DNA from: Paremcibacter congregatus
Lineage (GTDB): Bacteria; Pseudomonadota; Alphaproteobacteria; Sphingomonadales; Emcibacteraceae
Direction: 5' to 3'
NCBI RefSeq assembly: GCF_006385135.1
Contig: NZ_CP041025.1
Coordinates: forward strand, 1,581,501-1,645,500
DNA length: 64,000 nucleotides
Shown in pieces: positions 1-64,000 of this stretch (its first letter is position 1; every line of letters starts with the position of its first letter). The notes under the pieces were generated by a model that saw only the letters and a list, made by a program, of their open reading frames with translations, searched no databases and was not told where the DNA came from. The position numbers were made by a program, and so were the translations under genes.

Positions 1-814
1 CGCTCTCCTTGGCGAGATCATATTCACTATACAGGTTTTTGAGCTGCAGATTGCCCGTGGGCATCTTAATCATCATCTCGGTGAAGGTCGTGGTTCCTTT
101 GCCGAGCCACAAATGATCATTGAGCTTGTCTCCGCTAACGTCGGCCTGGATCAGTCCCATTGCCACTTTGACCTTATCGTTTTCCAGATTCATCTTGTTC
201 AGTGTAACGTGAGCGTCGTATTTATCCATGGCTGCGTTGATGGTGGCACTTGCTTTCATGCCATCATAGGCGATGATCAATCTCTGGCCGGCGATGTCGG
301 AATAATCCGTCTTGAATGCCGGACTGTTCATCTCAATGGTGGTGCTGCCGCCATAGGAAACCTTTGCCGCCAGTTGCATCAGGCTGTTGATTTGGGCTTT
401 TTGCTTGAAGATTTTATAGGCTTCATGATTGATATCCTGCAATTTCCCTTCCAGGGTCATCAGGGCAAAATTTATGCCGTTTTGAAACGTGACCGGCCCG
501 TGGGCGATATCAATGTCAAATGTCAGGCCTTCTTTCAGTAGGCTCAGCAGCGCGTCATCTTCGGGCGATTTATCCGCGGTGTCCTTTTGCATGATGTTGA
601 GTGTATGTTGATCAAAGCCGTATGTGATAACAGCATGGGAAGTGAACCAACCTTGATCGTAGGACTTAATATTGAGGGCGTAGCCGGGGATTTCGGAAAT
701 CTGTTCCGCCTGCTGCTGAAGGGTGTCCCGGGCCATGTCGCCCACCAGGTAGGGCGCTCCGCCGAAAAATACGACACCGGCCAGAAGTAAACCGATAACT
801 TTTTTGTTATTCAC
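1..814 (-). CDS. DUF945 (YdgA-like) family protein, C-terminus beyond window edge
   Basis: The minus-strand frame is open from a GTG at 814-812 to the window edge (271 codons seen). An AGGGGA ribosome binding site lies just upstream of the GTG. The protein opens with VNNKKVIGLLLAGVVFFGG, a signal peptide or membrane anchor, followed by a soluble region with the pattern of YdgA/DUF945 proteins (PGYALNIKSYDQGWFTSHA, then LSLLKEGLTFDIDIAHGPVTF in spirit). These are envelope-associated proteins of unknown function. It diverges from the glutathione reductase gene. Family assignment comes from the N-terminal half only, because the 3' end is missing. Confidence 0.75.
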   Translation of the reverse strand, partial: MNNKKVIGLLLAGVVFFGGAPYLVGDMARDTLQQQAEQISEIPGYALNIKSYDQGWFTSHAVITYGFDQHTLNIMQKDTADKSPEDDALLSLLKEGLTFDIDIAHGPVTFQNGINFALMTLEGKLQDINHEAYKIFKQKAQINSLMQLAAKVSYGGSTTIEMNSPAFKTDYSDIAGQRLIIAYDGMKASATINAAMDKYDAHVTLNKMNLENDKVKVAMGLIQADVSGDKLNDHLWLGKGTTTFTEMMIKMPTGNLQLKNLYSEYDLAKES

Positions 815-945
815 GAGATTTCCCCTCATATTTGCTGTTCATTTGTCGTGCAGACTATAAACTAATCTGTATAGGGGTCACTTGAAAAATTAAAGTTACA
901 CTCTAAATTAAAGCCTCGTTCAGCGTTCACTCAGGGAATATATAT

Positions 946-2295
946 ATGTTTGATTACGATTTTTTTGTTATTGGCGCCGGGTCCGGCGGTGTTCGGGCGA
1001 GCCGCATGGCGGCGACTTACGGGGCCAAAGTCGGGCTATGTGAAGATTATCGTGTCGGCGGAACCTGTGTGATCCGGGGCTGTGTCCCTAAAAAGCTTTT
1101 TGTCTATGCCTCGGAATATTCCGCGCACTTCAGCGACAGCAAAGGGTTTGGCTGGTCCGGGGATGAACAGAAATTTGACTGGCCTGCCCTGATTGCGGCC
1201 AAGGATAAGGAAATCGACCGTCTTAACGGCCTGTATATCCAGAATCTGAAAAATAGTGACGTGGAAATCATTCAGGCGCGAGGCAAGATGCTTGACGCCC
1301 ATACCGTTGAACTGTCGTCTGCGGATGGTGTACGCACGGTGACTGCGGATAAAATTCTGATCGCCACGGGCGGCTGGCCGCAGATGCCGGATATTCCGGG
1401 CATTGAACACGCCATCAGCTCGAATGAAGCTTTCCATCTTGAAACATTGCCGCAGAAAATGGCGATTGTCGGTGGCGGCTATATTGCTGTTGAATTCGCC
1501 GGTATTTTCAACGGTATGGGGGTTGAAACCCATCTGTTGTATCGCGGGGAACAAATCCTGCGCGGGTTTGACAAGGAAATCGCCACCAAGCTCAATGAAG
1601 AAATGAGCAAGAAGTCTGTTGATGTCCGGGTACAGACCAACGTCACGGAAATTATCAAGACAGATAGCGGGCTGAACCTGAAACTTACCGATGGTTCTAT
1701 CCTGACAGTTGATGCGGTGATGTTTGCCACCGGTCGGGTGCCAAATGTCAAAGGGCTCGGCCTGGAAGATCTTGGCGTAGAGATGAAACAGAATGGCGCC
1801 ATCATCATTGACGAGGATTTCAAGACCTCGGTCGAGAATATCTTTGCGGTCGGTGATGTAACGGACCGGGTACAGCTTACCCCGGTGGCGATCAAGGAAG
1901 GTGCGGCTTTGACCGCGACACAGTTTAATGATACCCCGACCCGGGTTGATTATGACAATATTCCAACGGCGGTATTTTCCCAGCCGTCCATCGGTACTGT
2001 GGGGTTGAGCGAGGAGCAGGCTGCCAAGAAATTTGGCGATGATATCAAGGTTTATCGTTCCGAATATCGTTCGATGAAATTTACCCTGAGTGGTCGCCCG
2101 GAACGTTCCCTGATGAAGTTAATCACGCAAAAATCAACCGATAAGGTCATTGGGGTACATATGATAGGGCCTGATTCGGCGGAAATTATCCAGGGTATTG
2201 CCATCGCCATGAAATGCGGGGCGACAAAAGCCCAGTTTGATGCGACTGTTGCCGTGCATCCCTCATCAGCGGAAGAGTTTGTCTTGATGAAATAA
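946..2295 (+). CDS. gor: glutathione-disulfide reductase
   Basis: Cytoplasmic FAD flavoenzyme that reduces glutathione disulfide with NADPH. The 449-residue length is typical. The FAD-binding GAGSGG motif is at 10-15 and the redox-active disulfide is C41/C46 in GGTCVIRGCVPKK. A second dinucleotide fold, GGGYIA, is at 176-181. R200 and R206 follow it, as expected for NADPH rather than NADH specificity. The C-terminal HPSSAEE carries the active-site His438/Glu443 pair. The CVIRGC spacing and these arginines separate it from lipoamide dehydrogenase. The start is the ATG at 946. The gene stands alone, between a divergent DUF945 gene and the DAHP synthase gene. Confidence 0.95.
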   Translation: MFDYDFFVIGAGSGGVRASRMAATYGAKVGLCEDYRVGGTCVIRGCVPKKLFVYASEYSAHFSDSKGFGWSGDEQKFDWPALIAAKDKEIDRLNGLYIQNLKNSDVEIIQARGKMLDAHTVELSSADGVRTVTADKILIATGGWPQMPDIPGIEHAISSNEAFHLETLPQKMAIVGGGYIAVEFAGIFNGMGVETHLLYRGEQILRGFDKEIATKLNEEMSKKSVDVRVQTNVTEIIKTDSGLNLKLTDGSILTVDAVMFATGRVPNVKGLGLEDLGVEMKQNGAIIIDEDFKTSVENIFAVGDVTDRVQLTPVAIKEGAALTATQFNDTPTRVDYDNIPTAVFSQPSIGTVGLSEEQAAKKFGDDIKVYRSEYRSMKFTLSGRPERSLMKLITQKSTDKVIGVHMIGPDSAEIIQGIAIAMKCGATKAQFDATVAVHPSSAEEFVLMK

Positions 2296-2435
2296 GATGG
2301 TTTCCTATGAAATAATATTTTAGTGAAACAATGTTTATTGGAAGAAAATGCCTTTTTAATGCGCTTTTTTCTGGTAAAGTCTGATGCAGGGTCTTATACG
2401 GGAGCCTGAGAAATGACTGAGAATTGGATGATATT

Positions 2436-3824
2436 ATGAGTAAAGCCTGGACGCCTGATAGTTGGAGATCAAAAAAAATCCGACAGGTCCCGGAATATGC
2501 CGACCAAGACGCCTTGAAAGCAGTTGAAAAAGAACTGGGCACCTGTCCGCCCCTGGTCTTTGCCGGGGAAGCACGTCGGTTGACTACGCAACTGGGACAA
2601 GTGGCGGCCGGAAAGGCGTTTTTGCTTCAGGGCGGTGACTGTGCCGAGAGCTTTGGTGAATTTCATCCAGACAATATTCGTGACACCTTCCGTGTCTTGC
2701 TGCAGATGTCTGTAGCAATGACCTATGCGGCGGCCTGCCCGGTGGTCAAGGTGGGCCGTATGGCGGGACAGTTCGCCAAACCGCGTAGTGGGCCGACCGA
2801 AACCCAGGACGGGGTCGAATTGCCGAGTTACCGTGGAGATATCATTAATGGTATCGAGTTCACGCCGGAAGCCCGGATACCGGATCCAAAACGCATGTTG
2901 CGGGCCTACAGCCAGTCGGCCTCGACACTCAATCTGCTGCGGGCCTTCGCGCAAGGGGGCTATGCCAATCTGCATAAGGTTCACCAGTGGAATCTGGAAT
3001 TTGTCACCAATAATCCGGCCTCGGAACAATATACCGACCTGGCCAATCGTATTGATGAGGCGCTCAGCTTTATGCGGGCCTGCGGCGTCGATGCGGAAAC
3101 CCGTGAACTTGCGGGAACTGATTTCTATACCTCTCACGAGGCACTTCTGCTGTGGTATGAAGAGGCCTTGACCCGGATCGACAGCACCACAGGGCGCTGG
3201 TATGATACGTCAGGCCATATGTTATGGATTGGCGACCGTACCAGGGTTCTGGATGAGGCGCATATCGAATTCCTGTCCGGCGTTGGCAACCCGTTGGGGC
3301 TGAAAGTCGGACCGACTACGGATATGGATGACTTGATTCGCATCCTCGATAAGGTCAACCCGCAAAATGAAGCGGGACGGGTGACATTGATTTGTCGCAT
3401 GGGCGCGGATTTGGTGGAGAAAAAACTGCCGCCAATCATTCGGCGTATAGAGGAAGAGGGGTGCCAGGTGGTCTGGTCTTCCGATCCGATGCATGGCAAC
3501 ACCATCAAGTCGTCCAGTGGTTTCAAAACCCGCCCGTTTGAACGGGTTCTGGCCGAAATCCGCCGTTTCTTCCGGGTTCATCGGGGGGAAGGCACATACG
3601 CCGGCGGGGTTCATTTCGAGATGACCGGCCAGAATGTCACCGAATGTACAGGCGGTGCGGAAGCCATCACCGACGAGAAACTCGGAGACCGCTACCGCAC
3701 CTTCTGCGATCCTCGTTTGAACGCCAGTCAGTCACTTGAGCTTGCTTTCCTGATTGCAGAAAGTCTAAAAGAAGAACGTCAGGCGTTGGCGAAACAGATG
3801 GACTCTGATCTCGCCTCTGCCTGA
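2436..3824 (+). CDS. class II 3-deoxy-7-phosphoheptulonate (DAHP) synthase
   Basis: First enzyme of the shikimate pathway, condensing phosphoenolpyruvate with erythrose 4-phosphate. The protein is 462 residues from the ATG chosen here; a TTG four codons upstream is in frame but less likely. It belongs to the plant/mycobacterial class II type, not the E. coli AroFGH type: QGGDCAESF with the metal-ligand cysteine (C69) near the N-terminus, the [11 protein letters not shown] loop, and the C-terminal [20 protein letters not shown] segment that supplies active-site ligands. The gene is monocistronic or loosely linked to the NAD synthase gene 37 bases downstream. I see no leader peptide or attenuator upstream. 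Confidence 0.95.
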
Positions 3825-3861
3825 GTTTTTATAACTTATCCAGAGAGGCGAATTGGGCCAG

Positions 3862-5541
3862 ATGAATCAGTTGAAAATTGCACTTGCGACCCTGAATCCG
3901 ACGGTCGGGGACCTGTCGGGCAACAGCCAGAAAATCGAGGCGGCCTATCGGGCCGCCGCCGGGGACGGTGCAGACCTTGTGGTGTTCAGCGAACTCTGCC
4001 TGATCGGCTATCCACCCGAAGATATTGTGCTGAAAGGGGCTTTTCAAAAGGCCGCTATGGACCAGGCCAGAGAACTGGCGCTGGCGACGACTGATGGCCC
4101 GGGGATGCTGATTGGTTGTTGCTGGTATAATGACGGGGTACTTTATAATGCCGCGCTTTTGCTGGATCAGGGCCGTATCGCCGAGGTGCGGGCCAAATGT
4201 GATCTGCCCAATTACGGCGTCTTTGATGAAATACGCATTTTCCAGCCGGGCCCCCATGCCCGCTGCATGGAGTATCGCGGTGTCGCCCTCGGGGTGATGA
4301 TCTGCGAAGATATGTGGAAACCCGGTGTATCGGCGATGTTGAAGGTCGACGGAGCGGAACTTCTGATCGTGCTCAATGGCTCTCCTTTCGAACAGGACAA
4401 ATATCCGGAACGGCAGAAGCTCGCCACCTTGCGGGTTAGTGAAACCAGTTTGCCGCTGATTTATGTCAATCAGGTGGGGGGACAGGATGAACTTGCCTTT
4501 GATGGCGGGGCCTTTGTCCTCAATCGCGAGGGGGGGCTTGTGGCCCGTTCTGAAAGCTGGCGGGAAACTACCCTGCTTACCACCTGGACCCGTGAAACCG
4601 ACGTCTGGGCCTGTGCCGAAACGGATATACATCCGGCGCCGGGGGGCTATGAAGCCTTGTATCAGGCCATGGTGACCGGATTGCGGGATTATGTGTACAA
4701 AAACCGTTTTCCAGGGGTGGTTCTGGGCATGTCAGGCGGGATCGACAGTGCCCTCAGCGCCGTGGTCGCAGTTGATGCCCTGGGCGCAGAAAATGTTCAT
4801 CTGGTGATGATGCCATCCAAATATACCAGTGAGGAAAGCCTGCTGGATGCGGCGATCTGTGCCGAATGGCTGGGCGCACGCATTGACAATATTCCGATTG
4901 ATCCGGCAGTTCAGGCGTTTGGCCAGATGCTCGTCGGGCAGTTTGCCGGAACGGAAGAGGATACAACGGAAGAAAATCTGCAATCGCGGATTCGCGGTGT
5001 GACCCTGATGGCGATCAGCAACAAGTTTGGTCACATGCTGTTGACCACCGGCAACAAGTCGGAAATGTCCGTGGGCTATGCAACACTGTATGGTGATATG
5101 TGTGGCGGCTATTCAGTTTTGAAAGACCTGTATAAAACGGATGTCTTTGGCATCAGTGAATGGCGGAACGTCAACCATCCGGCCGGAAGTCTTGGTCCGA
5201 AAGGTCAGGTGATGCCGCAAAATATTATCAGCAAGCCGCCAACCGCCGAATTGCGGCCCGATCAGAAAGATGAAGACAGTCTGCCGCCGTATGAGGTTCT
5301 GGATGATATTCTTCAGTGTCTGATTGAGCAGGAAATGCATGTGGACGAGATTGTCGAACGGGGCCATGATTTTGATACTGTCGCCCGGATCGAACATCTG
5401 TTATACATCGCCGAATATAAAAGACGGCAGGCACCGCCCGGGGTGAAACTCACCCGACGTAACTTTGGCCGCGACCGTCGTTATCCGATTACCAATGGTT
5501 TTCGCAATGCCCGCCTGAAGGGTTCGAAAGCCGAAACATGA
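3862..5541 (+). CDS. nadE: glutamine-dependent NAD+ synthase
   Basis: Last step of NAD biosynthesis: amidates deamido-NAD with ammonia from glutamine. It has two domains. The N-terminal nitrilase-type glutaminase has the triad E44 (FSELC), K112 (AKCDLPNYG) and C148 (VMICEDMW). The C-terminal ATP-pyrophosphatase synthetase has the SGGIDS loop at 291-296. The 559-residue length fits the two-domain class. I chose the ATG at 3862 because a purine-rich GAGAGGCG lies at good spacing; the in-frame TTG at 3853 sits too close to it. gltX follows after 9 bases, suggesting cotranscription with gltX and cysS. Confidence 0.95.
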   Translation: MNQLKIALATLNPTVGDLSGNSQKIEAAYRAAAGDGADLVVFSELCLIGYPPEDIVLKGAFQKAAMDQARELALATTDGPGMLIGCCWYNDGVLYNAALLLDQGRIAEVRAKCDLPNYGVFDEIRIFQPGPHARCMEYRGVALGVMICEDMWKPGVSAMLKVDGAELLIVLNGSPFEQDKYPERQKLATLRVSETSLPLIYVNQVGGQDELAFDGGAFVLNREGGLVARSESWRETTLLTTWTRETDVWACAETDIHPAPGGYEALYQAMVTGLRDYVYKNRFPGVVLGMSGGIDSALSAVVAVDALGAENVHLVMMPSKYTSEESLLDAAICAEWLGARIDNIPIDPAVQAFGQMLVGQFAGTEEDTTEENLQSRIRGVTLMAISNKFGHMLLTTGNKSEMSVGYATLYGDMCGGYSVLKDLYKTDVFGISEWRNVNHPAGSLGPKGQVMPQNIISKPPTAELRPDQKDEDSLPPYEVLDDILQCLIEQEMHVDEIVERGHDFDTVARIEHLLYIAEYKRRQAPPGVKLTRRNFGRDRRYPITNGFRNARLKGSKAET

Positions 5542-5550
5542 GATACACCA

Positions 5551-6888
5551 ATGACTAAAGCTGTAAAAGTTCGTTTCGCCCCAAGCCCAACCGGCCTGCT
5601 TCATGTAGGTAACGTGCGCACTGCGCTGGTCAATTGGCTGTTTTGCCGTCAGCAGGGCGGCAGTTTTCTGCTTAGGCTTGATGACACGGATCAGGCACGT
5701 TCGACGGAAGCCTTTGCCGAGGCGATTGAACGGGATCTTGCCTGGCTTGGCCTGACGTGGGACGAAAAGGCCCGCCAGTCGGACCGCATTCCCGCTTACG
5801 AAGCCGCGGTCGAGAAACTGAAAGCCGAAGGACGGCTCTATCCTTGTTATGAAACGGGTCAGGAACTGGACCTGAAACGCAAAATTCAGCTCGGGCAAGG
5901 CAAGCCGCCGGTCTATGATCGTGCCGGTTTGGCGCTCAGTGAAGAGGAAGTGAAAGCTTTTGAAGCCGAGGGCCGCAACCCTCATTGGCGTTTCAAGCTT
6001 GATTTACCGGCGCGGGTGGAATGGAACGATCTGGTCAAGGGACATCAGAGCTTTGATCTTGCGGCCCTGAGTGATCCAATTCTTATTCGGGGGGACGGGA
6101 CATTCCTCTATACACTGCCTTCCGTGGTCGATGATATTGATTTCGGCATCACCCATATTATGCGTGGGGAAGATCATGCCGCCAACAGTGCCGTTCAGGC
6201 GCAGTTGTTTGAAGCCCTGGGCGGGACAGTGCCCGCCTATGCCCATTTCTCGTTGTTGACCGGGGCAGGTGGAGAGGGGCTGTCAAAACGCCTTGGCACC
6301 GCCAGCATACAGTCATACCGTGAGGAAGACGGCCTGGAAGCCATGAGCATCAACAGTTTGCTGGCGCGTCTGGGGTCTTCTGATCCCATTGAACCGATGA
6401 CGTCGCTTGAGCCACTTGTTGCCGGGTTTGATTTTGGCAAATACAGCCGCTCGACGGCCAAGTTTGACCCCAAGGATCTGGAAACATTGAACGCGAAAAT
6501 TCTGCATCATACGGACTTTGACGCCGTTGCGGATCGCCTGTCGGATGTGGAAGAAACGTTGTGGAACATTTGTCGCGGCAATATCAATAAATTGAATGAT
6601 ATACATGCGTTACAAAAAATTGTTAAAGGACCACTTGAGCCTGTAATTGCGGATAAGGATTTTGCGGAACAGGCGTTGGCGGTTCTGCCAGAAGCCCCAT
6701 GGGATGCGACGACCTGGAAGGCCTGGACCACGGCGGTGAAGGATAAAACCGGCGCCAAGGGCAAGGCCTTGTTCATGCCGTTGCGGCAAGCGGTGACGGG
6801 CATGGATCACGGGCCGGAGATGGGCGGATTATTGCCGTTGATTGATCCAGAAATTGTCAAGGCCCGCCTGCAAGGGAAGACCGCATGA
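5551..6888 (+). CDS. gltX: glutamyl-tRNA synthetase
   Basis: Charges tRNA(Glu) in the cytoplasm. Class I synthetase of 445 residues with the HIGH-type signature HVGN at 18-21 (after FAPSPTGLL) and the KMSKS-type signature LSKRLG at 244-249. Many alphaproteobacteria carry two gltX genes, one of which charges tRNA(Gln) with Glu as substrate for the GatCAB amidotransferase; which role this copy has cannot be read from sequence alone. The start ATG is 9 bases after nadE. The stop overlaps the cysS start in an ATGA, so the two synthetases are probably translationally coupled. Confidence 0.95.
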   Translation: MTKAVKVRFAPSPTGLLHVGNVRTALVNWLFCRQQGGSFLLRLDDTDQARSTEAFAEAIERDLAWLGLTWDEKARQSDRIPAYEAAVEKLKAEGRLYPCYETGQELDLKRKIQLGQGKPPVYDRAGLALSEEEVKAFEAEGRNPHWRFKLDLPARVEWNDLVKGHQSFDLAALSDPILIRGDGTFLYTLPSVVDDIDFGITHIMRGEDHAANSAVQAQLFEALGGTVPAYAHFSLLTGAGGEGLSKRLGTASIQSYREEDGLEAMSINSLLARLGSSDPIEPMTSLEPLVAGFDFGKYSRSTAKFDPKDLETLNAKILHHTDFDAVADRLSDVEETLWNICRGNINKLNDIHALQKIVKGPLEPVIADKDFAEQALAVLPEAPWDATTWKAWTTAVKDKTGAKGKALFMPLRQAVTGMDHGPEMGGLLPLIDPEIVKARLQGKTA

Positions 6889-8309
6889 CCTTGAAACTGT
6901 TTAATACCCTGAGTAAGCAGAAAGAAACTTTCACGCCAATTGATCCCGATCATGTGACGATATATGTCTGTGGTCCGACGGTCTATAATTTCGCCCATGT
7001 GGGCAACGCCCGGCCAGTTGTGGTTTTTGATCAGCTGGTGCGCCTGCTGCGTCATGATTATCCGAAAGTCACCTATGCCCGCAATATTACGGATATAGAT
7101 GACAAGATCATTGAAGCGTCCCAGGAAAGTGGTGTGTCGATTGGGGAGATTACCGAGAAATATACACGAATTTATGAAGCGGATATGGGCGCGTTGAATA
7201 CGCGCCTGCCGGATATTCGCCCAAAGGCGACCGAATATATTCCCCAGATGATCAAGATGACAGCGGACCTGATCGCCAAGGGGCATGCCTACGAGAAAGA
7301 CGGCCATGTGCTTTTCTCGGTCGCGAGCATGGAAAATTACGGCGAACTATCCGGTCGCAAGCTGGAAGATATGCTGGCCGGCGCGCGGGTGGATGTGGCT
7401 TCCTATAAAAAAGACGCCGGGGATTTTATCCTGTGGAAACCCTCGACCGACGCGCAGCCGGGCTGGGACAGTCCGTGGGGCCGGGGGCGTCCGGGCTGGC
7501 ATCTGGAATGTAGTTGCATGATCGAAGATAATTTCGGCACCACCATTGATATTCATGGTGGCGGGCTGGACTTGATCTTCCCGCATCATGAAAACGAGAT
7601 AGCACAGAGCCGCTGCGCCCATGATGGCGCCGCGCTGGCTAATTACTGGATGCATAACGGTTATCTTACGGTTGACGGCGAAAAAATGTCGAAGTCTCTG
7701 GGCAATTTCGTCACCGTTCATGAATTGCTGGAAGAATTTCCCGGTAAGGGTGAAGCGATCCGCATGTGTCTGTTGAGCGCCCATTACCGACAGCCGGTAG
7801 ATTTCAGTCGTGACGGCATAGCGCAGGCTGAACGTCAATTAAAACGATGGTACCGCTTGATAAAAGATGGTGTGAATACAGAAGATGTAAACGTTCCCGA
7901 CACTGTTCTTGAGGCTCTTAGGGATGACTTAAATACACCGAAAGCCCTTGCAGAATTGAACAAACTCGCAAAAAATGGTGTGAGTAGTGAATTTGCAGTA
8001 AAGCAACTAAAAATTGCGGCAAATCTTTTTGGCCTTTTGGAACAAGATCCTGCTACATACTTAAAAACCCCACTTATTTTGAGTGGTCAGCCTACTACAG
8101 TTGTTCAACGTGGTGATATTTCGGGTGGCCAGCCCTGCGTACAATATTCTTCCGAACAGGAAAAAATTGACGGATTAGTTGCCGAGCGTACCGAAGCTAA
8201 GAAAAACAATGACTTCACCCGGGCTGATGAAATTCGAGCAGAACTAACCGAACAGGGCATCGTTCTGCTGGATAAACCTGATGGGACGACGGATTGGGAA
8301 CGCAAATAG
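6885..8309 (+). CDS. cysS: cysteinyl-tRNA synthetase
   Basis: Class I synthetase of 474 residues. The zinc ligands C29, C209, H234 and E238 are all present, as are HVGN (38-41) and KMSKS (267-271). The start overlaps the gltX stop in ATGA. The 3' third looks different from the rest: bases 7861-8100 count to about 40 percent GC, with A/T-ending codons (AAA, GTA, ACA, TTA), against clearly higher GC in flanking coding DNA. The conserved terminal helix (AERTEAKKNNDFTRADEIR) and the usual ending remain in frame, so the protein looks intact. The anticodon-binding region may have a separate origin. Confidence 0.95.
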   Translation: MTLKLFNTLSKQKETFTPIDPDHVTIYVCGPTVYNFAHVGNARPVVVFDQLVRLLRHDYPKVTYARNITDIDDKIIEASQESGVSIGEITEKYTRIYEADMGALNTRLPDIRPKATEYIPQMIKMTADLIAKGHAYEKDGHVLFSVASMENYGELSGRKLEDMLAGARVDVASYKKDAGDFILWKPSTDAQPGWDSPWGRGRPGWHLECSCMIEDNFGTTIDIHGGGLDLIFPHHENEIAQSRCAHDGAALANYWMHNGYLTVDGEKMSKSLGNFVTVHELLEEFPGKGEAIRMCLLSAHYRQPVDFSRDGIAQAERQLKRWYRLIKDGVNTEDVNVPDTVLEALRDDLNTPKALAELNKLAKNGVSSEFAVKQLKIAANLFGLLEQDPATYLKTPLILSGQPTTVVQRGDISGGQPCVQYSSEQEKIDGLVAERTEAKKNNDFTRADEIRAELTEQGIVLLDKPDGTTDWERK

Positions 8310-8323
8310 CACTCCCTCACTAT

Positions 8324-8441
8324 CGTCATTCCGGCCTCTTGCGCCGGAATCTATTTTGATATTAAATCAGAAATCTTCAGGTTACGCAGGAAGTTGATAT
8401 AAATGTGGATCCCGGGTCGAAAGCCCGGGATGACAGGGAAG
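8324..8441. repeat. paired palindromic elements (dispersed repeat family, copy 1)
   Basis: Two hairpin units lie between cysS and the convergent SDR gene. Unit one, about 8324-8353, is GTCATTCCGGC/GCCGGAATC. Unit two, 8406-8441, is TGGATCCCGGGTC/GCCCGGGATGACA followed by GGGAAG. The outer ends (GTCATTCC and GGGATGAC) are themselves inverted, as in a small non-autonomous element. Related scaffolds occur near 36650-36800 and 52250-52394. Such GGAT-CC-palindrome-ATGAC elements are common intergenic repeats in alphaproteobacteria. They could also act as terminators for the two convergent genes. Confidence 0.6.
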
Positions 8442-8476
8442 TCCCCACACAATCCTGAATCAGCGAAGCGTTGCCC

Positions 8477-9220
8477 TTAGAACAACTCCTCATACTTCCC
8501 TGCTTTATAGTCGGCGTAGGAAATGATCTCGCCATTGGCCGTAAAGATTTCCTCCGACATTTTGACAAATAGCGGCGCGATATCAGCCGGGGTATCCAGA
8601 ATGTCCGGGTCTTCTCCCGGCATGGCGGCGGCGCGCATGCTGGTCCGGATCGGGCCAGGATTGATGATGTTGGCCCGTACATTTGTATTATTAGCGACTT
8701 CGAGCGCGTAGGTCTTGACCATGCAATTCAGCGCCGCCTTGGTGGTGGCGTAGCCTCCCCAATAGGCCCTGCATTGTTCCGCGACAGTAGACGTGACGAA
8801 GGTCGCCCGCCCGGCGTCAGCAGCCTTGAGCAGGGCATCAAAAGACCGCAGCAGACGGTAATTGGCGGTGACGTTGATCGCCATCAGTTGATCCCATTCT
8901 TTTGGCGGGATATGACCGATCGGGCTGATCGGGCCGAGAATGCCGGCATTGCCGATCAGGATATCAAGCTTGCCCCATTGCTTGGCTATGTGACCACCTA
9001 AATTGTCGATGGCGGCAAAATCTGTCAGGTCCATCGGGACAAGTGTTGCGGTACCACCAAGTTCCTTAACCGCATCATCCATGTCTTCCAGCGCCCCTGT
9101 TGTGCGGCCAACCATAATAATATGGGCGCCTTCACGGGCGAGGGCCTGTACGACGCCGGCGCCAATGCCGCGGGTGGCGCCTGTCACCAGGGCGATTTTA
9201 CCGTCAAGGGTTCCTGTCAT
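8477..9220 (-). CDS. SDR family NAD(P)-dependent oxidoreductase
   Basis: Short-chain dehydrogenase of 247 residues with the TGATRGIG cofactor motif at 13-20, NAG at 90-93, and catalytic S144, Y157 and K161 (YATTK). The substrate is unknown. I chose the ATG at 9220; the longer frame upstream overlaps purF and adds unconserved residues. It starts 20 bases after the purF stop. An SDR directly after purF is a recurring alphaproteobacterial arrangement, but the link to purine synthesis is only positional. Confidence 0.85.
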   Translation of the reverse strand: MTGTLDGKIALVTGATRGIGAGVVQALAREGAHIIMVGRTTGALEDMDDAVKELGGTATLVPMDLTDFAAIDNLGGHIAKQWGKLDILIGNAGILGPISPIGHIPPKEWDQLMAINVTANYRLLRSFDALLKAADAGRATFVTSTVAEQCRAYWGGYATTKAALNCMVKTYALEVANNTNVRANIINPGPIRTSMRAAAMPGEDPDILDTPADIAPLFVKMSEEIFTANGEIISYADYKAGKYEELF

Positions 9221-9239
9221 GATGTGCGTTCTTTCAGCT

Positions 9240-10757
9240 TTATTTGGATTTAGAATTCGATTCATTGAGGAATGATATCTGTTCCGGGGCGTCATGCTGA
9301 TTCTTGTCGGTCAGATGGGTCGGGTATTCCCCGGTGAAACAGGCGTCGCAATATTGCGGCTCGTCAGGATTCCGGTCGGCGTCGCAAACGGCGCGATAGA
9401 GGCCGTCTATGGAAATGAAGTCGAGACTGTCAGCGCCGATATATTTGGTCATTTCCTCAATCGACATGCGGGAGGCGAGCAGCTTGTCCTTTTCCGGCGT
9501 GTCGACGCCGTAATAGCAAGGATCGGTGGTTGGCGGGCTGGCGATGCGGAGATGCACTTCCTTGGCCCCGGCCTGGCGCACCATGTCGACAATCTTGATG
9601 GATGTGGTGCCGCGGACGATGCTGTCATCAACGAGAACCACGATCTTTCCTTCGATCTCGCCGCGATTGGCATTATGCTTCAGTTTGACACCGAGATGGC
9701 GAATCTGGTCGGATGGCTCAATAAAGGTCCGGCCGACATAATGGTTGCGGATGATGCCGAGTTCAAACGGGATGCCGGCTTCCTGAGCATAACCAATGGC
9801 CGCAGGGGTGCCAGAATCCGGTACAGGCACTACAAGATCCGCCTTGACCTTGGATTCTTTCGCCAGTTCCCGCCCGATATGTTTGCGTACCTTATAGACA
9901 CTCGTCCCGTCCGTGAGACTGTCGGGGCGGGAGAAATAAACATGTTCAAAAATGCAGGGACGGGGCTTCTGAACCGGGAAAGGCTTCAGGGAATGCAGCC
10001 CGTTTTCATCAATGGTGATTACCTCGCCGGGCTCCACGTCTCTGATATATTCTGCGCCGATGATATCCAGAGCGCAGGTCTCGGAAGCGAAAATATAACT
10101 GCTGTCTGAAAGTTTGCCAAGCACGAGAGGACGCACACCGAGCGGATCACGCGCGCCAATCAGGCGTTTCTTGCTGAGTGCGACAATGGCGAAGGCACCT
10201 TCGATCCGGCGCAGAGCATCAATGAAACGATCCTGAAGGGCCTGATAGGTGCTGGTGGCGACCAGATGGATCAAAACTTCCGAATCCGATGTGGACTGGA
10301 AGATAGATCCCTTGCTGACCAGCAACTGACGCAAGGTTACGGCATTGGTCAGGTTGCCATTGTGGGCTACTGCGAAGCCGCCGGATGCGAGATCGGCGAA
10401 CAGGGGCTGAATATTGCGCATTCCGCCGCCGCCGGCGGTTGAATAACGGACATGTCCGATGGCGCTATCGCCGGGCAGGGATTCTATGATCGGCTGGCTG
10501 TTGAAGTTATCGGCCACATGGCCCTGAGACTTATGAGAATGGAACTGGTTTTTATCAAAGGTGACGATCCCGGCGGCTTCCTGTCCCCGATGTTGCAAGG
10601 CATGCAAGCCGAGTACGGTATGGGCGGCGGATTCCGGATGCTTGTAGATGCCAAAGACGCCGCATTCATCATGAAACTTGTCATCCCCTTCAGACGAAAA
10701 CGGACTTGTCGCTAGTGGGGCCTGAGGGGCGAGGGGGGACGAATTACGATCTGTCAT
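9240..10757 (-). CDS. purF: amidophosphoribosyltransferase
   Basis: First committed step of purine synthesis: transfers glutamine amide nitrogen to PRPP. 505 residues. The N-terminal nucleophile cysteine is C32 in DECGVFGIY, so a 31-residue propeptide would have to be removed. This makes it the processed, B. subtilis-like class rather than the E. coli class, where Cys directly follows Met. The C-terminal phosphoribosyltransferase domain shows VVLVDDSIVRGTTS. A cysteine-rich end (CDADRNPDEPQYCDACF) hints at an iron-sulfur cluster, as in the processed class. It lies in the radA-cvpA-purF-SDR run. Confidence 0.95.
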   Translation of the reverse strand: MTDRNSSPLAPQAPLATSPFSSEGDDKFHDECGVFGIYKHPESAAHTVLGLHALQHRGQEAAGIVTFDKNQFHSHKSQGHVADNFNSQPIIESLPGDSAIGHVRYSTAGGGGMRNIQPLFADLASGGFAVAHNGNLTNAVTLRQLLVSKGSIFQSTSDSEVLIHLVATSTYQALQDRFIDALRRIEGAFAIVALSKKRLIGARDPLGVRPLVLGKLSDSSYIFASETCALDIIGAEYIRDVEPGEVITIDENGLHSLKPFPVQKPRPCIFEHVYFSRPDSLTDGTSVYKVRKHIGRELAKESKVKADLVVPVPDSGTPAAIGYAQEAGIPFELGIIRNHYVGRTFIEPSDQIRHLGVKLKHNANRGEIEGKIVVLVDDSIVRGTTSIKIVDMVRQAGAKEVHLRIASPPTTDPCYYGVDTPEKDKLLASRMSIEEMTKYIGADSLDFISIDGLYRAVCDADRNPDEPQYCDACFTGEYPTHLTDKNQHDAPEQISFLNESNSKSK

Positions 10758-10829
10758 ATTTTAGCCAACTCATGAAAATGGTAATTGGGGGCGTTATATT
10801 GCCTATTATAGCAGATGGGAACCTTTATT

Positions 10830-11480
10830 TTAATCTTTCGAGAGTTTCTCGAACAGTTTGTTCATCTCTTCCTGATTTTCTTTTTTATATTTCTTGTCTT
10901 CCTTGTCATCTGCCGGGAAGGAAGGCATCATTTTCTTGACCCGTTCCAGTGCTTCCAGGTCTTTTCGCTTCTCGTCAAAGTAGGGGTTCAGGGTGGTGAC
11001 CATGCTGGCGCCATACTGGATCAGGGGCCGGGATTTGGCGTCCTTGAACCAGTCGGGGTGATTATTTTCTGAAATAAAGGGCAGGGTGATCATATACAGG
11101 CAACTGATGAAGAACATGCCGCCGACCAGACCGAACAAAAGCCCCATGGCGCTATCAAGTGAGCCAATATCGCTGTTTTTAACAATCTTGCCAACCATGC
11201 CGGCGATCATTTTCAGGGTCAGTAAAGACAGGGCAAACAGAATGGCGTAAGTCAATCCGAAGGCCATAAGGTCCGGCTGAATGATTTCGCTTACTTTGGG
11301 CAGCACAAAGGGGGCAAAACCGGTGGTGACGAAATAGGCCCCGCCCCAGGCCGCCAAAGTGAGCGCCGAAGCGGTAAAGCCGCGCACGTAGGAAGCAATG
11401 CCAAAAATGAGCAGAATCAGAATGACGGTAATATCCAGCGGATTGACACTGAAGCCTTGGTAGAGATCACTAGTAATCAT
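10830..11480 (-). CDS. cvpA: CvpA family membrane protein
   Basis: 216-residue inner-membrane protein with about four hydrophobic helices in the first 150 residues (NPLDITVILILLIFGIASYV near the start), then a charged tail rich in Lys and Glu. CvpA family members usually sit directly upstream of purF, as here (72 bases). CvpA was first linked to colicin V production and later to envelope homeostasis; the biochemical activity is not settled. The start is the ATG at 11480, just downstream of radA. Confidence 0.88.
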   Translation of the reverse strand: MITSDLYQGFSVNPLDITVILILLIFGIASYVRGFTASALTLAAWGGAYFVTTGFAPFVLPKVSEIIQPDLMAFGLTYAILFALSLLTLKMIAGMVGKIVKNSDIGSLDSAMGLLFGLVGGMFFISCLYMITLPFISENNHPDWFKDAKSRPLIQYGASMVTTLNPYFDEKRKDLEALERVKKMMPSFPADDKEDKKYKKENQEEMNKLFEKLSKD

Positions 11481-11507
11481 GTTGACGCATTCCTTGTCAT
11501 ATCACCC

Positions 11508-12887
11508 CTATTGTAGCGCATCCTGAGCTATCAGGTCGACCAGTTTAGAGACCTGATCCAGTTCTGTAAACTTGAGGCTTCGGCCTTTTTGCTTGATGCC
11601 CGTGGGGATAAAAGCCTGCATAAAGCCGAGTTTCGCGGATTCCTTCACCCGGGCTTCAGCCTGTGACACGGGTCTGATTTCGCCGGACAGGCTGATTTCG
11701 CCAAAGAGGATGGTTTCTTCCGGTATTGGACGATCAGAAAGTGACGATATCAAGGCGGCGGCGACCGCCATATCGGCGGCGGGTTCCGTAATGCGCAATC
11801 CGCCCGCCACATTGAGGTAAATATCATAGGCGCCGAGCCCAAGGCCGCATCGGGCATCCAGCACGGCGATAATCATCGCAAGCCGGCCATTATCCCAGCC
11901 AACAACGGCGCGGCGCGGTTGCCCAAGAGAGGAGGGCGCGACGAGCGCCTGAATTTCCACCAGCATCGGTCGAGAGCCTTCCATGCCGGCGAAGATGGCC
12001 GATCCGCTGATGTCGCCGGAACGGTTGCCGATAAACAGGGCCGAGGGGTTGGAGACTTCCTGCAGTCCCAGATCGCTCATCTCAAACACACCAATTTCGT
12101 CGGTGCCGCCAAAGCGGTTTTTCACCGCCCGGAGAATACGGAACTGATGGCCCCGGTCGCCTTCGAAGTAGAGCACAGTATCGACCATATGTTCCAGTAC
12201 CCGGGGACCGGCGATCTGTCCATCCTTGGTCACATGCCCGACCAGAAGGATACAGACATTCTTGCGTTTGGCGTAATGGATCAGTTCCTGGGCGCAGGTG
12301 CGGACCTGGGTTACGGTGCCGGGGGCGCTTTCCACCGTATCGGCATACATGGTCTGGATGGAATCGATCACCACCACCTGCAGGCCGGGTTGTTGATCCA
12401 GAGTGGTCAGTATATCGCGCAGATTTGTTTCGGAGCCAAGGCGCACCGGACTTTTTTCATGGCCGAGTCTTTTGGCGCGCATTCGCACCTGTGAAATGGA
12501 TTCTTCGCCGGAGATATAGACTGTATTGACATTATTTTGCGCCAGACGGCTGACAGCCTGCAGCAGAATGGTCGATTTACCGATGCCGGGGTCGCCGCCG
12601 ATCAGGATGGCGGAACCGGGCACCAGTCCCCCGCCACAGGCCCGGTCGAATTCATTTATGGTGGATATCAGACGCGGCGGCGGCGTATCCTCGCCCTGCA
12701 GGTCACCAAGGTCAATGACCCGTCCTTTGCTGCTGCTGGCGGACGCTTTGCCAAGTCCTGTCGGGGTGGCGGAGGTCTGTTCCTCAACAATGCTGTTCCA
12801 CTCATTGCAGGCCTCGCACTGGCCGGCCCATTTGCCGGTGATGGACCCGCAGGACTGACAGACAAATGTTTTGCGCTGTTTTGCCAT
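11508..12887 (-). CDS. radA: DNA repair protein RadA
   Basis: RecA-like ATPase that promotes branch migration in recombinational repair. 459 residues. The N-terminal zinc finger uses C10, C13, C24 and C27. Walker A GGDPGIGKST is at 97-106. The RadA-specific KNRFG motif lies near 256, and a Lon-protease-like C-terminal domain follows. The start is the ATG one base past the mlaF stop, so it is very likely cotranscribed with mlaE-mlaF upstream and cvpA-purF downstream. Confidence 0.95.
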   Translation of the reverse strand: MAKQRKTFVCQSCGSITGKWAGQCEACNEWNSIVEEQTSATPTGLGKASASSSKGRVIDLGDLQGEDTPPPRLISTINEFDRACGGGLVPGSAILIGGDPGIGKSTILLQAVSRLAQNNVNTVYISGEESISQVRMRAKRLGHEKSPVRLGSETNLRDILTTLDQQPGLQVVVIDSIQTMYADTVESAPGTVTQVRTCAQELIHYAKRKNVCILLVGHVTKDGQIAGPRVLEHMVDTVLYFEGDRGHQFRILRAVKNRFGGTDEIGVFEMSDLGLQEVSNPSALFIGNRSGDISGSAIFAGMEGSRPMLVEIQALVAPSSLGQPRRAVVGWDNGRLAMIIAVLDARCGLGLGAYDIYLNVAGGLRITEPAADMAVAAALISSLSDRPIPEETILFGEISLSGEIRPVSQAEARVKESAKLGFMQAFIPTGIKQKGRSLKFTELDQVSKLVDLIAQDALQ

Positions 12888-12888
12888 G

Positions 12889-13665
12889 TTACGCTTTCAG
12901 GACTTCCATCTGGATTGGCCCTTCGGCCTTGCCGTGAATGAATTGTTCGACGTATGGATTGTTGCTGTGGTCAATGTCGGCCCGGGGACCGCTCCAGATG
13001 ATCTTGCCTTTGTAGATCATGGCAACCTTGTCGGCGATTTTGCGCACGCTCGACATGTCATGGGTGATGGTCAGGGCCGTGGCGCCAACTTCCTTGACAC
13101 ATTCGACAATCAGTTCGTTGATCACATCGGCCATGATCGGGTCGAGCCCGGTGGTCGGTTCATCAAAGAAGATAATTTCCGGCTTGTTGGCGATGGCGCG
13201 GGCAAGGCCAACTCGTTTTTGCATGCCACCGGATAATTCTGCGGGGCTCAGGGTCGCTACATCGGGGGTGAGACCGACCCGGCGCAGGTTTTCAATGGCG
13301 ATTTCCTTGGCATCTTTGCGGCTGACTTTGCGTTCTGCCAGCAGACCGAAGGCGACATTTTCCCACACCGGCAAACTGTCGAACAGGGCGGCGCCCTGGA
13401 ACAGCATACCGAATTTCCGCTGCAGTCGCTTGCGGTCATTGCCGGTCAGGCCCACGGTTTCCTCGCCATCGACCTTGATGCTGCCGCCATCAGGGTGCAA
13501 CAGGCCAAGAATGCATTTCAGGGTTACGGATTTGCCGGACCCGGATCCGCCAATGATCACCATGGATTCACCGGGCATGACATCGAGATCGACGCTGTCC
13601 AGTACCACTTTGGGGCCAAATTTTTTATGCAGTCCTTTTAAACTGATCTTGGGCGTTTGGGTCAT
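12889..13665 (-). CDS. mlaF: ABC transporter ATP-binding protein, MlaF-type
   Basis: 258-residue ATPase of the MCE/Mla phospholipid-transport type. Walker A GGSGSGKS is at 39-46, the signature LSGGMQKR is near 145, and Walker B IIFFDEPTTGLDP follows. Its start overlaps the stop of the MlaE-like permease gene (ATGA at 13662-13665). No MlaD/MCE or MlaC gene follows; radA comes next. The partner substrate-binding subunits must be elsewhere on the chromosome. The role in outer-membrane lipid asymmetry is inferred from the family. Confidence 0.88.
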   Translation of the reverse strand: MTQTPKISLKGLHKKFGPKVVLDSVDLDVMPGESMVIIGGSGSGKSVTLKCILGLLHPDGGSIKVDGEETVGLTGNDRKRLQRKFGMLFQGAALFDSLPVWENVAFGLLAERKVSRKDAKEIAIENLRRVGLTPDVATLSPAELSGGMQKRVGLARAIANKPEIIFFDEPTTGLDPIMADVINELIVECVKEVGATALTITHDMSSVRKIADKVAMIYKGKIIWSGPRADIDHSNNPYVEQFIHGKAEGPIQMEVLKA

Positions 13666-14438
13666 GATGCGAAAAACAGCTCCGTTACGATATAGTTGGA
13701 CAAAAGGATCAGCATGCAGGCCGAAACCACGGCATTGGTGGTGGAAATCCCCACGCCTTGTGCGCCGCCGCGGCTATGATAGCCGTGATAGCAGCCCATC
13801 AAGGAGATGAAGAAGCCGAATACGGCCCCCTTGGTCAGACTGGCGTAGACATCCATGGCTTCCAGAAAATCCATGGTCAGGGTCATGTAATTGCCGGCAT
13901 TGAAATTAAGTTTCCCCGTGGCGATCAGAAACCCGCCCATCACGCCAACCGTATCGGCAACGATGACCAGCATGAACGGCATCATCAGGGTGGTGGCGAT
14001 AATCCGGGGGGCAATAAGATATTTAAACGGGTCTGTGGACAGGGTCGCCATGGCGTCGATCTGTTCGGTAACCCGCATGGTGCCCAGTTCCGCGGCCATG
14101 GAGGCGCTGACCCGACCGGCGACGATCAGGCCGCAGAGCACGGGCCCGAGTTCGCGGACGATACCGATGACCACAATGCTGGGCAGGGCGCTTTCAGCAT
14201 TGAAGCGCGAACCGCCCTCGTAAATATTGAGCGCCAGCGCCGCACCGGTGAACAGGGCCGTCAATCCGACGACCGGCAGGGAATAATAGCCGATGGTCAT
14301 CATTTGACGGATCAGGGATCTGAAATAAAATGGCGGGGTAAACATATGCGACAGGGCGGTAATGGCGAACAGCCCTAACCGGCCGGCGGCCTGTAAAAAG
14401 CTAAAAGCAATCCGCCCGATGACGGCTAGAAAATTCAT
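13662..14438 (-). CDS. mlaE: MlaE-family ABC transporter permease
   Basis: 258-residue integral membrane protein with the MlaE pattern: the segment from PSIVVIGIVRELGPVLCGL continues into AGRVSASMAAELGTM, and the C-terminal half contains further hydrophobic helices. I chose the ATG at 14438, with GGTGAG just upstream; the in-frame TTG at 14450 would place the start inside that ribosome binding site. It pairs with the overlapping ATPase gene. It starts 35 bases after alr. Confidence 0.88.
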   Translation of the reverse strand: MNFLAVIGRIAFSFLQAAGRLGLFAITALSHMFTPPFYFRSLIRQMMTIGYYSLPVVGLTALFTGAALALNIYEGGSRFNAESALPSIVVIGIVRELGPVLCGLIVAGRVSASMAAELGTMRVTEQIDAMATLSTDPFKYLIAPRIIATTLMMPFMLVIVADTVGVMGGFLIATGKLNFNAGNYMTLTMDFLEAMDVYASLTKGAVFGFFISLMGCYHGYHSRGGAQGVGISTTNAVVSACMLILLSNYIVTELFFAS

Positions 14439-14473
14439 ATTCTCACCCAATTCTGTTTTTATAAAAAGCGCCC

Positions 14474-15577
14474 TTATTTATAGACGCGCTGGTAACGTTC
14501 CTTAACCCCGGTCAGGATTTCATACTGGCTTAAAGTAGAGACTTCCGACGCCATTTCAAGTGTAATATGCTCTCCCAGAAGTTCCACATCATCACCGGGG
14601 CTGATTTCCGTCACCTCAAGGTCTGTAATGTCCACGGCAATCATGTCCATCGACACCCGGCCGACGATCGGCAACATGTGGCCCTTATAGGCAGTCTGGC
14701 CGCAATTGTTGAATACCTGAAGATAGCCATCGGCATAACCGACGTTGATAATGGCGATGCGGGAAGGCCGCTCGGCGGTCCATGTGGCGCCGTAACCGAC
14801 GGTTTCCCCAATCCGGAGATCCCGCAGTTGCAACACCTTGCCGGAAATATGATAGGCGGCCTGAATGCCGTCGGGCAGGGGGCGCGGGGACGGGTTGCCA
14901 CCGAACATCATTAGCCCTGGTCGCGCCAGATCAAAGTGATAATCCGGGCCCAATAGAATGCCGCCGGAATTGGCGAGGCTCGCCGGGATGCCGGGGAAAT
15001 GCCGGGTGATGGCGGTGAAATTCTGCAATTGAGTGAGGTTCAGTGGATGTTCCGGTGCATCGGAACAGGCCAGATGGCTCATGATCAGGGCGATGTTGAG
15101 ACAAGCCTGCAGGGTAGTGTCGCCGATAAAGGCGCCGGTTTCTTGCGGCGACAGGCCAAGCCGGTTGATGCCGCTGTCAAAGTGGATGGCGCAGGCCGGA
15201 CGATCAGCCGCTGTCACGGCCGCCCAGAGTTGGATCTGGTCAAGATCATTAAGGACAGGACGGATGCGATGCTGGATAAAGTAGGGGACATGACCGGGAA
15301 AGACGCCATTGAGCACATAGATGATGGCGTCCGGCACATGGCGACGGAGTTTGATGGCCTCGGCCAAATTGGCGACGAAGAAATTGCGACACCCGGCCTT
15401 GTTGTACAGGGCCGGAGCGACCTGTTCGATGCCCATGCCGTAAGCGTCAGCCTTGACCATCGCGGCGCAATCGGTGCCGCCAGCAAGGCTGCGGCAGGTC
15501 CGGTAATTGGTGATAATGCGGTCGAGGTCAATGGTGAGGGTGGCCTGACAGTCGGATGGGAACGCCTCACATGTCAT
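14474..15577 (-). CDS. alr: alanine racemase
   Basis: PLP enzyme that makes D-alanine for peptidoglycan. 367 residues. The PLP lysine is K42 in MVKADAYGMG. The segment GETVGYGATW near residue 255 contains the tyrosine acting as the opposite base, and the family ending LTGVKERYQRVY is present. It starts 31 bases after the dnaB stop, the normal dnaB-alr order in this class. The catabolic or biosynthetic role cannot be told apart here; the housekeeping context favours cell-wall synthesis. Confidence 0.93.
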   Translation of the reverse strand: MTCEAFPSDCQATLTIDLDRIITNYRTCRSLAGGTDCAAMVKADAYGMGIEQVAPALYNKAGCRNFFVANLAEAIKLRRHVPDAIIYVLNGVFPGHVPYFIQHRIRPVLNDLDQIQLWAAVTAADRPACAIHFDSGINRLGLSPQETGAFIGDTTLQACLNIALIMSHLACSDAPEHPLNLTQLQNFTAITRHFPGIPASLANSGGILLGPDYHFDLARPGLMMFGGNPSPRPLPDGIQAAYHISGKVLQLRDLRIGETVGYGATWTAERPSRIAIINVGYADGYLQVFNNCGQTAYKGHMLPIVGRVSMDMIAVDITDLEVTEISPGDDVELLGEHITLEMASEVSTLSQYEILTGVKERYQRVYK

Positions 15578-15608
15578 TATTCATGCTTTCCTAAAATCAT
15601 TCGGGCCT

Positions 15609-17138
15609 TTACTCGTTTTGTGCGGGCAGATAGTCATCCGATGTGGGCAGGTCCGAGAAGCGGGTGGTGTTGGCTTCGAACTGCAACGTAATGATGCCTG
15701 TCGGGCCGTGCCGCTGCTTGCCGATGATGAATTCCGCCTTGCCAAACAGTTTCTCGCCTTCTTCCTGCCAGATCATATGTTCCGGGGTGTCGGCGTCGGG
15801 TTCAACCTGATTGTGATAATATTCGGGCCGGTAAACGAAGGTCACCATATCGGCGTCCTGCTCGATCGATCCGGATTCCCGCAAATCCGACAGCAGCGGA
15901 CGTTTGTTATCGCGGGATTCGATAGTTCGGCTCAACTGGGAAAGGGCCAGAACCGGGATTTCCAGTTCCTTGGCGAGACCTTTCAGTCCCCGGGTGATTT
16001 CCGAAATTTCCTGCACCCGGTTTTCCGGGCCACGGCCGTTGCGGCTTGAACCGGACAGAAGTTGCAGATAGTCAATTACCAGAAAGCCGAGGCCATGTTG
16101 GCGTTTCAGCCGCCGGGCCCGGGTGCGTAACGCCCCGATGGTCAGTGACGCCGTGTCATCGATAAACAGCGGCAGTTCTTCCAGATCCTGAGCCGTGCGG
16201 GCGAGCTTGTTGAACTGTTCCTGATCCAGACGTCCCTGACGCAGATCCTGAGACGACAGCGAGGCCTGCTCTGACAGGATACGGGCGGCGAGCTGATCAG
16301 CGGACATTTCCAGCGAGAAGAAGGCGACAACCGCGCCTTTGTTTTCTTCGTGCGGCACCCCGAGCAAGGCATCGTCACGATAGGCTTTCGCGGCGTTAAA
16401 GGCCATATTCGTGGCCAGTGCCGTTTTTCCCATGGCGGGGCGTCCGGCGAGGATCATCAGGTCGGACTTATGCAGGCCGCCGATATGCTTGTTGATGCTG
16501 TCGAAACCGGTGGTTTTTCCGGCGAGTTTGCCGCCGCGCTTGAAGGCCATTTCAATGATATTGACCGCATCGGTGGCCGATTTGGCGAAGCTCTTGAAAC
16601 CGCTCTCGGAACTGCCCTGCTCGGCGAGGGAATAGAGCCGTTTCTCGGCCTCTTCAATCTGGGCCTGAACGGAGTTTTCCACGTCATGGTCATAGGCGTC
16701 ATTGACGATATCGGTGCCGACGGTGATCAGTTCGCGTTTGATCGCCATCTGATAAATGATCTGGCCATACTCGACTGTATTGATGATAGAGACCGCCGCC
16801 GTGGCCAGCCGCGCCAGATAACCCGCGCCACCGATTTCCGCCAGGGTTTCTTCATTCTCGAAATAAGGTTTCAGGGTTACGGGCGAGGCGATCAGACCTT
16901 TTTCGATCAGTTGCAAACAGGCCTGGAAAATTTTCTGATGCGCCGGATTGACGAAATGTTCTTCCTTGAGGAAGTCCTGCACCCGTGCGACGGCCTCGTT
17001 ATTGACCAGGATCGCCCCGAGCAGAGCCTGTTCGGCTTCCAGATTATGAGGAGTCTGGCGATAATTTTCCACATCATAGGGCACAATATTGTCGCCCTGC
17101 ATGTTGTCATCAATCGGTATATCTGGAAAGTCGTTCAT
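15609..17138 (-). CDS. dnaB: replicative DNA helicase
   Basis: Hexameric helicase that unwinds the replication fork. 509 residues. The N-terminal domain (PHNLEAEQALLGAIL at 30-44) mediates hexamer and primase contacts. The RecA-like motor has Walker A GRPAMGKT at 232-239 and the DnaB motifs FFSLEMSADQLAARIL and DYLQLL. No intein or insertion is present. The ATG at 17138 is the start. It heads the long minus-strand run. The rplI terminator upstream means it needs its own promoter between 17139 and 17400. Confidence 0.96.
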   Translation of the reverse strand: MNDFPDIPIDDNMQGDNIVPYDVENYRQTPHNLEAEQALLGAILVNNEAVARVQDFLKEEHFVNPAHQKIFQACLQLIEKGLIASPVTLKPYFENEETLAEIGGAGYLARLATAAVSIINTVEYGQIIYQMAIKRELITVGTDIVNDAYDHDVENSVQAQIEEAEKRLYSLAEQGSSESGFKSFAKSATDAVNIIEMAFKRGGKLAGKTTGFDSINKHIGGLHKSDLMILAGRPAMGKTALATNMAFNAAKAYRDDALLGVPHEENKGAVVAFFSLEMSADQLAARILSEQASLSSQDLRQGRLDQEQFNKLARTAQDLEELPLFIDDTASLTIGALRTRARRLKRQHGLGFLVIDYLQLLSGSSRNGRGPENRVQEISEITRGLKGLAKELEIPVLALSQLSRTIESRDNKRPLLSDLRESGSIEQDADMVTFVYRPEYYHNQVEPDADTPEHMIWQEEGEKLFGKAEFIIGKQRHGPTGIITLQFEANTTRFSDLPTSDDYLPAQNE

Positions 17139-17402
17139 TCTTATTAATCTATCCCTTTTCGAATCTACCTATAATAGGCGAATATGGCCAAAATGGAATA
17201 GCCGATTAAACGGGGTGGGGGGATAAAATTTATGAGAAGCGTGATGTCTGGAGTTTTATAGAGACCTAACCGGTGCGGACCCCGGTGGGGCGACTGTGTA
17301 AATGGAGTTCCTGCAGGATCGCTTTGACTAGGGCCGGGAAATTTATATTGCCCTGATCGGCGAGGTCCGCCGCTTTGTAGGAGGAGGGTAACAGCGGGGC
17401 AT
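17139..17402 (-). other. intergenic region with a possible 3' gene remnant
   Basis: Upstream of dnaB. On the minus strand, 17403-17266 forms an open stretch of about 45 codons ending in TAG: the residues include SSYKAADLADQGNINFPAL, then VKAILQELHLHSRPTGVRTG. It has ordinary coding composition but no start codon, and a stop lies just upstream inside the rplI terminator. I read it as a possible remnant of a lost gene or as chance. I do not recognise the family. The dnaB promoter should also lie here, but no box stands out. Confidence 0.25.
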
Positions 17403-17435
17403 AAAAAAGGGCCGCCGGTTAGGGCAGCCCTTTTT
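17403..17435 (-). terminator. intrinsic terminator after rplI
   Basis: On the minus strand an 8-bp stem (GGGCTGCC/GGCGGCCC with one G-U pair), loop CTAACC, is followed directly by six T. It ends the rpsF-rpsR-rplI operon. Confidence 0.85.
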
Positions 17436-17453
17436 AAATTTTTGCAGCGAAAA

Positions 17454-18089
17454 TTACGCGCTTTTTTCTTCTTCTTCGGTCGCTTCTTCAGCAACAGTTT
17501 CTTCAACTGTTTCTTCTTCCGCTTCGTCATCAGTCAGAACCGCTTCCAGATCTTCTTCTTTTTCGAAGTAATCTTCTACGGAAATGTCTTCAGCTTCTTC
17601 AGCGGCTTTCGCGTCCAAGCCTTTTTCCTGCATCTCGGCTTCTTCAGCAGAGCGGGCCACATTGACTTTAACAGTCGCGGAAACTTCAGCGTGCAGTTTC
17701 AGTTCAATGTCATAAATACCGAGGTATTTAATGGCGTGGTCCATCACCACCTGAGTGCGGGCGATTTTCAGATCCTGTTCGGCAAAGACACCGGAGATGT
17801 CGCGGGCGGAAACGGAACCGTACAGGTTGCCGGATTCACCAGCCTGACGGATCAGGACGGCGGATGCGCCTTCCAGTTTCACGGCAACGGCTTCGGCTTC
17901 ACTCTTGGCTTCCAGGTTGCGGGCTTCGATCTCGGCGCGCTGGCCTTCGAACAAGTCGCGGTTGGCTTTGTTGGAACGCAGAGCTTTTTTCTGTGGCAAA
18001 AGGAAGTTACGGGCAAAGCCGTCCTTCACAGTGACAATATCACCAATCTGACCCAGTTTACGAACCCGTTCGAGAAGTATGATTTCCAT
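17454..18089 (-). CDS. rplI: 50S ribosomal protein L9
   Basis: L9 binds 23S rRNA through its N-terminal domain (MEIILLERVRKLGQIGD, then VKDGFARNFLLPQKKAL) and helps maintain reading frame. At 211 residues it is longer than the usual 150 or so. The extra 60 residues form a very acidic tail (EDISVEDYFEKEEDLEAVL, then runs of Glu broken by Thr, Val and Ala). Acidic extensions of L9 occur in other alphaproteobacteria. It is the last gene of rpsF-rpsR-rplI, 13 bases after rpsR. Confidence 0.95.
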   Translation of the reverse strand: MEIILLERVRKLGQIGDIVTVKDGFARNFLLPQKKALRSNKANRDLFEGQRAEIEARNLEAKSEAEAVAVKLEGASAVLIRQAGESGNLYGSVSARDISGVFAEQDLKIARTQVVMDHAIKYLGIYDIELKLHAEVSATVKVNVARSAEEAEMQEKGLDAKAAEEAEDISVEDYFEKEEDLEAVLTDDEAEEETVEETVAEEATEEEEKSA

Positions 18090-18102
18090 GATTCATTCTC
18101 CC

Positions 18103-18354
18103 TTATTGAACGATGTATGGCAGAAGTGCCAGATTACGGGCGCGTTTAATCGCTTTGGCCAGTTCACGCTGTTTCTTTGTGGAAACGGCAGTGATGCGGC
18201 TTGGTACGATTTTACCACGCTCGGAAATGAATTTTGTCAGAAGACGTACGTCTTTATAGTCGATAACCTGGGCGTTGGCGCCAGAGAATGGACATGTTTT
18301 ACGACGTCTGAAGAAAGGGCGACGGGTTTGACCGCCTGAATTTTGTTCAGCCAT
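18103..18354 (-). CDS. rpsR: 30S ribosomal protein S18
   Basis: 83-residue small-subunit protein that pairs with S6 on the platform. Recognisable from [12 protein letters not shown] near the N-terminus, then [20 protein letters not shown], and [20 protein letters not shown]. The start ATG at 18354 is 12 bases after rpsF. Middle gene of the S6-S18-L9 operon. Confidence 0.96.
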
Positions 18355-18366
18355 GAGAAGGTCTCC

Positions 18367-18798
18367 TTATTCTGTCGCGGCTTCAGCGGCAGGCGCATCT
18401 GCTGGTTTTTTGTTTTCAAAGCGGGGAGGACGTCCACCGTCTTTATTCTCAAAGCGGGAAGGGCGTCCTTCGCGGTCTTTGGAACGCAGTACGACTGAAT
18501 CGCCTTCTTCATGCTCTTCAACGCGAATTGTCATGAAACGCACCAGGTCTTCATGAAGACGCTCGTTGCGTTCCAGTTCTGCGACAGCAGAAGCGGGAGC
18601 ATCGATGTTCATCAGGACATAGTGGCCTTTTTTGTATTTCTTGATCCGGTAAGCGAGAGCGCGCAGGCCCCACTGTTCGGTTTTGGTAACTGTGCCGCCA
18701 TTGTCCGTGATGATTTTTGTCAAATCACTGGTAATCGCTTCAACCTGTTGAGGTTGGATATCCTGGCGAGCGATAATAATATGTTCATATAAAGCCAT
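18367..18798 (-). CDS. rpsF: 30S ribosomal protein S6
   Basis: 143 residues. The S6 fold starts with MALYEHIIIARQDI and includes the conserved LAYRIKKYKKGHYVLMNIDA. Beyond residue 100 is a low-complexity basic/acidic tail containing a near-exact internal duplication (GRPSRFENKD followed by GRPPRFENKK). C-terminal extensions of S6 are common and variable. First gene of the operon, driven by the promoter at 18939-18966. Confidence 0.95.
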   Translation of the reverse strand: MALYEHIIIARQDIQPQQVEAITSDLTKIITDNGGTVTKTEQWGLRALAYRIKKYKKGHYVLMNIDAPASAVAELERNERLHEDLVRFMTIRVEEHEEGDSVVLRSKDREGRPSRFENKDGGRPPRFENKKPADAPAAEAATE

Positions 18799-18938
18799 GT
18801 GATGGCTACTCCTTGTATATATAGTTCAATTAACGGTTTTCTGGGGCGGGGTGGCTACGAATATCAAATCGTCACATTACAAGATTAACCGACACAACAA
18901 ACCGAGGCATTCTCGAAAAGAAAGCCCTGAAGCGGCGC

Positions 18939-18966
18939 AATATACAGGAAAGGTCGGGAAGTACAA
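18939..18966 (-). promoter_or_regulatory. sigma70-type promoter of rpsF-rpsR-rplI
   Basis: On the minus strand, -35 TTGTAC (18966-18961), a 16-base spacer, and -10 TATATT (18944-18939). It faces rpsF. Confidence 0.6.
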
Positions 18967-19068
18967 GGGAAAAACAGGCCTTTTCCGGGCTTTTGGGCGA
19001 TTATTTTAACCGGGGGCCTGAAATGCCCGTGTCGCGCCGGTAAAAAAGCACTTTGGCGACGACTTTTC

Positions 19069-19096
19069 TTGACAGAATTCTGCCAGTTGTTATGAC
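19069..19096 (+). promoter_or_regulatory. putative sigma70-type promoter of fabD
   Basis: Consensus -35 TTGACA at 19069-19074, a 16-base spacer and a weaker -10 TATGAC at 19091-19096, about 45 bases before the fabD start. Confidence 0.5.
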
Positions 19097-19143
19097 TTTA
19101 ATCAATATGTATATCACGTAACACCAATAAGGATATGTCACAT

Positions 19144-20091
19144 ATGACACGCGCATTCGTATTTCCGGGACAGGGCAGTCAAATTGTCGGAATGGGGAAA
19201 GAGCTTCACGATAACATGCCCGTTGCGGCGCAGGTTTTTGAAGAAATCAATGATGCCCTCGGGCAGAATCTTTCCGGGATCATGTTCGACGGCCCGCAGG
19301 AAGACCTGACCCTGACCCATAATGCCCAGCCAGCCCTGATGGCGGTCAGCCTGGCGGTGATCAAGGTGCTGGAAAAAGATTTTGAGGTGAAGCTTGAGGA
19401 TGCGGCGGCGTTTGTTGCCGGGCATTCGCTCGGAGAATATTCGGCACTCGCCGCAGCCGGCGCTATCGGGCTTGCCGATACGGCGCGCCTTCTTAAACTG
19501 CGCGGTGAAGCCATGCAGCGGGCGGTGCCGGTGGGCGAGGGCGCCATGGCGGCGTTGCTGGGTCTGAATTTTGACGTTGCGGAAAAAGTGGCTCTGGAAG
19601 CGGCTCAGGGCGAGGTCTGTGCCGCCGCCAATGATAATGCCGACGGCCAGGTGGTGATCAGCGGCCACAAGGCGGCGGTTGAGCGCGCCATCGAAATCGC
19701 CAAGGAAAATGGTGCGAAACGCGGCGTCCTGCTGCCGGTCAGCGCCCCTTTCCATTGTTCCCTGATGCAGCCGGCCGCAGATGAAATGGCGGCGGCGCTT
19801 GCCGAAACAACGATTTTGACGCCGGTGGTGCCGGTGGTGACCAATGTGACCGCCAGCCCGGAAAGTGATCCTGAAAAAATTCGTCAGTTTTTGGTGGAAC
19901 AGGTGACGGGCCGGGTACGCTGGCGGGAATCTGTGTTGAAGATGAATGAACTCGGTGTGGACAGTCTGGTCGAAGCCGGGGCGGGCAAGGTTCTGACCGG
20001 CATGGTGCGGCGCATCTGTCGCGACATGACCGGACAGGCGTTGCAGACGCCGACGGATATCGAAGCCTTCGCCGCCACTCTTAAGGCATAA
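19144..20091 (+). CDS. fabD: malonyl-CoA:ACP transacylase
   Basis: Loads malonate onto acyl carrier protein for fatty-acid synthesis. 315 residues from the second ATG. GQGSQ is at 9-13, the catalytic serine S95 lies in GHSLGEY, and the active-site His is in PVSAPFHCSLM. The first ATG (19135) is only two bases from the AAGG ribosome binding site, while the one at 19144 is at workable spacing and gives the family-typical MTRAFVFPGQGSQ. First gene of fabD-fabG-acpP-fabF. Confidence 0.95.
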   Translation: MTRAFVFPGQGSQIVGMGKELHDNMPVAAQVFEEINDALGQNLSGIMFDGPQEDLTLTHNAQPALMAVSLAVIKVLEKDFEVKLEDAAAFVAGHSLGEYSALAAAGAIGLADTARLLKLRGEAMQRAVPVGEGAMAALLGLNFDVAEKVALEAAQGEVCAAANDNADGQVVISGHKAAVERAIEIAKENGAKRGVLLPVSAPFHCSLMQPAADEMAAALAETTILTPVVPVVTNVTASPESDPEKIRQFLVEQVTGRVRWRESVLKMNELGVDSLVEAGAGKVLTGMVRRICRDMTGQALQTPTDIEAFAATLKA

Positions 20092-20130
20092 TTTTTGCTC
20101 ACGCATACGATATAATTAAGGAATAAAAAC

Positions 20131-20868
20131 ATGTTTAATCTTGACGGTAAATGCGCGCTGGTCACCGGGGCGTCCGGTGGTCTTGGCAAGGAAATCGCCA
20201 TCGCCCTGCATAAAAGCGGTGCGACAGTGGCCCTGTCCGGCACCCGGGTGGAACCTTTGGAAGCCCTGGCGGCGGAACTGGGCGAGCGGGTCCATGTGGT
20301 GCCCGCCAATCTGTCCGATCCTGAGTCTGTGGCGGCTTTGCCCAAGGCGGCGGAAGAGGCTATGGGGAAAGTTGATATCCTGGTCAATAACGCCGGGATC
20401 ACCCGTGATAACATCGCCATGCGTCTGAAAGACGAAGACTGGGATGATGTCATGCAAGTCAACCTCAAGGCGGCTTTTAAATTGTCCCAAGGGTTGATGC
20501 GCGGTATGATGAAGCGCCGCGGCGGCCGGATGATCAACATCACCTCTATTGTTGGGGTGACCGGAAATCCGGGACAGGCTAATTATGCGGCCTCCAAGGC
20601 AGGCATGATCGGCATGACCAAAAGTTTGGCGCAGGAACTGGCGTCCCGCAATATCACGGTGAACTGTATCGCGCCCGGTTTCATCGAAAGCCCGATGACA
20701 GATGTGCTGAGTGATGACCAGAAAGCCGGTCTTTTAACCAATGTGCCAATGGGGCGTTTGGGGGTCGGGGCGGAAATCGCCGCCGGAGTGGTTTATCTTG
20801 CGAGTGACGAAGCGGCATATGTAACTGGCCAGACACTGCATATCAACGGTGGCATGGCGATGATTTAA
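20131..20868 (+). CDS. fabG: 3-oxoacyl-ACP reductase
   Basis: NADPH-dependent SDR that reduces 3-ketoacyl-ACP in each elongation cycle. 245 residues with the TGASGGLG cofactor loop at 12-19, NNAG near 86-89, catalytic S139, Y152 and K156 (YAASK), and the ending GQTLHINGGMAMI typical of FabG. A TAAGGA ribosome binding site precedes the ATG. It lies between fabD and acpP. Confidence 0.95.
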   Translation: MFNLDGKCALVTGASGGLGKEIAIALHKSGATVALSGTRVEPLEALAAELGERVHVVPANLSDPESVAALPKAAEEAMGKVDILVNNAGITRDNIAMRLKDEDWDDVMQVNLKAAFKLSQGLMRGMMKRRGGRMINITSIVGVTGNPGQANYAASKAGMIGMTKSLAQELASRNITVNCIAPGFIESPMTDVLSDDQKAGLLTNVPMGRLGVGAEIAAGVVYLASDEAAYVTGQTLHINGGMAMI

Positions 20869-20880
20869 CGGAAATTCGTA

Positions 20881-20965
20881 AGGGTTCCCAAGGCAGAAAT
20901 GGCGCATTCCGGCGATCTTGCATATTAGTTCTTGGCAGATAAGGATGGAATGTGCTAGGAACCCT
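20881..20965 (+). promoter_or_regulatory. inverted repeat in the fabG-acpP spacer
   Basis: AGGGTTCC (20881-20888) and GGAACCCT (20958-20965) are exact complements separated by 69 bases, in the 297-base spacer upstream of acpP. It could bring together a structured RNA leader or mark the fabG transcript end. No T-run follows the second arm. Function unknown. Confidence 0.3.
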
Positions 20966-21088
20966 CCCGTGATGGAACGAATGATTGATGCTGACGGATC
21001 ATATGCGCAGTCATATGCAGACACTATTAATCCTCGCTTCAATGAGCAAGAATGCATTTTTTTATTTCTTTTGCTTGTAAATGAAAAA

Positions 21089-21118
21089 TTGTGCATTAAA
21101 TAGGTGATCTGTTATTAT
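21089..21118 (+). promoter_or_regulatory. putative promoter of acpP
   Basis: TTGTGC at 21089-21094, an 18-base spacer and TATTAT at 21113-21118, ending 47 bases before the acpP start. Surrounding DNA is AT-rich. acpP needs very high expression, so its own promoter is expected, but the boxes are imperfect. Confidence 0.35.
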
Positions 21119-21165
21119 CGAAACCCGGGCCAAAGATGTGGTTCGCTAGAATAGGGATAAAGAAT

Positions 21166-21399
21166 ATGAGTGACGTAGCTGAACGCGTAAAGAAAATTGT
21201 TGTTGAACATTTGGGCGTTGAAGAAGACAAAGTAACAGATACATCAAGCTTTATTGATGATCTGGGTGCGGACAGTCTTGATACCGTCGAACTCGTGATG
21301 GCGTTTGAAGAAGAATTTGGATGTGAAATCCCTGACGACGCTGCTGAAAAAATCCTTACTGTCAAGGATGCTATCGACTTTATCGGCGCAAACACTTAA
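21166..21399 (+). CDS. acpP: acyl carrier protein
   Basis: 77-residue acidic helical carrier of growing acyl chains. The phosphopantetheine attachment serine is S37 in [13 protein letters not shown] chose the ATG at 21166 ([12 protein letters not shown]); the upstream in-frame ATG at 21136 would add ten unconserved residues. A GGGATAAAG segment serves as ribosome binding site. Between fabG and fabF, as in most proteobacteria. Confidence 0.97.
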
Positions 21400-21465
21400 T
21401 AATTCCAAGTGTTGATGTTGGCTGATAAAGCAGGCCCGATATCGCAAAGATGACAAAAAGAATAT

Positions 21466-21520
21466 GACCGCGACGCCCCTTGTCTTTTTTTTGAAAGATA
21501 CAGCGCTCGCGGTCTTGTTA
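21466..21520 (+). terminator. possible terminator after acpP
   Basis: GACCGCGA (21466-21473) and TCGCGGTC (21507-21514) form an exact 8-bp stem around a T-rich loop of 33 bases, followed by TTGTTATTT. The long loop makes it weaker than a classical terminator. Partial termination here would explain how acpP can outproduce fabF. Confidence 0.4.
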
Positions 21521-21582
21521 TTTATGGGCTATTCTGCTTTAACTTATGATACAGTCATTATAAATAAGAAGAAGGTTTATCG

Positions 21583-22848
21583 ATGAGACGAGTGGTTGTT
21601 ACTGGAATGGGGCTTGTTACCCCTCTTGCATCAGGGGTTGAAGAAACTTGGAAACGTCTTATTGCCGGTGAATCCGGCGCAGGACCGATTACACGGTTTG
21701 ATTCGACAGGGCTTTCGGCGCAAGTCGCCTGTGAAGTCCCTCTGGGAGACGGCACTAACGGGACCTTTAATCCCGATGACTGGATGACAGATCGTGAACG
21801 TCGTCGTATTGATGATTTCATTCTGTATGGCATTGCGGCGGCTGAAATGGCGTTGAAAGATGCTGGCTGGAAGCCGGAAAGCGACGAAGATCAATGGCGC
21901 ACCGGAATTCTCACTGGTGCCGGTATTGGCGGCCTGCCAGGCATCCAGAACGAATCCATAAATATGCATGAACGCGGCGTCCGTCGGGTCAGCCCGCACT
22001 TCATTCCCCGTTGTCTGATCAACCTGATTTCCGGCAATGTATCTATTCGGAACGGCCTGAAGGGCCCGAATCATGCGGTTGTTACGGCCTGTGCGACCGG
22101 GACCCATGCGGTTGGCGATGCGGCGCGGATGATTGCGCTTGATGATGCGGATGTCATGGTTGCCGGTGGCGGCGAAGCCGCGATCTGTCAGATCGGTGTG
22201 GCGGGCTTTGCCCAGGCGAAGGCGCTCAGCACCCATTTCAACGATACACCGGAACGCGCGTCTAGGCCTTATGATCGTGACCGGGATGGTTTCGTGATCG
22301 GTGAGGGCGCGGGGATGCTTATTCTCGAAGAATATGAACATGCCAAGAAACGTGGCGCGAAAATCTATGCCGAAGTTGTTGGCTATGGCCTGTCCGGTGA
22401 TGCCTATCACGTAACGGCGCCTGCGCCGGATGGCAGTGGCGGATACCGCGCCATGCAGGCTGCTTTCAAACGGGCCGGTTTTGGTCCGGAAGAAATTGGA
22501 TACGTGAATGCGCACGGAACCTCAACCCCGCTTGGTGACGAAATCGAGTTCAGCGCCGTGAAACGTTTGTTTGGGGATGCGGCGTCACAGGTGGCCATGT
22601 CTTCGACAAAATCCTCTATTGGACATTTGTTGGGTGCAGCGGGCAGTACCGAAGCAATTTTCAGTATTCTGGCCATGAACCGGGGCGAATTGCCACCAAC
22701 ACTCAATCTGGATAACCCGTCAGAGGGCATCAGTGGCATCAATCTGGTGCCTCACGAAGCCCAGCAGAAGACCGGAATTAAAGCCGTGCTGTCCAACAGC
22801 TTTGGCTTTGGTGGCACGAATGCATCCGTGATCTTCAAGGCGGTTTAA
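21583..22848 (+). CDS. fabF: 3-oxoacyl-ACP synthase II
   Basis: Condensing enzyme that extends acyl-ACP with malonyl-ACP. 421 residues. The Cys-His-His triad is C170 (VVTACATGTHAVG), H311 (NAHGTSTPLGD) and H348 (SIGHLLGAAG). The glycine-rich ending SFGFGGTNAS is present. The start ATG follows AGAAGAAGG. mltG begins 7 bases after the stop. Confidence 0.96.
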   Translation: MRRVVVTGMGLVTPLASGVEETWKRLIAGESGAGPITRFDSTGLSAQVACEVPLGDGTNGTFNPDDWMTDRERRRIDDFILYGIAAAEMALKDAGWKPESDEDQWRTGILTGAGIGGLPGIQNESINMHERGVRRVSPHFIPRCLINLISGNVSIRNGLKGPNHAVVTACATGTHAVGDAARMIALDDADVMVAGGGEAAICQIGVAGFAQAKALSTHFNDTPERASRPYDRDRDGFVIGEGAGMLILEEYEHAKKRGAKIYAEVVGYGLSGDAYHVTAPAPDGSGGYRAMQAAFKRAGFGPEEIGYVNAHGTSTPLGDEIEFSAVKRLFGDAASQVAMSSTKSSIGHLLGAAGSTEAIFSILAMNRGELPPTLNLDNPSEGISGINLVPHEAQQKTGIKAVLSNSFGFGGTNASVIFKAV

Positions 22849-22855
22849 GTCCCCG

Positions 22856-23830
22856 ATGAAGGGGATGCGCAAATATATATATCTATTACTAATGGGCAGC
22901 GTCGTCTTTGCGACGCTGTTCCTGTATCTGGGCTATCGTCATTTTCACGGTCCCGGCCCGTTGGCGGAAGACAGGGCATATTATCTTGAACCGGGGCAGG
23001 GGTTGATCCGTACCGCCTGGCAACTGGATCAACAAGGCTATATTGACGGACAAAACATCTTTAAACTCGGGGTGAAGTTCTCGGGATTTGAACGGGGATT
23101 GCAGGCCGGTGAATTTCTGATACCGGCGGGCGCAAGCATGCAGGATATCATGATGATCCTGTCCAGCGGCAAGGTGATCCAGCATCGGCTGACCATTGTT
23201 GAAGGCTGGACCAGTTGGCAAGTGGCCGACTATCTCAATGGCATCGACAATCTTACCGAGCCGATCACCGAATTGCCGCGGGAGGGCACAATCCTGCCGG
23301 AAACCTATCTTTATACGAAGAATACCAGCCGGCATGACATCATTCGGCGGATGCAGATGCGGCAACTTGATCTGCTTGATGATATCTGGGACAAACGGGC
23401 CCCGGATTTGCCGTTTCTGTCTGTGGATGAAGCTCTGACGCTGGCGTCTATTGTCGAGAAAGAAACCGCGATCGAGCAGGAGAGGGCCCATATCGCCGGG
23501 GTATTTGTCAATCGTCTGCGTAAAAACATGCGGCTTCAAACCGACCCAACGGTTATTTATGGTATTGATCGCAAAGGATTTCTTGATCGACCAATTTCCC
23601 GGGCTGATTTAAAGGCCGACAATCCCTATAACACCTACCGGATTAAAGGCTTGCCGCCGACCCCGATTGCGCATCCGGGGCGGGCGTCCATTGAGGCGGT
23701 GTTGCAGCCGCAAAAAACCGAAGACCTATATTTTGTCGCCAACGGCGATGGTGGTCATGCCTTTGCCCGCAGTCTCCGCGAACACTTGCAGAATGTGAGG
23801 AAGTGGCGCAAGATTGAGAAAGACAAATAG
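22856..23830 (+). CDS. mltG: endolytic murein transglycosylase MltG
   Basis: Inner-membrane lytic transglycosylase that cuts nascent glycan strands. 324 residues: one N-terminal transmembrane helix (about 7-27), a LysM-like region, then the YceG catalytic domain with E201 in LASIVEKETA as the catalytic residue and the NRLRKNMRLQTDPTVIYG segment. Following fabF is common, as part of the link between lipid and wall synthesis. The start at 22856 has no clear ribosome binding site; a second ATG at 22865 is possible. Confidence 0.93.
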   Translation: MKGMRKYIYLLLMGSVVFATLFLYLGYRHFHGPGPLAEDRAYYLEPGQGLIRTAWQLDQQGYIDGQNIFKLGVKFSGFERGLQAGEFLIPAGASMQDIMMILSSGKVIQHRLTIVEGWTSWQVADYLNGIDNLTEPITELPREGTILPETYLYTKNTSRHDIIRRMQMRQLDLLDDIWDKRAPDLPFLSVDEALTLASIVEKETAIEQERAHIAGVFVNRLRKNMRLQTDPTVIYGIDRKGFLDRPISRADLKADNPYNTYRIKGLPPTPIAHPGRASIEAVLQPQKTEDLYFVANGDGGHAFARSLREHLQNVRKWRKIEKDK

Positions 23831-23876
23831 CGGGTCACCAGGAGCACCCGCAGGAATAATCCGGAAAGGGGCTGAG

Positions 23877-25160
23877 ATGGAAACTGCCGAGAAAATGACT
23901 GAAAGTCTGTGGGGGCGAACCTGTCAGGAACATCTTTCCCCTGTAGTTCTCAACGGGACGGAACAGGCGGATCTGGTTATCATCGGGGGTGGTTTTTCGG
24001 GGTGTGCCGCAGCACTTGAAGCCGCGCGCCGGGGCGCAAAAGTATGTCTTCTGGAGGCTCATGAAATTGGCCATGGCGGGTCGGGCCGCAATGTGGGGTT
24101 GGTTAATGCCGGCCTGTGGCTGTCGCCCAATGAAATCGAGAAAGCCTTGGGGGCTGAGGTTGGCAATCGACTTTCCACGCAGTTGGCAAAAGCCCCCGCA
24201 CATGTTTTTTCCCTGATTAAGGACCATGCAATTACCTGTGAAGCCGTTCGCAATGGCACCTTGAATTGTGCGCATTCGGCAGCGGGCCTTGCATCCCTTG
24301 AAGACCGTCAGGCACAGTTGTTGAAGCTGGGGACACTGGTGCAGGTGCTTGATGCGGATGAAACCGCCCGCAGAACCGGGTCCAATAGTTTTCACGGGGC
24401 ACTTTTCGATCCGGGGGCAGGAACCATTCAACCCTTATCCTATGTCCGGGGACTGGCGCGGGCAGCGGTAGAAAGTGGCGCGCATATTTTTGAAAACAGC
24501 CCTGTCCACGCCGTGTCTCGTGAAGCGGGTTGCTGGAAAGTGGAGACAGAGACCGGCCAGGTTACCGCCCCGGCGCTACTGCTGGCGACCAATGCCTATC
24601 ACGATGATTTCAATGGCCTTGCCGCCAATGATTATATCACCTGCAACTTTTTTCAGATGGCGACCCGACCGTTGGGTGACAGGTTGCGGGATACTATTCT
24701 GCCGGGGAACGAGGGCTGTTGGGATACGGCGATGGTTATGACGTCCTTTCGCAAGGACCAGGCAGGACGCCTTATCATTGGTGGAGTCGGTGACTTAACA
24801 CATCCGGCATCATCCCTGCATGCTCAATGGGCGGCGCGTAAACTGGCGACCCTGTTTCCGGACCTGAAAAATGAACCCTTGGAAATGCAGTGGCAGGGCA
24901 GGATTGCCATGACCAGTGACCACACACCTAAAATTCTGGAAATCGGACCAAGCGCCTATTCGGTGCATGGCTATTCCGGTAGAGGCATTGGTCCTGGCAC
25001 GATTTTCGGAACGCGTCTGGCGGAAGCCCTGCTCACAGGGGACGCTGCCGGTTTGCCGGTTCCTCCAGTGAAAGCCTATCGGGAACCGTTCTCTGACCTG
25101 AAAGCCGGGTTCTATGAAAGTGGCGCCACGTTGGTCCATATGATCAGCGAACGTGTCTGA
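23877..25160 (+). CDS. FAD-dependent amine/amino-acid oxidoreductase (DadA/PuuB-like)
   Basis: 427-residue flavoprotein of the DAO family. The FAD-binding motif GGGFSG is at 37-42, preceded by ADLVII. The SGRNVGLVNAG segment and the C-terminal GYSGRGIGPGTIFG loop match gamma-glutamylputrescine oxidase and related enzymes. The true substrate is unknown. I chose the ATG at 23877 because GGAAAGGGG precedes it; the longer frame overlaps mltG. It is convergent with the SDR gene (stops two bases apart). Confidence 0.8.
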   Translation: METAEKMTESLWGRTCQEHLSPVVLNGTEQADLVIIGGGFSGCAAALEAARRGAKVCLLEAHEIGHGGSGRNVGLVNAGLWLSPNEIEKALGAEVGNRLSTQLAKAPAHVFSLIKDHAITCEAVRNGTLNCAHSAAGLASLEDRQAQLLKLGTLVQVLDADETARRTGSNSFHGALFDPGAGTIQPLSYVRGLARAAVESGAHIFENSPVHAVSREAGCWKVETETGQVTAPALLLATNAYHDDFNGLAANDYITCNFFQMATRPLGDRLRDTILPGNEGCWDTAMVMTSFRKDQAGRLIIGGVGDLTHPASSLHAQWAARKLATLFPDLKNEPLEMQWQGRIAMTSDHTPKILEIGPSAYSVHGYSGRGIGPGTIFGTRLAEALLTGDAAGLPVPPVKAYREPFSDLKAGFYESGATLVHMISERV

Positions 25161-25162
25161 CA

Positions 25163-25927
25163 TCAGGTCTTGGACGGCATCACCCGGAACAGGCGGTCAA
25201 ACAGCCATTCGGGTAGAAAACGCACTATAAAACCAAAGATCAGGCTAAGTTGCCACGGGAATGTGATGCGCGCCTGATTCTTTTCCAGGCCGCGTCGAAG
25301 AGCTTTAATGGCGGGCTCCGTTTCCATCAAAAACGGCATGGGAAATTTATTGCTCGCTGTCATGCGGCTTTTGACAAATCCGGGACAGACCACATTGATC
25401 TCAACTCCAAAGGGGGCGTAAAGGCCGCGAAGGGCTTCTCCATAGCCTTTAACCGCAACTTTGCTGGCCGAGTAAGCCGGTGCCGTTGGCAGGCCGTGAT
25501 AGCCTGCGAGAGAGGAAATAAGGGCAATTTGGCCGCGTCCGCGTTCTTTCATCAAGGCAAGGGCCGGATGTATGGTGTGGAAAACGCCGTGGAGGTTAAC
25601 TGCGAAGACCTGTTTGGTGTGGGCGCCAAGATCCTGGTCCGGCGAGAAACCGGGACCGATTCCGGCGTTGGCAATAACCAGATCAAGGGGGCATATGCCG
25701 TCGCAGGCCGTGATCCAGGCCGTCATGGCAATCTCGTCGGCGGTGTCAATCAAGGTGCTGTGAACCTCCGCGCCTTTGGCTTCGCAGGCTTTCGTCACAG
25801 CGTCGAGACGATCGGCGTTGCGACCACAGAGAAACAGGGTAATGTCTTCGCCCGCATAGTCTTTTGCCAGATGTTCGCCGAGCCCGCTGCTGCCGCCGGT
25901 GATAAGAATGGATTTTGGATTTTTCAT
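25163..25927 (-). CDS. SDR family oxidoreductase
   Basis: 254-residue short-chain dehydrogenase. The cofactor motif TGGSSGLG is at 10-17 and NAG at 87-89; the catalytic residues include Y152 and K156 (YSASK). The C-terminus is hydrophobic (LIFGFIVRFLPEWLFDRL), which suggests membrane association, as in SDRs acting on lipid substrates. No substrate can be assigned. It diverges from yicC. Confidence 0.8.
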   Translation of the reverse strand: MKNPKSILITGGSSGLGEHLAKDYAGEDITLFLCGRNADRLDAVTKACEAKGAEVHSTLIDTADEIAMTAWITACDGICPLDLVIANAGIGPGFSPDQDLGAHTKQVFAVNLHGVFHTIHPALALMKERGRGQIALISSLAGYHGLPTAPAYSASKVAVKGYGEALRGLYAPFGVEINVVCPGFVKSRMTASNKFPMPFLMETEPAIKALRRGLEKNQARITFPWQLSLIFGFIVRFLPEWLFDRLFRVMPSKT

Positions 25928-26008
25928 GGCGCGCGTTTCCTGCTATAGCATTGCTGTAATATATTGCTGACTATAGTCGGCCTAACTTCAGTTGCAAAGT
26001 CAAAGAAT

Positions 26009-26899
26009 ATGACCTTATCAAGTATGACAGGATTTGCCCGTAGCGCCGGGCAGTGGGAAAATTATCACTGGACGTGGGAAATCAAGAGCGTTAATGGCCG
26101 CAATTTTGATGTGCGCTGTCGTCTGCCGCAGGGCTATGAGGCGGTTGAACAGCAAATCCGCAAGACCATGAAGGATAACGTCGCCCGGGGGTCGATTAAT
26201 ATCAACCTGCAGATCAAGCGCGATGATGACGCGACGGCCTTTACGATTAATCAGAAAATGCTGGACGCCTTGGTCGAGGTCGCGGTCGAGACAAGCATGC
26301 GTAATCATCTGCCGCAACCCAGCCTTGATGCCATTATGGGTGTGCGTGATGTGGTGCAGTATGTTGAAGCGGAAGAAGACCCTGAAACGCTGAAGGATCG
26401 CGATGCGGCGCTGATCGTCTCTTTCCGCGAAAATATGGATGCCTTTCTGGTATCGCGCACCACGGAAGGCGCGGCGATGCAGGACGTGTTGTGCGGGCTC
26501 TTGGAGGAGATCGAGCGGCTGGTTAAAGCCGCAGACGAAATATCCCGGGACTTGCCTGAGGTGATCAAGCAGCGCTATATGGAAAAGGTCAATAAACTGC
26601 TCGACGATTCAGCGACCGGTATTGACCCGGACCGTATCGCTCAGGAAGTGGTGCTTTTGGCGACAAAGGCGGATATCCGTGAAGAACTCGACCGGCTTTA
26701 TGCTCATATCGACGCGGGGCGCAATCATATCAAGACTGATGGACAAATAGGGCGCAAACTGGATTTCCTGACCCAGGAGTTTAACCGGGAAGCCAATACC
26801 TTGTGCAGCAAGGCATCCGACATTCGCCTGACCGAATTGGGACTCAGCCTTAAAACAACCATCGACCAGTTCCGTGAACAGGTCCAGAATATCGAATAG
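26009..26899 (+). CDS. yicC: YicC family endoribonuclease
   Basis: 296 residues with the family start MTLSSMTGFARSAG and the conserved C-terminal segment HIKTDGQIGRKLDFLTQEFN, then REANTLCSKASD. YicC proteins have been described as endoribonucleases involved in small-RNA turnover. The neighbouring gmk (10 bases downstream) is the standard partner. I chose the ATG at 26009; the earlier alternative start lacks support. Confidence 0.9.
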   Translation: MTLSSMTGFARSAGQWENYHWTWEIKSVNGRNFDVRCRLPQGYEAVEQQIRKTMKDNVARGSININLQIKRDDDATAFTINQKMLDALVEVAVETSMRNHLPQPSLDAIMGVRDVVQYVEAEEDPETLKDRDAALIVSFRENMDAFLVSRTTEGAAMQDVLCGLLEEIERLVKAADEISRDLPEVIKQRYMEKVNKLLDDSATGIDPDRIAQEVVLLATKADIREELDRLYAHIDAGRNHIKTDGQIGRKLDFLTQEFNREANTLCSKASDIRLTELGLSLKTTIDQFREQVQNIE

Positions 26900-26909
26900 G
26901 GACGGGTTA

Positions 26910-27545
26910 ATGACCAAAGAGATTAAACGGCGCGGCCTGTTGCTGGTACTGTCATCTCCGTCCGGGGCCGGGAAATCGACCCTGTCGCGGATATTGTTAC
27001 AACAGGATGAGAACATTACGTTGTCGGTGTCCATGACCACACGACCGCCGCGGGCTGGCGAACAGGACGGGGTTGATTATAACTTTGTCACAGTGGAAGA
27101 ATTCGAGACTTTGGTTGCCGAAGACGGATTTCTGGAACACGCCAAGGTATTTGACAATTATTACGGCACCCCGGCCGCCCCGGTAGAGGCGGCGATGGCT
27201 GCGGGGCGTGATGTGTTGTTCGATATTGACTGGCAGGGCACCCAGCAATTGTCTCAGAAGGTCGCCAAGGATCTGGTGCGAGTGTTCATCCTGCCGCCGA
27301 GCAAGGAAACGCTGGAAAGCCGGCTTAAATCCCGGGCTCAGGACAGCGACGAAGTGGTCGCCAAACGCATGTCGAAAGCCAATCAGGAAATCAGTCACTG
27401 GGCGGAATATGACTATATCATTGTCAATGACGATCTGGAGAAGGCTGAACAGGAACTGTTTTCCATTTTGCGCGCCGAACGTTTGAAGCGGGAACGTCAG
27501 ACCGGTCTGGTGCAATTTGTCCACGATATTACCGGTGAGGAGTGA
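26910..27545 (+). CDS. gmk: guanylate kinase
   Basis: Phosphorylates GMP to GDP. 211 residues with the P-loop SSPSGAGKST at 15-24 and the GMP-binding segment TTRPPRAGEQDGVDY. I chose the ATG at 26910, preceded by GACGGG. The last base of its stop codon abuts the first base of the rsmA stop on the other strand: no intergenic DNA separates these convergent genes. Confidence 0.95.
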   Translation: MTKEIKRRGLLLVLSSPSGAGKSTLSRILLQQDENITLSVSMTTRPPRAGEQDGVDYNFVTVEEFETLVAEDGFLEHAKVFDNYYGTPAAPVEAAMAAGRDVLFDIDWQGTQQLSQKVAKDLVRVFILPPSKETLESRLKSRAQDSDEVVAKRMSKANQEISHWAEYDYIIVNDDLEKAEQELFSILRAERLKRERQTGLVQFVHDITGEE

Positions 27546-28409
27546 TCAGCCCTGATAGGCGTGCGCCAGACGGCAGAAGTCTTCCACGGTCAGTTCTTCG
27601 GCGCGACAGGTCTGTGGAATTCCGGCTGCGGCGAGATACGGTAATGGATCTTTGCCCAGAGCCTTCAGGCTGGTGCGGAGCATTTTTCGCCGTTGATTGA
27701 AGGCGGCATAGACCACTTTTTCCAGAACTTTTTGCTGTGGTGTTTCGAGCTGTTCCGGGGTCGGGGTCAGACCGACGATGCAGGATGTCACCTTGGGCGG
27801 CGGGATAAAGGCCCGGGCCGGCACGTCAAACATGATTTTCGCTTTGGCGCGATATTGACCGAGCACGGACAGGCGTCCATAGGCTTTGGTGCGCGGGGCT
27901 GCGACGATCCGTTCACCGACTTCCTTTTGAAACATGAGGGTGAGAGAGCTGTACCAGGGGAGCCATTGGTCTGTTGTGAGCCATTTTACCAAAAGGGCGG
28001 TGCCGACATTATAGGGCAGGTTGGCGATGATCTTGATCGGGCGGCCTTCTGTGTCGCCAATCAGGTCGAGTTCATTCATTTCCAGCGCATCGCCCTGGAT
28101 AACGTTAAGTTTCCCCGGGTAGGCGGCCTGGATTTCCTTCTGAGCCTCAACGCAGCGGGGGTCCATTTCCACCGCCACCACCCGGTGGGCGCCGTTCATC
28201 AGAATGGCGCGGGTTAAGGCGCCAGGGCCAGGGCCGACTTCATAGACAATGCTGTCTTTCAGGTCCGTGTCCCCCAATCCCTCTGCGGAGCGTACGATTT
28301 TGCCGGTGAGGTTGAGATCGGTGAGAAAATTCTGTCCAAGTGATTTTTTTGCATCAAGGCCAAAATGGCTGATAACGTCTCGTAAGGGGCGCAGGCCGTC
28401 TTCATACAT
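27546..28409 (-). CDS. rsmA: 16S rRNA dimethyladenosine transferase
   Basis: KsgA/RsmA dimethylates two adjacent adenines in helix 45 of 16S rRNA, a late step of 30S maturation. 287 residues from the ATG chosen, which lies four bases after the pdxA stop. Motifs: [11 protein letters not shown], the SAM-binding [12 protein letters not shown], and the catalytic NLPYNV. In the usual surA-pdxA-rsmA order. Confidence 0.94.
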
Positions 28410-28413
28410 GCGG

Positions 28414-29463
28414 TCAGACTTTCTGTGTTCTGTGGCGGGCAATTTCGGCGGCGCATTTCAACGCATTGATCATGCTCATTGGACTGGCTTTATTCTGCCC
28501 GGCGATATTGAGGGCGGTGCCATGATCGGGCGAGGTGCGGACGATCGGCAGGCCCAGCGTAATATTGACACCGTCAAAATCCAGGGTCTTGACCGGGATC
28601 AGGGCCTGGTCGTGATACATGCATAGCGCGGCGTCATAGCGGGCGCGGGCGGCGTCATGAAACATGGTGTCGGCGGGCAAGGGGCCGGAAATGTCCATTC
28701 CTTGCACCCGAAGTTTATCAAGGGCTGGTGCGATGACGGTTTGTTCTTCCTGTCCCATGGCGCCGTCTTCTCCGGCGTGGGGGTTCAGACCTGCAACGGC
28801 AATGCGCGGGGCGGACAAGCCAAAGTCCTGTTTCAGGGCGTGATGTAAACATATAAGGGTATCCGTAATCAGGTCGGCTGTAATGCTGGCAGGAACGTCT
28901 TTTAGGGCGGTATGAACCGTCAGAGGGACAACCCGCAAATCCTTCCCCATCAGCATCATGACGGATGTTTCGCCTTTCCCGGTATGATCGTTGCACAGTT
29001 TGGCGAGATATTCCGTATGGCCCGGAAAATCGAATCCCGCGTCATAAAGAACGGATTTTTGGATGGGCGCGGTGACGAGGCCGGCAGCCTTGCCGTCAAA
29101 GATAAACTGAGTGGCCTGTTCAATGGCGCCGAGCACCAATGGCGCGGTTTTCGCCGAGGGCTTGCCCGACGTGACGCTGAGGGACAGCCCCATATCAAGG
29201 ACGGGCAGGGCGCTGTCAAAGGCGGCTGTGCATTGGTCCGGTGATGAAATGACACGCAACGGCAAGGTTATACCGATATCGAGAGCAGCCTGTTGCAGGA
29301 TTGCTGCCGCGCCAATGACAAAAAACGGAGGCAACTGATGCGTCTGCCGTTCGGCCCAGGCCTTGATAATGATCTCCGGGCCAATACCGGCGGGTTCCCC
29401 AAGGGAAACCGCCAGAGGCAGGGCGTCTTGGGGCAGGGAATTATTTATAGTCGATGATGGCAT
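28414..29463 (-). CDS. pdxA: 4-hydroxythreonine-4-phosphate dehydrogenase
   Basis: Oxidises 4-phosphohydroxy-L-threonine in the DXP-dependent pyridoxal phosphate pathway. 349 residues. Characteristic segments are [12 protein letters not shown] at the N-terminus, GHTEYLA with a metal-ligand histidine, and the C-terminal [12 protein letters not shown] with a second one. The start ATG lies inside the end of surA (23-base overlap), implying coupled translation. Confidence 0.94.
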
Positions 29464-30757
29464 CGCGTCGCAGGTCCCTCAGGTGACGGCGGGCGATCAG
29501 ACCGACCCGTTGCTGGGACAGGCTGCCTTCAATGCTGTCATAGTCCGGCATCCGGATTTGTGGTTCTTCCCTGTTGCAGAGAACAAACACCCGGAAGCCG
29601 GTTTCTTCCTTGACAGGTGGAGTCGCTTTGCCGATTTCAAGATCAAGCAGGGGTTGCTGGAGATGAGTTGGCAGATCAGAGATGGCCAGGTCGCCCAGTT
29701 CGCCGGTTTCAGAGGCGCCAATGGCTTTGCCTTGGGCTGCGAGGTCTTCACAACTGTTGATTTTGGCCGCCGCCGCAGTGATGGTGGCTTCGAGCGCGGT
29801 AATTTCTTCGGCTTCCGCCTTGTCAGAAAACTTAAAGAACATATGCTGCAGATCGACTTTGGCATCAGTTGGTGTCGCGGTCAGTATCTGTCGCTTTTCA
29901 ACCAATTGCACAATGTAGAAACCATCTTCGGTTTCAATCGGTTTTGATAATTCACCAGGCTCTAGTTTTTCCAGTGCGCTGGCGATTTCTTTATTGAGCT
30001 CTGATTTCATCAACCACCCCAAATCACCGCCGACCGCAGAAGTGGTGGCCTGCGAAAACTGGCGCGCCATCATGGGAAAGGCGTTGGGTTTGCTTTTAAG
30101 TTGTTCGAGGATACTGTCAGCGGCGGCGCGGATTTCATCGCGGCGTTCATTTTCAGACACCAACAGAAAAATCTCACGGGGGTGGTATTCCAGTTGCCCT
30201 TTATTATGTTGCATCCGATCAAGAATGGCGTAAATCTCTTCATCACTGATGCTGACCTGCGGCATCAGAAGCCCGCCGACGACCTGTTCCCAGGCGAGAC
30301 TGGCTTCAATCTGTTTCAACATGGATGCTTTATTGATGCCGGCCTGGTTGAGCTGTTGCTCAAGTTGTTGGGAAGTGACGCGCATCTGCTGGGCGTAAGA
30401 AGCGAAGGATTGTTCCTGTTCTTGCTGGCTGATGACGGTTTTGTATTTGTCGGCTTCCTGAATTTTTAATTTGTCGTCCACCAGGCTCTGCAGCGCCTGT
30501 TGCTGCATATATTGCTGTTCCTGTTGGGAATATTGCCGCTGACCGGAAGAAATCATAAACAACATCACTCGTTGTTTCAGGTCATAAAGCGAAATGGGGC
30601 TGTCGTTAACCACGGCAACGATTTGCTGTACGTCGCTCAATTGTTGTGGGGTGCCGGGGTCTTGTTGGGCGGACGCATTACTCGACAAAAGCATTATGCT
30701 GCTCAAAATGCCTGCCAAATTCAGTTTAAATGTCCTTGCCACGAAACTACTCTTCAT
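29441..30757 (-). CDS. surA: periplasmic chaperone / peptidyl-prolyl isomerase SurA
   Basis: Helps outer-membrane beta-barrels such as LptD to fold. 438 residues. Signal peptide MKSSFVARTFKLNLAGILSS then IMLLSSNASA. The SurA N-terminal domain follows (IVAVVNDSPISLYDLKQRV), then a parvulin-type domain (HPREIFLLV up to GGDLGWL and IETEDGFYIVQLVEKR). The second parvulin-like segment near residues 290-400 is more divergent. It lies directly downstream of its client gene lptD. Confidence 0.93.
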   Translation of the reverse strand: MKSSFVARTFKLNLAGILSSIMLLSSNASAQQDPGTPQQLSDVQQIVAVVNDSPISLYDLKQRVMLFMISSGQRQYSQQEQQYMQQQALQSLVDDKLKIQEADKYKTVISQQEQEQSFASYAQQMRVTSQQLEQQLNQAGINKASMLKQIEASLAWEQVVGGLLMPQVSISDEEIYAILDRMQHNKGQLEYHPREIFLLVSENERRDEIRAAADSILEQLKSKPNAFPMMARQFSQATTSAVGGDLGWLMKSELNKEIASALEKLEPGELSKPIETEDGFYIVQLVEKRQILTATPTDAKVDLQHMFFKFSDKAEAEEITALEATITAAAAKINSCEDLAAQGKAIGASETGELGDLAISDLPTHLQQPLLDLEIGKATPPVKEETGFRVFVLCNREEPQIRMPDYDSIEGSLSQQRVGLIARRHLRDLRRDAIIDYK

Positions 30758-30828
30758 TTTTTCTTACCCGGTTTTTTAATTTGTTACACATCTATACTGG
30801 TTAATATCAGAAAAATCAAAAGGCAAAA

Positions 30829-33021
30829 TCAGCCGAGATTTTTCAATACCAGCCGGAAGTGGAAGATACTTGATGGTGTAATGTCCCTGTCGGAGGTCAG
30901 GCGCTTCTCGTAACTGAGGCCAAATTCCAGACATTCATCTTTATACAGGACGCCAGCATCATAATAAATTGTGTCATTTTTGAGAATATCCTGTACCCAG
31001 CTGCCATGCAGAGTCCATTTAGGATTGACCAGATATTTCAGGCCAAGACCCAGTTCTTTGCGATTTTCCAGTTCCGTATTGGTCAGATCCGTTTTTTCCC
31101 GGTCGAGATCGAGATAGCGGGCCGATACCCGGATGCTTTTACTGCCGCCAGACAGGATCAGTTCATTACGTCGTAGGCTAAAACTGCTGCTGTCCAACCT
31201 GAACCGGTGAACATAATCGAGATAGTCACCGAGGATGACATCAAGCCGTCCAACAAAATCTGATGATTTGCCTTCATAACCGGACCCCACGGGAAAAGTT
31301 TCGGTGGAACTGAACCGGAAACTCTGGCCGATGGTCGTCCGGATGGTGGTGTCCCCCGAATAAAGGGAATATCGGACGCCGTAATTTACCCTGGTGCCGG
31401 CCTCCCAGCGATCATAACCGTTATAACGATTGTGGCTGAACAGGTTATTTTCATCAAATTCAAAATTGCGGCTGTCTTCATTGGGAATGTCGAACGAGTT
31501 TTTATTGTTCGGCGCGACGATGATGGAAACCAGAGGTTCAATGATCTGTTGTGACGTCAGACTATTTTTTATGAAAGGCAGGTTCCAGTCAACGGAAAGT
31601 TTAGGTAATACGCGTGCATAAGTTCCGTCGGCGCCGCCATAGATCGGTTGATCCTGCAAGGCGGCGTCACTGACGTGATAGGCATCTCCCCGCAGGCTGG
31701 CGGTGATGGTGTAGAAGTCCCCCAGTTGAGTCTTCATTGGCAGTTTCCAGGCGCTCTTGAAGCTGACCCGTTGGGTGTCAATGCCGGCGGTGCGCAGGAT
31801 AGAAGCGCCACTGGCGTCAAGAGTAAACTGATTGCCCCATTTGCCCGGGGTGGTTTCAATGTTAAGGTCAAAGGCGGGCAGGGCTTGACCTGTCAGGCCG
31901 CCACTGTCTTCTTCATCAAGGCCTTGAAAAACGTATAACCCGGTCGAGAAATAATTACGTCCGGTGAAATTTTCTATTTTGGCATGGCTTTTCAGTACAT
32001 CGGAACGGTCCTGGTAATAGCGACGCAGATAGGTGTCATCACTGACCCAGCGCGCGGCGTAATCCCATTGCCACTGGTCGCCGATCAGTTTCAGGTTGTC
32101 CAGATCGAACTTGCCTTCAGAAAATATATGCCCGCGGATTTCGCGACCGCTTTCGCTGCTGAGAAAATTATCACTGTCGATGGCATTGGCAATTGATCCA
32201 CTGACGGAGAACTGGCCATTGCCTGTATGTTGACGATAAGTGCCGCCGAGCACCAGGCCCTCTTTCGATGTCAGTAAGGGTTCAAGTGTCAGGTCGCGAT
32301 GGGGCGCCAGACTAAAATAGTAAGGAATTGTGACATTCAGTCCAAGTTCGGACGACGTGCCAAATTCCGGGTTAAGAAAACCGGAAGCCGCGTGAACCGT
32401 CGGGTCGGGGTGTGAAAAATAGGGGGTGTACAGGATGGGAACCCCGGCAATTTCCAAAATGACATTCTTGTAGCGAATGACTTTGTCTTCTTCATCATGG
32501 GTGACTTCGTCGGCGCGAATTTGCCACAACGGCTTGCGTTTTCCGTCTTCGTTACAGGTTTTGCACGGCGTATAGGCGGCGTCTTTCAATATGGTGCGTT
32601 TGCCGGTGCGTACACCTTCCCGGGCCGCCAGATGGGCGTCATCGGAAAACAGAAGGCGGACGTTACGGATAAAACCTTCCTTCAGTCCATCCTTAAGGAC
32701 TGTTTCTTCCATATACAGAATGTTGCCCTTGTCATCGCGGATCGTGACCTTGCCGACGGCACGGACTTCCTGAGATGTTTCGTCATAAGTGACTTTGTCT
32801 GCGTTCAGGACCGTAGTACCCTGATAGAGTGTGACATTGCCACTGACAATGACGCGCTTATTTTCGCTATCGTAGAGCGCCTTGTCTGCAGAAAAATTAA
32901 TGTCTTTGCCGAGGGGGCTCGTCTGGCCATACGCCATGCCCGCGCCGGATAAGGTCGCCAGGGGAGAAGCAATAATGACTGCGCCGGAAAGCAGGCCCGT
33001 GAGGATAATTTTTCTAACCAT
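30829..33021 (-). CDS. lptD: LPS-assembly protein LptD
   Basis: Outer-membrane barrel that inserts lipopolysaccharide. 730 residues: N-terminal signal peptide, a periplasmic OstA/LptA-like domain (INFSADKALYDSENKRVIVS), then the barrel (IPYYFSLAPHRDLTLEPLLT onwards). The cysteines of YTPCKTCNEDGK are candidates for structural disulfides. The lptF and lptG permease genes, often just upstream in this class, are not here; pepA diverges instead. Confidence 0.95.
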   Translation of the reverse strand: MVRKIILTGLLSGAVIIASPLATLSGAGMAYGQTSPLGKDINFSADKALYDSENKRVIVSGNVTLYQGTTVLNADKVTYDETSQEVRAVGKVTIRDDKGNILYMEETVLKDGLKEGFIRNVRLLFSDDAHLAAREGVRTGKRTILKDAAYTPCKTCNEDGKRKPLWQIRADEVTHDEEDKVIRYKNVILEIAGVPILYTPYFSHPDPTVHAASGFLNPEFGTSSELGLNVTIPYYFSLAPHRDLTLEPLLTSKEGLVLGGTYRQHTGNGQFSVSGSIANAIDSDNFLSSESGREIRGHIFSEGKFDLDNLKLIGDQWQWDYAARWVSDDTYLRRYYQDRSDVLKSHAKIENFTGRNYFSTGLYVFQGLDEEDSGGLTGQALPAFDLNIETTPGKWGNQFTLDASGASILRTAGIDTQRVSFKSAWKLPMKTQLGDFYTITASLRGDAYHVSDAALQDQPIYGGADGTYARVLPKLSVDWNLPFIKNSLTSQQIIEPLVSIIVAPNNKNSFDIPNEDSRNFEFDENNLFSHNRYNGYDRWEAGTRVNYGVRYSLYSGDTTIRTTIGQSFRFSSTETFPVGSGYEGKSSDFVGRLDVILGDYLDYVHRFRLDSSSFSLRRNELILSGGSKSIRVSARYLDLDREKTDLTNTELENRKELGLGLKYLVNPKWTLHGSWVQDILKNDTIYYDAGVLYKDECLEFGLSYEKRLTSDRDITPSSIFHFRLVLKNLG

Positions 33022-33265
33022 ATAGCGTTATTTACATACTTTTCTTTTTGTTGCCTACCGTTATTTCCCAATCAGGCCGAAAAACCTTGTTGGAAAAGAT
33101 CTTTTCGGCTCGGCTTGCTTCAATGTGATTTCTCCGCTTTTCCGAGTTTATCCTTGCACAAAGTGCCCTGCGGTACTATCTCTCAAGTGAAGACAATGCT
33201 ACAAACTTCCTCTATCATCAAGAAATGATACTTGGACATAATATTAGGACATAATTGAGGCACTC

Positions 33266-34759
33266 ATGAACATAAAATTCTGTAAAAAAGCACTGCCAAC
33301 CGCCGATGCGCATGTCGTCTTTACTTATGCGGATCGTAAATTGACCGAAAGCGCCAAAAAAATTGACAAGGAAACCGATGGCCTTGTTAAACGCGCCATC
33401 AAGGTTGGTCATTTTGAAGGCAAGCTTGGGCAGATTGTGGAATTGGTGGCTCCGGTTAACCTGGACATCAATCGTATTCTTGTGGTTGGTCTTGGCGCAG
33501 AGGCTGAGCTGGACGCCGTGAAGGCCGAAAAGGTTGGCGGCAAGATCATGGCGAAGCTGATTTCCAGCGGAGACGAAGATATTTCCATAGCCGTTGATAG
33601 CGCGAAAGCAGCAATCCTGTCCGATGCGGAACTTGCGGCCCATATCGCCTGTGGCGCCCGTCTGCGCCGGTACCGCTTTGATAAATATTTCACCAAACAA
33701 CCGGAAAGCAAAAAGCCATCCGTGATCGCAGTTTCCGTCATGACCAGTGCGGCGACGGCGGCTGACAAACTGTTTGATGATCTTGATCGTGTTGCCGATG
33801 GTGTTGAATTTGCCCGTGATCTGGTGACAGAACCCGGCAATGTGGTTTATCCGGAAAGCTATGCCGAAAAGATCAAGGAACTGTCCGAGCTCGGCATTGA
33901 TGTCGAAGTCCTCTGTGAAGAGGAAATGGAAGAACTTGGCATGGGCGCGCTTCTCGGCGTAGGTCAGGGCAGTGCCTGTGAATCTCATCTGGTGATCATG
34001 CACTGGAACGGATCAGACAAGGAAGATGAAGCGCCAGTGGCCTTTATCGGCAAAGGCGTGACCTTCGATACCGGGGGCATTTCCCTGAAGCCCGGCGCGG
34101 GCATGGAAGACATGAAATTTGATATGGGTGGTTCTGCCGCCGTTGTTGGCGCCATGACGGCGCTTGCCGGGCGTAATGCCAAGGTCAACGCCATTGGCGT
34201 GGTTGGTCTCGTGGAAAATATGCCTTCCAGTACAGCGCAACGTCCCGGTGATGTGGTGGTCAGTATGTCCGGTCAAACCATTGAAGTGATCAATACTGAC
34301 GCTGAAGGCCGCCTGGTGCTGGCCGATGCGCTTTGGTATACGCAGGATCGGTTCAAGCCAAAATGCATGATTGATCTCGCTACGCTGACCGGCGCCATGA
34401 TGGTGGCTCTGGGACAGGAATATGCCGGAATTTTCTCTAACAATGATGAGCTCTGTGACCATCTGGTCAATGCGGGACAAACAGTTGATGAGCCGGTATG
34501 GCGTATGCCGCTGAACAAGGCGTATGACAAACTGGTGGATTCCAAGATTGCCGATATGCGCAATATTGGCGGCAAATATGCGGGCAGCATTACCGCAGCC
34601 CAGTTCCTGCAGCGGTTTGTCAATGATGTGCCATGGGTGCATATCGATATCGCCGGCATGGCCTGGAAAACAGAAGCTTCCGATGTTGCCGACAGTGGTG
34701 CAACCGGTTATGGCGTTCGTCTTCTGGACCGTTTTGTGCACGATAATTACGAAGACTAA
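33266..34759 (+). CDS. pepA: leucyl aminopeptidase
   Basis: M17-family dinuclear zinc aminopeptidase of 497 residues. The C-terminal catalytic domain shows the metal/active-site segments GKGVTFDTGGISLKPGAGM and NTDAEGRLVLADAL. Cytoplasmic peptide turnover is the expected role. holC begins one base after its stop, a frequent pair (pepA-holC) in proteobacteria. Upstream is a short direct repeat GGACATAAT in the 5' region (33234 and 33247), of unknown meaning. Confidence 0.95.
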   Translation: MNIKFCKKALPTADAHVVFTYADRKLTESAKKIDKETDGLVKRAIKVGHFEGKLGQIVELVAPVNLDINRILVVGLGAEAELDAVKAEKVGGKIMAKLISSGDEDISIAVDSAKAAILSDAELAAHIACGARLRRYRFDKYFTKQPESKKPSVIAVSVMTSAATAADKLFDDLDRVADGVEFARDLVTEPGNVVYPESYAEKIKELSELGIDVEVLCEEEMEELGMGALLGVGQGSACESHLVIMHWNGSDKEDEAPVAFIGKGVTFDTGGISLKPGAGMEDMKFDMGGSAAVVGAMTALAGRNAKVNAIGVVGLVENMPSSTAQRPGDVVVSMSGQTIEVINTDAEGRLVLADALWYTQDRFKPKCMIDLATLTGAMMVALGQEYAGIFSNNDELCDHLVNAGQTVDEPVWRMPLNKAYDKLVDSKIADMRNIGGKYAGSITAAQFLQRFVNDVPWVHIDIAGMAWKTEASDVADSGATGYGVRLLDRFVHDNYED

Positions 34760-34760
34760 T

Positions 34761-35210
34761 ATGACCGATATCAGCTTTTATCATCTGCTGCATCAGCCTT
34801 TGACCAGTGCGTTGCCAAAACTGCTGGACAAGGTTCATGGGGCGGGGATGAAAGCGGTTATCAGGGTGGGCTCGGAAGAGCGCATGATGGAACTGGATGA
34901 GGTTCTCTGGACTTTTAAACCTGACAGCTTCCTGCCCCATGGGGATATGAAGTGTAAGTATCCCGATCAGCAGGTAATTTATCTGACCACGGAGGAAGAA
35001 AATCCTGCGGGGGCGTCGGTATTGGTTCTAGTGGACAGTATGGAAAGCACTCTGATCGCGGACTATGACCGTTGTCTTGAAATGTTTGATGGCCGAAATG
35101 ACGAAGCAACGGCCGCAGCGCGGGGGCGCTGGAAAACTTATAAAGAGGCAGGACATACCCTGACCTATTGGCAGCAGACCGAGCAGGGCGGCTGGAGCAA
35201 AAAGGCTTGA
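34761..35210 (+). CDS. holC: DNA polymerase III chi subunit
   Basis: 149-residue clamp-loader accessory protein, beginning MTDISFYHLLHQPLTSALPK. The conserved WTFKPDSFLPHGD segment near 45-60 and YDRCLEMFDG fit HolC. Chi links the polymerase III holoenzyme to single-strand binding protein. I chose the ATG at 34761, one base after the pepA stop; the longer open frame upstream is inside pepA. Confidence 0.9.
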   Translation: MTDISFYHLLHQPLTSALPKLLDKVHGAGMKAVIRVGSEERMMELDEVLWTFKPDSFLPHGDMKCKYPDQQVIYLTTEEENPAGASVLVLVDSMESTLIADYDRCLEMFDGRNDEATAAARGRWKTYKEAGHTLTYWQQTEQGGWSKKA

Positions 35211-35250
35211 GAGCAGTTCCTGACCATATTCTCTTCTCTTAATCACTGGA

Positions 35251-35279
35251 TTGACAATTCTGTTATTTCCCCTCATATT
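35251..35279 (+). promoter_or_regulatory. putative promoter of the serine hydrolase gene
   Basis: Consensus -35 TTGACA (35251-35256), a 17-base spacer and a weaker -10 CATATT (35274-35279), 85 bases before the start codon. Confidence 0.45.
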
Positions 35280-35363
35280 TTCCGTAATCAGCGCCTCTGA
35301 ATAATTTCAAAAGAAAACATGGATCTTCAAATCATACGGGGCGTACTAGATGGGGAGAATATC

Positions 35364-36542
35364 ATGAGACGAACGTTTCTGGTTATTGCGTGCATTACCG
35401 CACTCACTAACACTACCTTAGTGAAAGCGAAGGAATTGCATCCATCCGGTCTGCCGGACTTCACGCCGGATCGCGCGGCGGCATTAACGAAAATGTTCAC
35501 TGACTTTGTTGCCACCAAGGGCATCAATACGGCGGGTGTTGTGGTGATCAAAGGGGGTAAAGTTGCCTGGACCGGGACCTTCGGCAGTCAGGCTCCGGGG
35601 GTGCCGGCCTCGGAAAATACTCAGTTTAATGCGGCCTCGCTGACCAAAACCGTGACCACGGAAACCATTCTGCGTCTGGTCGATCAGGGAAAACTTGATC
35701 TGGATGAAAGTATGGCGCCCTATTGGGTGGACCCGGATCTGGCGGATGATCCGCGCCATAAGGACCTGACGCCGCGCATGGCGCTCAGCCATACCACGGG
35801 CTTCCTGAACTGGCGGTTTTTAGCCAAAGACTACAAGTTGCATTTTCAAAATGATCCCGGCGCGAAATACGGCTATTCCGGGGAAGGGATGAAATATGTG
35901 GCAGCCTACGCCGAAAGGAAACTGGGGCGCGGGTTCGAGAGTCTGGTGAAAGAACATCTGTTCACGCCACTGAAGATTAACGGGGCGTCGATCAGTGTAC
36001 GTGAGGCGAATTTCCCGAACATTGCCCGACGGCTGGACGAGGACGGCGCATTTTGGGGGCCATATTGTTTCCCGCAAAAACGCTGGTGCAGTCAGGAAGG
36101 TGACTATTCCGCCGCCGGAAATCTGGTGATAACTGTCAATGATTTCGCCAAATTCATGATCTCGGTGATGAAGGAGGAGGGATATAGCGCCAAGATCGCC
36201 GCCGACCGCAATCACGTGCAAGCGGATAAAGGGGATGAAACCAAGGTGATTTGCGGTATCGTGCCGGACGGCCATTGCCCCAAGACGCAAGGCTATGGGC
36301 TTGGCTGGGAAGTGTTTGATTACGGCGATACACAATTGTTGAGCCACGGGGGGAGCGACTGGGCGGAACTGACGACGGCTTATTTTTATACAGGAACGCA
36401 GGATGGACTGGTCATCTTCCTTAATGCGCCGAATTATCGCGCGTTGCAGGTCATGCCAGAATTAATCGAGTTGATCGACCCGATTTCTCCGTTAGTGGCT
36501 CACTATAAAAATCTGCGCCTCCGGTCAAACAGCAGACAATAA
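35364..36542 (+). CDS. secreted serine hydrolase, beta-lactamase class C / EstB fold
   Basis: 392 residues with a signal peptide (MRRTFLVIACITALTNTTLV then KAKE). The SxxK nucleophile/base motif is S92-L-T-K95. The position of the usual Y-x-N is Y171-S-G in KYGYSGEG, and an HGG near residue 330 takes the KTG position. Homologues include esterases, D-aminopeptidases and peptidoglycan-acting enzymes; true beta-lactamase activity should not be assumed. I chose the ATG at 35364, which has GGGGAGA upstream; the earlier ATG would precede the signal peptide by 15 residues. Monocistronic. Confidence 0.8.
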   Translation: MRRTFLVIACITALTNTTLVKAKELHPSGLPDFTPDRAAALTKMFTDFVATKGINTAGVVVIKGGKVAWTGTFGSQAPGVPASENTQFNAASLTKTVTTETILRLVDQGKLDLDESMAPYWVDPDLADDPRHKDLTPRMALSHTTGFLNWRFLAKDYKLHFQNDPGAKYGYSGEGMKYVAAYAERKLGRGFESLVKEHLFTPLKINGASISVREANFPNIARRLDEDGAFWGPYCFPQKRWCSQEGDYSAAGNLVITVNDFAKFMISVMKEEGYSAKIAADRNHVQADKGDETKVICGIVPDGHCPKTQGYGLGWEVFDYGDTQLLSHGGSDWAELTTAYFYTGTQDGLVIFLNAPNYRALQVMPELIELIDPISPLVAHYKNLRLRSNSRQ

Positions 36543-36931
36543 GGCGCGGCCTGATCAGACGCCTCTATTGTTATTTTTAAGAAGGCCAGAATCTACTTTG
36601 ATATCAGTATAGTACCGTGAACAAGTCATCTCGGCTGTGACATGAGAATGGACCCTTGCCTGCGCAAGGGTGACAAGGATAAGGGGAAGATAAATTAATA
36701 CACTAGTTTTTCCTGTGTCATTTCCATGAAGATGGAAATCTAGTCAATCGTCTAACATGTTTCTGGATTACCCGATCAAGTCGGGTAAAGACGGGGAAGA
36801 GAAGTTTGCTATGTGCAAAACGACCATGTAGGCATGTAAAGCTTTTGCGTATAGTATGTGTCAGTCTAATAAAATTAATCTTGTGTATTAGTCGTCATTT
36901 GTGAACGAAATAAATAAGAAGGGGAACTAAT
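36543..36931. other. intergenic patch with palindromic repeats
   Basis: About 390 bases of non-coding DNA between the serine hydrolase and an AT-rich orphan gene. It contains three hairpin units (see repeat entry) and turns AT-rich from about 36840. I see no RNA gene. An AAGGGGA ribosome binding site for the next gene is at its end. Confidence 0.5.
36648..36800. repeat. palindromic elements (dispersed repeat family, copy 2)
   Basis: Three units: GGACCCTTGC/GCAAGGGTGACA at about 36650-36674, ATTTCCAT/ATGGAAAT at 36720-36739, and CTGGATTACCCGA/TCGGGTAAAGACGGGGAAGA at 36763-36800. The last shares the GGAT-palindrome-GACGGGGAAG scaffold with the elements at 8406 and 52342. The arm sequences differ while the flanks are kept, so this is a family of compensating hairpins and not exact copies. 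Confidence 0.5.
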
Positions 36932-37621
36932 GTGGGCGAGCTTTTTAGAGGAATATTTAGAGAAATATATAGCGCCGCTTTGTGGGTCGATAGCCACAAT
37001 GGTTTTGTCATTGTGGTTCTTACTTTTTTAATGGTTTCATTTAATATAATTTTATTATGGGAAAATAGAAAATTACGCAAATTGGGGAGTGAGCCTCATA
37101 TAGTGGCTTACGTTCGGCCTGGGAAACATATCAATATTCTAAATCTCTATATTTCGAATATAGGATTGGGACCAGCATTTAATGTAAAATTTTATATCCC
37201 AGATGCTGATGCAATTATAGAAAAATATAGAGTAAGGCTTCCAGGAAAAAATTCTATTCGTGAAATTCAAACATTACCGCAGGGAGGTGAAATTAAAGCC
37301 TATTTTGGAAATTTTTTTGAGTTTGAGAAAGAAAATCCATTAGAGAAAATTTTGTTAACTATTCACTATGATGATGTTTTTGGAAGAAAAAGGGAATCCA
37401 AAAGTAATATTGATGTTTCCAGCCTCTCTGGCTACACTAGAGTCGGTCATCCTGATTCAGAAGAAATATCTAAAAGCTTAAAAGAGATATCCAAAACTTT
37501 GAAAAATTTTAAAATCAAAAATGATATCTTGTTGATAGAAACATCGTCACGTGAGAAGCTTGCTGATGAGCTAAATGAAGACTACAAAGAAATAAGAGAC
37601 TTCATAGATAAGCGTCCCTAA
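36932..37621 (+). CDS. AT-rich orphan membrane-anchored protein
   Basis: 229 residues, not recognised. One transmembrane helix (about 24-43, VIVVLTFLMVSFNIILLW), then a soluble domain with the pattern ISNIGLGPAFNVKFYIP, seen in many uncharacterised membrane-anchored proteins, and a charged, Lys/Glu-rich, probably helical C-terminus. Start is GTG at 36932 with AGGGGA at good spacing; an overlapping ATG at 36930 opens a different frame that stops after 33 codons. A/T-ending codons dominate, unlike all neighbours, which suggests horizontal acquisition. Flanked by repeats on the left and the convergent ABC-F gene on the right. Confidence 0.75.
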   Translation: MGELFRGIFREIYSAALWVDSHNGFVIVVLTFLMVSFNIILLWENRKLRKLGSEPHIVAYVRPGKHINILNLYISNIGLGPAFNVKFYIPDADAIIEKYRVRLPGKNSIREIQTLPQGGEIKAYFGNFFEFEKENPLEKILLTIHYDDVFGRKRESKSNIDVSSLSGYTRVGHPDSEEISKSLKEISKTLKNFKIKNDILLIETSSREKLADELNEDYKEIRDFIDKRP

Positions 37622-37625
37622 TTTT

Positions 37626-39494
37626 TTACGCTGACATCTCTTCGATCGCTTCCTGCATTTCCAGCCACTCGACTTCGAATTCTTCCAGATCAAGTGTCAT
37701 ATCCAGTTTCTCGGCGGTGAATTTCTTTAACGCCGCTGCCGCCTTGACATCACCGTGGACATAAAGTTTGGGGTTTTTCAGGGCGCGGTCGTATTTGGCC
37801 ACGTCGGCCTGTAATCGCTTGATCTTCTTTTCAAGCTTTTCCGCCTTTTTCTTCAGGGTCGTGAGTTGTGGGTCTTCGCTGCGGACTTTCTGCCCACCTG
37901 GATTTTCCTTGCTCTTCTTTTTCGACGTGCTGCGCGATTGCAGGGTGAGCTTTTTATAATCTTCCATATCGCCGTCATAAGAGGTCACCGTACCCTCATT
38001 GACCAGCCACAGGCGGTCGGCGCAGGCCTCGATCAGATGGCGGTCATGGCTGATCATGATTACCGCGCCTTCATACCCGTTGATGGCGTGTATCAGCGCC
38101 TCGCGGCTTTCGACGTCCAGATGGTTGGTGGGCTCATCAAGAATCAGGATATGCGGCGCATTGAGGCTCATCAGGGCGAACAACAGACGCGCCTTCTCGC
38201 CGCCGGACAGGTCTTCGACCCGGGTCATCGCTTTGTCAACGCCAAAGCTGAACGCGCCGAGTTTCGCCCGGACCTTGCTTTCCGGTACATTGATCATCCG
38301 TTCTTTCAGGTGGCTGAGCGGGGTGCCCTCCGGATTGAGCTCGTCCAGCTGATGCTGGGCGAAATAGCCGACTTCCAGCTTGCCGGATTTTTTCAGTTCG
38401 CCATTCATGATGTCGAGCCTGCCGGAAATCAGTTTGGCGAAGGTGGACTTGCCGTTGCCGTTCTGCCCAAGCAGGGCGATGCGGTCATCCATATCGAGTC
38501 GCAGGTTAAGGCGGCGCAAAATCGGATTGCCGGCGCTATAGCCGACCTCGCCATTATCAAGGGTGAATAAAGGCGGGGCGAGGGGCTTCGGATTGGGAAA
38601 CTCGAACGAGAAGGTCCGGTCCTCGATAATACTGTCGAGGGGGCCCATTTTTTCCAGCATTTTGACCCGGCTCTGGGCCTGTTTGGCTTTGGAGGCCTTG
38701 GCCTTGAAGCGGTCGATGAAGCTTTGCAGATGTTTCTGGGCGGCTTCCTGTTTGACGATCCCGGCGCGCCGGTGAGCGAGTTGTTCCCGGCGCAATTTCT
38801 CGAAATTGTCATAATTGCCGGTATAGAGCTTCAACTGCTGCTGTTCAAGATGCAGAATCGCGGTGACGGAGCTGTTGAGCAGGTCGCGGTCATGGCTGAC
38901 GATAATGACGGTGAAAGGGTAATTCTTGATGAAATTTTCCAGCCACATCACCCCCTCAAGGTCGAGATAGTTGGTCGGCTCATCAAGTAGCAGCAGGTCC
39001 GGTCTGGTGAACAGGGTGCAGGCGAGGGCGACCCGCATGCGCCAGCCACCGGAAAAGGACGAGCAGGGCCGCCGCTGGGCTTCCCCATCGAAACCGAGAC
39101 CGGACAGGATGCTGGCGGCGCGGGCTTCGGCGGTATGGGCGTCGATATCGGCGAGCCTGAGATGAATTTCGGCGATCTTGGTGGGATCGGTTTCGGTCTT
39201 GGCGGCCTGTTCAAGTCGTTTCAGCTCCAGATCGGCCTCAAGCACAGTATCGAGCAGGCTGGTGGCGCCGCCTGGGGCTTCCTGAGCCACCTGACCCAGT
39301 TTGGCGAGACGATGGATCTGAATGGTGCCGTCATCGGCGTGCAATTCTTCGGTGATCAGCTTGAGCAGGGTGGATTTTCCCGCGCCATTCTTGCCGACGA
39401 TGCCCACTTTATGCCCGGCGGGGACACGCGCACTGGCATTATCCAGCAGGGTTTTCCCGGCGATACGATAAGTGAGATCTTGAATTTGCAACAT
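37626..39494 (-). CDS. ABC-F family ATPase (YheS/Uup-like)
   Basis: 622-residue soluble protein with two ATP-binding cassettes and no membrane segment: Walker A GKNGAGKST at 35-43 and a second GQNGNGKST in the middle, each with LSGGE/FSGGW-type signatures (SSFSGGWRMRVALA; LSGGEKARLLFALM). A basic linker and a C-terminal coiled coil (KKAEKLEKKIKRLQADVAKY) are typical. ABC-F proteins act on ribosomes; this one resembles the housekeeping YheS/Uup types, not antibiotic-resistance members. Confidence 0.9.
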   Translation of the reverse strand: MLQIQDLTYRIAGKTLLDNASARVPAGHKVGIVGKNGAGKSTLLKLITEELHADDGTIQIHRLAKLGQVAQEAPGGATSLLDTVLEADLELKRLEQAAKTETDPTKIAEIHLRLADIDAHTAEARAASILSGLGFDGEAQRRPCSSFSGGWRMRVALACTLFTRPDLLLLDEPTNYLDLEGVMWLENFIKNYPFTVIIVSHDRDLLNSSVTAILHLEQQQLKLYTGNYDNFEKLRREQLAHRRAGIVKQEAAQKHLQSFIDRFKAKASKAKQAQSRVKMLEKMGPLDSIIEDRTFSFEFPNPKPLAPPLFTLDNGEVGYSAGNPILRRLNLRLDMDDRIALLGQNGNGKSTFAKLISGRLDIMNGELKKSGKLEVGYFAQHQLDELNPEGTPLSHLKERMINVPESKVRAKLGAFSFGVDKAMTRVEDLSGGEKARLLFALMSLNAPHILILDEPTNHLDVESREALIHAINGYEGAVIMISHDRHLIEACADRLWLVNEGTVTSYDGDMEDYKKLTLQSRSTSKKKSKENPGGQKVRSEDPQLTTLKKKAEKLEKKIKRLQADVAKYDRALKNPKLYVHGDVKAAAALKKFTAEKLDMTLDLEEFEVEWLEMQEAIEEMSA

Positions 39495-39635
39495 AATAAT
39501 ACCCTTTAAAACAGATCCTAGGGTTTAACAGGATTTTTTAAAAGTGCAACGGATGATTTCTTTGGTTGAAAGCGGTCGCAGAAAACTCTATAAGCCAGCG
39601 CAAATGGATTTTGTTTTATACACAAGGATATCAAG

Positions 39636-40058
39636 ATGACTGTATCACGTACTTTTTCTATCATTAAGCCTGACGCCACACGCCGCAACCTGACCGGTGC
39701 GGTTACGAAGATGCTCGAAGACGGCGGCCTGCGGGTTGTAGCCTCCAAACGCATCCACATGACACAGGCCCAGGCCGAAGGTTTCTATGCCGTTCATAAA
39801 GAGCGCCCTTTCTTCGGCGAGCTGGTTGAATTCATGGTATCCGAGCCAGTTGTAGTTCAGGTTCTTGAAGGCGAAAACGCTGTTCTGCGCAACCGCGAAA
39901 TCATGGGCGCAACCAACCCTTCCGATGCCGACGCCGGTACCATTCGCAAAGAACTGGCTCTGTCCATTGGTGAAAACACCGTTCACGGGTCTGACAGTGA
40001 AGAAAATGCGGCGATCGAGATCGCTTATTTCTTCAAAGACGAAGAAATCGTAGGCTAA
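39636..40058 (+). CDS. ndk: nucleoside diphosphate kinase
   Basis: 140-residue enzyme that equilibrates NTP pools through a phosphohistidine. Active-site H117 lies in NTVHGSDS, and the [14 protein letters not shown] segment is conserved. ATG start with ACAAGGATATCAAG upstream. Followed by a textbook terminator. Convergent with purN-purM. Confidence 0.96.
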
Positions 40059-40082
40059 TCGACATAGCCTGATCATTAAAAA

Positions 40083-40114
40083 GCTGCTGGTCAGAAATGA
40101 TCAGCGGCTTTTTT
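40083..40114 (+). terminator. intrinsic terminator of ndk
   Basis: An 11-bp stem (GCTGCTGGTCA/TGATCAGCGGC, two G-U pairs) closed by a GAAA tetraloop, followed by six T. Confidence 0.9.
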
Positions 40115-40211
40115 CATGTGTTGTTTCTCTGTCATTCAAAAACCCGTAAACAAAACAAAGACCCAAACGGCTGTATGCGTCACAATCTGAAAAGGCTTTC
40201 AGGGGGGAGTA

Positions 40212-40862
40212 TCAGTCTGTCAGAGCCGGACTGATCAGGGCTTCTTTGGGGTATTCGGCTTTCTCAATGATAGAGCGATTGCCGCTGATGGATACCCGGC
40301 CAAGGGCGATCAGTTTCAGGGCCTCGGGATAAATCAGATGTTCCTGAATAAGAACTTTTTCAGCCAGACTGTCCGCGTCATCTTCCGGATCGACCGCGAC
40401 GGCGGCCTGGAGGATAATGGGCCCTTCATCCATTTCAGGACGGACGATATGTACGGTGCAGCCGGTAAAACGTACGCCGGATTCGAGGGCGCGTTCCTGG
40501 GTATGCAGGCCTTTGAAGGACGGCAAAAGCGACGGGTGAATGTTGAGAATCCGGTCACGCCAGCGGTTAACGAAGCGGGCTTCGAGAATACGCATGAACC
40601 CGGCCAGACAAATGAATTTGGCCTTGAATTTCTTCAGCTCTTCATCAATGGCGTTGTCGAAACTTTCCCGGTCCTCGTAATCGCGGTGATTGACGACGGC
40701 CGTGGGAATGCCGGCGAGCTTGGCCCGTTCCAGTCCGTAAGACCCCGGATTGTTGGAGATCACGGCGACAATACGGGCGGGAAAATCATCCGCGGCGCAG
40801 GCGTCGATCAGAGCCTGAAGATTACTTCCTCGTCCGGAAACCAGTACGGCGACATCAAGCAT
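40212..40862 (-). CDS. purN: phosphoribosylglycinamide formyltransferase
   Basis: Third step of purine synthesis, using 10-formyl-tetrahydrofolate. 216 residues: N-terminal VLVSGRGSNLQALID, catalytic HPSLLPSFKG and the GCTVHIVRPEMDEGPII loop with the catalytic aspartate. ATG start with AAGGAA upstream. It begins 32 bases after the purM stop, in the usual purM-purN operon. Confidence 0.95.
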   Translation of the reverse strand: MLDVAVLVSGRGSNLQALIDACAADDFPARIVAVISNNPGSYGLERAKLAGIPTAVVNHRDYEDRESFDNAIDEELKKFKAKFICLAGFMRILEARFVNRWRDRILNIHPSLLPSFKGLHTQERALESGVRFTGCTVHIVRPEMDEGPIILQAAVAVDPEDDADSLAEKVLIQEHLIYPEALKLIALGRVSISGNRSIIEKAEYPKEALISPALTD

Positions 40863-40894
40863 GGCGGAATTCCTTGGGCGTTACAGGTTAAGGT

Positions 40895-41998
40895 TTAAAG
40901 AGAAGACTTGGCGTGCCAGGCATCTGTATAGCCCCAGCTTCCGGCTGTGCCGGTGACGATTGTGGCGGGCTCATCGGCGGTTTTTTGTGTTACATGACCC
41001 AGAGTATAAACCGTTTCGCCATTTTCTTCGAAAATCCGGCGGGTTTCTTCGGCGCCGTCGGCCTTGACGATAACCACAAGTCCAATGCCGCAATTAAAGG
41101 TCTTGGCCATTTCCAGCGGCGCGAGGTTACCGGCTTCACGCAGCCAGTCAAATACAGGCGGCAGGGTCCAGCAACTGGCGTCCACATGGGCGGATACACC
41201 GTCCGGCAGAATGCGGGGAATATTTTCAACAAAGCCGCCGCCGGTGATGTGGGAGATCGCCTTGATATGGCCAGCCTTCAGGGCCGCCAGAGTGCTGAGT
41301 ACATAAATCTTTGTCGGTTCCAGAAGTGCCGTACCAAAATCCTTGCTGTCGTCGAACGGGCAGGGGGCATCATAGCCGAGACCGGAATCCTCGACTAAAC
41401 GTCGCACCAGAGAGAAGCCATTGGAATGGACGCCGCTGGAGGCGAGCCCCAACAAGATGTCACCGTCTTCGACACCTTCCCCGGTAAGGATGTTTTCCCG
41501 CTCGACCGCGCCGACGCAGAAACCGGCGAGATCGTAATCGCCGTCCTTGTACATGCCGGGCATTTCTGCGGTTTCGCCGCCGATCAGGGCCGCGTTGGAC
41601 TGACGGCAACCTTCAGCGATGCCTTCGATGATGGCCCGTCCGGCGTCAACACTCAAATGTCCTGTGGCAAAATAATCGAGAAAGAACAGCGGTTCGGCAC
41701 CTTGGACAATGAGGTCATTGACGCACATGGCGACCAGATCAATGCCGACGGTATCATGTTTTCCTGATTCGATGGCGACCTTCAGCTTGGTGCCGACGCC
41801 GTCGGTGCCGGAGACCAGAATGGGGTCATTATAGCCAGCGGCTTTCAGATCAAACAGGGCCCCAAAACCCCCGAGCCCTGATGTGCAGCCGGGACGCTTT
41901 GTCGAGGCGGCGGCGGGTTTAATCGCATCCACCAGATCATTGCCTGCCTCAATATCAACGCCGGCCTCTTTATAAGTATAGGATTTTTTTTCGTTCAC
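40895..41998 (-). CDS. purM: phosphoribosylformylglycinamidine cyclo-ligase
   Basis: Fifth step of purine synthesis (AIR synthase). 367 residues with [20 protein letters not shown] at the N-terminus, the ATP-binding [13 protein letters not shown], and [16 protein letters not shown] later. The start is a GTG at 41998 with GGTGGAAG upstream; no ATG is available. The gene diverges from the DUF2066-hdaA gene pair, an arrangement frequent in alphaproteobacteria. Confidence 0.95.
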
Positions 41999-42142
41999 GA
42001 TCTTCCACCTGCAACTAGACTGTCCAAAAAATGACTTTTATATGGGGCACAGATATAAGGGGATCGCGGACAAAAGGCCACCTGAATTTTCTGTGCACAT
42101 TGAAAAAGCTTTGTTAAAAGCCCTTGCCATAGTAAGGACAAG

Positions 42143-43501
42143 ATGCACTATTATGACATTTTAATGTGTTCGCGTCTAATGGGACTGAATTTGGTGAAGA
42201 AAACGATCATAAATACAATTACTTACCTTGGCGCTTACCTTGGCGCTTACCTTGGCGCTTACCTGGGCGTGATGTTGGCGCTTTCGGGCGCGTTCCTGTC
42301 ACTTTCCCAGGCCCAGGAAAGTGGGCCAGAAGCCGTTCCGTCATTGTATGCGAGTCAGGACCTGAAGCAGAATCAGGCGCCGAAGATTTACACCATTTAC
42401 AATATTTCCATGGATGAGACCGCCAGAACCTCTAGCCTGGCCAGTCAGGCGGCTCTGCGTAAGGCGCAACGGCTGGGGCTAAACAAACTATTCCGCAAAA
42501 TTATCCGGGAAGAGGATTATGGCAAGCTGCCGGATCTTAGCGACGGGCAGGTCACCGAACTGGTCAATGGTTTCGAGGTCGCCAATGAAAAAACATCCCG
42601 GGTGCGTTATATCGCCGACTTTACCGTGCATTTCAGCCGGGAAAAGATTTATAATTTCCTGTCTGTGTTGGGCATGCCGTTTGCGGAAACCCTGTCCAAC
42701 CCGGCGCGCCTTCTGACCGTGGTGGAGATCGACGGAGCAGTTATGTTATGGGAAAGCAGTAACAGTTGGCGCACCGCCTGGCGGGATTACGATACAATCA
42801 ATAATCTTGTTCCCATAGAGATTATAGACTCCAGCAAGATTCACCGCATGACGGTATCACCGTGGCAGGCGCAACGAGGCGATCCCGCGATGATCAACCG
42901 ATTGGCGGCGGAGGTCAGGGGGCGGGATCTGTATGTCATGAGCGCCAAAGTCTCCTATGATGTGTTGACCGGAAACCGCGTACTTGACCTGACTGTATTC
43001 AAGGAAGGCCTCGCGACGCCGGCTTATGTTACGCAGGTGTCTTTGGCGGAAGAAGGTCCGGAAACTCTTGATAAATTGTATCAGGAAGCGATTGACCGCG
43101 CCACCTACTGGTTGGATAATCAGTGGAAGGAAAAGGTGATGATTCACTTTGGGGAAGCATCGCAACTCACTGTGCGGATTGATTTTTCCTCTCCAGAAGA
43201 CTGGTTTGCGATTAAAAGAAAACTGGATGGTATTTCCCTGATCCGTAAGGTGAGCCTTCAGAATTTCAGCACCACCGGCGCCTTGGCCCGGATGGAACAT
43301 TCTGGCGATGTGGAACAGATTATCCTGACTCTGGAACAGGAAAACATGGCTCTGACGCCCGTGGCCTCTCCGGCCCGGCGGACACCTTCTGTCCCTGATA
43401 CAGCGGCGGATATGAAGAGCCTGACAATGTCTTCTCAGGGAACAGAGGTTGATTTGCCGGTGCGCCTTGATTATTCTTGGGTTCTGACCTTAAAGAAATA
43501 A
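42143..43501 (+). CDS. DUF2066 domain-containing exported protein
   Basis: 452-residue protein with an N-terminal export signal and a DUF2066 domain (about 60-300; segments such as NKLFRKIIREEDYGKLPDL and YIADFTVHFSREKIYNFLS). Function unknown; the family is linked to hdaA in many alphaproteobacteria, as here (4-base gap). The hydrophobic core of the signal sequence contains YLGA repeated four times in a row, encoded by a 12-bp tandem repeat. The start ATG at 42143 has AAGGA at good spacing; the ATG at 42179 is an alternative with a more ordinary signal-peptide length. Confidence 0.8.
   Translation: MHYYDILMCSRLMGLNLVKKTIINTITYLGAYLGAYLGAYLGVMLALSGAFLSLSQAQESGPEAVPSLYASQDLKQNQAPKIYTIYNISMDETARTSSLASQAALRKAQRLGLNKLFRKIIREEDYGKLPDLSDGQVTELVNGFEVANEKTSRVRYIADFTVHFSREKIYNFLSVLGMPFAETLSNPARLLTVVEIDGAVMLWESSNSWRTAWRDYDTINNLVPIEIIDSSKIHRMTVSPWQAQRGDPAMINRLAAEVRGRDLYVMSAKVSYDVLTGNRVLDLTVFKEGLATPAYVTQVSLAEEGPETLDKLYQEAIDRATYWLDNQWKEKVMIHFGEASQLTVRIDFSSPEDWFAIKRKLDGISLIRKVSLQNFSTTGALARMEHSGDVEQIILTLEQENMALTPVASPARRTPSVPDTAADMKSLTMSSQGTEVDLPVRLDYSWVLTLKK
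42223..42269 (+). repeat. 12-bp tandem repeat inside the DUF2066 signal peptide
   Basis: Three perfect copies of TTACCTTGGCGC (42223-42234, 42235-42246, 42247-42258) and a fourth with one mismatch (42259-42269, TTACCTGGGCG). Each copy encodes Tyr-Leu-Gly-Ala, so gain or loss of copies would stay in frame and change only the length of the hydrophobic segment. Confidence 0.95.
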
Positions 43502-43505
43502 GATT

Positions 43506-44192
43506 ATGACTGCAGTACAAATTCCCTTTAACATCCCCGTCAGAGAGGCCTTCAATGCGGAGGATTATCTGGTGACAGCTTCGAATGTCGAGGCGGTGAA
43601 CTGGATTGACCGCTGGCCGGACTGGCGCGGCGTTCATTGCACCATTCTCTATGGCACACGGGGATGCGGCAAAACTCATTTATCTCACGTCTGGCAGCAG
43701 AAGACGGGCGCGAAATACGGTGACCTGACCCAGATCACCACGGCGGACCTGGATCAGATGCCGGCCTGTCTCGTTCTGGAAGATGTCGATGGCCTGCTGA
43801 CGGATATTGAGCAGCAGGAAATGTTATTTCACTTGTATAACTGGCAGAAAGAAAAAGGTGGGTCGCTATTGTTGACGGCGGCGCAACATCCCAAACACTG
43901 GTCGTTGTCATTGCCGGATCTTCAGTCGCGTATGCTGGCGGCAATCTCCATAGAGATCGGTGCGCCTGATGATGAATTGCTGGCGGCGGTGATTGTGAAG
44001 CAATTCACAGACCGGCAAATTACCGTGCCTCAGGAAGTGGTGAATTATTTAATGCTCAGGATCGAGAGATCTTTCGCCGCCGCACGGGACATTGTCAGTC
44101 GTATTGATACGCTGGCGTTGTCACGCCAGCGTAAGATTACCGTACCTCTGGTGCGAAATTTACTGGATGATTTGCCGGAAAATGAGGTTTAA
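43506..44192 (+). CDS. hdaA: HdaA, DnaA regulatory inactivator homologue
   Basis: 228-residue AAA+ protein related to DnaA domain III but lacking a DNA-binding domain. Walker A GTRGCGKTH is at 50-58 and Walker B-like LVLEDVDGLL near 90. In alphaproteobacteria HdaA with the sliding clamp stimulates hydrolysis of DnaA-ATP and limits initiation. The N-terminal TAVQIPFNIP resembles the clamp-binding Q-x-x-(L/F)-P type motif. Four bases after the DUF2066 gene, so cotranscribed. Confidence 0.88.
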   Translation: MTAVQIPFNIPVREAFNAEDYLVTASNVEAVNWIDRWPDWRGVHCTILYGTRGCGKTHLSHVWQQKTGAKYGDLTQITTADLDQMPACLVLEDVDGLLTDIEQQEMLFHLYNWQKEKGGSLLLTAAQHPKHWSLSLPDLQSRMLAAISIEIGAPDDELLAAVIVKQFTDRQITVPQEVVNYLMLRIERSFAAARDIVSRIDTLALSRQRKITVPLVRNLLDDLPENEV

Positions 44193-44279
44193 GTCGAATT
44201 AAGCTTGGAACTGTCATAAAATTGAAATACTTTTAACCTAATACTGTGCGCAGCTTTTTTCGTTTATGGATATTAACTT

Positions 44280-46424
44280 ATGACCGCGCCTGAAATTAAA
44301 AAAACAGAAAATCTGCCATACCTAGAGTACCCGGTTCAGGATCGTCTGATCAATCGGGAACTTTCCTGGTTGCGTTTTAATCAGCGCGTGATGGAAGAAT
44401 CCAATAACCTGGATCATCCTTTGTTGGAACGGCTTCGCTTTTTATCCATTTCCGGCAGCAATCTGGATGAATTTTATATGGTGCGCGTCGCCGGTATCAG
44501 AGGTCAGATTACGGCCGGTATTGAGAAGCTTAGCAATGAGGGGCTTACCCCGACAGAGCAGCTTGACCAGATCAATCAGTTCGCGGCCGGGTTGATGGAA
44601 GAACAGCAGGATCGCTGGGCCGACCTTATCGTTGGGTTGAAGGCGGAAGGAATTCATCTGGTTGATCCTGATGCCATTACGGCCACAGATATGGATTGGC
44701 TCGAACAGTATTTCCTGGAAAGCGTTTTTCCTATCCTGACGCCTTTGGCGATTGATCCGGCCCATCCATTTCCTTTTATCCCCAATCTGGGGTTTTCCAT
44801 AGTTCTGGAACTGGAAAACAACATTGATGGCAAGACCATGATGGCGCTGTTGCCAGTGCCACGGCAAACCAAACGTTTTGTCCGCTTGCCCGGAGATACG
44901 GTACGGTTTATTTCGGTGGAAAACTGTATATCGCTGTTCCTTAGCCGCTTCTTTCCCAATTATGCGATCCGTGGCCAGGGTATTTTCCGGCTGATCCGCG
45001 ACAGCGAGATGGAGGTCGACGAAGAGGCGGAAGATCTGGTGCGGGTGTTTGAAAGTGCGCTGAAACGTCGCCGCCGCGGTCATGTGATCCGGCTTGAAGT
45101 CAATGAAGGCATGCCAACAAACCTGCTGAAACTGGTCGAACGTGAGCTGCACATTAGCAATAGCGAGATCATCAGCGTCAAGGGCGTGTTGGGCATTGCC
45201 GAAGTAGACCAGTTGATCGTTGACGGCTTTTCCCATTTGAAATTCAAACCTCATGACCCACGTTTCCCACAACGGGTGAAGGATAAAGGCGGCGATTGTT
45301 TCGCGGCCATTCGCGATAAAGACTTTGTGGTGCATCACCCGTTTGAAAGTTTTGATGTGGTGATCAGCTTCCTGCAACAGGCGGCGCTCGACCCGGATGT
45401 GGTGGCGATCAAGCAGACGCTTTATCGCACCAGTGAAAATTCACCTATTGTCCGGGCGCTGATTGATGCGGCCGAGGCCGGCAAGTCGGTGACGGCGCTG
45501 GTGGAGCTCAAGGCCCGTTTTGACGAGGCCAGCAATATCAAATGGGCCCGGGATATGGAACGGGCCGGGGTGCAGGTGGTTTACGGCTTTATGGAGCTTA
45601 AAACCCACGCCAAGATATCCGTTATCGTCCGACGGGAGAATGAAACATTGCGGACCTATGTGCATTTTGGCACGGGAAATTATCACCCGATTACCGCCAA
45701 AGTATACACCGACCTGTCTTTCTTCACCGATGACGAGGCCTTGGGCCGCGATGCGGTGCATATCTTTAATTTTCTGACGGGGTACGCCCGACCGAAGGCC
45801 TTGGAAAAGGCCGTGGTGTCACCTTTCGATATTCGGACGAAACTCATTGAAATGATCGACCGGGAGACAGATTTCGCTCGCGCCGGTAAACCGGCAAGTG
45901 TCTGGGCCAAGATGAATGCGTTGGTTGATCCGATTGTGATTGATAAACTTTACGAAGCATCCTGTGCCGGGGTCTCAATTGATCTGATCGTGCGCGGAAT
46001 CTGCTGCCTGCGCCCCGGCGTGGCGGGAATGTCAGAGAATATCCGTGTGAAGTCCATTGTTGGGCGCTTTCTGGAACATGCCCGGGTTACCTGTTTTGGC
46101 AACGGTCATCCCATGCCGTCCGAACATGCGGTTGTCTATATTTCTTCTTCTGACTGGATGCCGCGAAATTTTGAACGTCGGGTGGAAACACTGATTCCCC
46201 TGGATAATCCGACAGTAAAATCGCAGGTTCTGGATCAGATTATGGTCGCCAATATGAAGGATACCCGCCAGAGCTGGTATCTCAACCCGGATCATTCCTA
46301 TACCCGTGCTGATGTAAGCGGTGAACCGTTTTCGGCCCATGAGTATTTTTTAAAGAACCCCAGCTTGTCGGGCATGGGCAAAGCCATAAAGGGGAAGGAC
46401 TTCCCCTTGTTGTTGAAAGAGTAA
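44280..46424 (+). CDS. ppk1: polyphosphate kinase
   Basis: Reversibly polymerises ATP gamma-phosphate into polyphosphate. 714 residues of the PPK1 type. It opens with DRLINRELSWLRFNQRVMEE. The catalytic region contains the phosphohistidine loop (TYVHFGTGNYHPITAKVYTD) and later CFGNGHPMPSEHAVVYISSS with DWMPRNFERRVE. Followed after 6 bases by ppx, so synthesis and degradation enzymes are made together. Confidence 0.96.
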   Translation: MTAPEIKKTENLPYLEYPVQDRLINRELSWLRFNQRVMEESNNLDHPLLERLRFLSISGSNLDEFYMVRVAGIRGQITAGIEKLSNEGLTPTEQLDQINQFAAGLMEEQQDRWADLIVGLKAEGIHLVDPDAITATDMDWLEQYFLESVFPILTPLAIDPAHPFPFIPNLGFSIVLELENNIDGKTMMALLPVPRQTKRFVRLPGDTVRFISVENCISLFLSRFFPNYAIRGQGIFRLIRDSEMEVDEEAEDLVRVFESALKRRRRGHVIRLEVNEGMPTNLLKLVERELHISNSEIISVKGVLGIAEVDQLIVDGFSHLKFKPHDPRFPQRVKDKGGDCFAAIRDKDFVVHHPFESFDVVISFLQQAALDPDVVAIKQTLYRTSENSPIVRALIDAAEAGKSVTALVELKARFDEASNIKWARDMERAGVQVVYGFMELKTHAKISVIVRRENETLRTYVHFGTGNYHPITAKVYTDLSFFTDDEALGRDAVHIFNFLTGYARPKALEKAVVSPFDIRTKLIEMIDRETDFARAGKPASVWAKMNALVDPIVIDKLYEASCAGVSIDLIVRGICCLRPGVAGMSENIRVKSIVGRFLEHARVTCFGNGHPMPSEHAVVYISSSDWMPRNFERRVETLIPLDNPTVKSQVLDQIMVANMKDTRQSWYLNPDHSYTRADVSGEPFSAHEYFLKNPSLSGMGKAIKGKDFPLLLKE

Positions 46425-46430
46425 TAATTT

Positions 46431-47897
46431 TTGAATAAATTTGCAGTTATCGATATCGGGTCGAACTCCGTACGTCTTGTGGTCTACGAAAGCTTGAGAC
46501 GCGCACCTTATGTGATCTTTAATGAGAAAATATTATGTGGTCTTGGCGGCGGCCTGGGAACGGAAATGCTGATGCAGTCCGAACCCATGGACCGGGCTTT
46601 AGAAAGCCTTCGACGCTTTCGCCTGATGCTTGACAAGATGGATGTGAAAAAATGCCGCGTCGTCGCCACTTCTGCGGTACGTGAGGCCAAGAATGGCCCC
46701 GATTTTGTCGAACGTATCCGCAAGGAAGCCGGTTTGGAGGTTTCTGTTATCCCTGGGGAAGAAGAAGCACGGCTGTCCGGTCTCGGGGTGTTGTGCGCAT
46801 TGCCGCGGGCCAATGGCATTATGGGAGACCTGGGGGGCGGTAGTCTTGAACTCGCCCACCTGCGGGATGACGGCGTGACGGACAAGGTAAGCTTTGCCAT
46901 CGGGCCACTGAAGTATTTGTCACTGGAAGGCCGCACCATTGCCTCGCCGAGGAAAGACATTGATGCGGCCATTGCCTCTCTTGATTGGGCCAGCGCCCAT
47001 ACGGACGAGAATTTTTATGCCGTGGGCGGCGCCTGGCGGGCCATCGCCAAGATTCATATTATGGAGAATAATTACGCCCTGAAAAATGTCCACCATTACA
47101 TCATGACCAGGGAAGAGGCCTTGAAGCTTACTGACCGGCTGTCAAAGATGCATAGTGTGGAACTCGGGCGGTACCGGATGCAGATCTCATCCCGGCGTTT
47201 GCGTGTGCTGCCTCTGGCGGCTTATATTCTGAACCGTCTGTTGAAGAAACTGAAAGCCAAACGTCTGGTGACTTCGGGCTATGGCCTGCGGGAAGGGCTG
47301 TTGTATGAAGCCATGGGGCCAGAAGAACAGGCGCGGGATCCTTTGATTGAAGCCTGTATTGAAATGGCGGTGACCACGGGGCGTTTCTCGGAGCATGGTC
47401 AGCGCATTCAGAAATGGATTGATCCGCTGTTCCCGGATGATAACCCGGAACAGAAACGCCTGCGGTTTGCCGCCGCCATTCTTAGTGATGTGGGCTGGCG
47501 CGGGCATCCGGAATATCGGGCGGAAAAGGCGTTGGATGAAGTCATGCATGGTCGTCTGCTGGGCAATACCCATCGCGGGGCGGCCTTTATCGGTCTGGCG
47601 CTGTTTATATGTTACGGCGGTCGGTCAGGCGGCCTGGGCACCAAAGATGCGGAAAGCTTGCTCCGGCCCGAAGATGTGCGCTATGCCAATCAGGTGGGGC
47701 TGGCGCTTCGTCTGGCGCAACGTATCTCCGGCGGGACGGAAAAGGGGCTGAAGTCGGCGGCGCTTGAGGTAAAAGGCCAGTGTCTGCGCCTGAAAGTGCA
47801 AAAGAAAGACGAGGCCCTGATCAATGAGGTCGTCGTCAAGCGGTTTTCCCGTGTGGCCAAGGAATTTGATCTGGACGAGGACGTCAGTATTATCTGA
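46431..47897 (+). CDS. ppx: exopolyphosphatase / pppGpp phosphohydrolase (Ppx/GppA)
   Basis: 488-residue member of the sugar-kinase/actin fold. Phosphate-loop motifs are FAVIDIGSNSVRLVVYE at the N-terminus and MGDLGGGSLELAHL near 130; a C-terminal HD-like domain follows. The most upstream plausible start is TTG at 46431, since no in-frame ATG is close, and AAAGAG sits at acceptable spacing. It lies 6 bases after ppk. A hairpin terminator overlaps its stop codon. Confidence 0.9.
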   Translation: MNKFAVIDIGSNSVRLVVYESLRRAPYVIFNEKILCGLGGGLGTEMLMQSEPMDRALESLRRFRLMLDKMDVKKCRVVATSAVREAKNGPDFVERIRKEAGLEVSVIPGEEEARLSGLGVLCALPRANGIMGDLGGGSLELAHLRDDGVTDKVSFAIGPLKYLSLEGRTIASPRKDIDAAIASLDWASAHTDENFYAVGGAWRAIAKIHIMENNYALKNVHHYIMTREEALKLTDRLSKMHSVELGRYRMQISSRRLRVLPLAAYILNRLLKKLKAKRLVTSGYGLREGLLYEAMGPEEQARDPLIEACIEMAVTTGRFSEHGQRIQKWIDPLFPDDNPEQKRLRFAAAILSDVGWRGHPEYRAEKALDEVMHGRLLGNTHRGAAFIGLALFICYGGRSGGLGTKDAESLLRPEDVRYANQVGLALRLAQRISGGTEKGLKSAALEVKGQCLRLKVQKKDEALINEVVVKRFSRVAKEFDLDEDVSII

Positions 47898-47910
47898 CGT
47901 CCAGTCTTTT
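47879..47910 (+). terminator. terminator overlapping the ppx stop codon
   Basis: A 9-bp perfect stem GGACGTCAG/CTGACGTCC with loop TATTAT (47879-47902), then AGTCTTTT. The last codons and TGA of ppx are inside the hairpin. The convergent rnd gene ends at 47915. Confidence 0.65.
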
Positions 47911-47914
47911 CGGT

Positions 47915-49105
47915 TTAGTCAGCGTCTTGGGCTGTGTCATCGTCTTGAGGGGCGGCGGTCATGTCCACCAGAGTGACTTCGCCGTCTTGCAGCACAAAGC
48001 CCATCTCGCCGCGTTTAACGGCCAGCGCCGCCTTGCCAAACAAGTCATAGCGCCATCCCGACAGGGCCTGAATATCGGCATCATCATTTTCGGCGAGCTT
48101 TTCAAGATCATCGACCGACGCAATCAGCTTCGGGGCGACATTCTCACGCTGACAGATCAGTTTCAGCAGCACTTTCAGCAATTCCATTACCGGATCGGTA
48201 TTCTGGGCCGGGGGGCGTCGGCGGGAAATGGCCGGCAGTTCATCGGCCGGACGGGCGGAGATGTCCTTGATGATTTCCAGCAGACGGTCGCCGCTTTTGC
48301 TCTTGCTGAACTGCGGCGACAGGCCGCGGATGCTGCCAAGGGCATTGGCATGTTCAGGCCGTACGGCGGAAACTTCAAGCAGCACTTCATCGCGCATCAC
48401 CCGGTTGCGGGGCAGATTGCGGCTCTGGGCTTCTTTTTCGCGCCATTCGGCCAGTTCGCGGGCGACGGCGTTAAACAGACGGTTGCTGCTGCGGATTTTA
48501 AGACGTTTCCAGGCGTTTTCCGGTCGGATGATAAAGGTTTCCGGATCGGAAAGTTCCGCCATCTCCTCGACGAGCCAGGCGCTTCTGCCGCTTTTTTCAA
48601 GCTGGGCTTTCAATTTCTTGTAAATCACCCGCAGATGGGTCACATCACCAAGAGCATAGTCAATCTGGCGCTGGCTCAAGGGCCGGCGCGACCAGTCGGT
48701 GATGCGGGTGCTTTTGTCCAGGGTGGCATTGGCGAGGCTGAGCACCAGCTTTTCATAGCCGATGCTGTCGCCGTAACCACAGACCATGGCCGCGACCTGA
48801 GAATCGAACAGCGGTTTGGGCACCACGCCTTTTTCAACCACGAAAATTTCGATGTCCTGACGTGAGGCGTGAAAAACCTTGATGATATTTTCATTGCGCA
48901 TCAGGTCGTAAAAAGGTTCAAGATCAATGCCGGGGGCCAGCGTGTCGATGGCGTGATATTCTTCTTCATTGGCCACCTGGATCAGGCAGAGCTTGGAATA
49001 ATAGGTCTTATCCCGCAGGAACTCGGTGTCGACGGTGATATATTCTGACGTGCTGAGACGATCGCACAGGGCTTGTAACTGGTCGTTTGATGTGATGACA
49101 CTCAT
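47915..49105 (-). CDS. rnd: ribonuclease D
   Basis: 3'-5' exoribonuclease involved in tRNA and stable RNA processing. 396 residues: DEDD exonuclease domain with D26 and E28 in TVDTEFLRDKTYYSKLCL, further acidic residues in FDSQVAAMVCGYGDSIGYE and in the YALGDVTHL segment, and an HRDC domain around 210-290. It diverges from aspS; the intergenic region 49106-49242 should hold both promoters. Confidence 0.94.
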   Translation of the reverse strand: MSVITSNDQLQALCDRLSTSEYITVDTEFLRDKTYYSKLCLIQVANEEEYHAIDTLAPGIDLEPFYDLMRNENIIKVFHASRQDIEIFVVEKGVVPKPLFDSQVAAMVCGYGDSIGYEKLVLSLANATLDKSTRITDWSRRPLSQRQIDYALGDVTHLRVIYKKLKAQLEKSGRSAWLVEEMAELSDPETFIIRPENAWKRLKIRSSNRLFNAVARELAEWREKEAQSRNLPRNRVMRDEVLLEVSAVRPEHANALGSIRGLSPQFSKSKSGDRLLEIIKDISARPADELPAISRRRPPAQNTDPVMELLKVLLKLICQRENVAPKLIASVDDLEKLAENDDADIQALSGWRYDLFGKAALAVKRGEMGFVLQDGEVTLVDMTAAPQDDDTAQDAD

Positions 49106-49242
49106 TATTTGGTACCTGAAACTTTCATTTTGATCTCTGGATCAACGGCGCACCACAGGCGCCAATTCAAAGAATAACTTGACAAGCGGGCAATAAAGCA
49201 CAAAAACACCATGATTTACACCTTAAAATTAGAAGATTGATT

Positions 49243-51027
49243 ATGCACGAATATAGAACACATACCTGTGAAGCGCTCCGAAAAGAAAATGTCGGCGATA
49301 TTGTTCTTCTTTCCGGTTGGGTTCACCGGAAACGGGATCATGGCGGACTGCTGTTTATTGACCTCCGGGACCATTATGGCCTGACCCAATGTGTGATCGA
49401 TACCGATAATCCCGGCTTTAAGGTGGCTGAGACATTGCGGGCAGAGTCCGTGATCCGCGTCAAAGGTAAAGTCGTCTCCCGCAGTGAAGACACCGTGAAT
49501 GAAAATCTGCCCACAGGTCATATCGAATTGTTCATTGAGGAACTCGACGTATTGTCTGCCGCGGCGGAATTGCCGCTGCCGGTTTTTGGCGAGCAGGAAT
49601 ATCCCGAAGATGTGCGCCTGACGTATCGTTTTCTCGACCTGCGCCGTGAGCGTATCCATAACAACATCGTGTTGCGCTCCGATGTGATTTCCAGCATGCG
49701 TCGTCGTATGGTCGATCTGGGCTTCCGTGAATATCAGACTCCGATCCTGACCGCGAGTTCGCCAGAAGGCGCGCGCGACTTTCTGGTGCCGAGCCGTCTG
49801 CATCCGGGTAAATTCTACGCCCTGCCACAGGCGCCGCAGCAGTTCAAGCAGCTGCTGATGATCGCCGGGTTCGACCGTTATTTCCAGATCGCCCCCTGTT
49901 TCCGCGATGAAGATGCCCGCGCCGATCGTTCCCCGGGCGAGTTCTATCAGCTTGATGTGGAAATGTCCTTCGTCACGCAGGAAGATGTTTTTGGCGCGAT
50001 TGAGCCGCTGATGATCGGCCTGTTTGAAGAATTTTCCACCAAGAAAATCACCCAGACGCCGTTCCCGCGCATTCCGTTCCTGGAAAGCATGCTGAAATAC
50101 GGCAATGACAAGCCGGACCTGCGTAACCCGATTGAGATTTGTGACGTGTCAGAAGTGTTCCGGGGCTCAGGCTTCGGCATTTTTGCCGGCGCCGTTGAAA
50201 AAGGCTCCGTCGTGCGCGCCATTCCCGCACCGGGGGCCGGCGGCTCTCAGGCCCGCAGCTTCTTCGATAAAATGAATGACTGGGCCCGCGGCGAAGGTTA
50301 TGCCGGTCTGGGCTACATCCGCTTCAAGGACGGGGAGGCCCTCGGCCCGATCGCCAAAAACCTTGATGACGCCCGTCTGGCGCAACTGAAAGAAATTGCC
50401 GGTCTTGGCGACAATGACGGCGTCTTCTTTGCCTGTGGTAAAGCCGGTGAGGCGGCCAAGCTCGCCGGTTTCGCCCGCACCAAAGTTGGGCAAGACCTGG
50501 ACTTGATCAATGAAGACGAATTTAAATTCTGCTGGATCGTTGATTTCCCCATGTATGAATATGATGAAGTCGAGAAGAAACTGGACTTCAGCCATAACCC
50601 GTTCTCCATGCCACAAGGCGGGATGGAAGCGCTGGAAACCATGAACCCGGAAGATATCCTCGGCTATCAGTATGACATCGTCTGTAACGGCATTGAACTG
50701 TCGTCCGGCGCGATCCGGAACCATAAACCGGAAATCATGTATAAGGCGTTTGAAATCGCCGGCTACGGTCCGGAAGTGATCGAGGAACGCTTCTCCGGCA
50801 TGCTCAACGCCCTGAAGTTCGGCGCGCCGCCCCATGGTGGCATTGCCCCGGGGGTTGACCGTATCGTGATGCTGCTGGCCGATGAGCCCAACATCCGCGA
50901 GGTCATTCTGTTCCCGATGAACCAGAAAGCCGAAGACCTGATGATGAAAGCCCCGAGCGAAGTGTCCATGAAGCAGCTGCGCGAACTTCACCTGCGCACC
51001 GTGGTGCCGGAAGCCGATAAAAGCTAA
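49243..51027 (+). CDS. aspS: aspartyl-tRNA synthetase
   Basis: Class IIb synthetase of 594 residues: N-terminal OB-fold anticodon-binding domain ([19 protein letters not shown]), bacterial GAD insertion in the middle, and class II motifs such as [19 protein letters not shown] and the C-terminal [14 protein letters not shown]. Whether it is discriminating or also charges tRNA(Asn) depends on the presence of asnS elsewhere. ATG at 49243; a TTG two codons earlier is in frame. A 13-base duplication spans the stop codon. Confidence 0.95.
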
Positions 51028-51045
51028 CACTCAAAAGCTAACACT
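51019..51045 (+). repeat. 13-bp direct duplication at the aspS stop codon
   Basis: AAAAGCTAACACT occurs at 51019-51031 and again at 51033-51045, with a single C between. The first copy contains the aspS stop (TAA at 51025-51027). Looks like a slippage product. Confidence 0.9.
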
Positions 51046-51061
51046 GGCAGTGAAACAATTC

Positions 51062-51093
51062 AGGCGGGCAGGGTGATCTCTGTCCGCCTTTTT
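51062..51093 (+). terminator. intrinsic terminator of aspS
   Basis: Stem GGCGGGCAG/CTGTCCGCC (one G-U pair), loop GGTGATCT, then five T. Confidence 0.85.
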
Positions 51094-51100
51094 ATGTCCT

Positions 51101-52108
51101 TTACGCCTTCTGGCAGTAAGCCCGGAAGGCGTCGGTGACTTTATCCATATCGTCGGATGTCACATCCCGGTGGGTCACGAGGCGGCAGGGGTTGCCGGAA
51201 CTAATCGTGATGCCCCGCTGCATCATAAAGTCCTGGAGAGGTTTCGAGGGCTGCTCCGGCGTGGTGACAAAGACCATATTGGTCTGGGCCGGGCTGACCT
51301 CCAGCCCGTCTATGTCGGCGAGACCGGCGGCAAGTTTTGTGGCATTGTCATGATCAATGGCCAGCTGGTCCACATGGTTCTCCAGCGCATAAAGCCCTGC
51401 TGCGGCCAGAATGCCCGCCTGTCGCATGCCGCCGCCGAGCATCTTGCGCCAACGCCGGGCGGCGCGGATCAGGTCATCACTTCCCACCAGCAACGACCCC
51501 ACCGGCGCGCCCAGCCCCTTGGACAGGCAAATGGATATGCTGTCGAACGGCGCGGCGATGACAGAGATATCCACCCCGAGCCCCACGGCCGCATTAAAGG
51601 CCCGCGCCCCGTCCAGATGCAGCGCCAGCCCGTGACGGTCACACAGTGCCCGTGCCTGACTGAGATACGCAAGCGGCAAAATCTTGCCACTCACGGTATT
51701 TTCCAGACAGAGCAGACGGGTGCGGGCATAATGAATGTCGTCGGGTTTGATGGCCTGGGCCACCTGGGTCAGATCAAGACTGCCGTCGGCGGAAAATTCC
51801 AGCGGTTGCGGCTGAATACTGCCCAGAACCGCCGCCCCGCCGCCTTCATAGCGGTAGGTATGGGCCTGTTGACCGACGATATATTCTTCTCCGCGCCCGC
51901 AATGGCAGAGCAGGGCCAGAAGGTTGGTCTGGGTACCGCTGGGGGCGAAGAGGGCCGCTTGCTTGCCCAGCCGCTCCGCCGCCATCTGTTCCAGCCGGTT
52001 GACCGTCGGGTCTTCGCCGTAGACATCATCCCCGACCGTCGCTGCCGCCATGACGGCCCGCATTTCTTTTGTCGGCTGGGTGACGGTATCACTGCGTAAA
52101 TCGATCAT
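51101..52108 (-). CDS. ltaE: low-specificity L-threonine aldolase
   Basis: PLP enzyme cleaving threonine (and allo-threonine) to glycine and acetaldehyde. 335 residues with [17 protein letters not shown] at the N-terminus, [16 protein letters not shown] in the middle, and the PLP lysine K197 in [15 protein letters not shown] start at 52108. Convergent with aspS; stands alone. Confidence 0.92.
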
Positions 52109-52529
52109 GGGGGGCTTTACTTTCTGTTTGGGGCGGAATCCGCTTTGCTGTGAAAGAGGCGGCGTAATTTTGTCTTATGTCAACAGCTTATCACGTGGGG
52201 AAGCGGTGTCACAAGAGGATATACCATCCTTATACCCTCTGCATTTTCGATCACCCCGGACCCGGGGCGGCAGCGACGGAGACGATCCGGGGTCCAGAGA
52301 TTTGGACAAGCCTCCGTCAGAGGCGAAGACATCATTGTTTTCTGGATTCCGCGTCGTAACCTGCCTACGGCAGGGCACGGAATGACGGGGGAAATCACCT
52401 TTCACGCCGGGCCGGGTGCAGTGGGGTATAACCTCAGGGTAGGTCCGGGATAGGGAAAAATAAACGGTGACGGGGGCCTTTTCCTATCCTATCATGAGCC
52501 CGGGATTTAACAAACGGGATAAAATAACC
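52109..52529. other. non-coding spacer with repeat elements
   Basis: 421 bases between ltaE and the DsrE-family gene. The centre is occupied by palindromic repeat copy 3. The remainder shows no convincing ORF, RNA gene or promoter on inspection. Confidence 0.5.
52250..52394. repeat. palindromic elements (dispersed repeat family, copy 3)
   Basis: Unit one, 52250-52296, pairs CACCCCGGA with TCCGGGGTC. Unit two, 52342-52394, is CTGGATTCCG with CGGAATGACGGGGGAAA after a GC-rich loop. The second unit shares the GGATTCC...GGAATGACGGGG scaffold with copies near 8406 and 36763. The outer ends of the pair are again roughly inverted. Confidence 0.55.
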
Positions 52530-53093
52530 ATGAAAATACGCCACCTTATGCCAAAAATTGCCTTGTGGGGATACCTGTTAGGAGCCAGTCTGACCTCTCC
52601 GGTTTGGGCGGGGGAGAGCGCCTTCCAGGCTGGACCGGTCTTCCCGACCTTTGGCAAGATCGCGCCGGTGGTGTCGGATATGGCCGTCACCACCGAAACC
52701 CGCTTGCAGGTGGCCTTCGATGTCGGCAAGGCCGGGGACGTGGGGAAGCTGAACCGCACCCTGAACAGTGCGGCCCGTTTTATCAATATGCATGCGGCAG
52801 CCGGGGTACCTGTGGACAATATCAAGGTCGCTGTTGTGGTGCATGGCGGCGCGTCCTTTGACCTCACACGGGACAGTCGCTACGGACAGAAGAAGGACGG
52901 GGCCCAAAACGCCAACCGGGCCGCCATCAAGGCTCTGACGGAGAAGGGGGTGGAGATATATCTTTGCGGCCAGTCCGCCGCCTATCATGATATTAAAAAA
53001 ATAGATTTGCTGCCCGGCGTAAACCTCGCCTTGTCTGCCATGACCGCCCATGCCCTGCTGCAACAGAAGGGCTATACACTTAATCCTTTTTGA
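52530..53093 (+). CDS. exported DsrE-family protein
   Basis: 187 residues. N-terminal signal peptide (MKIRHLMPKIALWGYLLGAS, then LTSPVWAGES), so probably periplasmic. The mature part has the DsrE/DsrF-like fold pattern: LQVAFDVGKAGDVGKLNRTL, VAVVVHGGASFDLT and a conserved cysteine in EIYLCGQSAAYHD. DsrE proteins carry persulfide sulfur in some pathways; periplasmic members have unknown roles. I chose the ATG at 52530 since it begins the signal peptide. No linked sulfur genes are in the window. Confidence 0.8.
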   Translation: MKIRHLMPKIALWGYLLGASLTSPVWAGESAFQAGPVFPTFGKIAPVVSDMAVTTETRLQVAFDVGKAGDVGKLNRTLNSAARFINMHAAAGVPVDNIKVAVVVHGGASFDLTRDSRYGQKKDGAQNANRAAIKALTEKGVEIYLCGQSAAYHDIKKIDLLPGVNLALSAMTAHALLQQKGYTLNPF

Positions 53094-53116
53094 GGGGGCG
53101 GGGCGCAGGGTTTTGT

Positions 53117-53236
53117 GAGGATATCTTCAACGATTTATTTGCGCGGTATGGAGATAATGTACAATTGAGATCAAGTATTCGCTATGCAATCGCAGATATA
53201 GATCTGAATTGGTTTGGAAAAGAACTTACAAAATAA
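53117..53236 (+). pseudogene. possible 3' remnant of a lost gene
   Basis: 39 open codons ending in TAA, reading EDIFNDLFARYGDNVQLRSS, then IRYAIADIDLNWFGKELTK. There is no start codon in frame. Composition is AT-rich, unlike the preceding DsrE gene, so this may be the tail of an acquired gene whose front was deleted. Family not recognised. Chance cannot be excluded at this length. Confidence 0.3.
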
Positions 53237-53301
53237 ATTGATGTGGGGGAAGTTAATAGATAATTTTGGAATGAGCCAATATATTTCCTACTAATCCTCC
53301 C

Positions 53302-53329
53302 TTGACAACCACAACCTATCCGTTATAAG
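53302..53329 (+). promoter_or_regulatory. strong sigma70-type promoter of the C4-like leader
   Basis: Consensus -35 TTGACA (53302-53307), a 16-base spacer and -10 TATAAG (53324-53329). Predicted transcription start near 53336, just before the structured region. It is one of the clearest promoters in the window. Confidence 0.7.
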
Positions 53330-53336
53330 ATTTTCC

Positions 53337-53423
53337 TGCATCGGCAAAATCCGGTGTCGGGATTGGTACCCCGTACAAGCTACAGGCGTCCAGACATGCG
53401 CCTCTTTAGACGCGTGTTTTTTT
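53337..53423 (+). ncRNA. C4-like antisense RNA (phage-type regulatory RNA)
   Basis: The region starts just after the promoter and ends with competing hairpins (AGGCG/CGCCT and GCGTC/GACGC) and a run of seven T at 53417-53423. Two stretches are complementary to the leader further downstream: TTGGTACCCCGTAC (53363-53376) against GTACGGTAGTACCAA (53485-53499), and CTACAGG (53380-53386) against CCTGTAG (53479-53485). This order, with two antisense stretches in a short RNA upstream of their targets in the same transcript, is the hallmark of phage C4 RNAs, which repress translation of an antirepressor. The family assignment is by architecture and recall and has not been checked with a covariance model. 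Confidence 0.55.
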
Positions 53424-53566
53424 ACGACCATTTGTTCTATGGCCGGGGGCGTTCAGGCACCCGTTAGGGTGGCCGTCTCCTGTAGTACGGTAGTACCAAC
53501 CTGTTCGTTCCCGGTCACCAGATTTGGTACTCTGGCTCCGGGGTGATTTTAACTACAGGAACTATC
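53424..53566 (+). promoter_or_regulatory. structured leader targeted by the C4-like RNA
   Basis: Contains CACCCGTTAGGGTG (hairpin, 53459-53472), the two target stretches complementary to the upstream RNA (53479-53499), and a further hairpin TCACCAGA/TCTGG...GGTGA (53515-53545) just ahead of the ACAGGA ribosome binding site at 53555-53560. Leaders of this layout precede small phage ORFs in other bacteria. Confidence 0.45.
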
Positions 53567-53662
53567 ATGACAGAAAAGCGCACTAAATTTTGCCTCCCCC
53601 TTTGTATATCCACCTGCCGGCAGTCCATAAATGTCGTGATTGAGTTCGCGGATAAAGCGTAG
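53567..53662 (+). CDS. 31-residue ORF under the C4-like leader
   Basis: ATG at 53567 with AGGA seven bases upstream, ending TAG at 53660-53662. Peptide MTEKRTKFCLPLCISTCRQS, then INVVIEFADKA. Basic N-terminus and three cysteines. Not recognised. It is either a real micropeptide, the truncated start of a longer phage gene, or a leader ORF. A strong terminator follows 20 bases later, so in its present form the transcript encodes only this. Confidence 0.4.
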   Translation: MTEKRTKFCLPLCISTCRQSINVVIEFADKA

Positions 53663-53682
53663 GCGCGGCAAGTCTAACCTTG

Positions 53683-53714
53683 GGGAGCGGAGGGTTTGTT
53701 TTCCGCTCCCTTTT
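53683..53714 (+). terminator. intrinsic terminator after the 31-codon ORF
   Basis: Perfect 9-bp stem GGGAGCGGA/TCCGCTCCC with a 10-base loop, followed by four T. Confidence 0.85.
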
Positions 53715-53747
53715 CAGGATGAGAGCTAAAGTATTAGGGGAAATGTC

Positions 53748-54005
53748 ATGAGTGACCATGACCGGGTGAGGGCGCAGCTCAAGGCTATCGATAGGCATAT
53801 CGGGGCGCGGTTAAGGTTGATCCGCACCCGGCGCGAAATCAGTCAGTCGGAACTTGGATCTTATCTGGGGGTGAGTTTTCAGCAGGTGCAGAAATATGAA
53901 CAGGGTCGCAACCGGCTATCGGCAAGCCGCCTGCTGCTGGTCTCGAAATGCTGTCATGTGCCGCTGCATTTTTTCTTTCAGAGGATGAAGACAGAGAGCG
54001 GGTAA
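53748..54005 (+). CDS. Xre-family helix-turn-helix regulator
   Basis: 85 residues, essentially one HTH_3 domain: GARLRLIRTRREISQSELGS, with YLGVSFQQVQKYEQGRNRLS as the recognition helix region. The SFQQVQKYEQG pattern is typical of small alphaproteobacterial Xre proteins. A strong AGGGGA ribosome binding site precedes the ATG. It lies 33 bases after the preceding terminator, so its own promoter or read-through is needed. It may regulate the upstream leader, by position only. Confidence 0.85.
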   Translation: MSDHDRVRAQLKAIDRHIGARLRLIRTRREISQSELGSYLGVSFQQVQKYEQGRNRLSASRLLLVSKCCHVPLHFFFQRMKTESG

Positions 54006-54024
54006 ACGCCAGACACACAAAAAC

Positions 54025-54045
54025 AGGCATGGGATTCCCATGCCT
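54025..54045. terminator. bidirectional terminator
   Basis: AGGCATGGG/CCCATGCCT with loop ATT between the convergent Xre and 54075-54263 genes. T-rich on the minus-strand side (GTTTTTGTG) and short T-run on the plus side. Confidence 0.7.
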
Positions 54046-54074
54046 TTCCTTGCATTATATCAGTTGTAAGAAGA

Positions 54075-54263
54075 TTAGACCTTGATATCGATCTTGTTGC
54101 CAAGGTTCGGGCCGGTTTCGGCTTCGACTTCTTTGCGTTCAACCGTTGTATCATCGGCTTGCTTGGCCAGAATTTCCCGGACAGAAACCGTATTTTCCTG
54201 ACTGCTGCTGCGGTCGACCTGAACTTGGGTAGACGCACTACTTGCGGACGCTATATCAACCAT
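54075..54263 (-). CDS. small hypothetical protein, 62 residues
   Basis: ATG at 54263 with AAGGATC at good spacing. Hydrophilic, Ser-, Glu- and Val-rich (MVDIASASSASTQVQVDRSS, then QENTVSVREILAKQADDT), no membrane segment or cysteine. Not recognised. The clear ribosome binding site and convergent terminator support expression. Its promoter would lie in the AT-rich 54264-54440 region, shared with the divergent TPR/SPOR gene. Confidence 0.6.
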   Translation of the reverse strand: MVDIASASSASTQVQVDRSSSQENTVSVREILAKQADDTTVERKEVEAETGPNLGNKIDIKV

Positions 54264-54463
54264 TCTGTGATCCTTATAATTTACTACACCGTCGAGACTA
54301 TAACATATATTTTAACAAATCTTTAACGTTTGTTAAAAATTTAAGACAAGTTTTATCAAAAGAGAAGGCTGGTTATGGTTAATGCTTCGGTGTATGTTAT
54401 ATAATCATATGGTCGGATTGAATAATTTAAGAAACCAGCGAAAACACCTAGAGCGGGGCCCAG

Positions 54464-55816
54464 ATGCGTAACAGAGCAAACAACAGAATAATTACCGTAA
54501 TCTGCGGCTGTCTTTTAATGGCGGCCTGCGGCGGAGAACGGCGGGTTGAGGGGGAAATGGCGTTTGATCCCGGGTCCCTGATGACCATGGCGGAAAGCTT
54601 TCTGAAAGCCGGAGATTACAGCAACGCCATGCGGCTGTATCAGCGGGCGGCGACTGAAAGCCCGACCCATGTGCCCTCCAGGCTTGGTCTGGCGAAAACC
54701 TATCAGGCGCTGGGCGCCACCGACGCGGCGTTGAATTTCTATGATCAGGTCTTGCGGCTTGATCCCGCCAATCTGGAAGCCAAGCTCGGCACCGGGCAGA
54801 TGCTGATCACCAAGAACAGGCCACGGGATGCGATTCCGTTCCTCAGCGAACTGTCAAAGAGTGATCCGGAAAATTACCGCATTTTCAATATGCTGGGGCT
54901 GGCGCATGATCTGTTGGGGGAACAGGAAGATGCGCAAATGAATTATGGCCGTGGGCTGGAACTGGTGCCGGATAATATTTCCCTGCTCAATAATCTTGCC
55001 CTGTCCTTTGCTTTCGAAGAACAATATGCCCCGGCGATCAAACTGCTCAGCAAGGCGATTAATCTGGACTATACCGTGACCAAGGCGCAGCAGAATCTGG
55101 TGCTGGTTTATGTTCTGTCCGGGGAAGAAGAGGCCGGGCGGCAAATTGGCGCCGGACTGATGACCGAGGAAGAAATGGTCAATAACATCCGGCATTATAA
55201 CTGGGTCAAGACCCTGCCGGCGGCGGAACGGGCCCAGGCGATTTATCTCGGCATCAAGAATTTTCCCCTGAAATCGGATCAGTCCACCGGACGCGAGCGG
55301 GCCACATCCCATACCACGGCGCCGCAGGAGACATCGACCGACCCCAAGAAGGCCCAGTTGCAGGCTTTATTGGCCAAGGAAGCGGAGCTGACAGATCACG
55401 ACGGGACACCGCGGACGGATGCGCCGCTCAGACAGGGACCGCCACAAAATATCCGCGATACTCAGGAAGGTGAAATGAAGGCGTCTCAGGCCGCGGATGG
55501 CCAACCGGTCGAGGCCGCCGCGCCTCCAACGCCGGTAACCGACTATGCGCCGGTGCGCTACCGTCACCGGGTGCAGCTCGGGGCGTATCCATCGGTGGCG
55601 GTTGCCGAGGCGGGCTGGGACAAGCTTAAAGGGCGCAGTGGCGGCTTGCTTGAGCCTTACACGTCATTGGTCAAACTGGTGACTTTGGCGGATGGCCGGA
55701 CGTTGTTTCGGCTTTTCGTCGGCGGGATCGAGGATAAAAGCCTGGCCGAAACCACTTGTACGGCGCTGCAGGAAGAAAATGTCGATTGTCTGGTGCTGAG
55801 AACGGTGGCGGAATAG
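54464..55816 (+). CDS. TPR- and SPOR-domain lipoprotein (TadD-like)
   Basis: 450 residues. Lipoprotein signal with lipobox LMAAC (C22). Residues about 40-220 form tetratricopeptide repeats (AGDYSNAMRLYQRAATESPT; ATDAALNFYDQVLRLDPANL; EDAQMNYGRGLELVPDN). A Pro/Ala/Thr-rich linker follows, then a C-terminal SPOR domain (RHRVQLGAYPSVAVAEAGWD). The TPR part resembles TadD pilus lipoproteins, but no tad genes are near, and the SPOR domain points to septal peptidoglycan. I leave the gene unnamed. Confidence 0.8.
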   Translation: MRNRANNRIITVICGCLLMAACGGERRVEGEMAFDPGSLMTMAESFLKAGDYSNAMRLYQRAATESPTHVPSRLGLAKTYQALGATDAALNFYDQVLRLDPANLEAKLGTGQMLITKNRPRDAIPFLSELSKSDPENYRIFNMLGLAHDLLGEQEDAQMNYGRGLELVPDNISLLNNLALSFAFEEQYAPAIKLLSKAINLDYTVTKAQQNLVLVYVLSGEEEAGRQIGAGLMTEEEMVNNIRHYNWVKTLPAAERAQAIYLGIKNFPLKSDQSTGRERATSHTTAPQETSTDPKKAQLQALLAKEAELTDHDGTPRTDAPLRQGPPQNIRDTQEGEMKASQAADGQPVEAAAPPTPVTDYAPVRYRHRVQLGAYPSVAVAEAGWDKLKGRSGGLLEPYTSLVKLVTLADGRTLFRLFVGGIEDKSLAETTCTALQEENVDCLVLRTVAE

Positions 55817-55948
55817 AGAGGCAGTGATGAAAGATCACAAAGGGGTAAAATTCTGCTTTCCTATTTCCGGCAAGTGAAATATGAAAGGGCATGAAATAAC
55901 CAGCCCGGTCATCAAGAAATAGTTACGAAGAAGCAGTCAGGACGATTA

Positions 55949-56296
55949 ATGAGTTCCCATAAAATCTTTACAGAGAAACGCAAGGCCATCGAATATCCCG
56001 CGCGGAAATGTACAACGATGGCTGAATTGCGCGACGAGATTGATCAGCTGGACCGGGTGATTGTCGAACTGTTGAGCGTGCGTCAGGGCTGTATGGAGCA
56101 GGCGGCGGAGATCAAGCAGGACCGCAATCTGGTGCGTGATGAGGAACGTGTCGAAGATGTGGTGGCGAAGGTGTTGGCGCATGCCGATAAAGTCGGGGCC
56201 CATCCGGAACTGGTGGAAATGCTGTATCGTGACATGATTGAGTGGTGCATCAACTACGAGATGACTGTATTTGACAGTGCGCGCGACGGCGACTGA
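55949..56296 (+). CDS. chorismate mutase (AroQ class)
   Basis: 115-residue helical enzyme converting chorismate to prephenate. The core starts at MAELRDEIDQLDRVIVELLS and contains MEQAAEIKQDRNLVRDEERV with the catalytic Arg/Lys residues. An N-terminal extension of 23 residues before MAELRD is usual in alphaproteobacteria. Alternative start: the ATG at residue 24. Confidence 0.88.
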   Translation: MSSHKIFTEKRKAIEYPARKCTTMAELRDEIDQLDRVIVELLSVRQGCMEQAAEIKQDRNLVRDEERVEDVVAKVLAHADKVGAHPELVEMLYRDMIEWCINYEMTVFDSARDGD

Positions 56297-56322
56297 CCCC
56301 GTAACTGTTATTGTTTACTGAT

Positions 56323-56529
56323 TCATGTTTGGCGGATGAGGAACAGGTCCGGTGTCGGAATCTTGGCAAAGTAAGCCGTTACAGTGGCCGCAAGGGCGGT
56401 AAAAAACCTGTTTGTCTCAAAAGACAGATCAATATTCAGTTCGGCAAGTATATCCTGAAACCCAAGATAGATGACGTAACATATCACAGGTATGAAAGCC
56501 AGCCCGGTTGCGTGCAGTAGAATTTCCAT
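56323..56529 (-). CDS. small inner-membrane protein, 68 residues
   Basis: MEILLHATGLAFIPVICYVI with YLGFQDILAELN as one hydrophobic helix, then SFETNRFFTALAATVTAYFA as a second. The ribosome binding site AAAGGAGAG at 8 bases is the strongest near this gene and makes it very likely to be translated. Family not recognised. It lies between chorismate mutase (convergent) and the enoyl-CoA hydratase gene on the same strand. Confidence 0.65.
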   Translation of the reverse strand: MEILLHATGLAFIPVICYVIYLGFQDILAELNIDLSFETNRFFTALAATVTAYFAKIPTPDLFLIRQT

Positions 56530-56624
56530 AACTTCTCTCCTTTGTTCTTTTTATGTTCTACTGCATTTTAAGGGAGCAGGCAAGAACAAAAAAGAACAAA
56601 AAGAGAATTAAAGTCGAAAATACG

Positions 56625-57425
56625 TTATTTTCCGCTAAATTTGGCCGGCCTTTTTTGCAGGAAGGCGGTAACCCCTTCCATGAAATCTTCTGAACGCCCC
56701 GCCATTTGCTGGGCGTCGGCTTCGGCGTCGAGCTGCTGGTCAAGGCTGTTGTGTTCTGACCCGTCCAGCAGATGCCGGATGGCGATCACGGCCTGGGTTG
56801 GCATGGCGGCGAGTTTTTGGGCAAGGGCGAGGGCTTCGGCATGCAGATGCTGTGCAGTGACAACTTGCGATATGATGCCATAGTCCAGAGCGTCTTGGGC
56901 GGATAATTTTTCCCCGAGCATCATCATTGAGGCGGCACGGGCGCGTCCGACAAAACGCGGCAGGAAATATGTGCTGCCGGCATCGGGTACCAAGGCGATA
57001 TTGACAAAGGCCTGAAGGAAATATGCGTCATCGGCGGCAATCGCCATATCGCAGGCGCAGACCAGGCTCATGCCGGCACCGGCCGCAGCGCCGTTGACGG
57101 CAACGACGGTGGGCAGGGGCAGGGCTTTCAGCTGTCGGATCAGGGGATTGTAATTTTGCCGCAACATGGGCCCAAGGTTCGGGGGCATTTCCCCGGTCTG
57201 GTCTTTCAGGTCGGCTCCGGCGCAAAACCCTTTGCCTTCGGCAATGATCAACAGGGCGCGGGCCGGGTTGCTGTCTTGTGCGAGCTCCGTCAGAATGGTT
57301 TTGAAGTCTTCTATGAAGGCGCGATTTATGGCGTTGCGCGCCTCTGGTCGGGCCAGGGTGACGATGGCGACGGAGCTGCTGTAGTCCAGACTCATCGTGG
57401 TCAGGGATTTATTGTCAAAAAGCAT
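56625..57425 (-). CDS. enoyl-CoA hydratase/isomerase family protein (PaaG-like)
   Basis: 266-residue crotonase. The oxyanion-hole segment is GKGFCAGADLKD and the second is GAAAGAGMSLVCACD. LVPDAGSTYFLPRFVGRARA is closest to PaaG-type isomerases of phenylacetate degradation, although no paa genes are present, so a general beta-oxidation role is possible. ATG at 57425, with GAGGAG inside a perfect inverted repeat (57424-57456). Confidence 0.85.
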   Translation of the reverse strand: MLFDNKSLTTMSLDYSSSVAIVTLARPEARNAINRAFIEDFKTILTELAQDSNPARALLIIAEGKGFCAGADLKDQTGEMPPNLGPMLRQNYNPLIRQLKALPLPTVVAVNGAAAGAGMSLVCACDMAIAADDAYFLQAFVNIALVPDAGSTYFLPRFVGRARAASMMMLGEKLSAQDALDYGIISQVVTAQHLHAEALALAQKLAAMPTQAVIAIRHLLDGSEHNSLDQQLDAEADAQQMAGRSEDFMEGVTAFLQKRPAKFSGK

Positions 57426-57456
57426 GGGTTTCTCCTCATAATCAGGAGAAACCCAT
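57424..57456 (-). promoter_or_regulatory. 13-bp inverted repeat over the hydratase ribosome binding site
   Basis: Arms ATGGGTTTCTCCT (57424-57436) and AGGAGAAACCCAT (57444-57456), spacer of 7. On the mRNA the AGGAGA ribosome binding site pairs with TCTCCT, and one arm ends in the start codon. It could be an RNA hairpin or a DNA operator. Confidence 0.6.
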
Positions 57457-57482
57457 ACTAAATGAAAACGAACGTTTGTAAA
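57455..57482 (-). promoter_or_regulatory. promoter of the enoyl-CoA hydratase gene with an embedded palindrome
   Basis: On the minus strand -35 TTTACA (57482-57477), a 16-base spacer, -10 TAGTAT (57460-57455). The spacer contains AAACG-TT-CGTTT (57477-57466), a 5-bp inverted repeat typical of a TetR-family operator in fatty-acid genes. Confidence 0.5.
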
Positions 57483-57500
57483 GATGGATTTAAGGACGGA

Positions 57501-58571
57501 TTATCCAGCCGCCATTTTTACCACATTTTGCGGGGCGTCTTCTTCCAGAGTGACCCGGTTGCGTCCCATGGATTTGGATTTATATAGAGCCGCATCGGCC
57601 CGTTCAAGGAAATGGGTGCGATGTTCGCCGGGACGATATTGGGCAATGCCGAAGGAACAGGTGATTTTGCCGATGCTTTCGCCGGTGCTTTTGCGTTTCA
57701 TGCTGCGTTGAGCAATGGACTGGCGCACGTTCTCGGAAATTTCCTGGGCTTTCTCCAGGGTGGTGTCCGGAATGACGATGACAAATTCTTCCCCGCCGTA
57801 GCGTGCGGGCATGCCGGTGTCGCCGACCCGGGTTTTAATGGAATGAGCGACGGCCTTGAGTACCTGATCTCCCACATGGTGGCCCCAGGAATCGTTGAAA
57901 TTCTTGAAATGATCAATGTCGCCTATAACAAGACAGAGATTATCGTCGGTCTTCAGGTCGTCCGCTATGGCTTTCTGCAGACTTTCTTCAAAATACTTGC
58001 GGTTGCCGATATTGGTCAGCATGTCGGTCAGGCTTTCCTGACGTACGGCTTCAAGAGCGGCTTGCAGTTTCTGTACGGTCTGGGCTGAATCTTTCAGCTG
58101 CTTTTGGGCGCTGGTATTGCGGGTCGTGATCTCGGAAGTGTTTTCCAGTAAGCTGGTGATGATCAGCTTTAATTCCTGCCCACCGGGAATGGAACTGATG
58201 TCTTCAAGGCTATCAGACAGGGCAGAACTGTATTTGAAGGTGTCTTTATTCATGTCGCCGACTGTTTTCGCCAGTCGGGTCAGTTCTTTCTGAATGCCTT
58301 TTCCGGCAGTGGACACGGCATCATGTTCTTTATTGGTGGAGAAGAATTTCTCATGCAGGTTGGCGCAAACTTCGGATGTAAATGATTTTTTCTTCCGGAT
58401 CAGATCATCGATAGCCTTGGTGAGAGACATATCTTCTTCCGCAGCATAATTATACCAGATTTGATAATTGGGCGGAGAGGGGATGACATTATATTCAGAC
58501 ATAAGGTCCAATGCCTGGTCTGATACTTCCCGGATATACTCAACGTCCTGGTTCGCGTTTAAATATGACAT
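57501..58571 (-). CDS. diguanylate cyclase (GGDEF)
   Basis: 356 residues: an N-terminal soluble region of about 190 residues without membrane helices (IPSPPNYQIWYNYAAEED is conserved in PleD-like and SadC-like cytoplasmic cyclases), a coiled segment, then the GGDEF domain with intact GGEEF in RYGGEEFVIVIP (about 262-266) and DIDHFKNFNDSWGHHVGDQV. It should make c-di-GMP. An allosteric I-site (RxxD) is expected upstream of GGEEF and should be checked. Ends 76 bases from the hydratase start. Confidence 0.9.
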   Translation of the reverse strand: MSYLNANQDVEYIREVSDQALDLMSEYNVIPSPPNYQIWYNYAAEEDMSLTKAIDDLIRKKKSFTSEVCANLHEKFFSTNKEHDAVSTAGKGIQKELTRLAKTVGDMNKDTFKYSSALSDSLEDISSIPGGQELKLIITSLLENTSEITTRNTSAQKQLKDSAQTVQKLQAALEAVRQESLTDMLTNIGNRKYFEESLQKAIADDLKTDDNLCLVIGDIDHFKNFNDSWGHHVGDQVLKAVAHSIKTRVGDTGMPARYGGEEFVIVIPDTTLEKAQEISENVRQSIAQRSMKRKSTGESIGKITCSFGIAQYRPGEHRTHFLERADAALYKSKSMGRNRVTLEEDAPQNVVKMAAG

Positions 58572-58726
58572 GCTGTCTTGCCTTAATTTTTTTTTGATAC
58601 TCTTTTTTCACACTATTCAAGAAGTGGTTTGGCCCACTTACTCAGGGTGAGATAAGAGATACAGAAAAAATACTAAGGAAACGCTAATGAAGTTGGTAAA
58701 AAAACTATGAATATTAAGGTCAAATT

Positions 58727-60163
58727 TTATTCGATTTTTTCTTTCTTGGGACCTTCGTCACGTAATAGAAACGCGGGAACATGATCGCCCATACCTACAA
58801 CAGGTTTATGACCGCCGCGCTGGTTACGCTGTGGTTTTTTATCCTGGTCATCGTGTTTTTTGTGCGGTTCGGCAGATTTCTTTTGCGGCGCCTTATGATC
58901 ATCCGGTTTTTCAGAAACTCGTTCAGGAGCATCTTTTACCGGGACCGGATTTTCGGGAGAAGCCTTATTCTCGGGAGAAGCCTTGCGGCGGGATCGTTCG
59001 GCCGGCTTGCGTGCGGGCTTTTTCTCTGTGGCGCCATCCGAGTCCGGCATTTCATATAAAGGAATTTCCTTGCCCAGGAATTTGGTCAGGAAACCAAGGT
59101 ATTTCTTTTCAGACGGGGCGGCAAAGGTAAATGCATTTCCTTCGCGGCCGGCGCGTCCTGTCCGGCCGATACGGTGCACGTAATCTTCCGGGTTGTTGGG
59201 GATTTCAAAGTTGAATACATGGCTGACTTCTGGAATGTCGAGACCACGGGCCGCGACATCACTGGCGACGAGCAACTGAATTTCACCGTTTTTGAATTTG
59301 CCCAGGGTCTCTGTTCGGGTGGCCTGATGCAGGTCGCCGTGCAGTTCACCGACGCTAAACCCGTGAACGGTCAATGATTTGCAGACAATCTTGACGTTGG
59401 ATTTGCGGTTGCAGAAAATGATGCCGTTTTTGACATTTTCTTTCTTGAGAAGATACCGGAGCGCATCCCGCTTTTCCTTGTCTCCGCCTTTGATTTTACA
59501 CAAATGCTGGGTAATGGTCGACGCTGTGGAGGTAGGGGCCGAGACTTCTATTTCGCGCGGATCTTTAAGGAACTGGTCCGTCAGACGCTTGACTTCAGTA
59601 GGCATGGTGGCCGAGAAGAACAGGGACTGAATCTTTTGCGGCATGGCCTTACAAATTTTTTCAACATCCGGGATAAAGCCCATGTCGAGCATCCGGTCGG
59701 CTTCATCAACCACGAGAATTTCAACACCATTCAGCATAACCTTGCCGCGGGACATATGGTCCATCAGGCGGCCCGGGGTGGCGATGAGTACGTCAACGCC
59801 GCGGTCCAGTTTTTGTTCCTGATCTTTAAAGGCGACACCGCCAATCAGCAGGGCCATGGAAAGTTTGGATTTCTCGCCATATTTCTCGAAACTTTCCGCA
59901 ACCTGGGTGGCCAGTTCACGGGTGGGTTCCAGAATAAGGGAGCGGGGCATCCGCGCCCGGGCACGGCCCTGGGACAGGATATCAATCATCGGCAGAGTAA
60001 AGGACGCCGTCTTCCCCGTACCGGTCTGGGCGATGCCCAGAATGTCGCGTCCCTGAAGGATGCCCGGAATGGCTTTCGCCTGAATGGGGGTCGGCGTGGT
60101 ATAGCCGGATTTCTCGACTACTGAAAGTAAGTCTTCGCTAAGTCCTAAAAAGTCAAAACCCAT
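58727..60163 (-). CDS. DEAD-box RNA helicase (RhlE-like)
   Basis: 478 residues. Motif I AQTGTGKT is at 45-52; then VVDEADRMLDMG (motif II), SATMP (III), GLDIPEVSHVFNFEIP (IV-V) and HRIGRTGRAGREG (VI). The C-terminus is a highly charged Lys/Arg/Pro tail, typical of RhlE-type helicases acting in ribosome assembly or mRNA decay. The exact paralogue (RhlE, DbpA or other) is not settled. Confidence 0.92.
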   Translation of the reverse strand: MGFDFLGLSEDLLSVVEKSGYTTPTPIQAKAIPGILQGRDILGIAQTGTGKTASFTLPMIDILSQGRARARMPRSLILEPTRELATQVAESFEKYGEKSKLSMALLIGGVAFKDQEQKLDRGVDVLIATPGRLMDHMSRGKVMLNGVEILVVDEADRMLDMGFIPDVEKICKAMPQKIQSLFFSATMPTEVKRLTDQFLKDPREIEVSAPTSTASTITQHLCKIKGGDKEKRDALRYLLKKENVKNGIIFCNRKSNVKIVCKSLTVHGFSVGELHGDLHQATRTETLGKFKNGEIQLLVASDVAARGLDIPEVSHVFNFEIPNNPEDYVHRIGRTGRAGREGNAFTFAAPSEKKYLGFLTKFLGKEIPLYEMPDSDGATEKKPARKPAERSRRKASPENKASPENPVPVKDAPERVSEKPDDHKAPQKKSAEPHKKHDDQDKKPQRNQRGGHKPVVGMGDHVPAFLLRDEGPKKEKIE

Positions 60164-60340
60164 GTGCTGTATGTCATTCCCGAATAAAATTAATCTGTTT
60201 GACAGCGAACAATAAGGAAAACGATAAAGATGTCAATCTTTGACGGCTTTTGCTATAACTTCTTTTGCTTTACAAAACAAATGATATAGGCAAAATCCCG
60301 TCTTGTTTCATCTTTATAAAATCCCCCGAAAGGACTCGCC

Positions 60341-61039
60341 ATGACATCAAATCTTATTCTTGTTCCAGGATTACTCTGCAGCCACGATCTGTGGGTGGAT
60401 CAAATAGGGGAATTTGAAGATGATTTCGACATGGTTATTTTTGATCATACGTCCCATGATAACCTACCTGATATGGTGCGGGATTTCCTTGCAGATGCCC
60501 CGGAACGCTTTCATTTGGCGGGATTGTCGATGGGCGGATATGTGGCTTTTGAGCTGTTGCGTCAGGCGGCAGACCGGGTTGAAAGCCTGATCCTGCTCGA
60601 CACCAACGCCCGGGCGGATCGTCCGGAGCAGGTGGCGGGGCGTCAGCAATTGATCGAGCGGGCCGAAAAGGAAGATATTCGCGAAATCGCCAAAGACCTG
60701 TTGCCGGTACTTGTTCACCCCGACCGCCTGCGGGACGAAGAGATATGTGATCGTATTGTCGATATGGCGGTCGAAGTAGGGGCTGAAGCCTTCCAGAGAC
60801 AACAGAAGGCCTTGATTCGCCGGCCGGATTCCCGTGACTTCTTGCCGACCATTAAGTGTCCGACCTTGATAATTTGCGGCGCGCAGGATGCACTTACGCC
60901 GCTAAAGGTGCATCAGGAAATGGCTGACCTGATTCCCGGGGTCGAATTGCATGTGGTGGATGATTGCGGCCATTTAAGCAGCATGGAACGTCCTGAAGAA
61001 ATCAACCGGCTGATGCGCAATTTCTTGGTTCCTGAATAA
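60341..61039 (+). CDS. alpha/beta hydrolase
   Basis: 232 residues. Nucleophile S63 in GLSMGGY, acid in ICGAQDALTP and histidine in DDCGHLSSMERPEE. A short lid. Substrate unknown; cytoplasmic (no signal peptide). AAAGGAC ribosome binding site before the ATG. Convergent with parE, stops 9 bases apart. Confidence 0.88.
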   Translation: MTSNLILVPGLLCSHDLWVDQIGEFEDDFDMVIFDHTSHDNLPDMVRDFLADAPERFHLAGLSMGGYVAFELLRQAADRVESLILLDTNARADRPEQVAGRQQLIERAEKEDIREIAKDLLPVLVHPDRLRDEEICDRIVDMAVEVGAEAFQRQQKALIRRPDSRDFLPTIKCPTLIICGAQDALTPLKVHQEMADLIPGVELHVVDDCGHLSSMERPEEINRLMRNFLVPE

Positions 61040-61047
61040 CGTCTGGT

Positions 61048-63018
61048 CTAAATATCCAGTTCGTCGACTTTGGCGGCATTTTCCTGAATGTACTGAAAAC
61101 GCAGTTCCGGCCTTTTCCCCATCAGGTGATCCACCCGTTCTGCCGTATCCAGTCGTGCGCCTTCGGGGATGATGACGCGCAGCAGGGTGCGTTTGTCCCG
61201 CTTCATGGTGGTTTCTTTCAGCTGTGCCGCCGGCATTTCGCCGAGGCCTTTGAAACGGCTGATTTCGATCTTGCCACGGCCATTGAATTCCTTCGCCATA
61301 AGCTCGTCCTTATGCTGGTCATCGCGGGCATAAAATACGGTTCCGCCCTGGGCAATACGATACAGGGGGGGCTGAGCCAGATAAAGATGGCCGTTTTTAA
61401 TCAGGTCGGGCATTTCCTGATAAAACAGGGTGATCAGAAGGGTCGCGATATGGGCGCCGTCCACGTCCGCATCGGTCATGATGATTATTTTTTCATAGCG
61501 CAGGGCGTCTTCATCATATTTATCACCGGCGCCGCAGCCGAGGGCAAGGGTGATGTCGGCGATTTCCTGATTGCCGCGGATTTTGTCGCGGCTGGCGCTG
61601 GCCACATTGAGAATTTTGCCGCGAATGGGCAAAATAGCCTGGGTCTTGCGGTCCCGGGCCTGTTTGGCGGAACCGCCGGCGGAATCGCCTTCCACAATAT
61701 AGATTTCAGTGCCGAGGGGGGCATCCTGACTGCAATCGGACAGCTTGCCCGGCAGGCGTAGTTTGCGTTTGTTGGTGGCGGTCTTGCGTTTGACGTCCTT
61801 TTCTTCCCGCCGCCGCATGCGTTCCTCGGCCCGCTCCAGCGCCCAGGCCATCAAATCATTGGCCATGGCGGGAGAGCCGCTGAGCCAGTGATCAAAATGA
61901 TCGCGAATGGCGTTTTCCACCAGCTTCGCCGCTTCCGGGTTGGTTAGTTTGTCTTTTGTCTGGCCCTGAAACTGAGGATTTCGGATAAAGACCGAGATCA
62001 GGCTGACGCTATTGACGTAAACATCTTCGCCGGTAATGTTGGCGGCCTTTTTATTGCCAATCAGTTCGCCGTAAGCTTTGATTCCTTTAAGGATCGCGGC
62101 GCGAATGCCGGCTTCATGAGTGCCGCCCATAGGAGTGGGCACGGTATTACAATAGGAGCGGATATTACCATCACCATATTCCGGCCAGGTGACCGCCCAT
62201 TCAACCCGGCCCTGATCGTCAGCCAGTGGACTGGTGCCATGGAAATTCTCGTCTGTAACGCGGCTGCGTTTTTCAGTGGCGGAGGTCAGATAGTCATTGA
62301 GCCCACCCGGAAAATGAAAGGTGTCTTTTTCAAGAACGCCGTCGCCTTCTTTCAGCATCTCCGCCGGGCATTGCCAGCGGATTTCTACGCCGCGGAACAG
62401 ATAGGCCTTGGATTTGGCGAGTTGGTAGAGCTTCGCCGGTTTCAGGCGGGCGCTTTTGCCGAAAATCTCATGGTCAGGCATGAAAGTGACTTTGGTGCCG
62501 CGCCGGTTGTTGGTGATGCCGGTATTTTCCAATGGGGTCGTGGGAAGGCCGCGGGAAAAACTTTGGCTGTATGTTTTCTTGTCGCGGGCGACTTCAACCG
62601 TAACCCATTCGGACAGGGCGTTGACCACTGAAATCCCGACGCCGTGCAGGCCGCCGGACGTGGCATAGGCGTCACTGTTGAATTTGCCGCCGGAATGCAG
62701 GGTGGTGAAAATAATCTCGAGAGCGGACTTGTCTTTGAACTTCGGGTGGGGATCGGTCGGGATGCCGCGCCCGTTATCGGAAATGGCAACGGAACCGTCT
62801 GTGAACATCTGAATTTCAATGCGGGTGGCATGTCCGGCGACGGCCTCATCCATGGAATTGTCGAGGACTTCGGCGACAAGATGATGCAGCGCCCGTTCGT
62901 CTGTACCGCCAACATACATGCCGGGGCGTAAGCGGACGGGTTCCAGTCCTTCCAATACTTCGATGTCTTTTGCTGAATAGTCGGTGGAGGTGGTGGCGGT
63001 ATCAAAAAGGTCTGTCAT
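61048..63018 (-). CDS. parE: DNA topoisomerase IV subunit B
   Basis: 656 residues. GHKL ATPase with EVLDNSMDEA and the DNGRGIP motif, a transducer domain, and a TOPRIM domain (EGDSAGGSAKQARDR, then IMTDADVDGAHIATLL). The length and the DRKTQAILPIRGKILNV segment identify ParE/GyrB; shortness compared with gyrase B (about 800) and the absence of a GyrB-type insertion favour ParE. Divergent from the deacetylase gene. Confidence 0.92.
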   Translation of the reverse strand: MTDLFDTATTSTDYSAKDIEVLEGLEPVRLRPGMYVGGTDERALHHLVAEVLDNSMDEAVAGHATRIEIQMFTDGSVAISDNGRGIPTDPHPKFKDKSALEIIFTTLHSGGKFNSDAYATSGGLHGVGISVVNALSEWVTVEVARDKKTYSQSFSRGLPTTPLENTGITNNRRGTKVTFMPDHEIFGKSARLKPAKLYQLAKSKAYLFRGVEIRWQCPAEMLKEGDGVLEKDTFHFPGGLNDYLTSATEKRSRVTDENFHGTSPLADDQGRVEWAVTWPEYGDGNIRSYCNTVPTPMGGTHEAGIRAAILKGIKAYGELIGNKKAANITGEDVYVNSVSLISVFIRNPQFQGQTKDKLTNPEAAKLVENAIRDHFDHWLSGSPAMANDLMAWALERAEERMRRREEKDVKRKTATNKRKLRLPGKLSDCSQDAPLGTEIYIVEGDSAGGSAKQARDRKTQAILPIRGKILNVASASRDKIRGNQEIADITLALGCGAGDKYDEDALRYEKIIIMTDADVDGAHIATLLITLFYQEMPDLIKNGHLYLAQPPLYRIAQGGTVFYARDDQHKDELMAKEFNGRGKIEISRFKGLGEMPAAQLKETTMKRDKRTLLRVIIPEGARLDTAERVDHLMGKRPELRFQYIQENAAKVDELDI

Positions 63019-63282
63019 GCTAACTCGGGGAACCCTTCGGAAATTAAATTATAGTGTTGCTTGTTTTTTGTTACAGTAACTTGGAATTTCGAGGCCGTAA
63101 ACTTATAAATATCCCCGACCTTAAAATAACAGTTCCGGGGAAAGGAAAGGGAATTGTAATTCCAATAAGGAATAGGCATACTCCTGTCAAATTTAGATAA
63201 AGGGGCGTGGGCAGAGGCAGGCCTGATTTAACCAATTTGAAGTGATCACCTTGTTTTAATCATTGTATGTAATTGTGGCATT

Positions 63283-64000
63283 ATGGATTTTTTGTTTTTT
63301 AAATTTGGGTCGATCAAAAAAGGACAGTCTGTCTCTTTACCGGTAAAGCGGGTATGGGCTTATCGCCGGGAGATGTTGTCACTCGGGTATCTGTTTCTTG
63401 TGGGCATGGCTTTTGGTGCATTGTGGCTGTATTTTTCAGACACGCCCCGGTTTAAAAGCTCCCCTGAACATAGTCTCGCATTTGAAGAGGATCATCATCC
63501 TGTTGTGGTTGACCGGGCCATTATTGGCGCCCCCGTGGTCAAAAGGACCGCGGAAAGCGGGCTTCTGGATGAAAAACCTGTCGCTGACGCTAAGATACCT
63601 GATGATGATGTTATTGGGTCAGAGATTAGCGCCTGGCGGACCAATGCCGTAAAAGTTGCGGCCGTGGGGGGAGCGGAGAGCGGAAGATCATCACAGATTT
63701 CCATAGTGATTGATGATCTGGGTGTTGTTCAGGGACGTACTCTGGATATCATCAAGTTGCAGGCGCCATTGACCCTGTCCTTTCTGCCTTATGCATCCAA
63801 TCTGCCTGAACTTACAGGCATAGCCCGGGGGCGGGGGCATGAATTGATGGTACATTTGCCGATGGAGCCCAAGGGAGATTCAGATCCTGGCCCGCACGCC
63901 ATGTTGACGGGAAACAGCCGGTCAGAGATGATGGCGGATCTCACGTATAATCTGGACCGTTTTAGCGGATATGTGGGGCTGAATAATCATATGGGGAGCG
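63283..64000 (+). CDS. divergent polysaccharide deacetylase (DUF610/YibQ-like), 3' end outside the window
   Basis: 239 codons seen, open at the edge. N-terminal cytoplasmic basic segment, transmembrane helix around 36-53 (LGYLFLVGMAFGALWLYF), a linker, then the YibQ-like domain: IVIDDLGVVQGRTLDII, LPYASNLPELTGIARGRGHE, MVHLPMEPKG and GLNNHMGS. The metal-binding Asp and His positions of the NodB fold (DDLG; NNHMGS) are recognisable. Role in envelope glycan modification is inferred. ATG at 63283; the ribosome binding site is poor. Confidence 0.85.
   Translation, partial: MDFLFFKFGSIKKGQSVSLPVKRVWAYRREMLSLGYLFLVGMAFGALWLYFSDTPRFKSSPEHSLAFEEDHHPVVVDRAIIGAPVVKRTAESGLLDEKPVADAKIPDDDVIGSEISAWRTNAVKVAAVGGAESGRSSQISIVIDDLGVVQGRTLDIIKLQAPLTLSFLPYASNLPELTGIARGRGHELMVHLPMEPKGDSDPGPHAMLTGNSRSEMMADLTYNLDRFSGYVGLNNHMGS

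Follow-up and report, generated by a model that had tools for sequence, protein, structure and literature searches.

The window analysed here comprises 64 kb of the forward strand of Paremcibacter congregatus (GCF_006385135.1, NZ_CP041025.1:1,581,501-1,645,500) and contains a cassette of about 0.7 kb, in which a promoter is followed by an isrK RNA, a C4 RNA, a 31-codon open reading frame (relay ORF), a terminator hairpin and the gene for a small Xre protein (Table 1). In an Rfam scan of the window, isrK and C4 were the sole families that reached their curated scores. A match to c4-a1b1 (RF03163) overlies the start of isrK with 36.9 bits, below the gathering score of 46.7; gammaproteobacteria and phages are listed as hosts of this motif, and Proteobacteria and phages as hosts of c4 RNA, in the accessible part of the survey by Weinberg et al. 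(PMC2864571). By eye, TATAAG at 53324-53329 can be recognized as an alternative -10 box with a 16-nt spacer, and no conserved operator was found at the cassette promoter. The base of the C4 stem carries GGC in the window copy; for C4-like sRNAs, the accessible text on Acinetobacter baumannii gives GGW as RNase P cut site, with GGC in two members (PMC5320573).

Table 1. Features of the cassette, with positions counted from the first nucleotide of the window
Feature	Position	Strand	Evidence
Sigma-70-type promoter	53302-53331	+	10/12 matches in promoter scan (TTGACA at 53302, TAAGAT ending at 53331, 18-nt spacer); 12/12 at the equivalent site of copy 2
isrK RNA (RF01394)	53338-53422	+	60.2 bits, gathering score 50; fold of isrK alone unremarkable against shuffles (z -1.5)
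Hairpin CGGG/CCCG, loop shows a1	53358-53373	+	c4-a1b1 model match, short folds
a1, TTGGTAC	53363-53369	+	pairs with a'
b1, CTACAGG	53380-53386	+	pairs with b'
Terminator hairpin T1 and T-run, 3' end of isrK	53393-53418	+	predicted fold; absent from the list of a generic terminator scan
C4 antisense RNA (RF01695)	53435-53522	+	54.4 bits, gathering score 45; folds better than shuffled sequence (z -4.0)
b' of C4, CCTGTAG	53479-53485	+	word pairing
a' of C4, GTACCAA	53493-53499	+	word pairing
Hairpin CCAGA/TCTGG, loop shows a2	53518-53535	+	short fold
a2, TTGGTAC	53524-53530	+	pairs with a'
b2, CTACAGG, at Shine-Dalgarno/ribosome-binding site of relay ORF	53553-53559	+	word pairing
Relay ORF, 31 codons	53567-53662	+	translation, copy comparison
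Terminator hairpin T2, then T-run	53682-53711	+	terminator scan, fold
Xre/HTH_3 protein, 85 aa	53748-54005	+	Pfam HTH_3, 2e-10

The original prediction had described a near-consensus promoter, a transcript of some 85 bases terminated by a hairpin with T-run, two stretches complementary to a second leader, and a 31-codon ORF, a terminator and an Xre regulator further downstream. The promoter and the order of the downstream elements were confirmed, both complementary stretches contain exact 7-nt complements (a1 with a', b1 with b'), and the predicted isrK RNA matches the proposed transcript in length and 3' end. The C4-type layout was upheld by the covariance model, but the roles of the two RNA elements had been exchanged: since a2 and b2 are complementary to a' and b' as well, the C4 RNA corresponds to the second element, and isrK/a1b1, the first, is one of its two targets, the other of which (a2/b2) had been overlooked. 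Naming phage P4 beside P1 and P7 as a user of C4 was loose, since the P4 immunity RNA (CI) is an antisense RNA different from C4.

Genes between 47.9 and 58.6 kb of the window encode threonine aldolase, DsrE and TPR/SPOR proteins according to profile matches, and RNase D, AspRS, a chorismate-mutase-like protein, enoyl-CoA hydratase and a GGDEF protein as read from the translations. No integrase, capsid, tail or replication gene is among them, as had been predicted, and judged by these neighbours the cassette's designation as an orphan appears to hold. In 16 of 18 relatives in which both AspRS and a small reverse ORF (54075-54263 in the window) were present (L006-L023; L024 shows neither), the two are separated by 50-179 bp, and in the other two (L015, L016) by 637 and 906 bp. 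The corresponding gap in the window spans 3.05 kb (51028-54074) and holds the genes for threonine aldolase and the DsrE-like protein as well as the C4 cassette. The cassette has been added at a convergent intergenic site. The one DNA-level match of the locus to plasmids is a 60-base piece in an HTH gene.

Pairing of the C4 RNA with two targets

In the window copy, each of the four word combinations (a'/a1, a'/a2, b'/b1 and b'/b2) forms 7 of 7 pairs, and CCGTAC/GTACGG provides a further exact complement inside the originally predicted stretches that hold a1 and a' (53363-53376 and 53485-53499). By its score and by this four-word complementarity, with b2 at the ribosome-binding site, the cassette belongs to the C4 family, and the predicted elements follow the canonical a1b1 - C4 - a2b2 plan. 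Chance complementarity was rejected as explanation because two Rfam families occur in the right order and because of a word permutation test. Among 11 loci (the window, copy 2 from the same genome, copy B of genome G095 from the same genus and eight others in the class), the own 7-mer words were fully paired in 11 loci for a'/a1, 11 for a'/a2, 9 for b'/b1 and 11 for b'/b2, compared with 9, 9, 7 and 10 of 110 swapped combinations, and for each pairing none of 200,000 permutations equalled the observed total. The words for this test were picked by hand at corresponding positions of 11 out of 12 loci, leaving out G095 copy A, which is decayed and has its a1 past the contig end.

The C4 pairing covaries between loci. 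In an 11-row alignment, consisting of the permutation set minus L002 plus G095 copy A, 98.7% of the cells of the a'-a2 helix are paired and 4 of its 7 pairs show changes on both sides. Over the whole structure, 83.5% of the cells pair compared with 73.9% in shuffles, and 0 of 500 shuffles reached the observed value. The inner columns 18-22 of the long C4 stem are mostly unpaired outside the window copy and its nearest kin because the structure of the window copy was projected onto the other rows. In a repeat with six fresh loci, again with a' and b' words chosen by hand, a1 and a2 were fully paired in 6/6 loci each, b1 in 4/6 and b2 in 5/6. The level for single a words was matched by 0.2-4.8% of shuffled zones and that for fully paired b words by 3-12% of shuffles, so that only the summed pairing is telling in the six-locus repeat. 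A control with whole arms separated own from swapped combinations weakly (19.0 vs 15.9 upstream and 20.8 vs 15.3 downstream). In short folds, a1 was placed wholly or partly in a hairpin loop in 11/11 loci and a2 in 11/12, in agreement with presentation of both words to the C4 RNA.

Further cassettes and C4 loci

A second complete cassette (copy 2; L034, L117) was found in the isrK search of the class at position 501399 of the same genome, 1.13 Mb from the window cassette. It contains C4, a2/b2, a 31-codon ORF, a terminator and the gene for an 80-aa Xre protein, and can be aligned with the window copy from the -35 box through the end of Xre, whereas their short flanking sequences look unrelated. 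C4 of copy 2 scores 51.5 bits (above 45) and isrK 43.8 bits (below 50), and all pairings are kept but one base pair. The gene that follows matches NeuB just under the cut-off of that model. Two of 15 other genomes of the genus contain C4. One of them, G095, has a tandem pair of cassettes adjoining clpB, in which copy B is complete, with an isrK of 58.8 bits (above the gathering score), a 33-codon ORF, a terminator and a 152-aa Xre protein (from the ATG at L136:923). Copy A (L136:1-300) is decayed: its C4 is almost unchanged, and the Shine-Dalgarno sequence, an a2 pair, a b2 pair, the relay frame and Xre are lost. In the other, G092, C4 is followed by two ORFs and a Bro-N-like antirepressor (read from the translation). 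Of the two origins that had originally been offered, a domesticated switch or the last trace of a satellite element, the latter is made less likely than a compact resident cassette by the complete copy 2 at 1.13 Mb distance and by the tandem pair in G095.

A third C4 of the same genome, detected at 1407222 with a model built from 11 C4-plus-target sequences (R1), lies in a prophage, since an integrase, an internal virion protein and an Ant antirepressor are encoded within the same 20 kb. Its target in this region (L171, G000:C1:1397300-1417200) is an ORF of 98 aa, or 107 aa from an earlier start, which adjoins a serine recombinase gene (read from the translation).

RNA searches miss true C4 loci and all genome counts are therefore lower bounds: RF01695 detected one C4 in the own genome compared with three by R1 and missed G095 in the order, and a fast RNA scan listed no C4 in L117 or L173, although both have one. 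Searching with RF01695 gave at least 4/196 genomes of the order, and searching with R1 at least 3/40 relatives, 7/296 genomes of the order, 5/385 of the class and 3/32 of the family. isrK was found in at least 9/385 genomes of the class; C4 adjoins it in 4, and one match overlaps a tRNA gene. The cassette with a 31-aa-type ORF is known from two genomes only, the own (twice) and G095, which likewise represents a lower bound.

Relay ORF, T2 and Xre as the candidate output

In all three complete cassettes, start and frame of the relay ORF are kept. Differences between the three pairs of copies are spread about evenly over the codon positions (7/11/11, 11/10/15 and 14/14/14), as would be expected if translation of the ORF outweighs its product. 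The peptide itself may nevertheless have a role, as suggested by its conserved end IEF.D.A and by pN/pS values of 0.65, 0.49 and 0.80 from the small sample of three complete cassettes. A two-row peptide HMM matched 64 of 296 genomes of the order at E up to 0.1, among which only G095 stands out besides the own genome (1e-6; next best 0.001). The peptide was not found in viral contigs. That the ORF encodes a widespread protein was rejected, as only the own genome and G095 stand out in the HMM searches of order and class.

In each of the three complete cassettes, a T2-type terminator hairpin separates the relay ORF from Xre. It starts 16-21 nt past the stop codon of the relay ORF, a distance at which a terminating ribosome would not obviously mask it, and leaves 33-36 nt to the start of Xre. 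In the window, 85 nt and T2 separate the two reading frames. For copy 2, a short fold of the sequence behind the relay stop favours a pairing other than T2, although the terminator scan lists T2. No conserved anti-terminator was found by eye between relay ORF and T2, and no forward promoter between relay ORF and Xre in a scan of the window copy and copy 2. Transcripts that start at the isrK promoter and read through are most likely required for Xre expression. Between window copy and copy 2, Xre differs at 25/17/45 first, second and third codon positions (pN/pS 0.39); since the changes are mostly at third positions, Xre is a maintained protein under purifying selection. The Xre tree did not resolve the branching. 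Xre as a marker of the cassette was rejected because the 80 loci with near Xre relatives contained no C4 (R1, E up to 1).

The cassette is probably a phage-derived, chromosomally resident C4/IsrK RNA switch with Xre as its output. Its RNA parts are well supported, whereas the link to Xre is proposed as follows. The single promoter would yield isrK, which is stopped at T1, and read-through past T1 would give a long precursor of C4, which in this family is released by RNase P as an RNA of about 77 nt. C4 would then meet a2 loop to loop as well as b2 at the ribosome-binding site and block translation of the relay ORF; with the relay ORF untranslated, transcription would end at or before T2 and no Xre would be made. 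Free isrK, carrying a1 and b1, would titrate C4, so that the relay ORF is translated and Xre rises. In phage P1, ant is subject to a polar effect when C4 blocks icd. Rho-dependent polarity in the cassette is assumed by analogy with P1 icd/ant, and either polarity or termination at T2 could couple the relay ORF to Xre.

In P1 and P7, as in the cassette, the C4 fold includes a' and b', its targets lie on either side of it with b2 at a ribosome-binding site, and the short ORF icd precedes the effector as the 31-codon ORF precedes Xre. The effector of these phages is the antirepressor Ant, whereas Xre takes this place here, in a cassette that is chromosomal and duplicated with different a' words. 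Instead of an antirepressor, C4 is followed by the 31-aa ORF and then the HTH_3 gene; an antirepressor as target characterizes the phage examples and is not part of the RF01695 model. As described in the accessible part of its report, the system IsrK - orf45 - anrP (RF01394) of the Salmonella prophage Gifsy-1 shares with the cassette an isrK with its own terminator, a read-through transcript, a downstream complement, and a short relay ORF with poorly conserved amino acids before a regulatory gene (PMC4825925). When IsrK was supplied in trans, translation of anrP increased 114- to 171-fold in four assays, and activation of anrP runs via translation of orf45, in which nucleotides but not amino acids are conserved (PMC4825925). 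In contrast to the cassette, which has no phage, no antirepressor and a terminator between relay ORF and Xre, Gifsy-1 is a prophage in which orf45 overlaps the antirepressor gene anrP (PMC4825925). Group 1 C4-like sRNAs of A. baumannii, according to the accessible text, also occur several times in one chromosome with different a' words, and they were proposed to act either on phages or on newly acquired targets in the bacterium; that study describes sRNAs, whereas here the whole cassette is duplicated, with both targets, relay ORF and regulator (PMC5320573).

A literature search mostly of freely accessible journals retrieved neither an isrK-C4-Xre cassette nor a C4 in an alphaproteobacterial chromosome. 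C4 systems are already known as immunity switches of phages that control antirepressors; what appears to be new is a phage-free C4/IsrK cassette with relay ORF, terminator and Xre, duplicated with different recognition words. Such a complete cassette outside a phage would show that phage RNA logic was adopted as a bacterial regulatory part.

Recognition words and alternative functions

The a' word GTACCAA is present in the window copy and G095 copy A, and GTGCAAA in copy 2 and G095 copy B. In G095, the C4 RNAs of copies A and B differ by two bases, both within a'. The three C4 RNAs of the own genome differ in a' as well; computed binding to their own targets amounts to -21.7, -22.7 and -23.0 kcal/mol, compared with -8.5 to -16.3 kcal/mol for cross-binding. 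Copy 2 and the prophage C4 share the b' core, and only a' therefore tells these two apart. The recurrence of the same pair of a' words, observed in two genomes only, may reflect selection, or shared ancestry with conversion. It is possible, and we suggest it tentatively, that the cassette represents a regulatory gene with its own, self-contained RNA control, which multiplies within chromosomes and whose duplicates are kept apart by paired word changes. The copies would then form a natural set of insulated antisense switches whose output is a DNA-binding protein of the chromosome and not an antirepressor of a phage. Duplicates with different words offer a small natural test of joint specificity change in an antisense RNA and its two targets.

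Alternatively, orphan C4 RNAs could confer superinfection immunity by silencing in trans the antirepressors of incoming phages with the same a2/b2, Xre being a passenger or a second immunity factor. C4 of P1 and P7 acts in this way, the different a' words within the own genome would fit, and immunity is one of the two roles proposed, in the accessible text, for the multicopy C4-like sRNAs of A. baumannii (PMC5320573). A similar C4 core was found in six viral contigs, where other genes follow it, mostly Rha-like (read from the translations); the a' word of copy 2 recurs in L187, and the b' word of the window copy in L189 and L192. However, none of the six holds both words of either orphan copy, the locus has no DNA-level match to phage records, and immunity would not account for three cassettes having retained the relay ORF, T2 and Xre together, which renders this function unlikely.

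It is also improbable that the cassette is a decaying remnant of a phage early region with no present role. In prophages of the same order (G024, i.e. L121, and G085, i.e. L123), C4 is followed by an ORF and by an Xre gene belonging to the same broad family, and G095 copy A shows the losses listed above. In contrast, the pairings of the window copy and copy 2 are retained as described above, their frames are open, and Xre has changed mostly at third positions. In these prophages, different from the cassette, phage genes adjoin (a tail protein was found in L123) and the ORF has about 150 aa without likeness to the 31-aa peptide; they are plausible as the kind of source from which the cassette came. 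A third alternative, in which the 31-aa peptide is an Icd-like or toxin-like effector held down by C4 and controlled by Xre, is highly doubtful: 12 of 31 residues are invariant in the three copies and icd occupies the equivalent position in P1, but purifying selection is not clear, Pfam gave no match, and a three-row HMM (E up to 0.001) found no relative outside the own genome in a search of 298 class genomes.

In the viral contigs L190 and L191, a Rha-like gene with a promoter of its own and an isrK-like leader is located downstream of C4, and the a' word of C4 fails to match this leader. The ORFs of about 150 aa directly behind C4 in prophages (L123:5034-5507 and a 147-aa ORF in L004/L121) are alike by eye. 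The L123 protein had no match among PHROG or NCBIfam models, and these proteins possibly represent a new kind of antirepressor.
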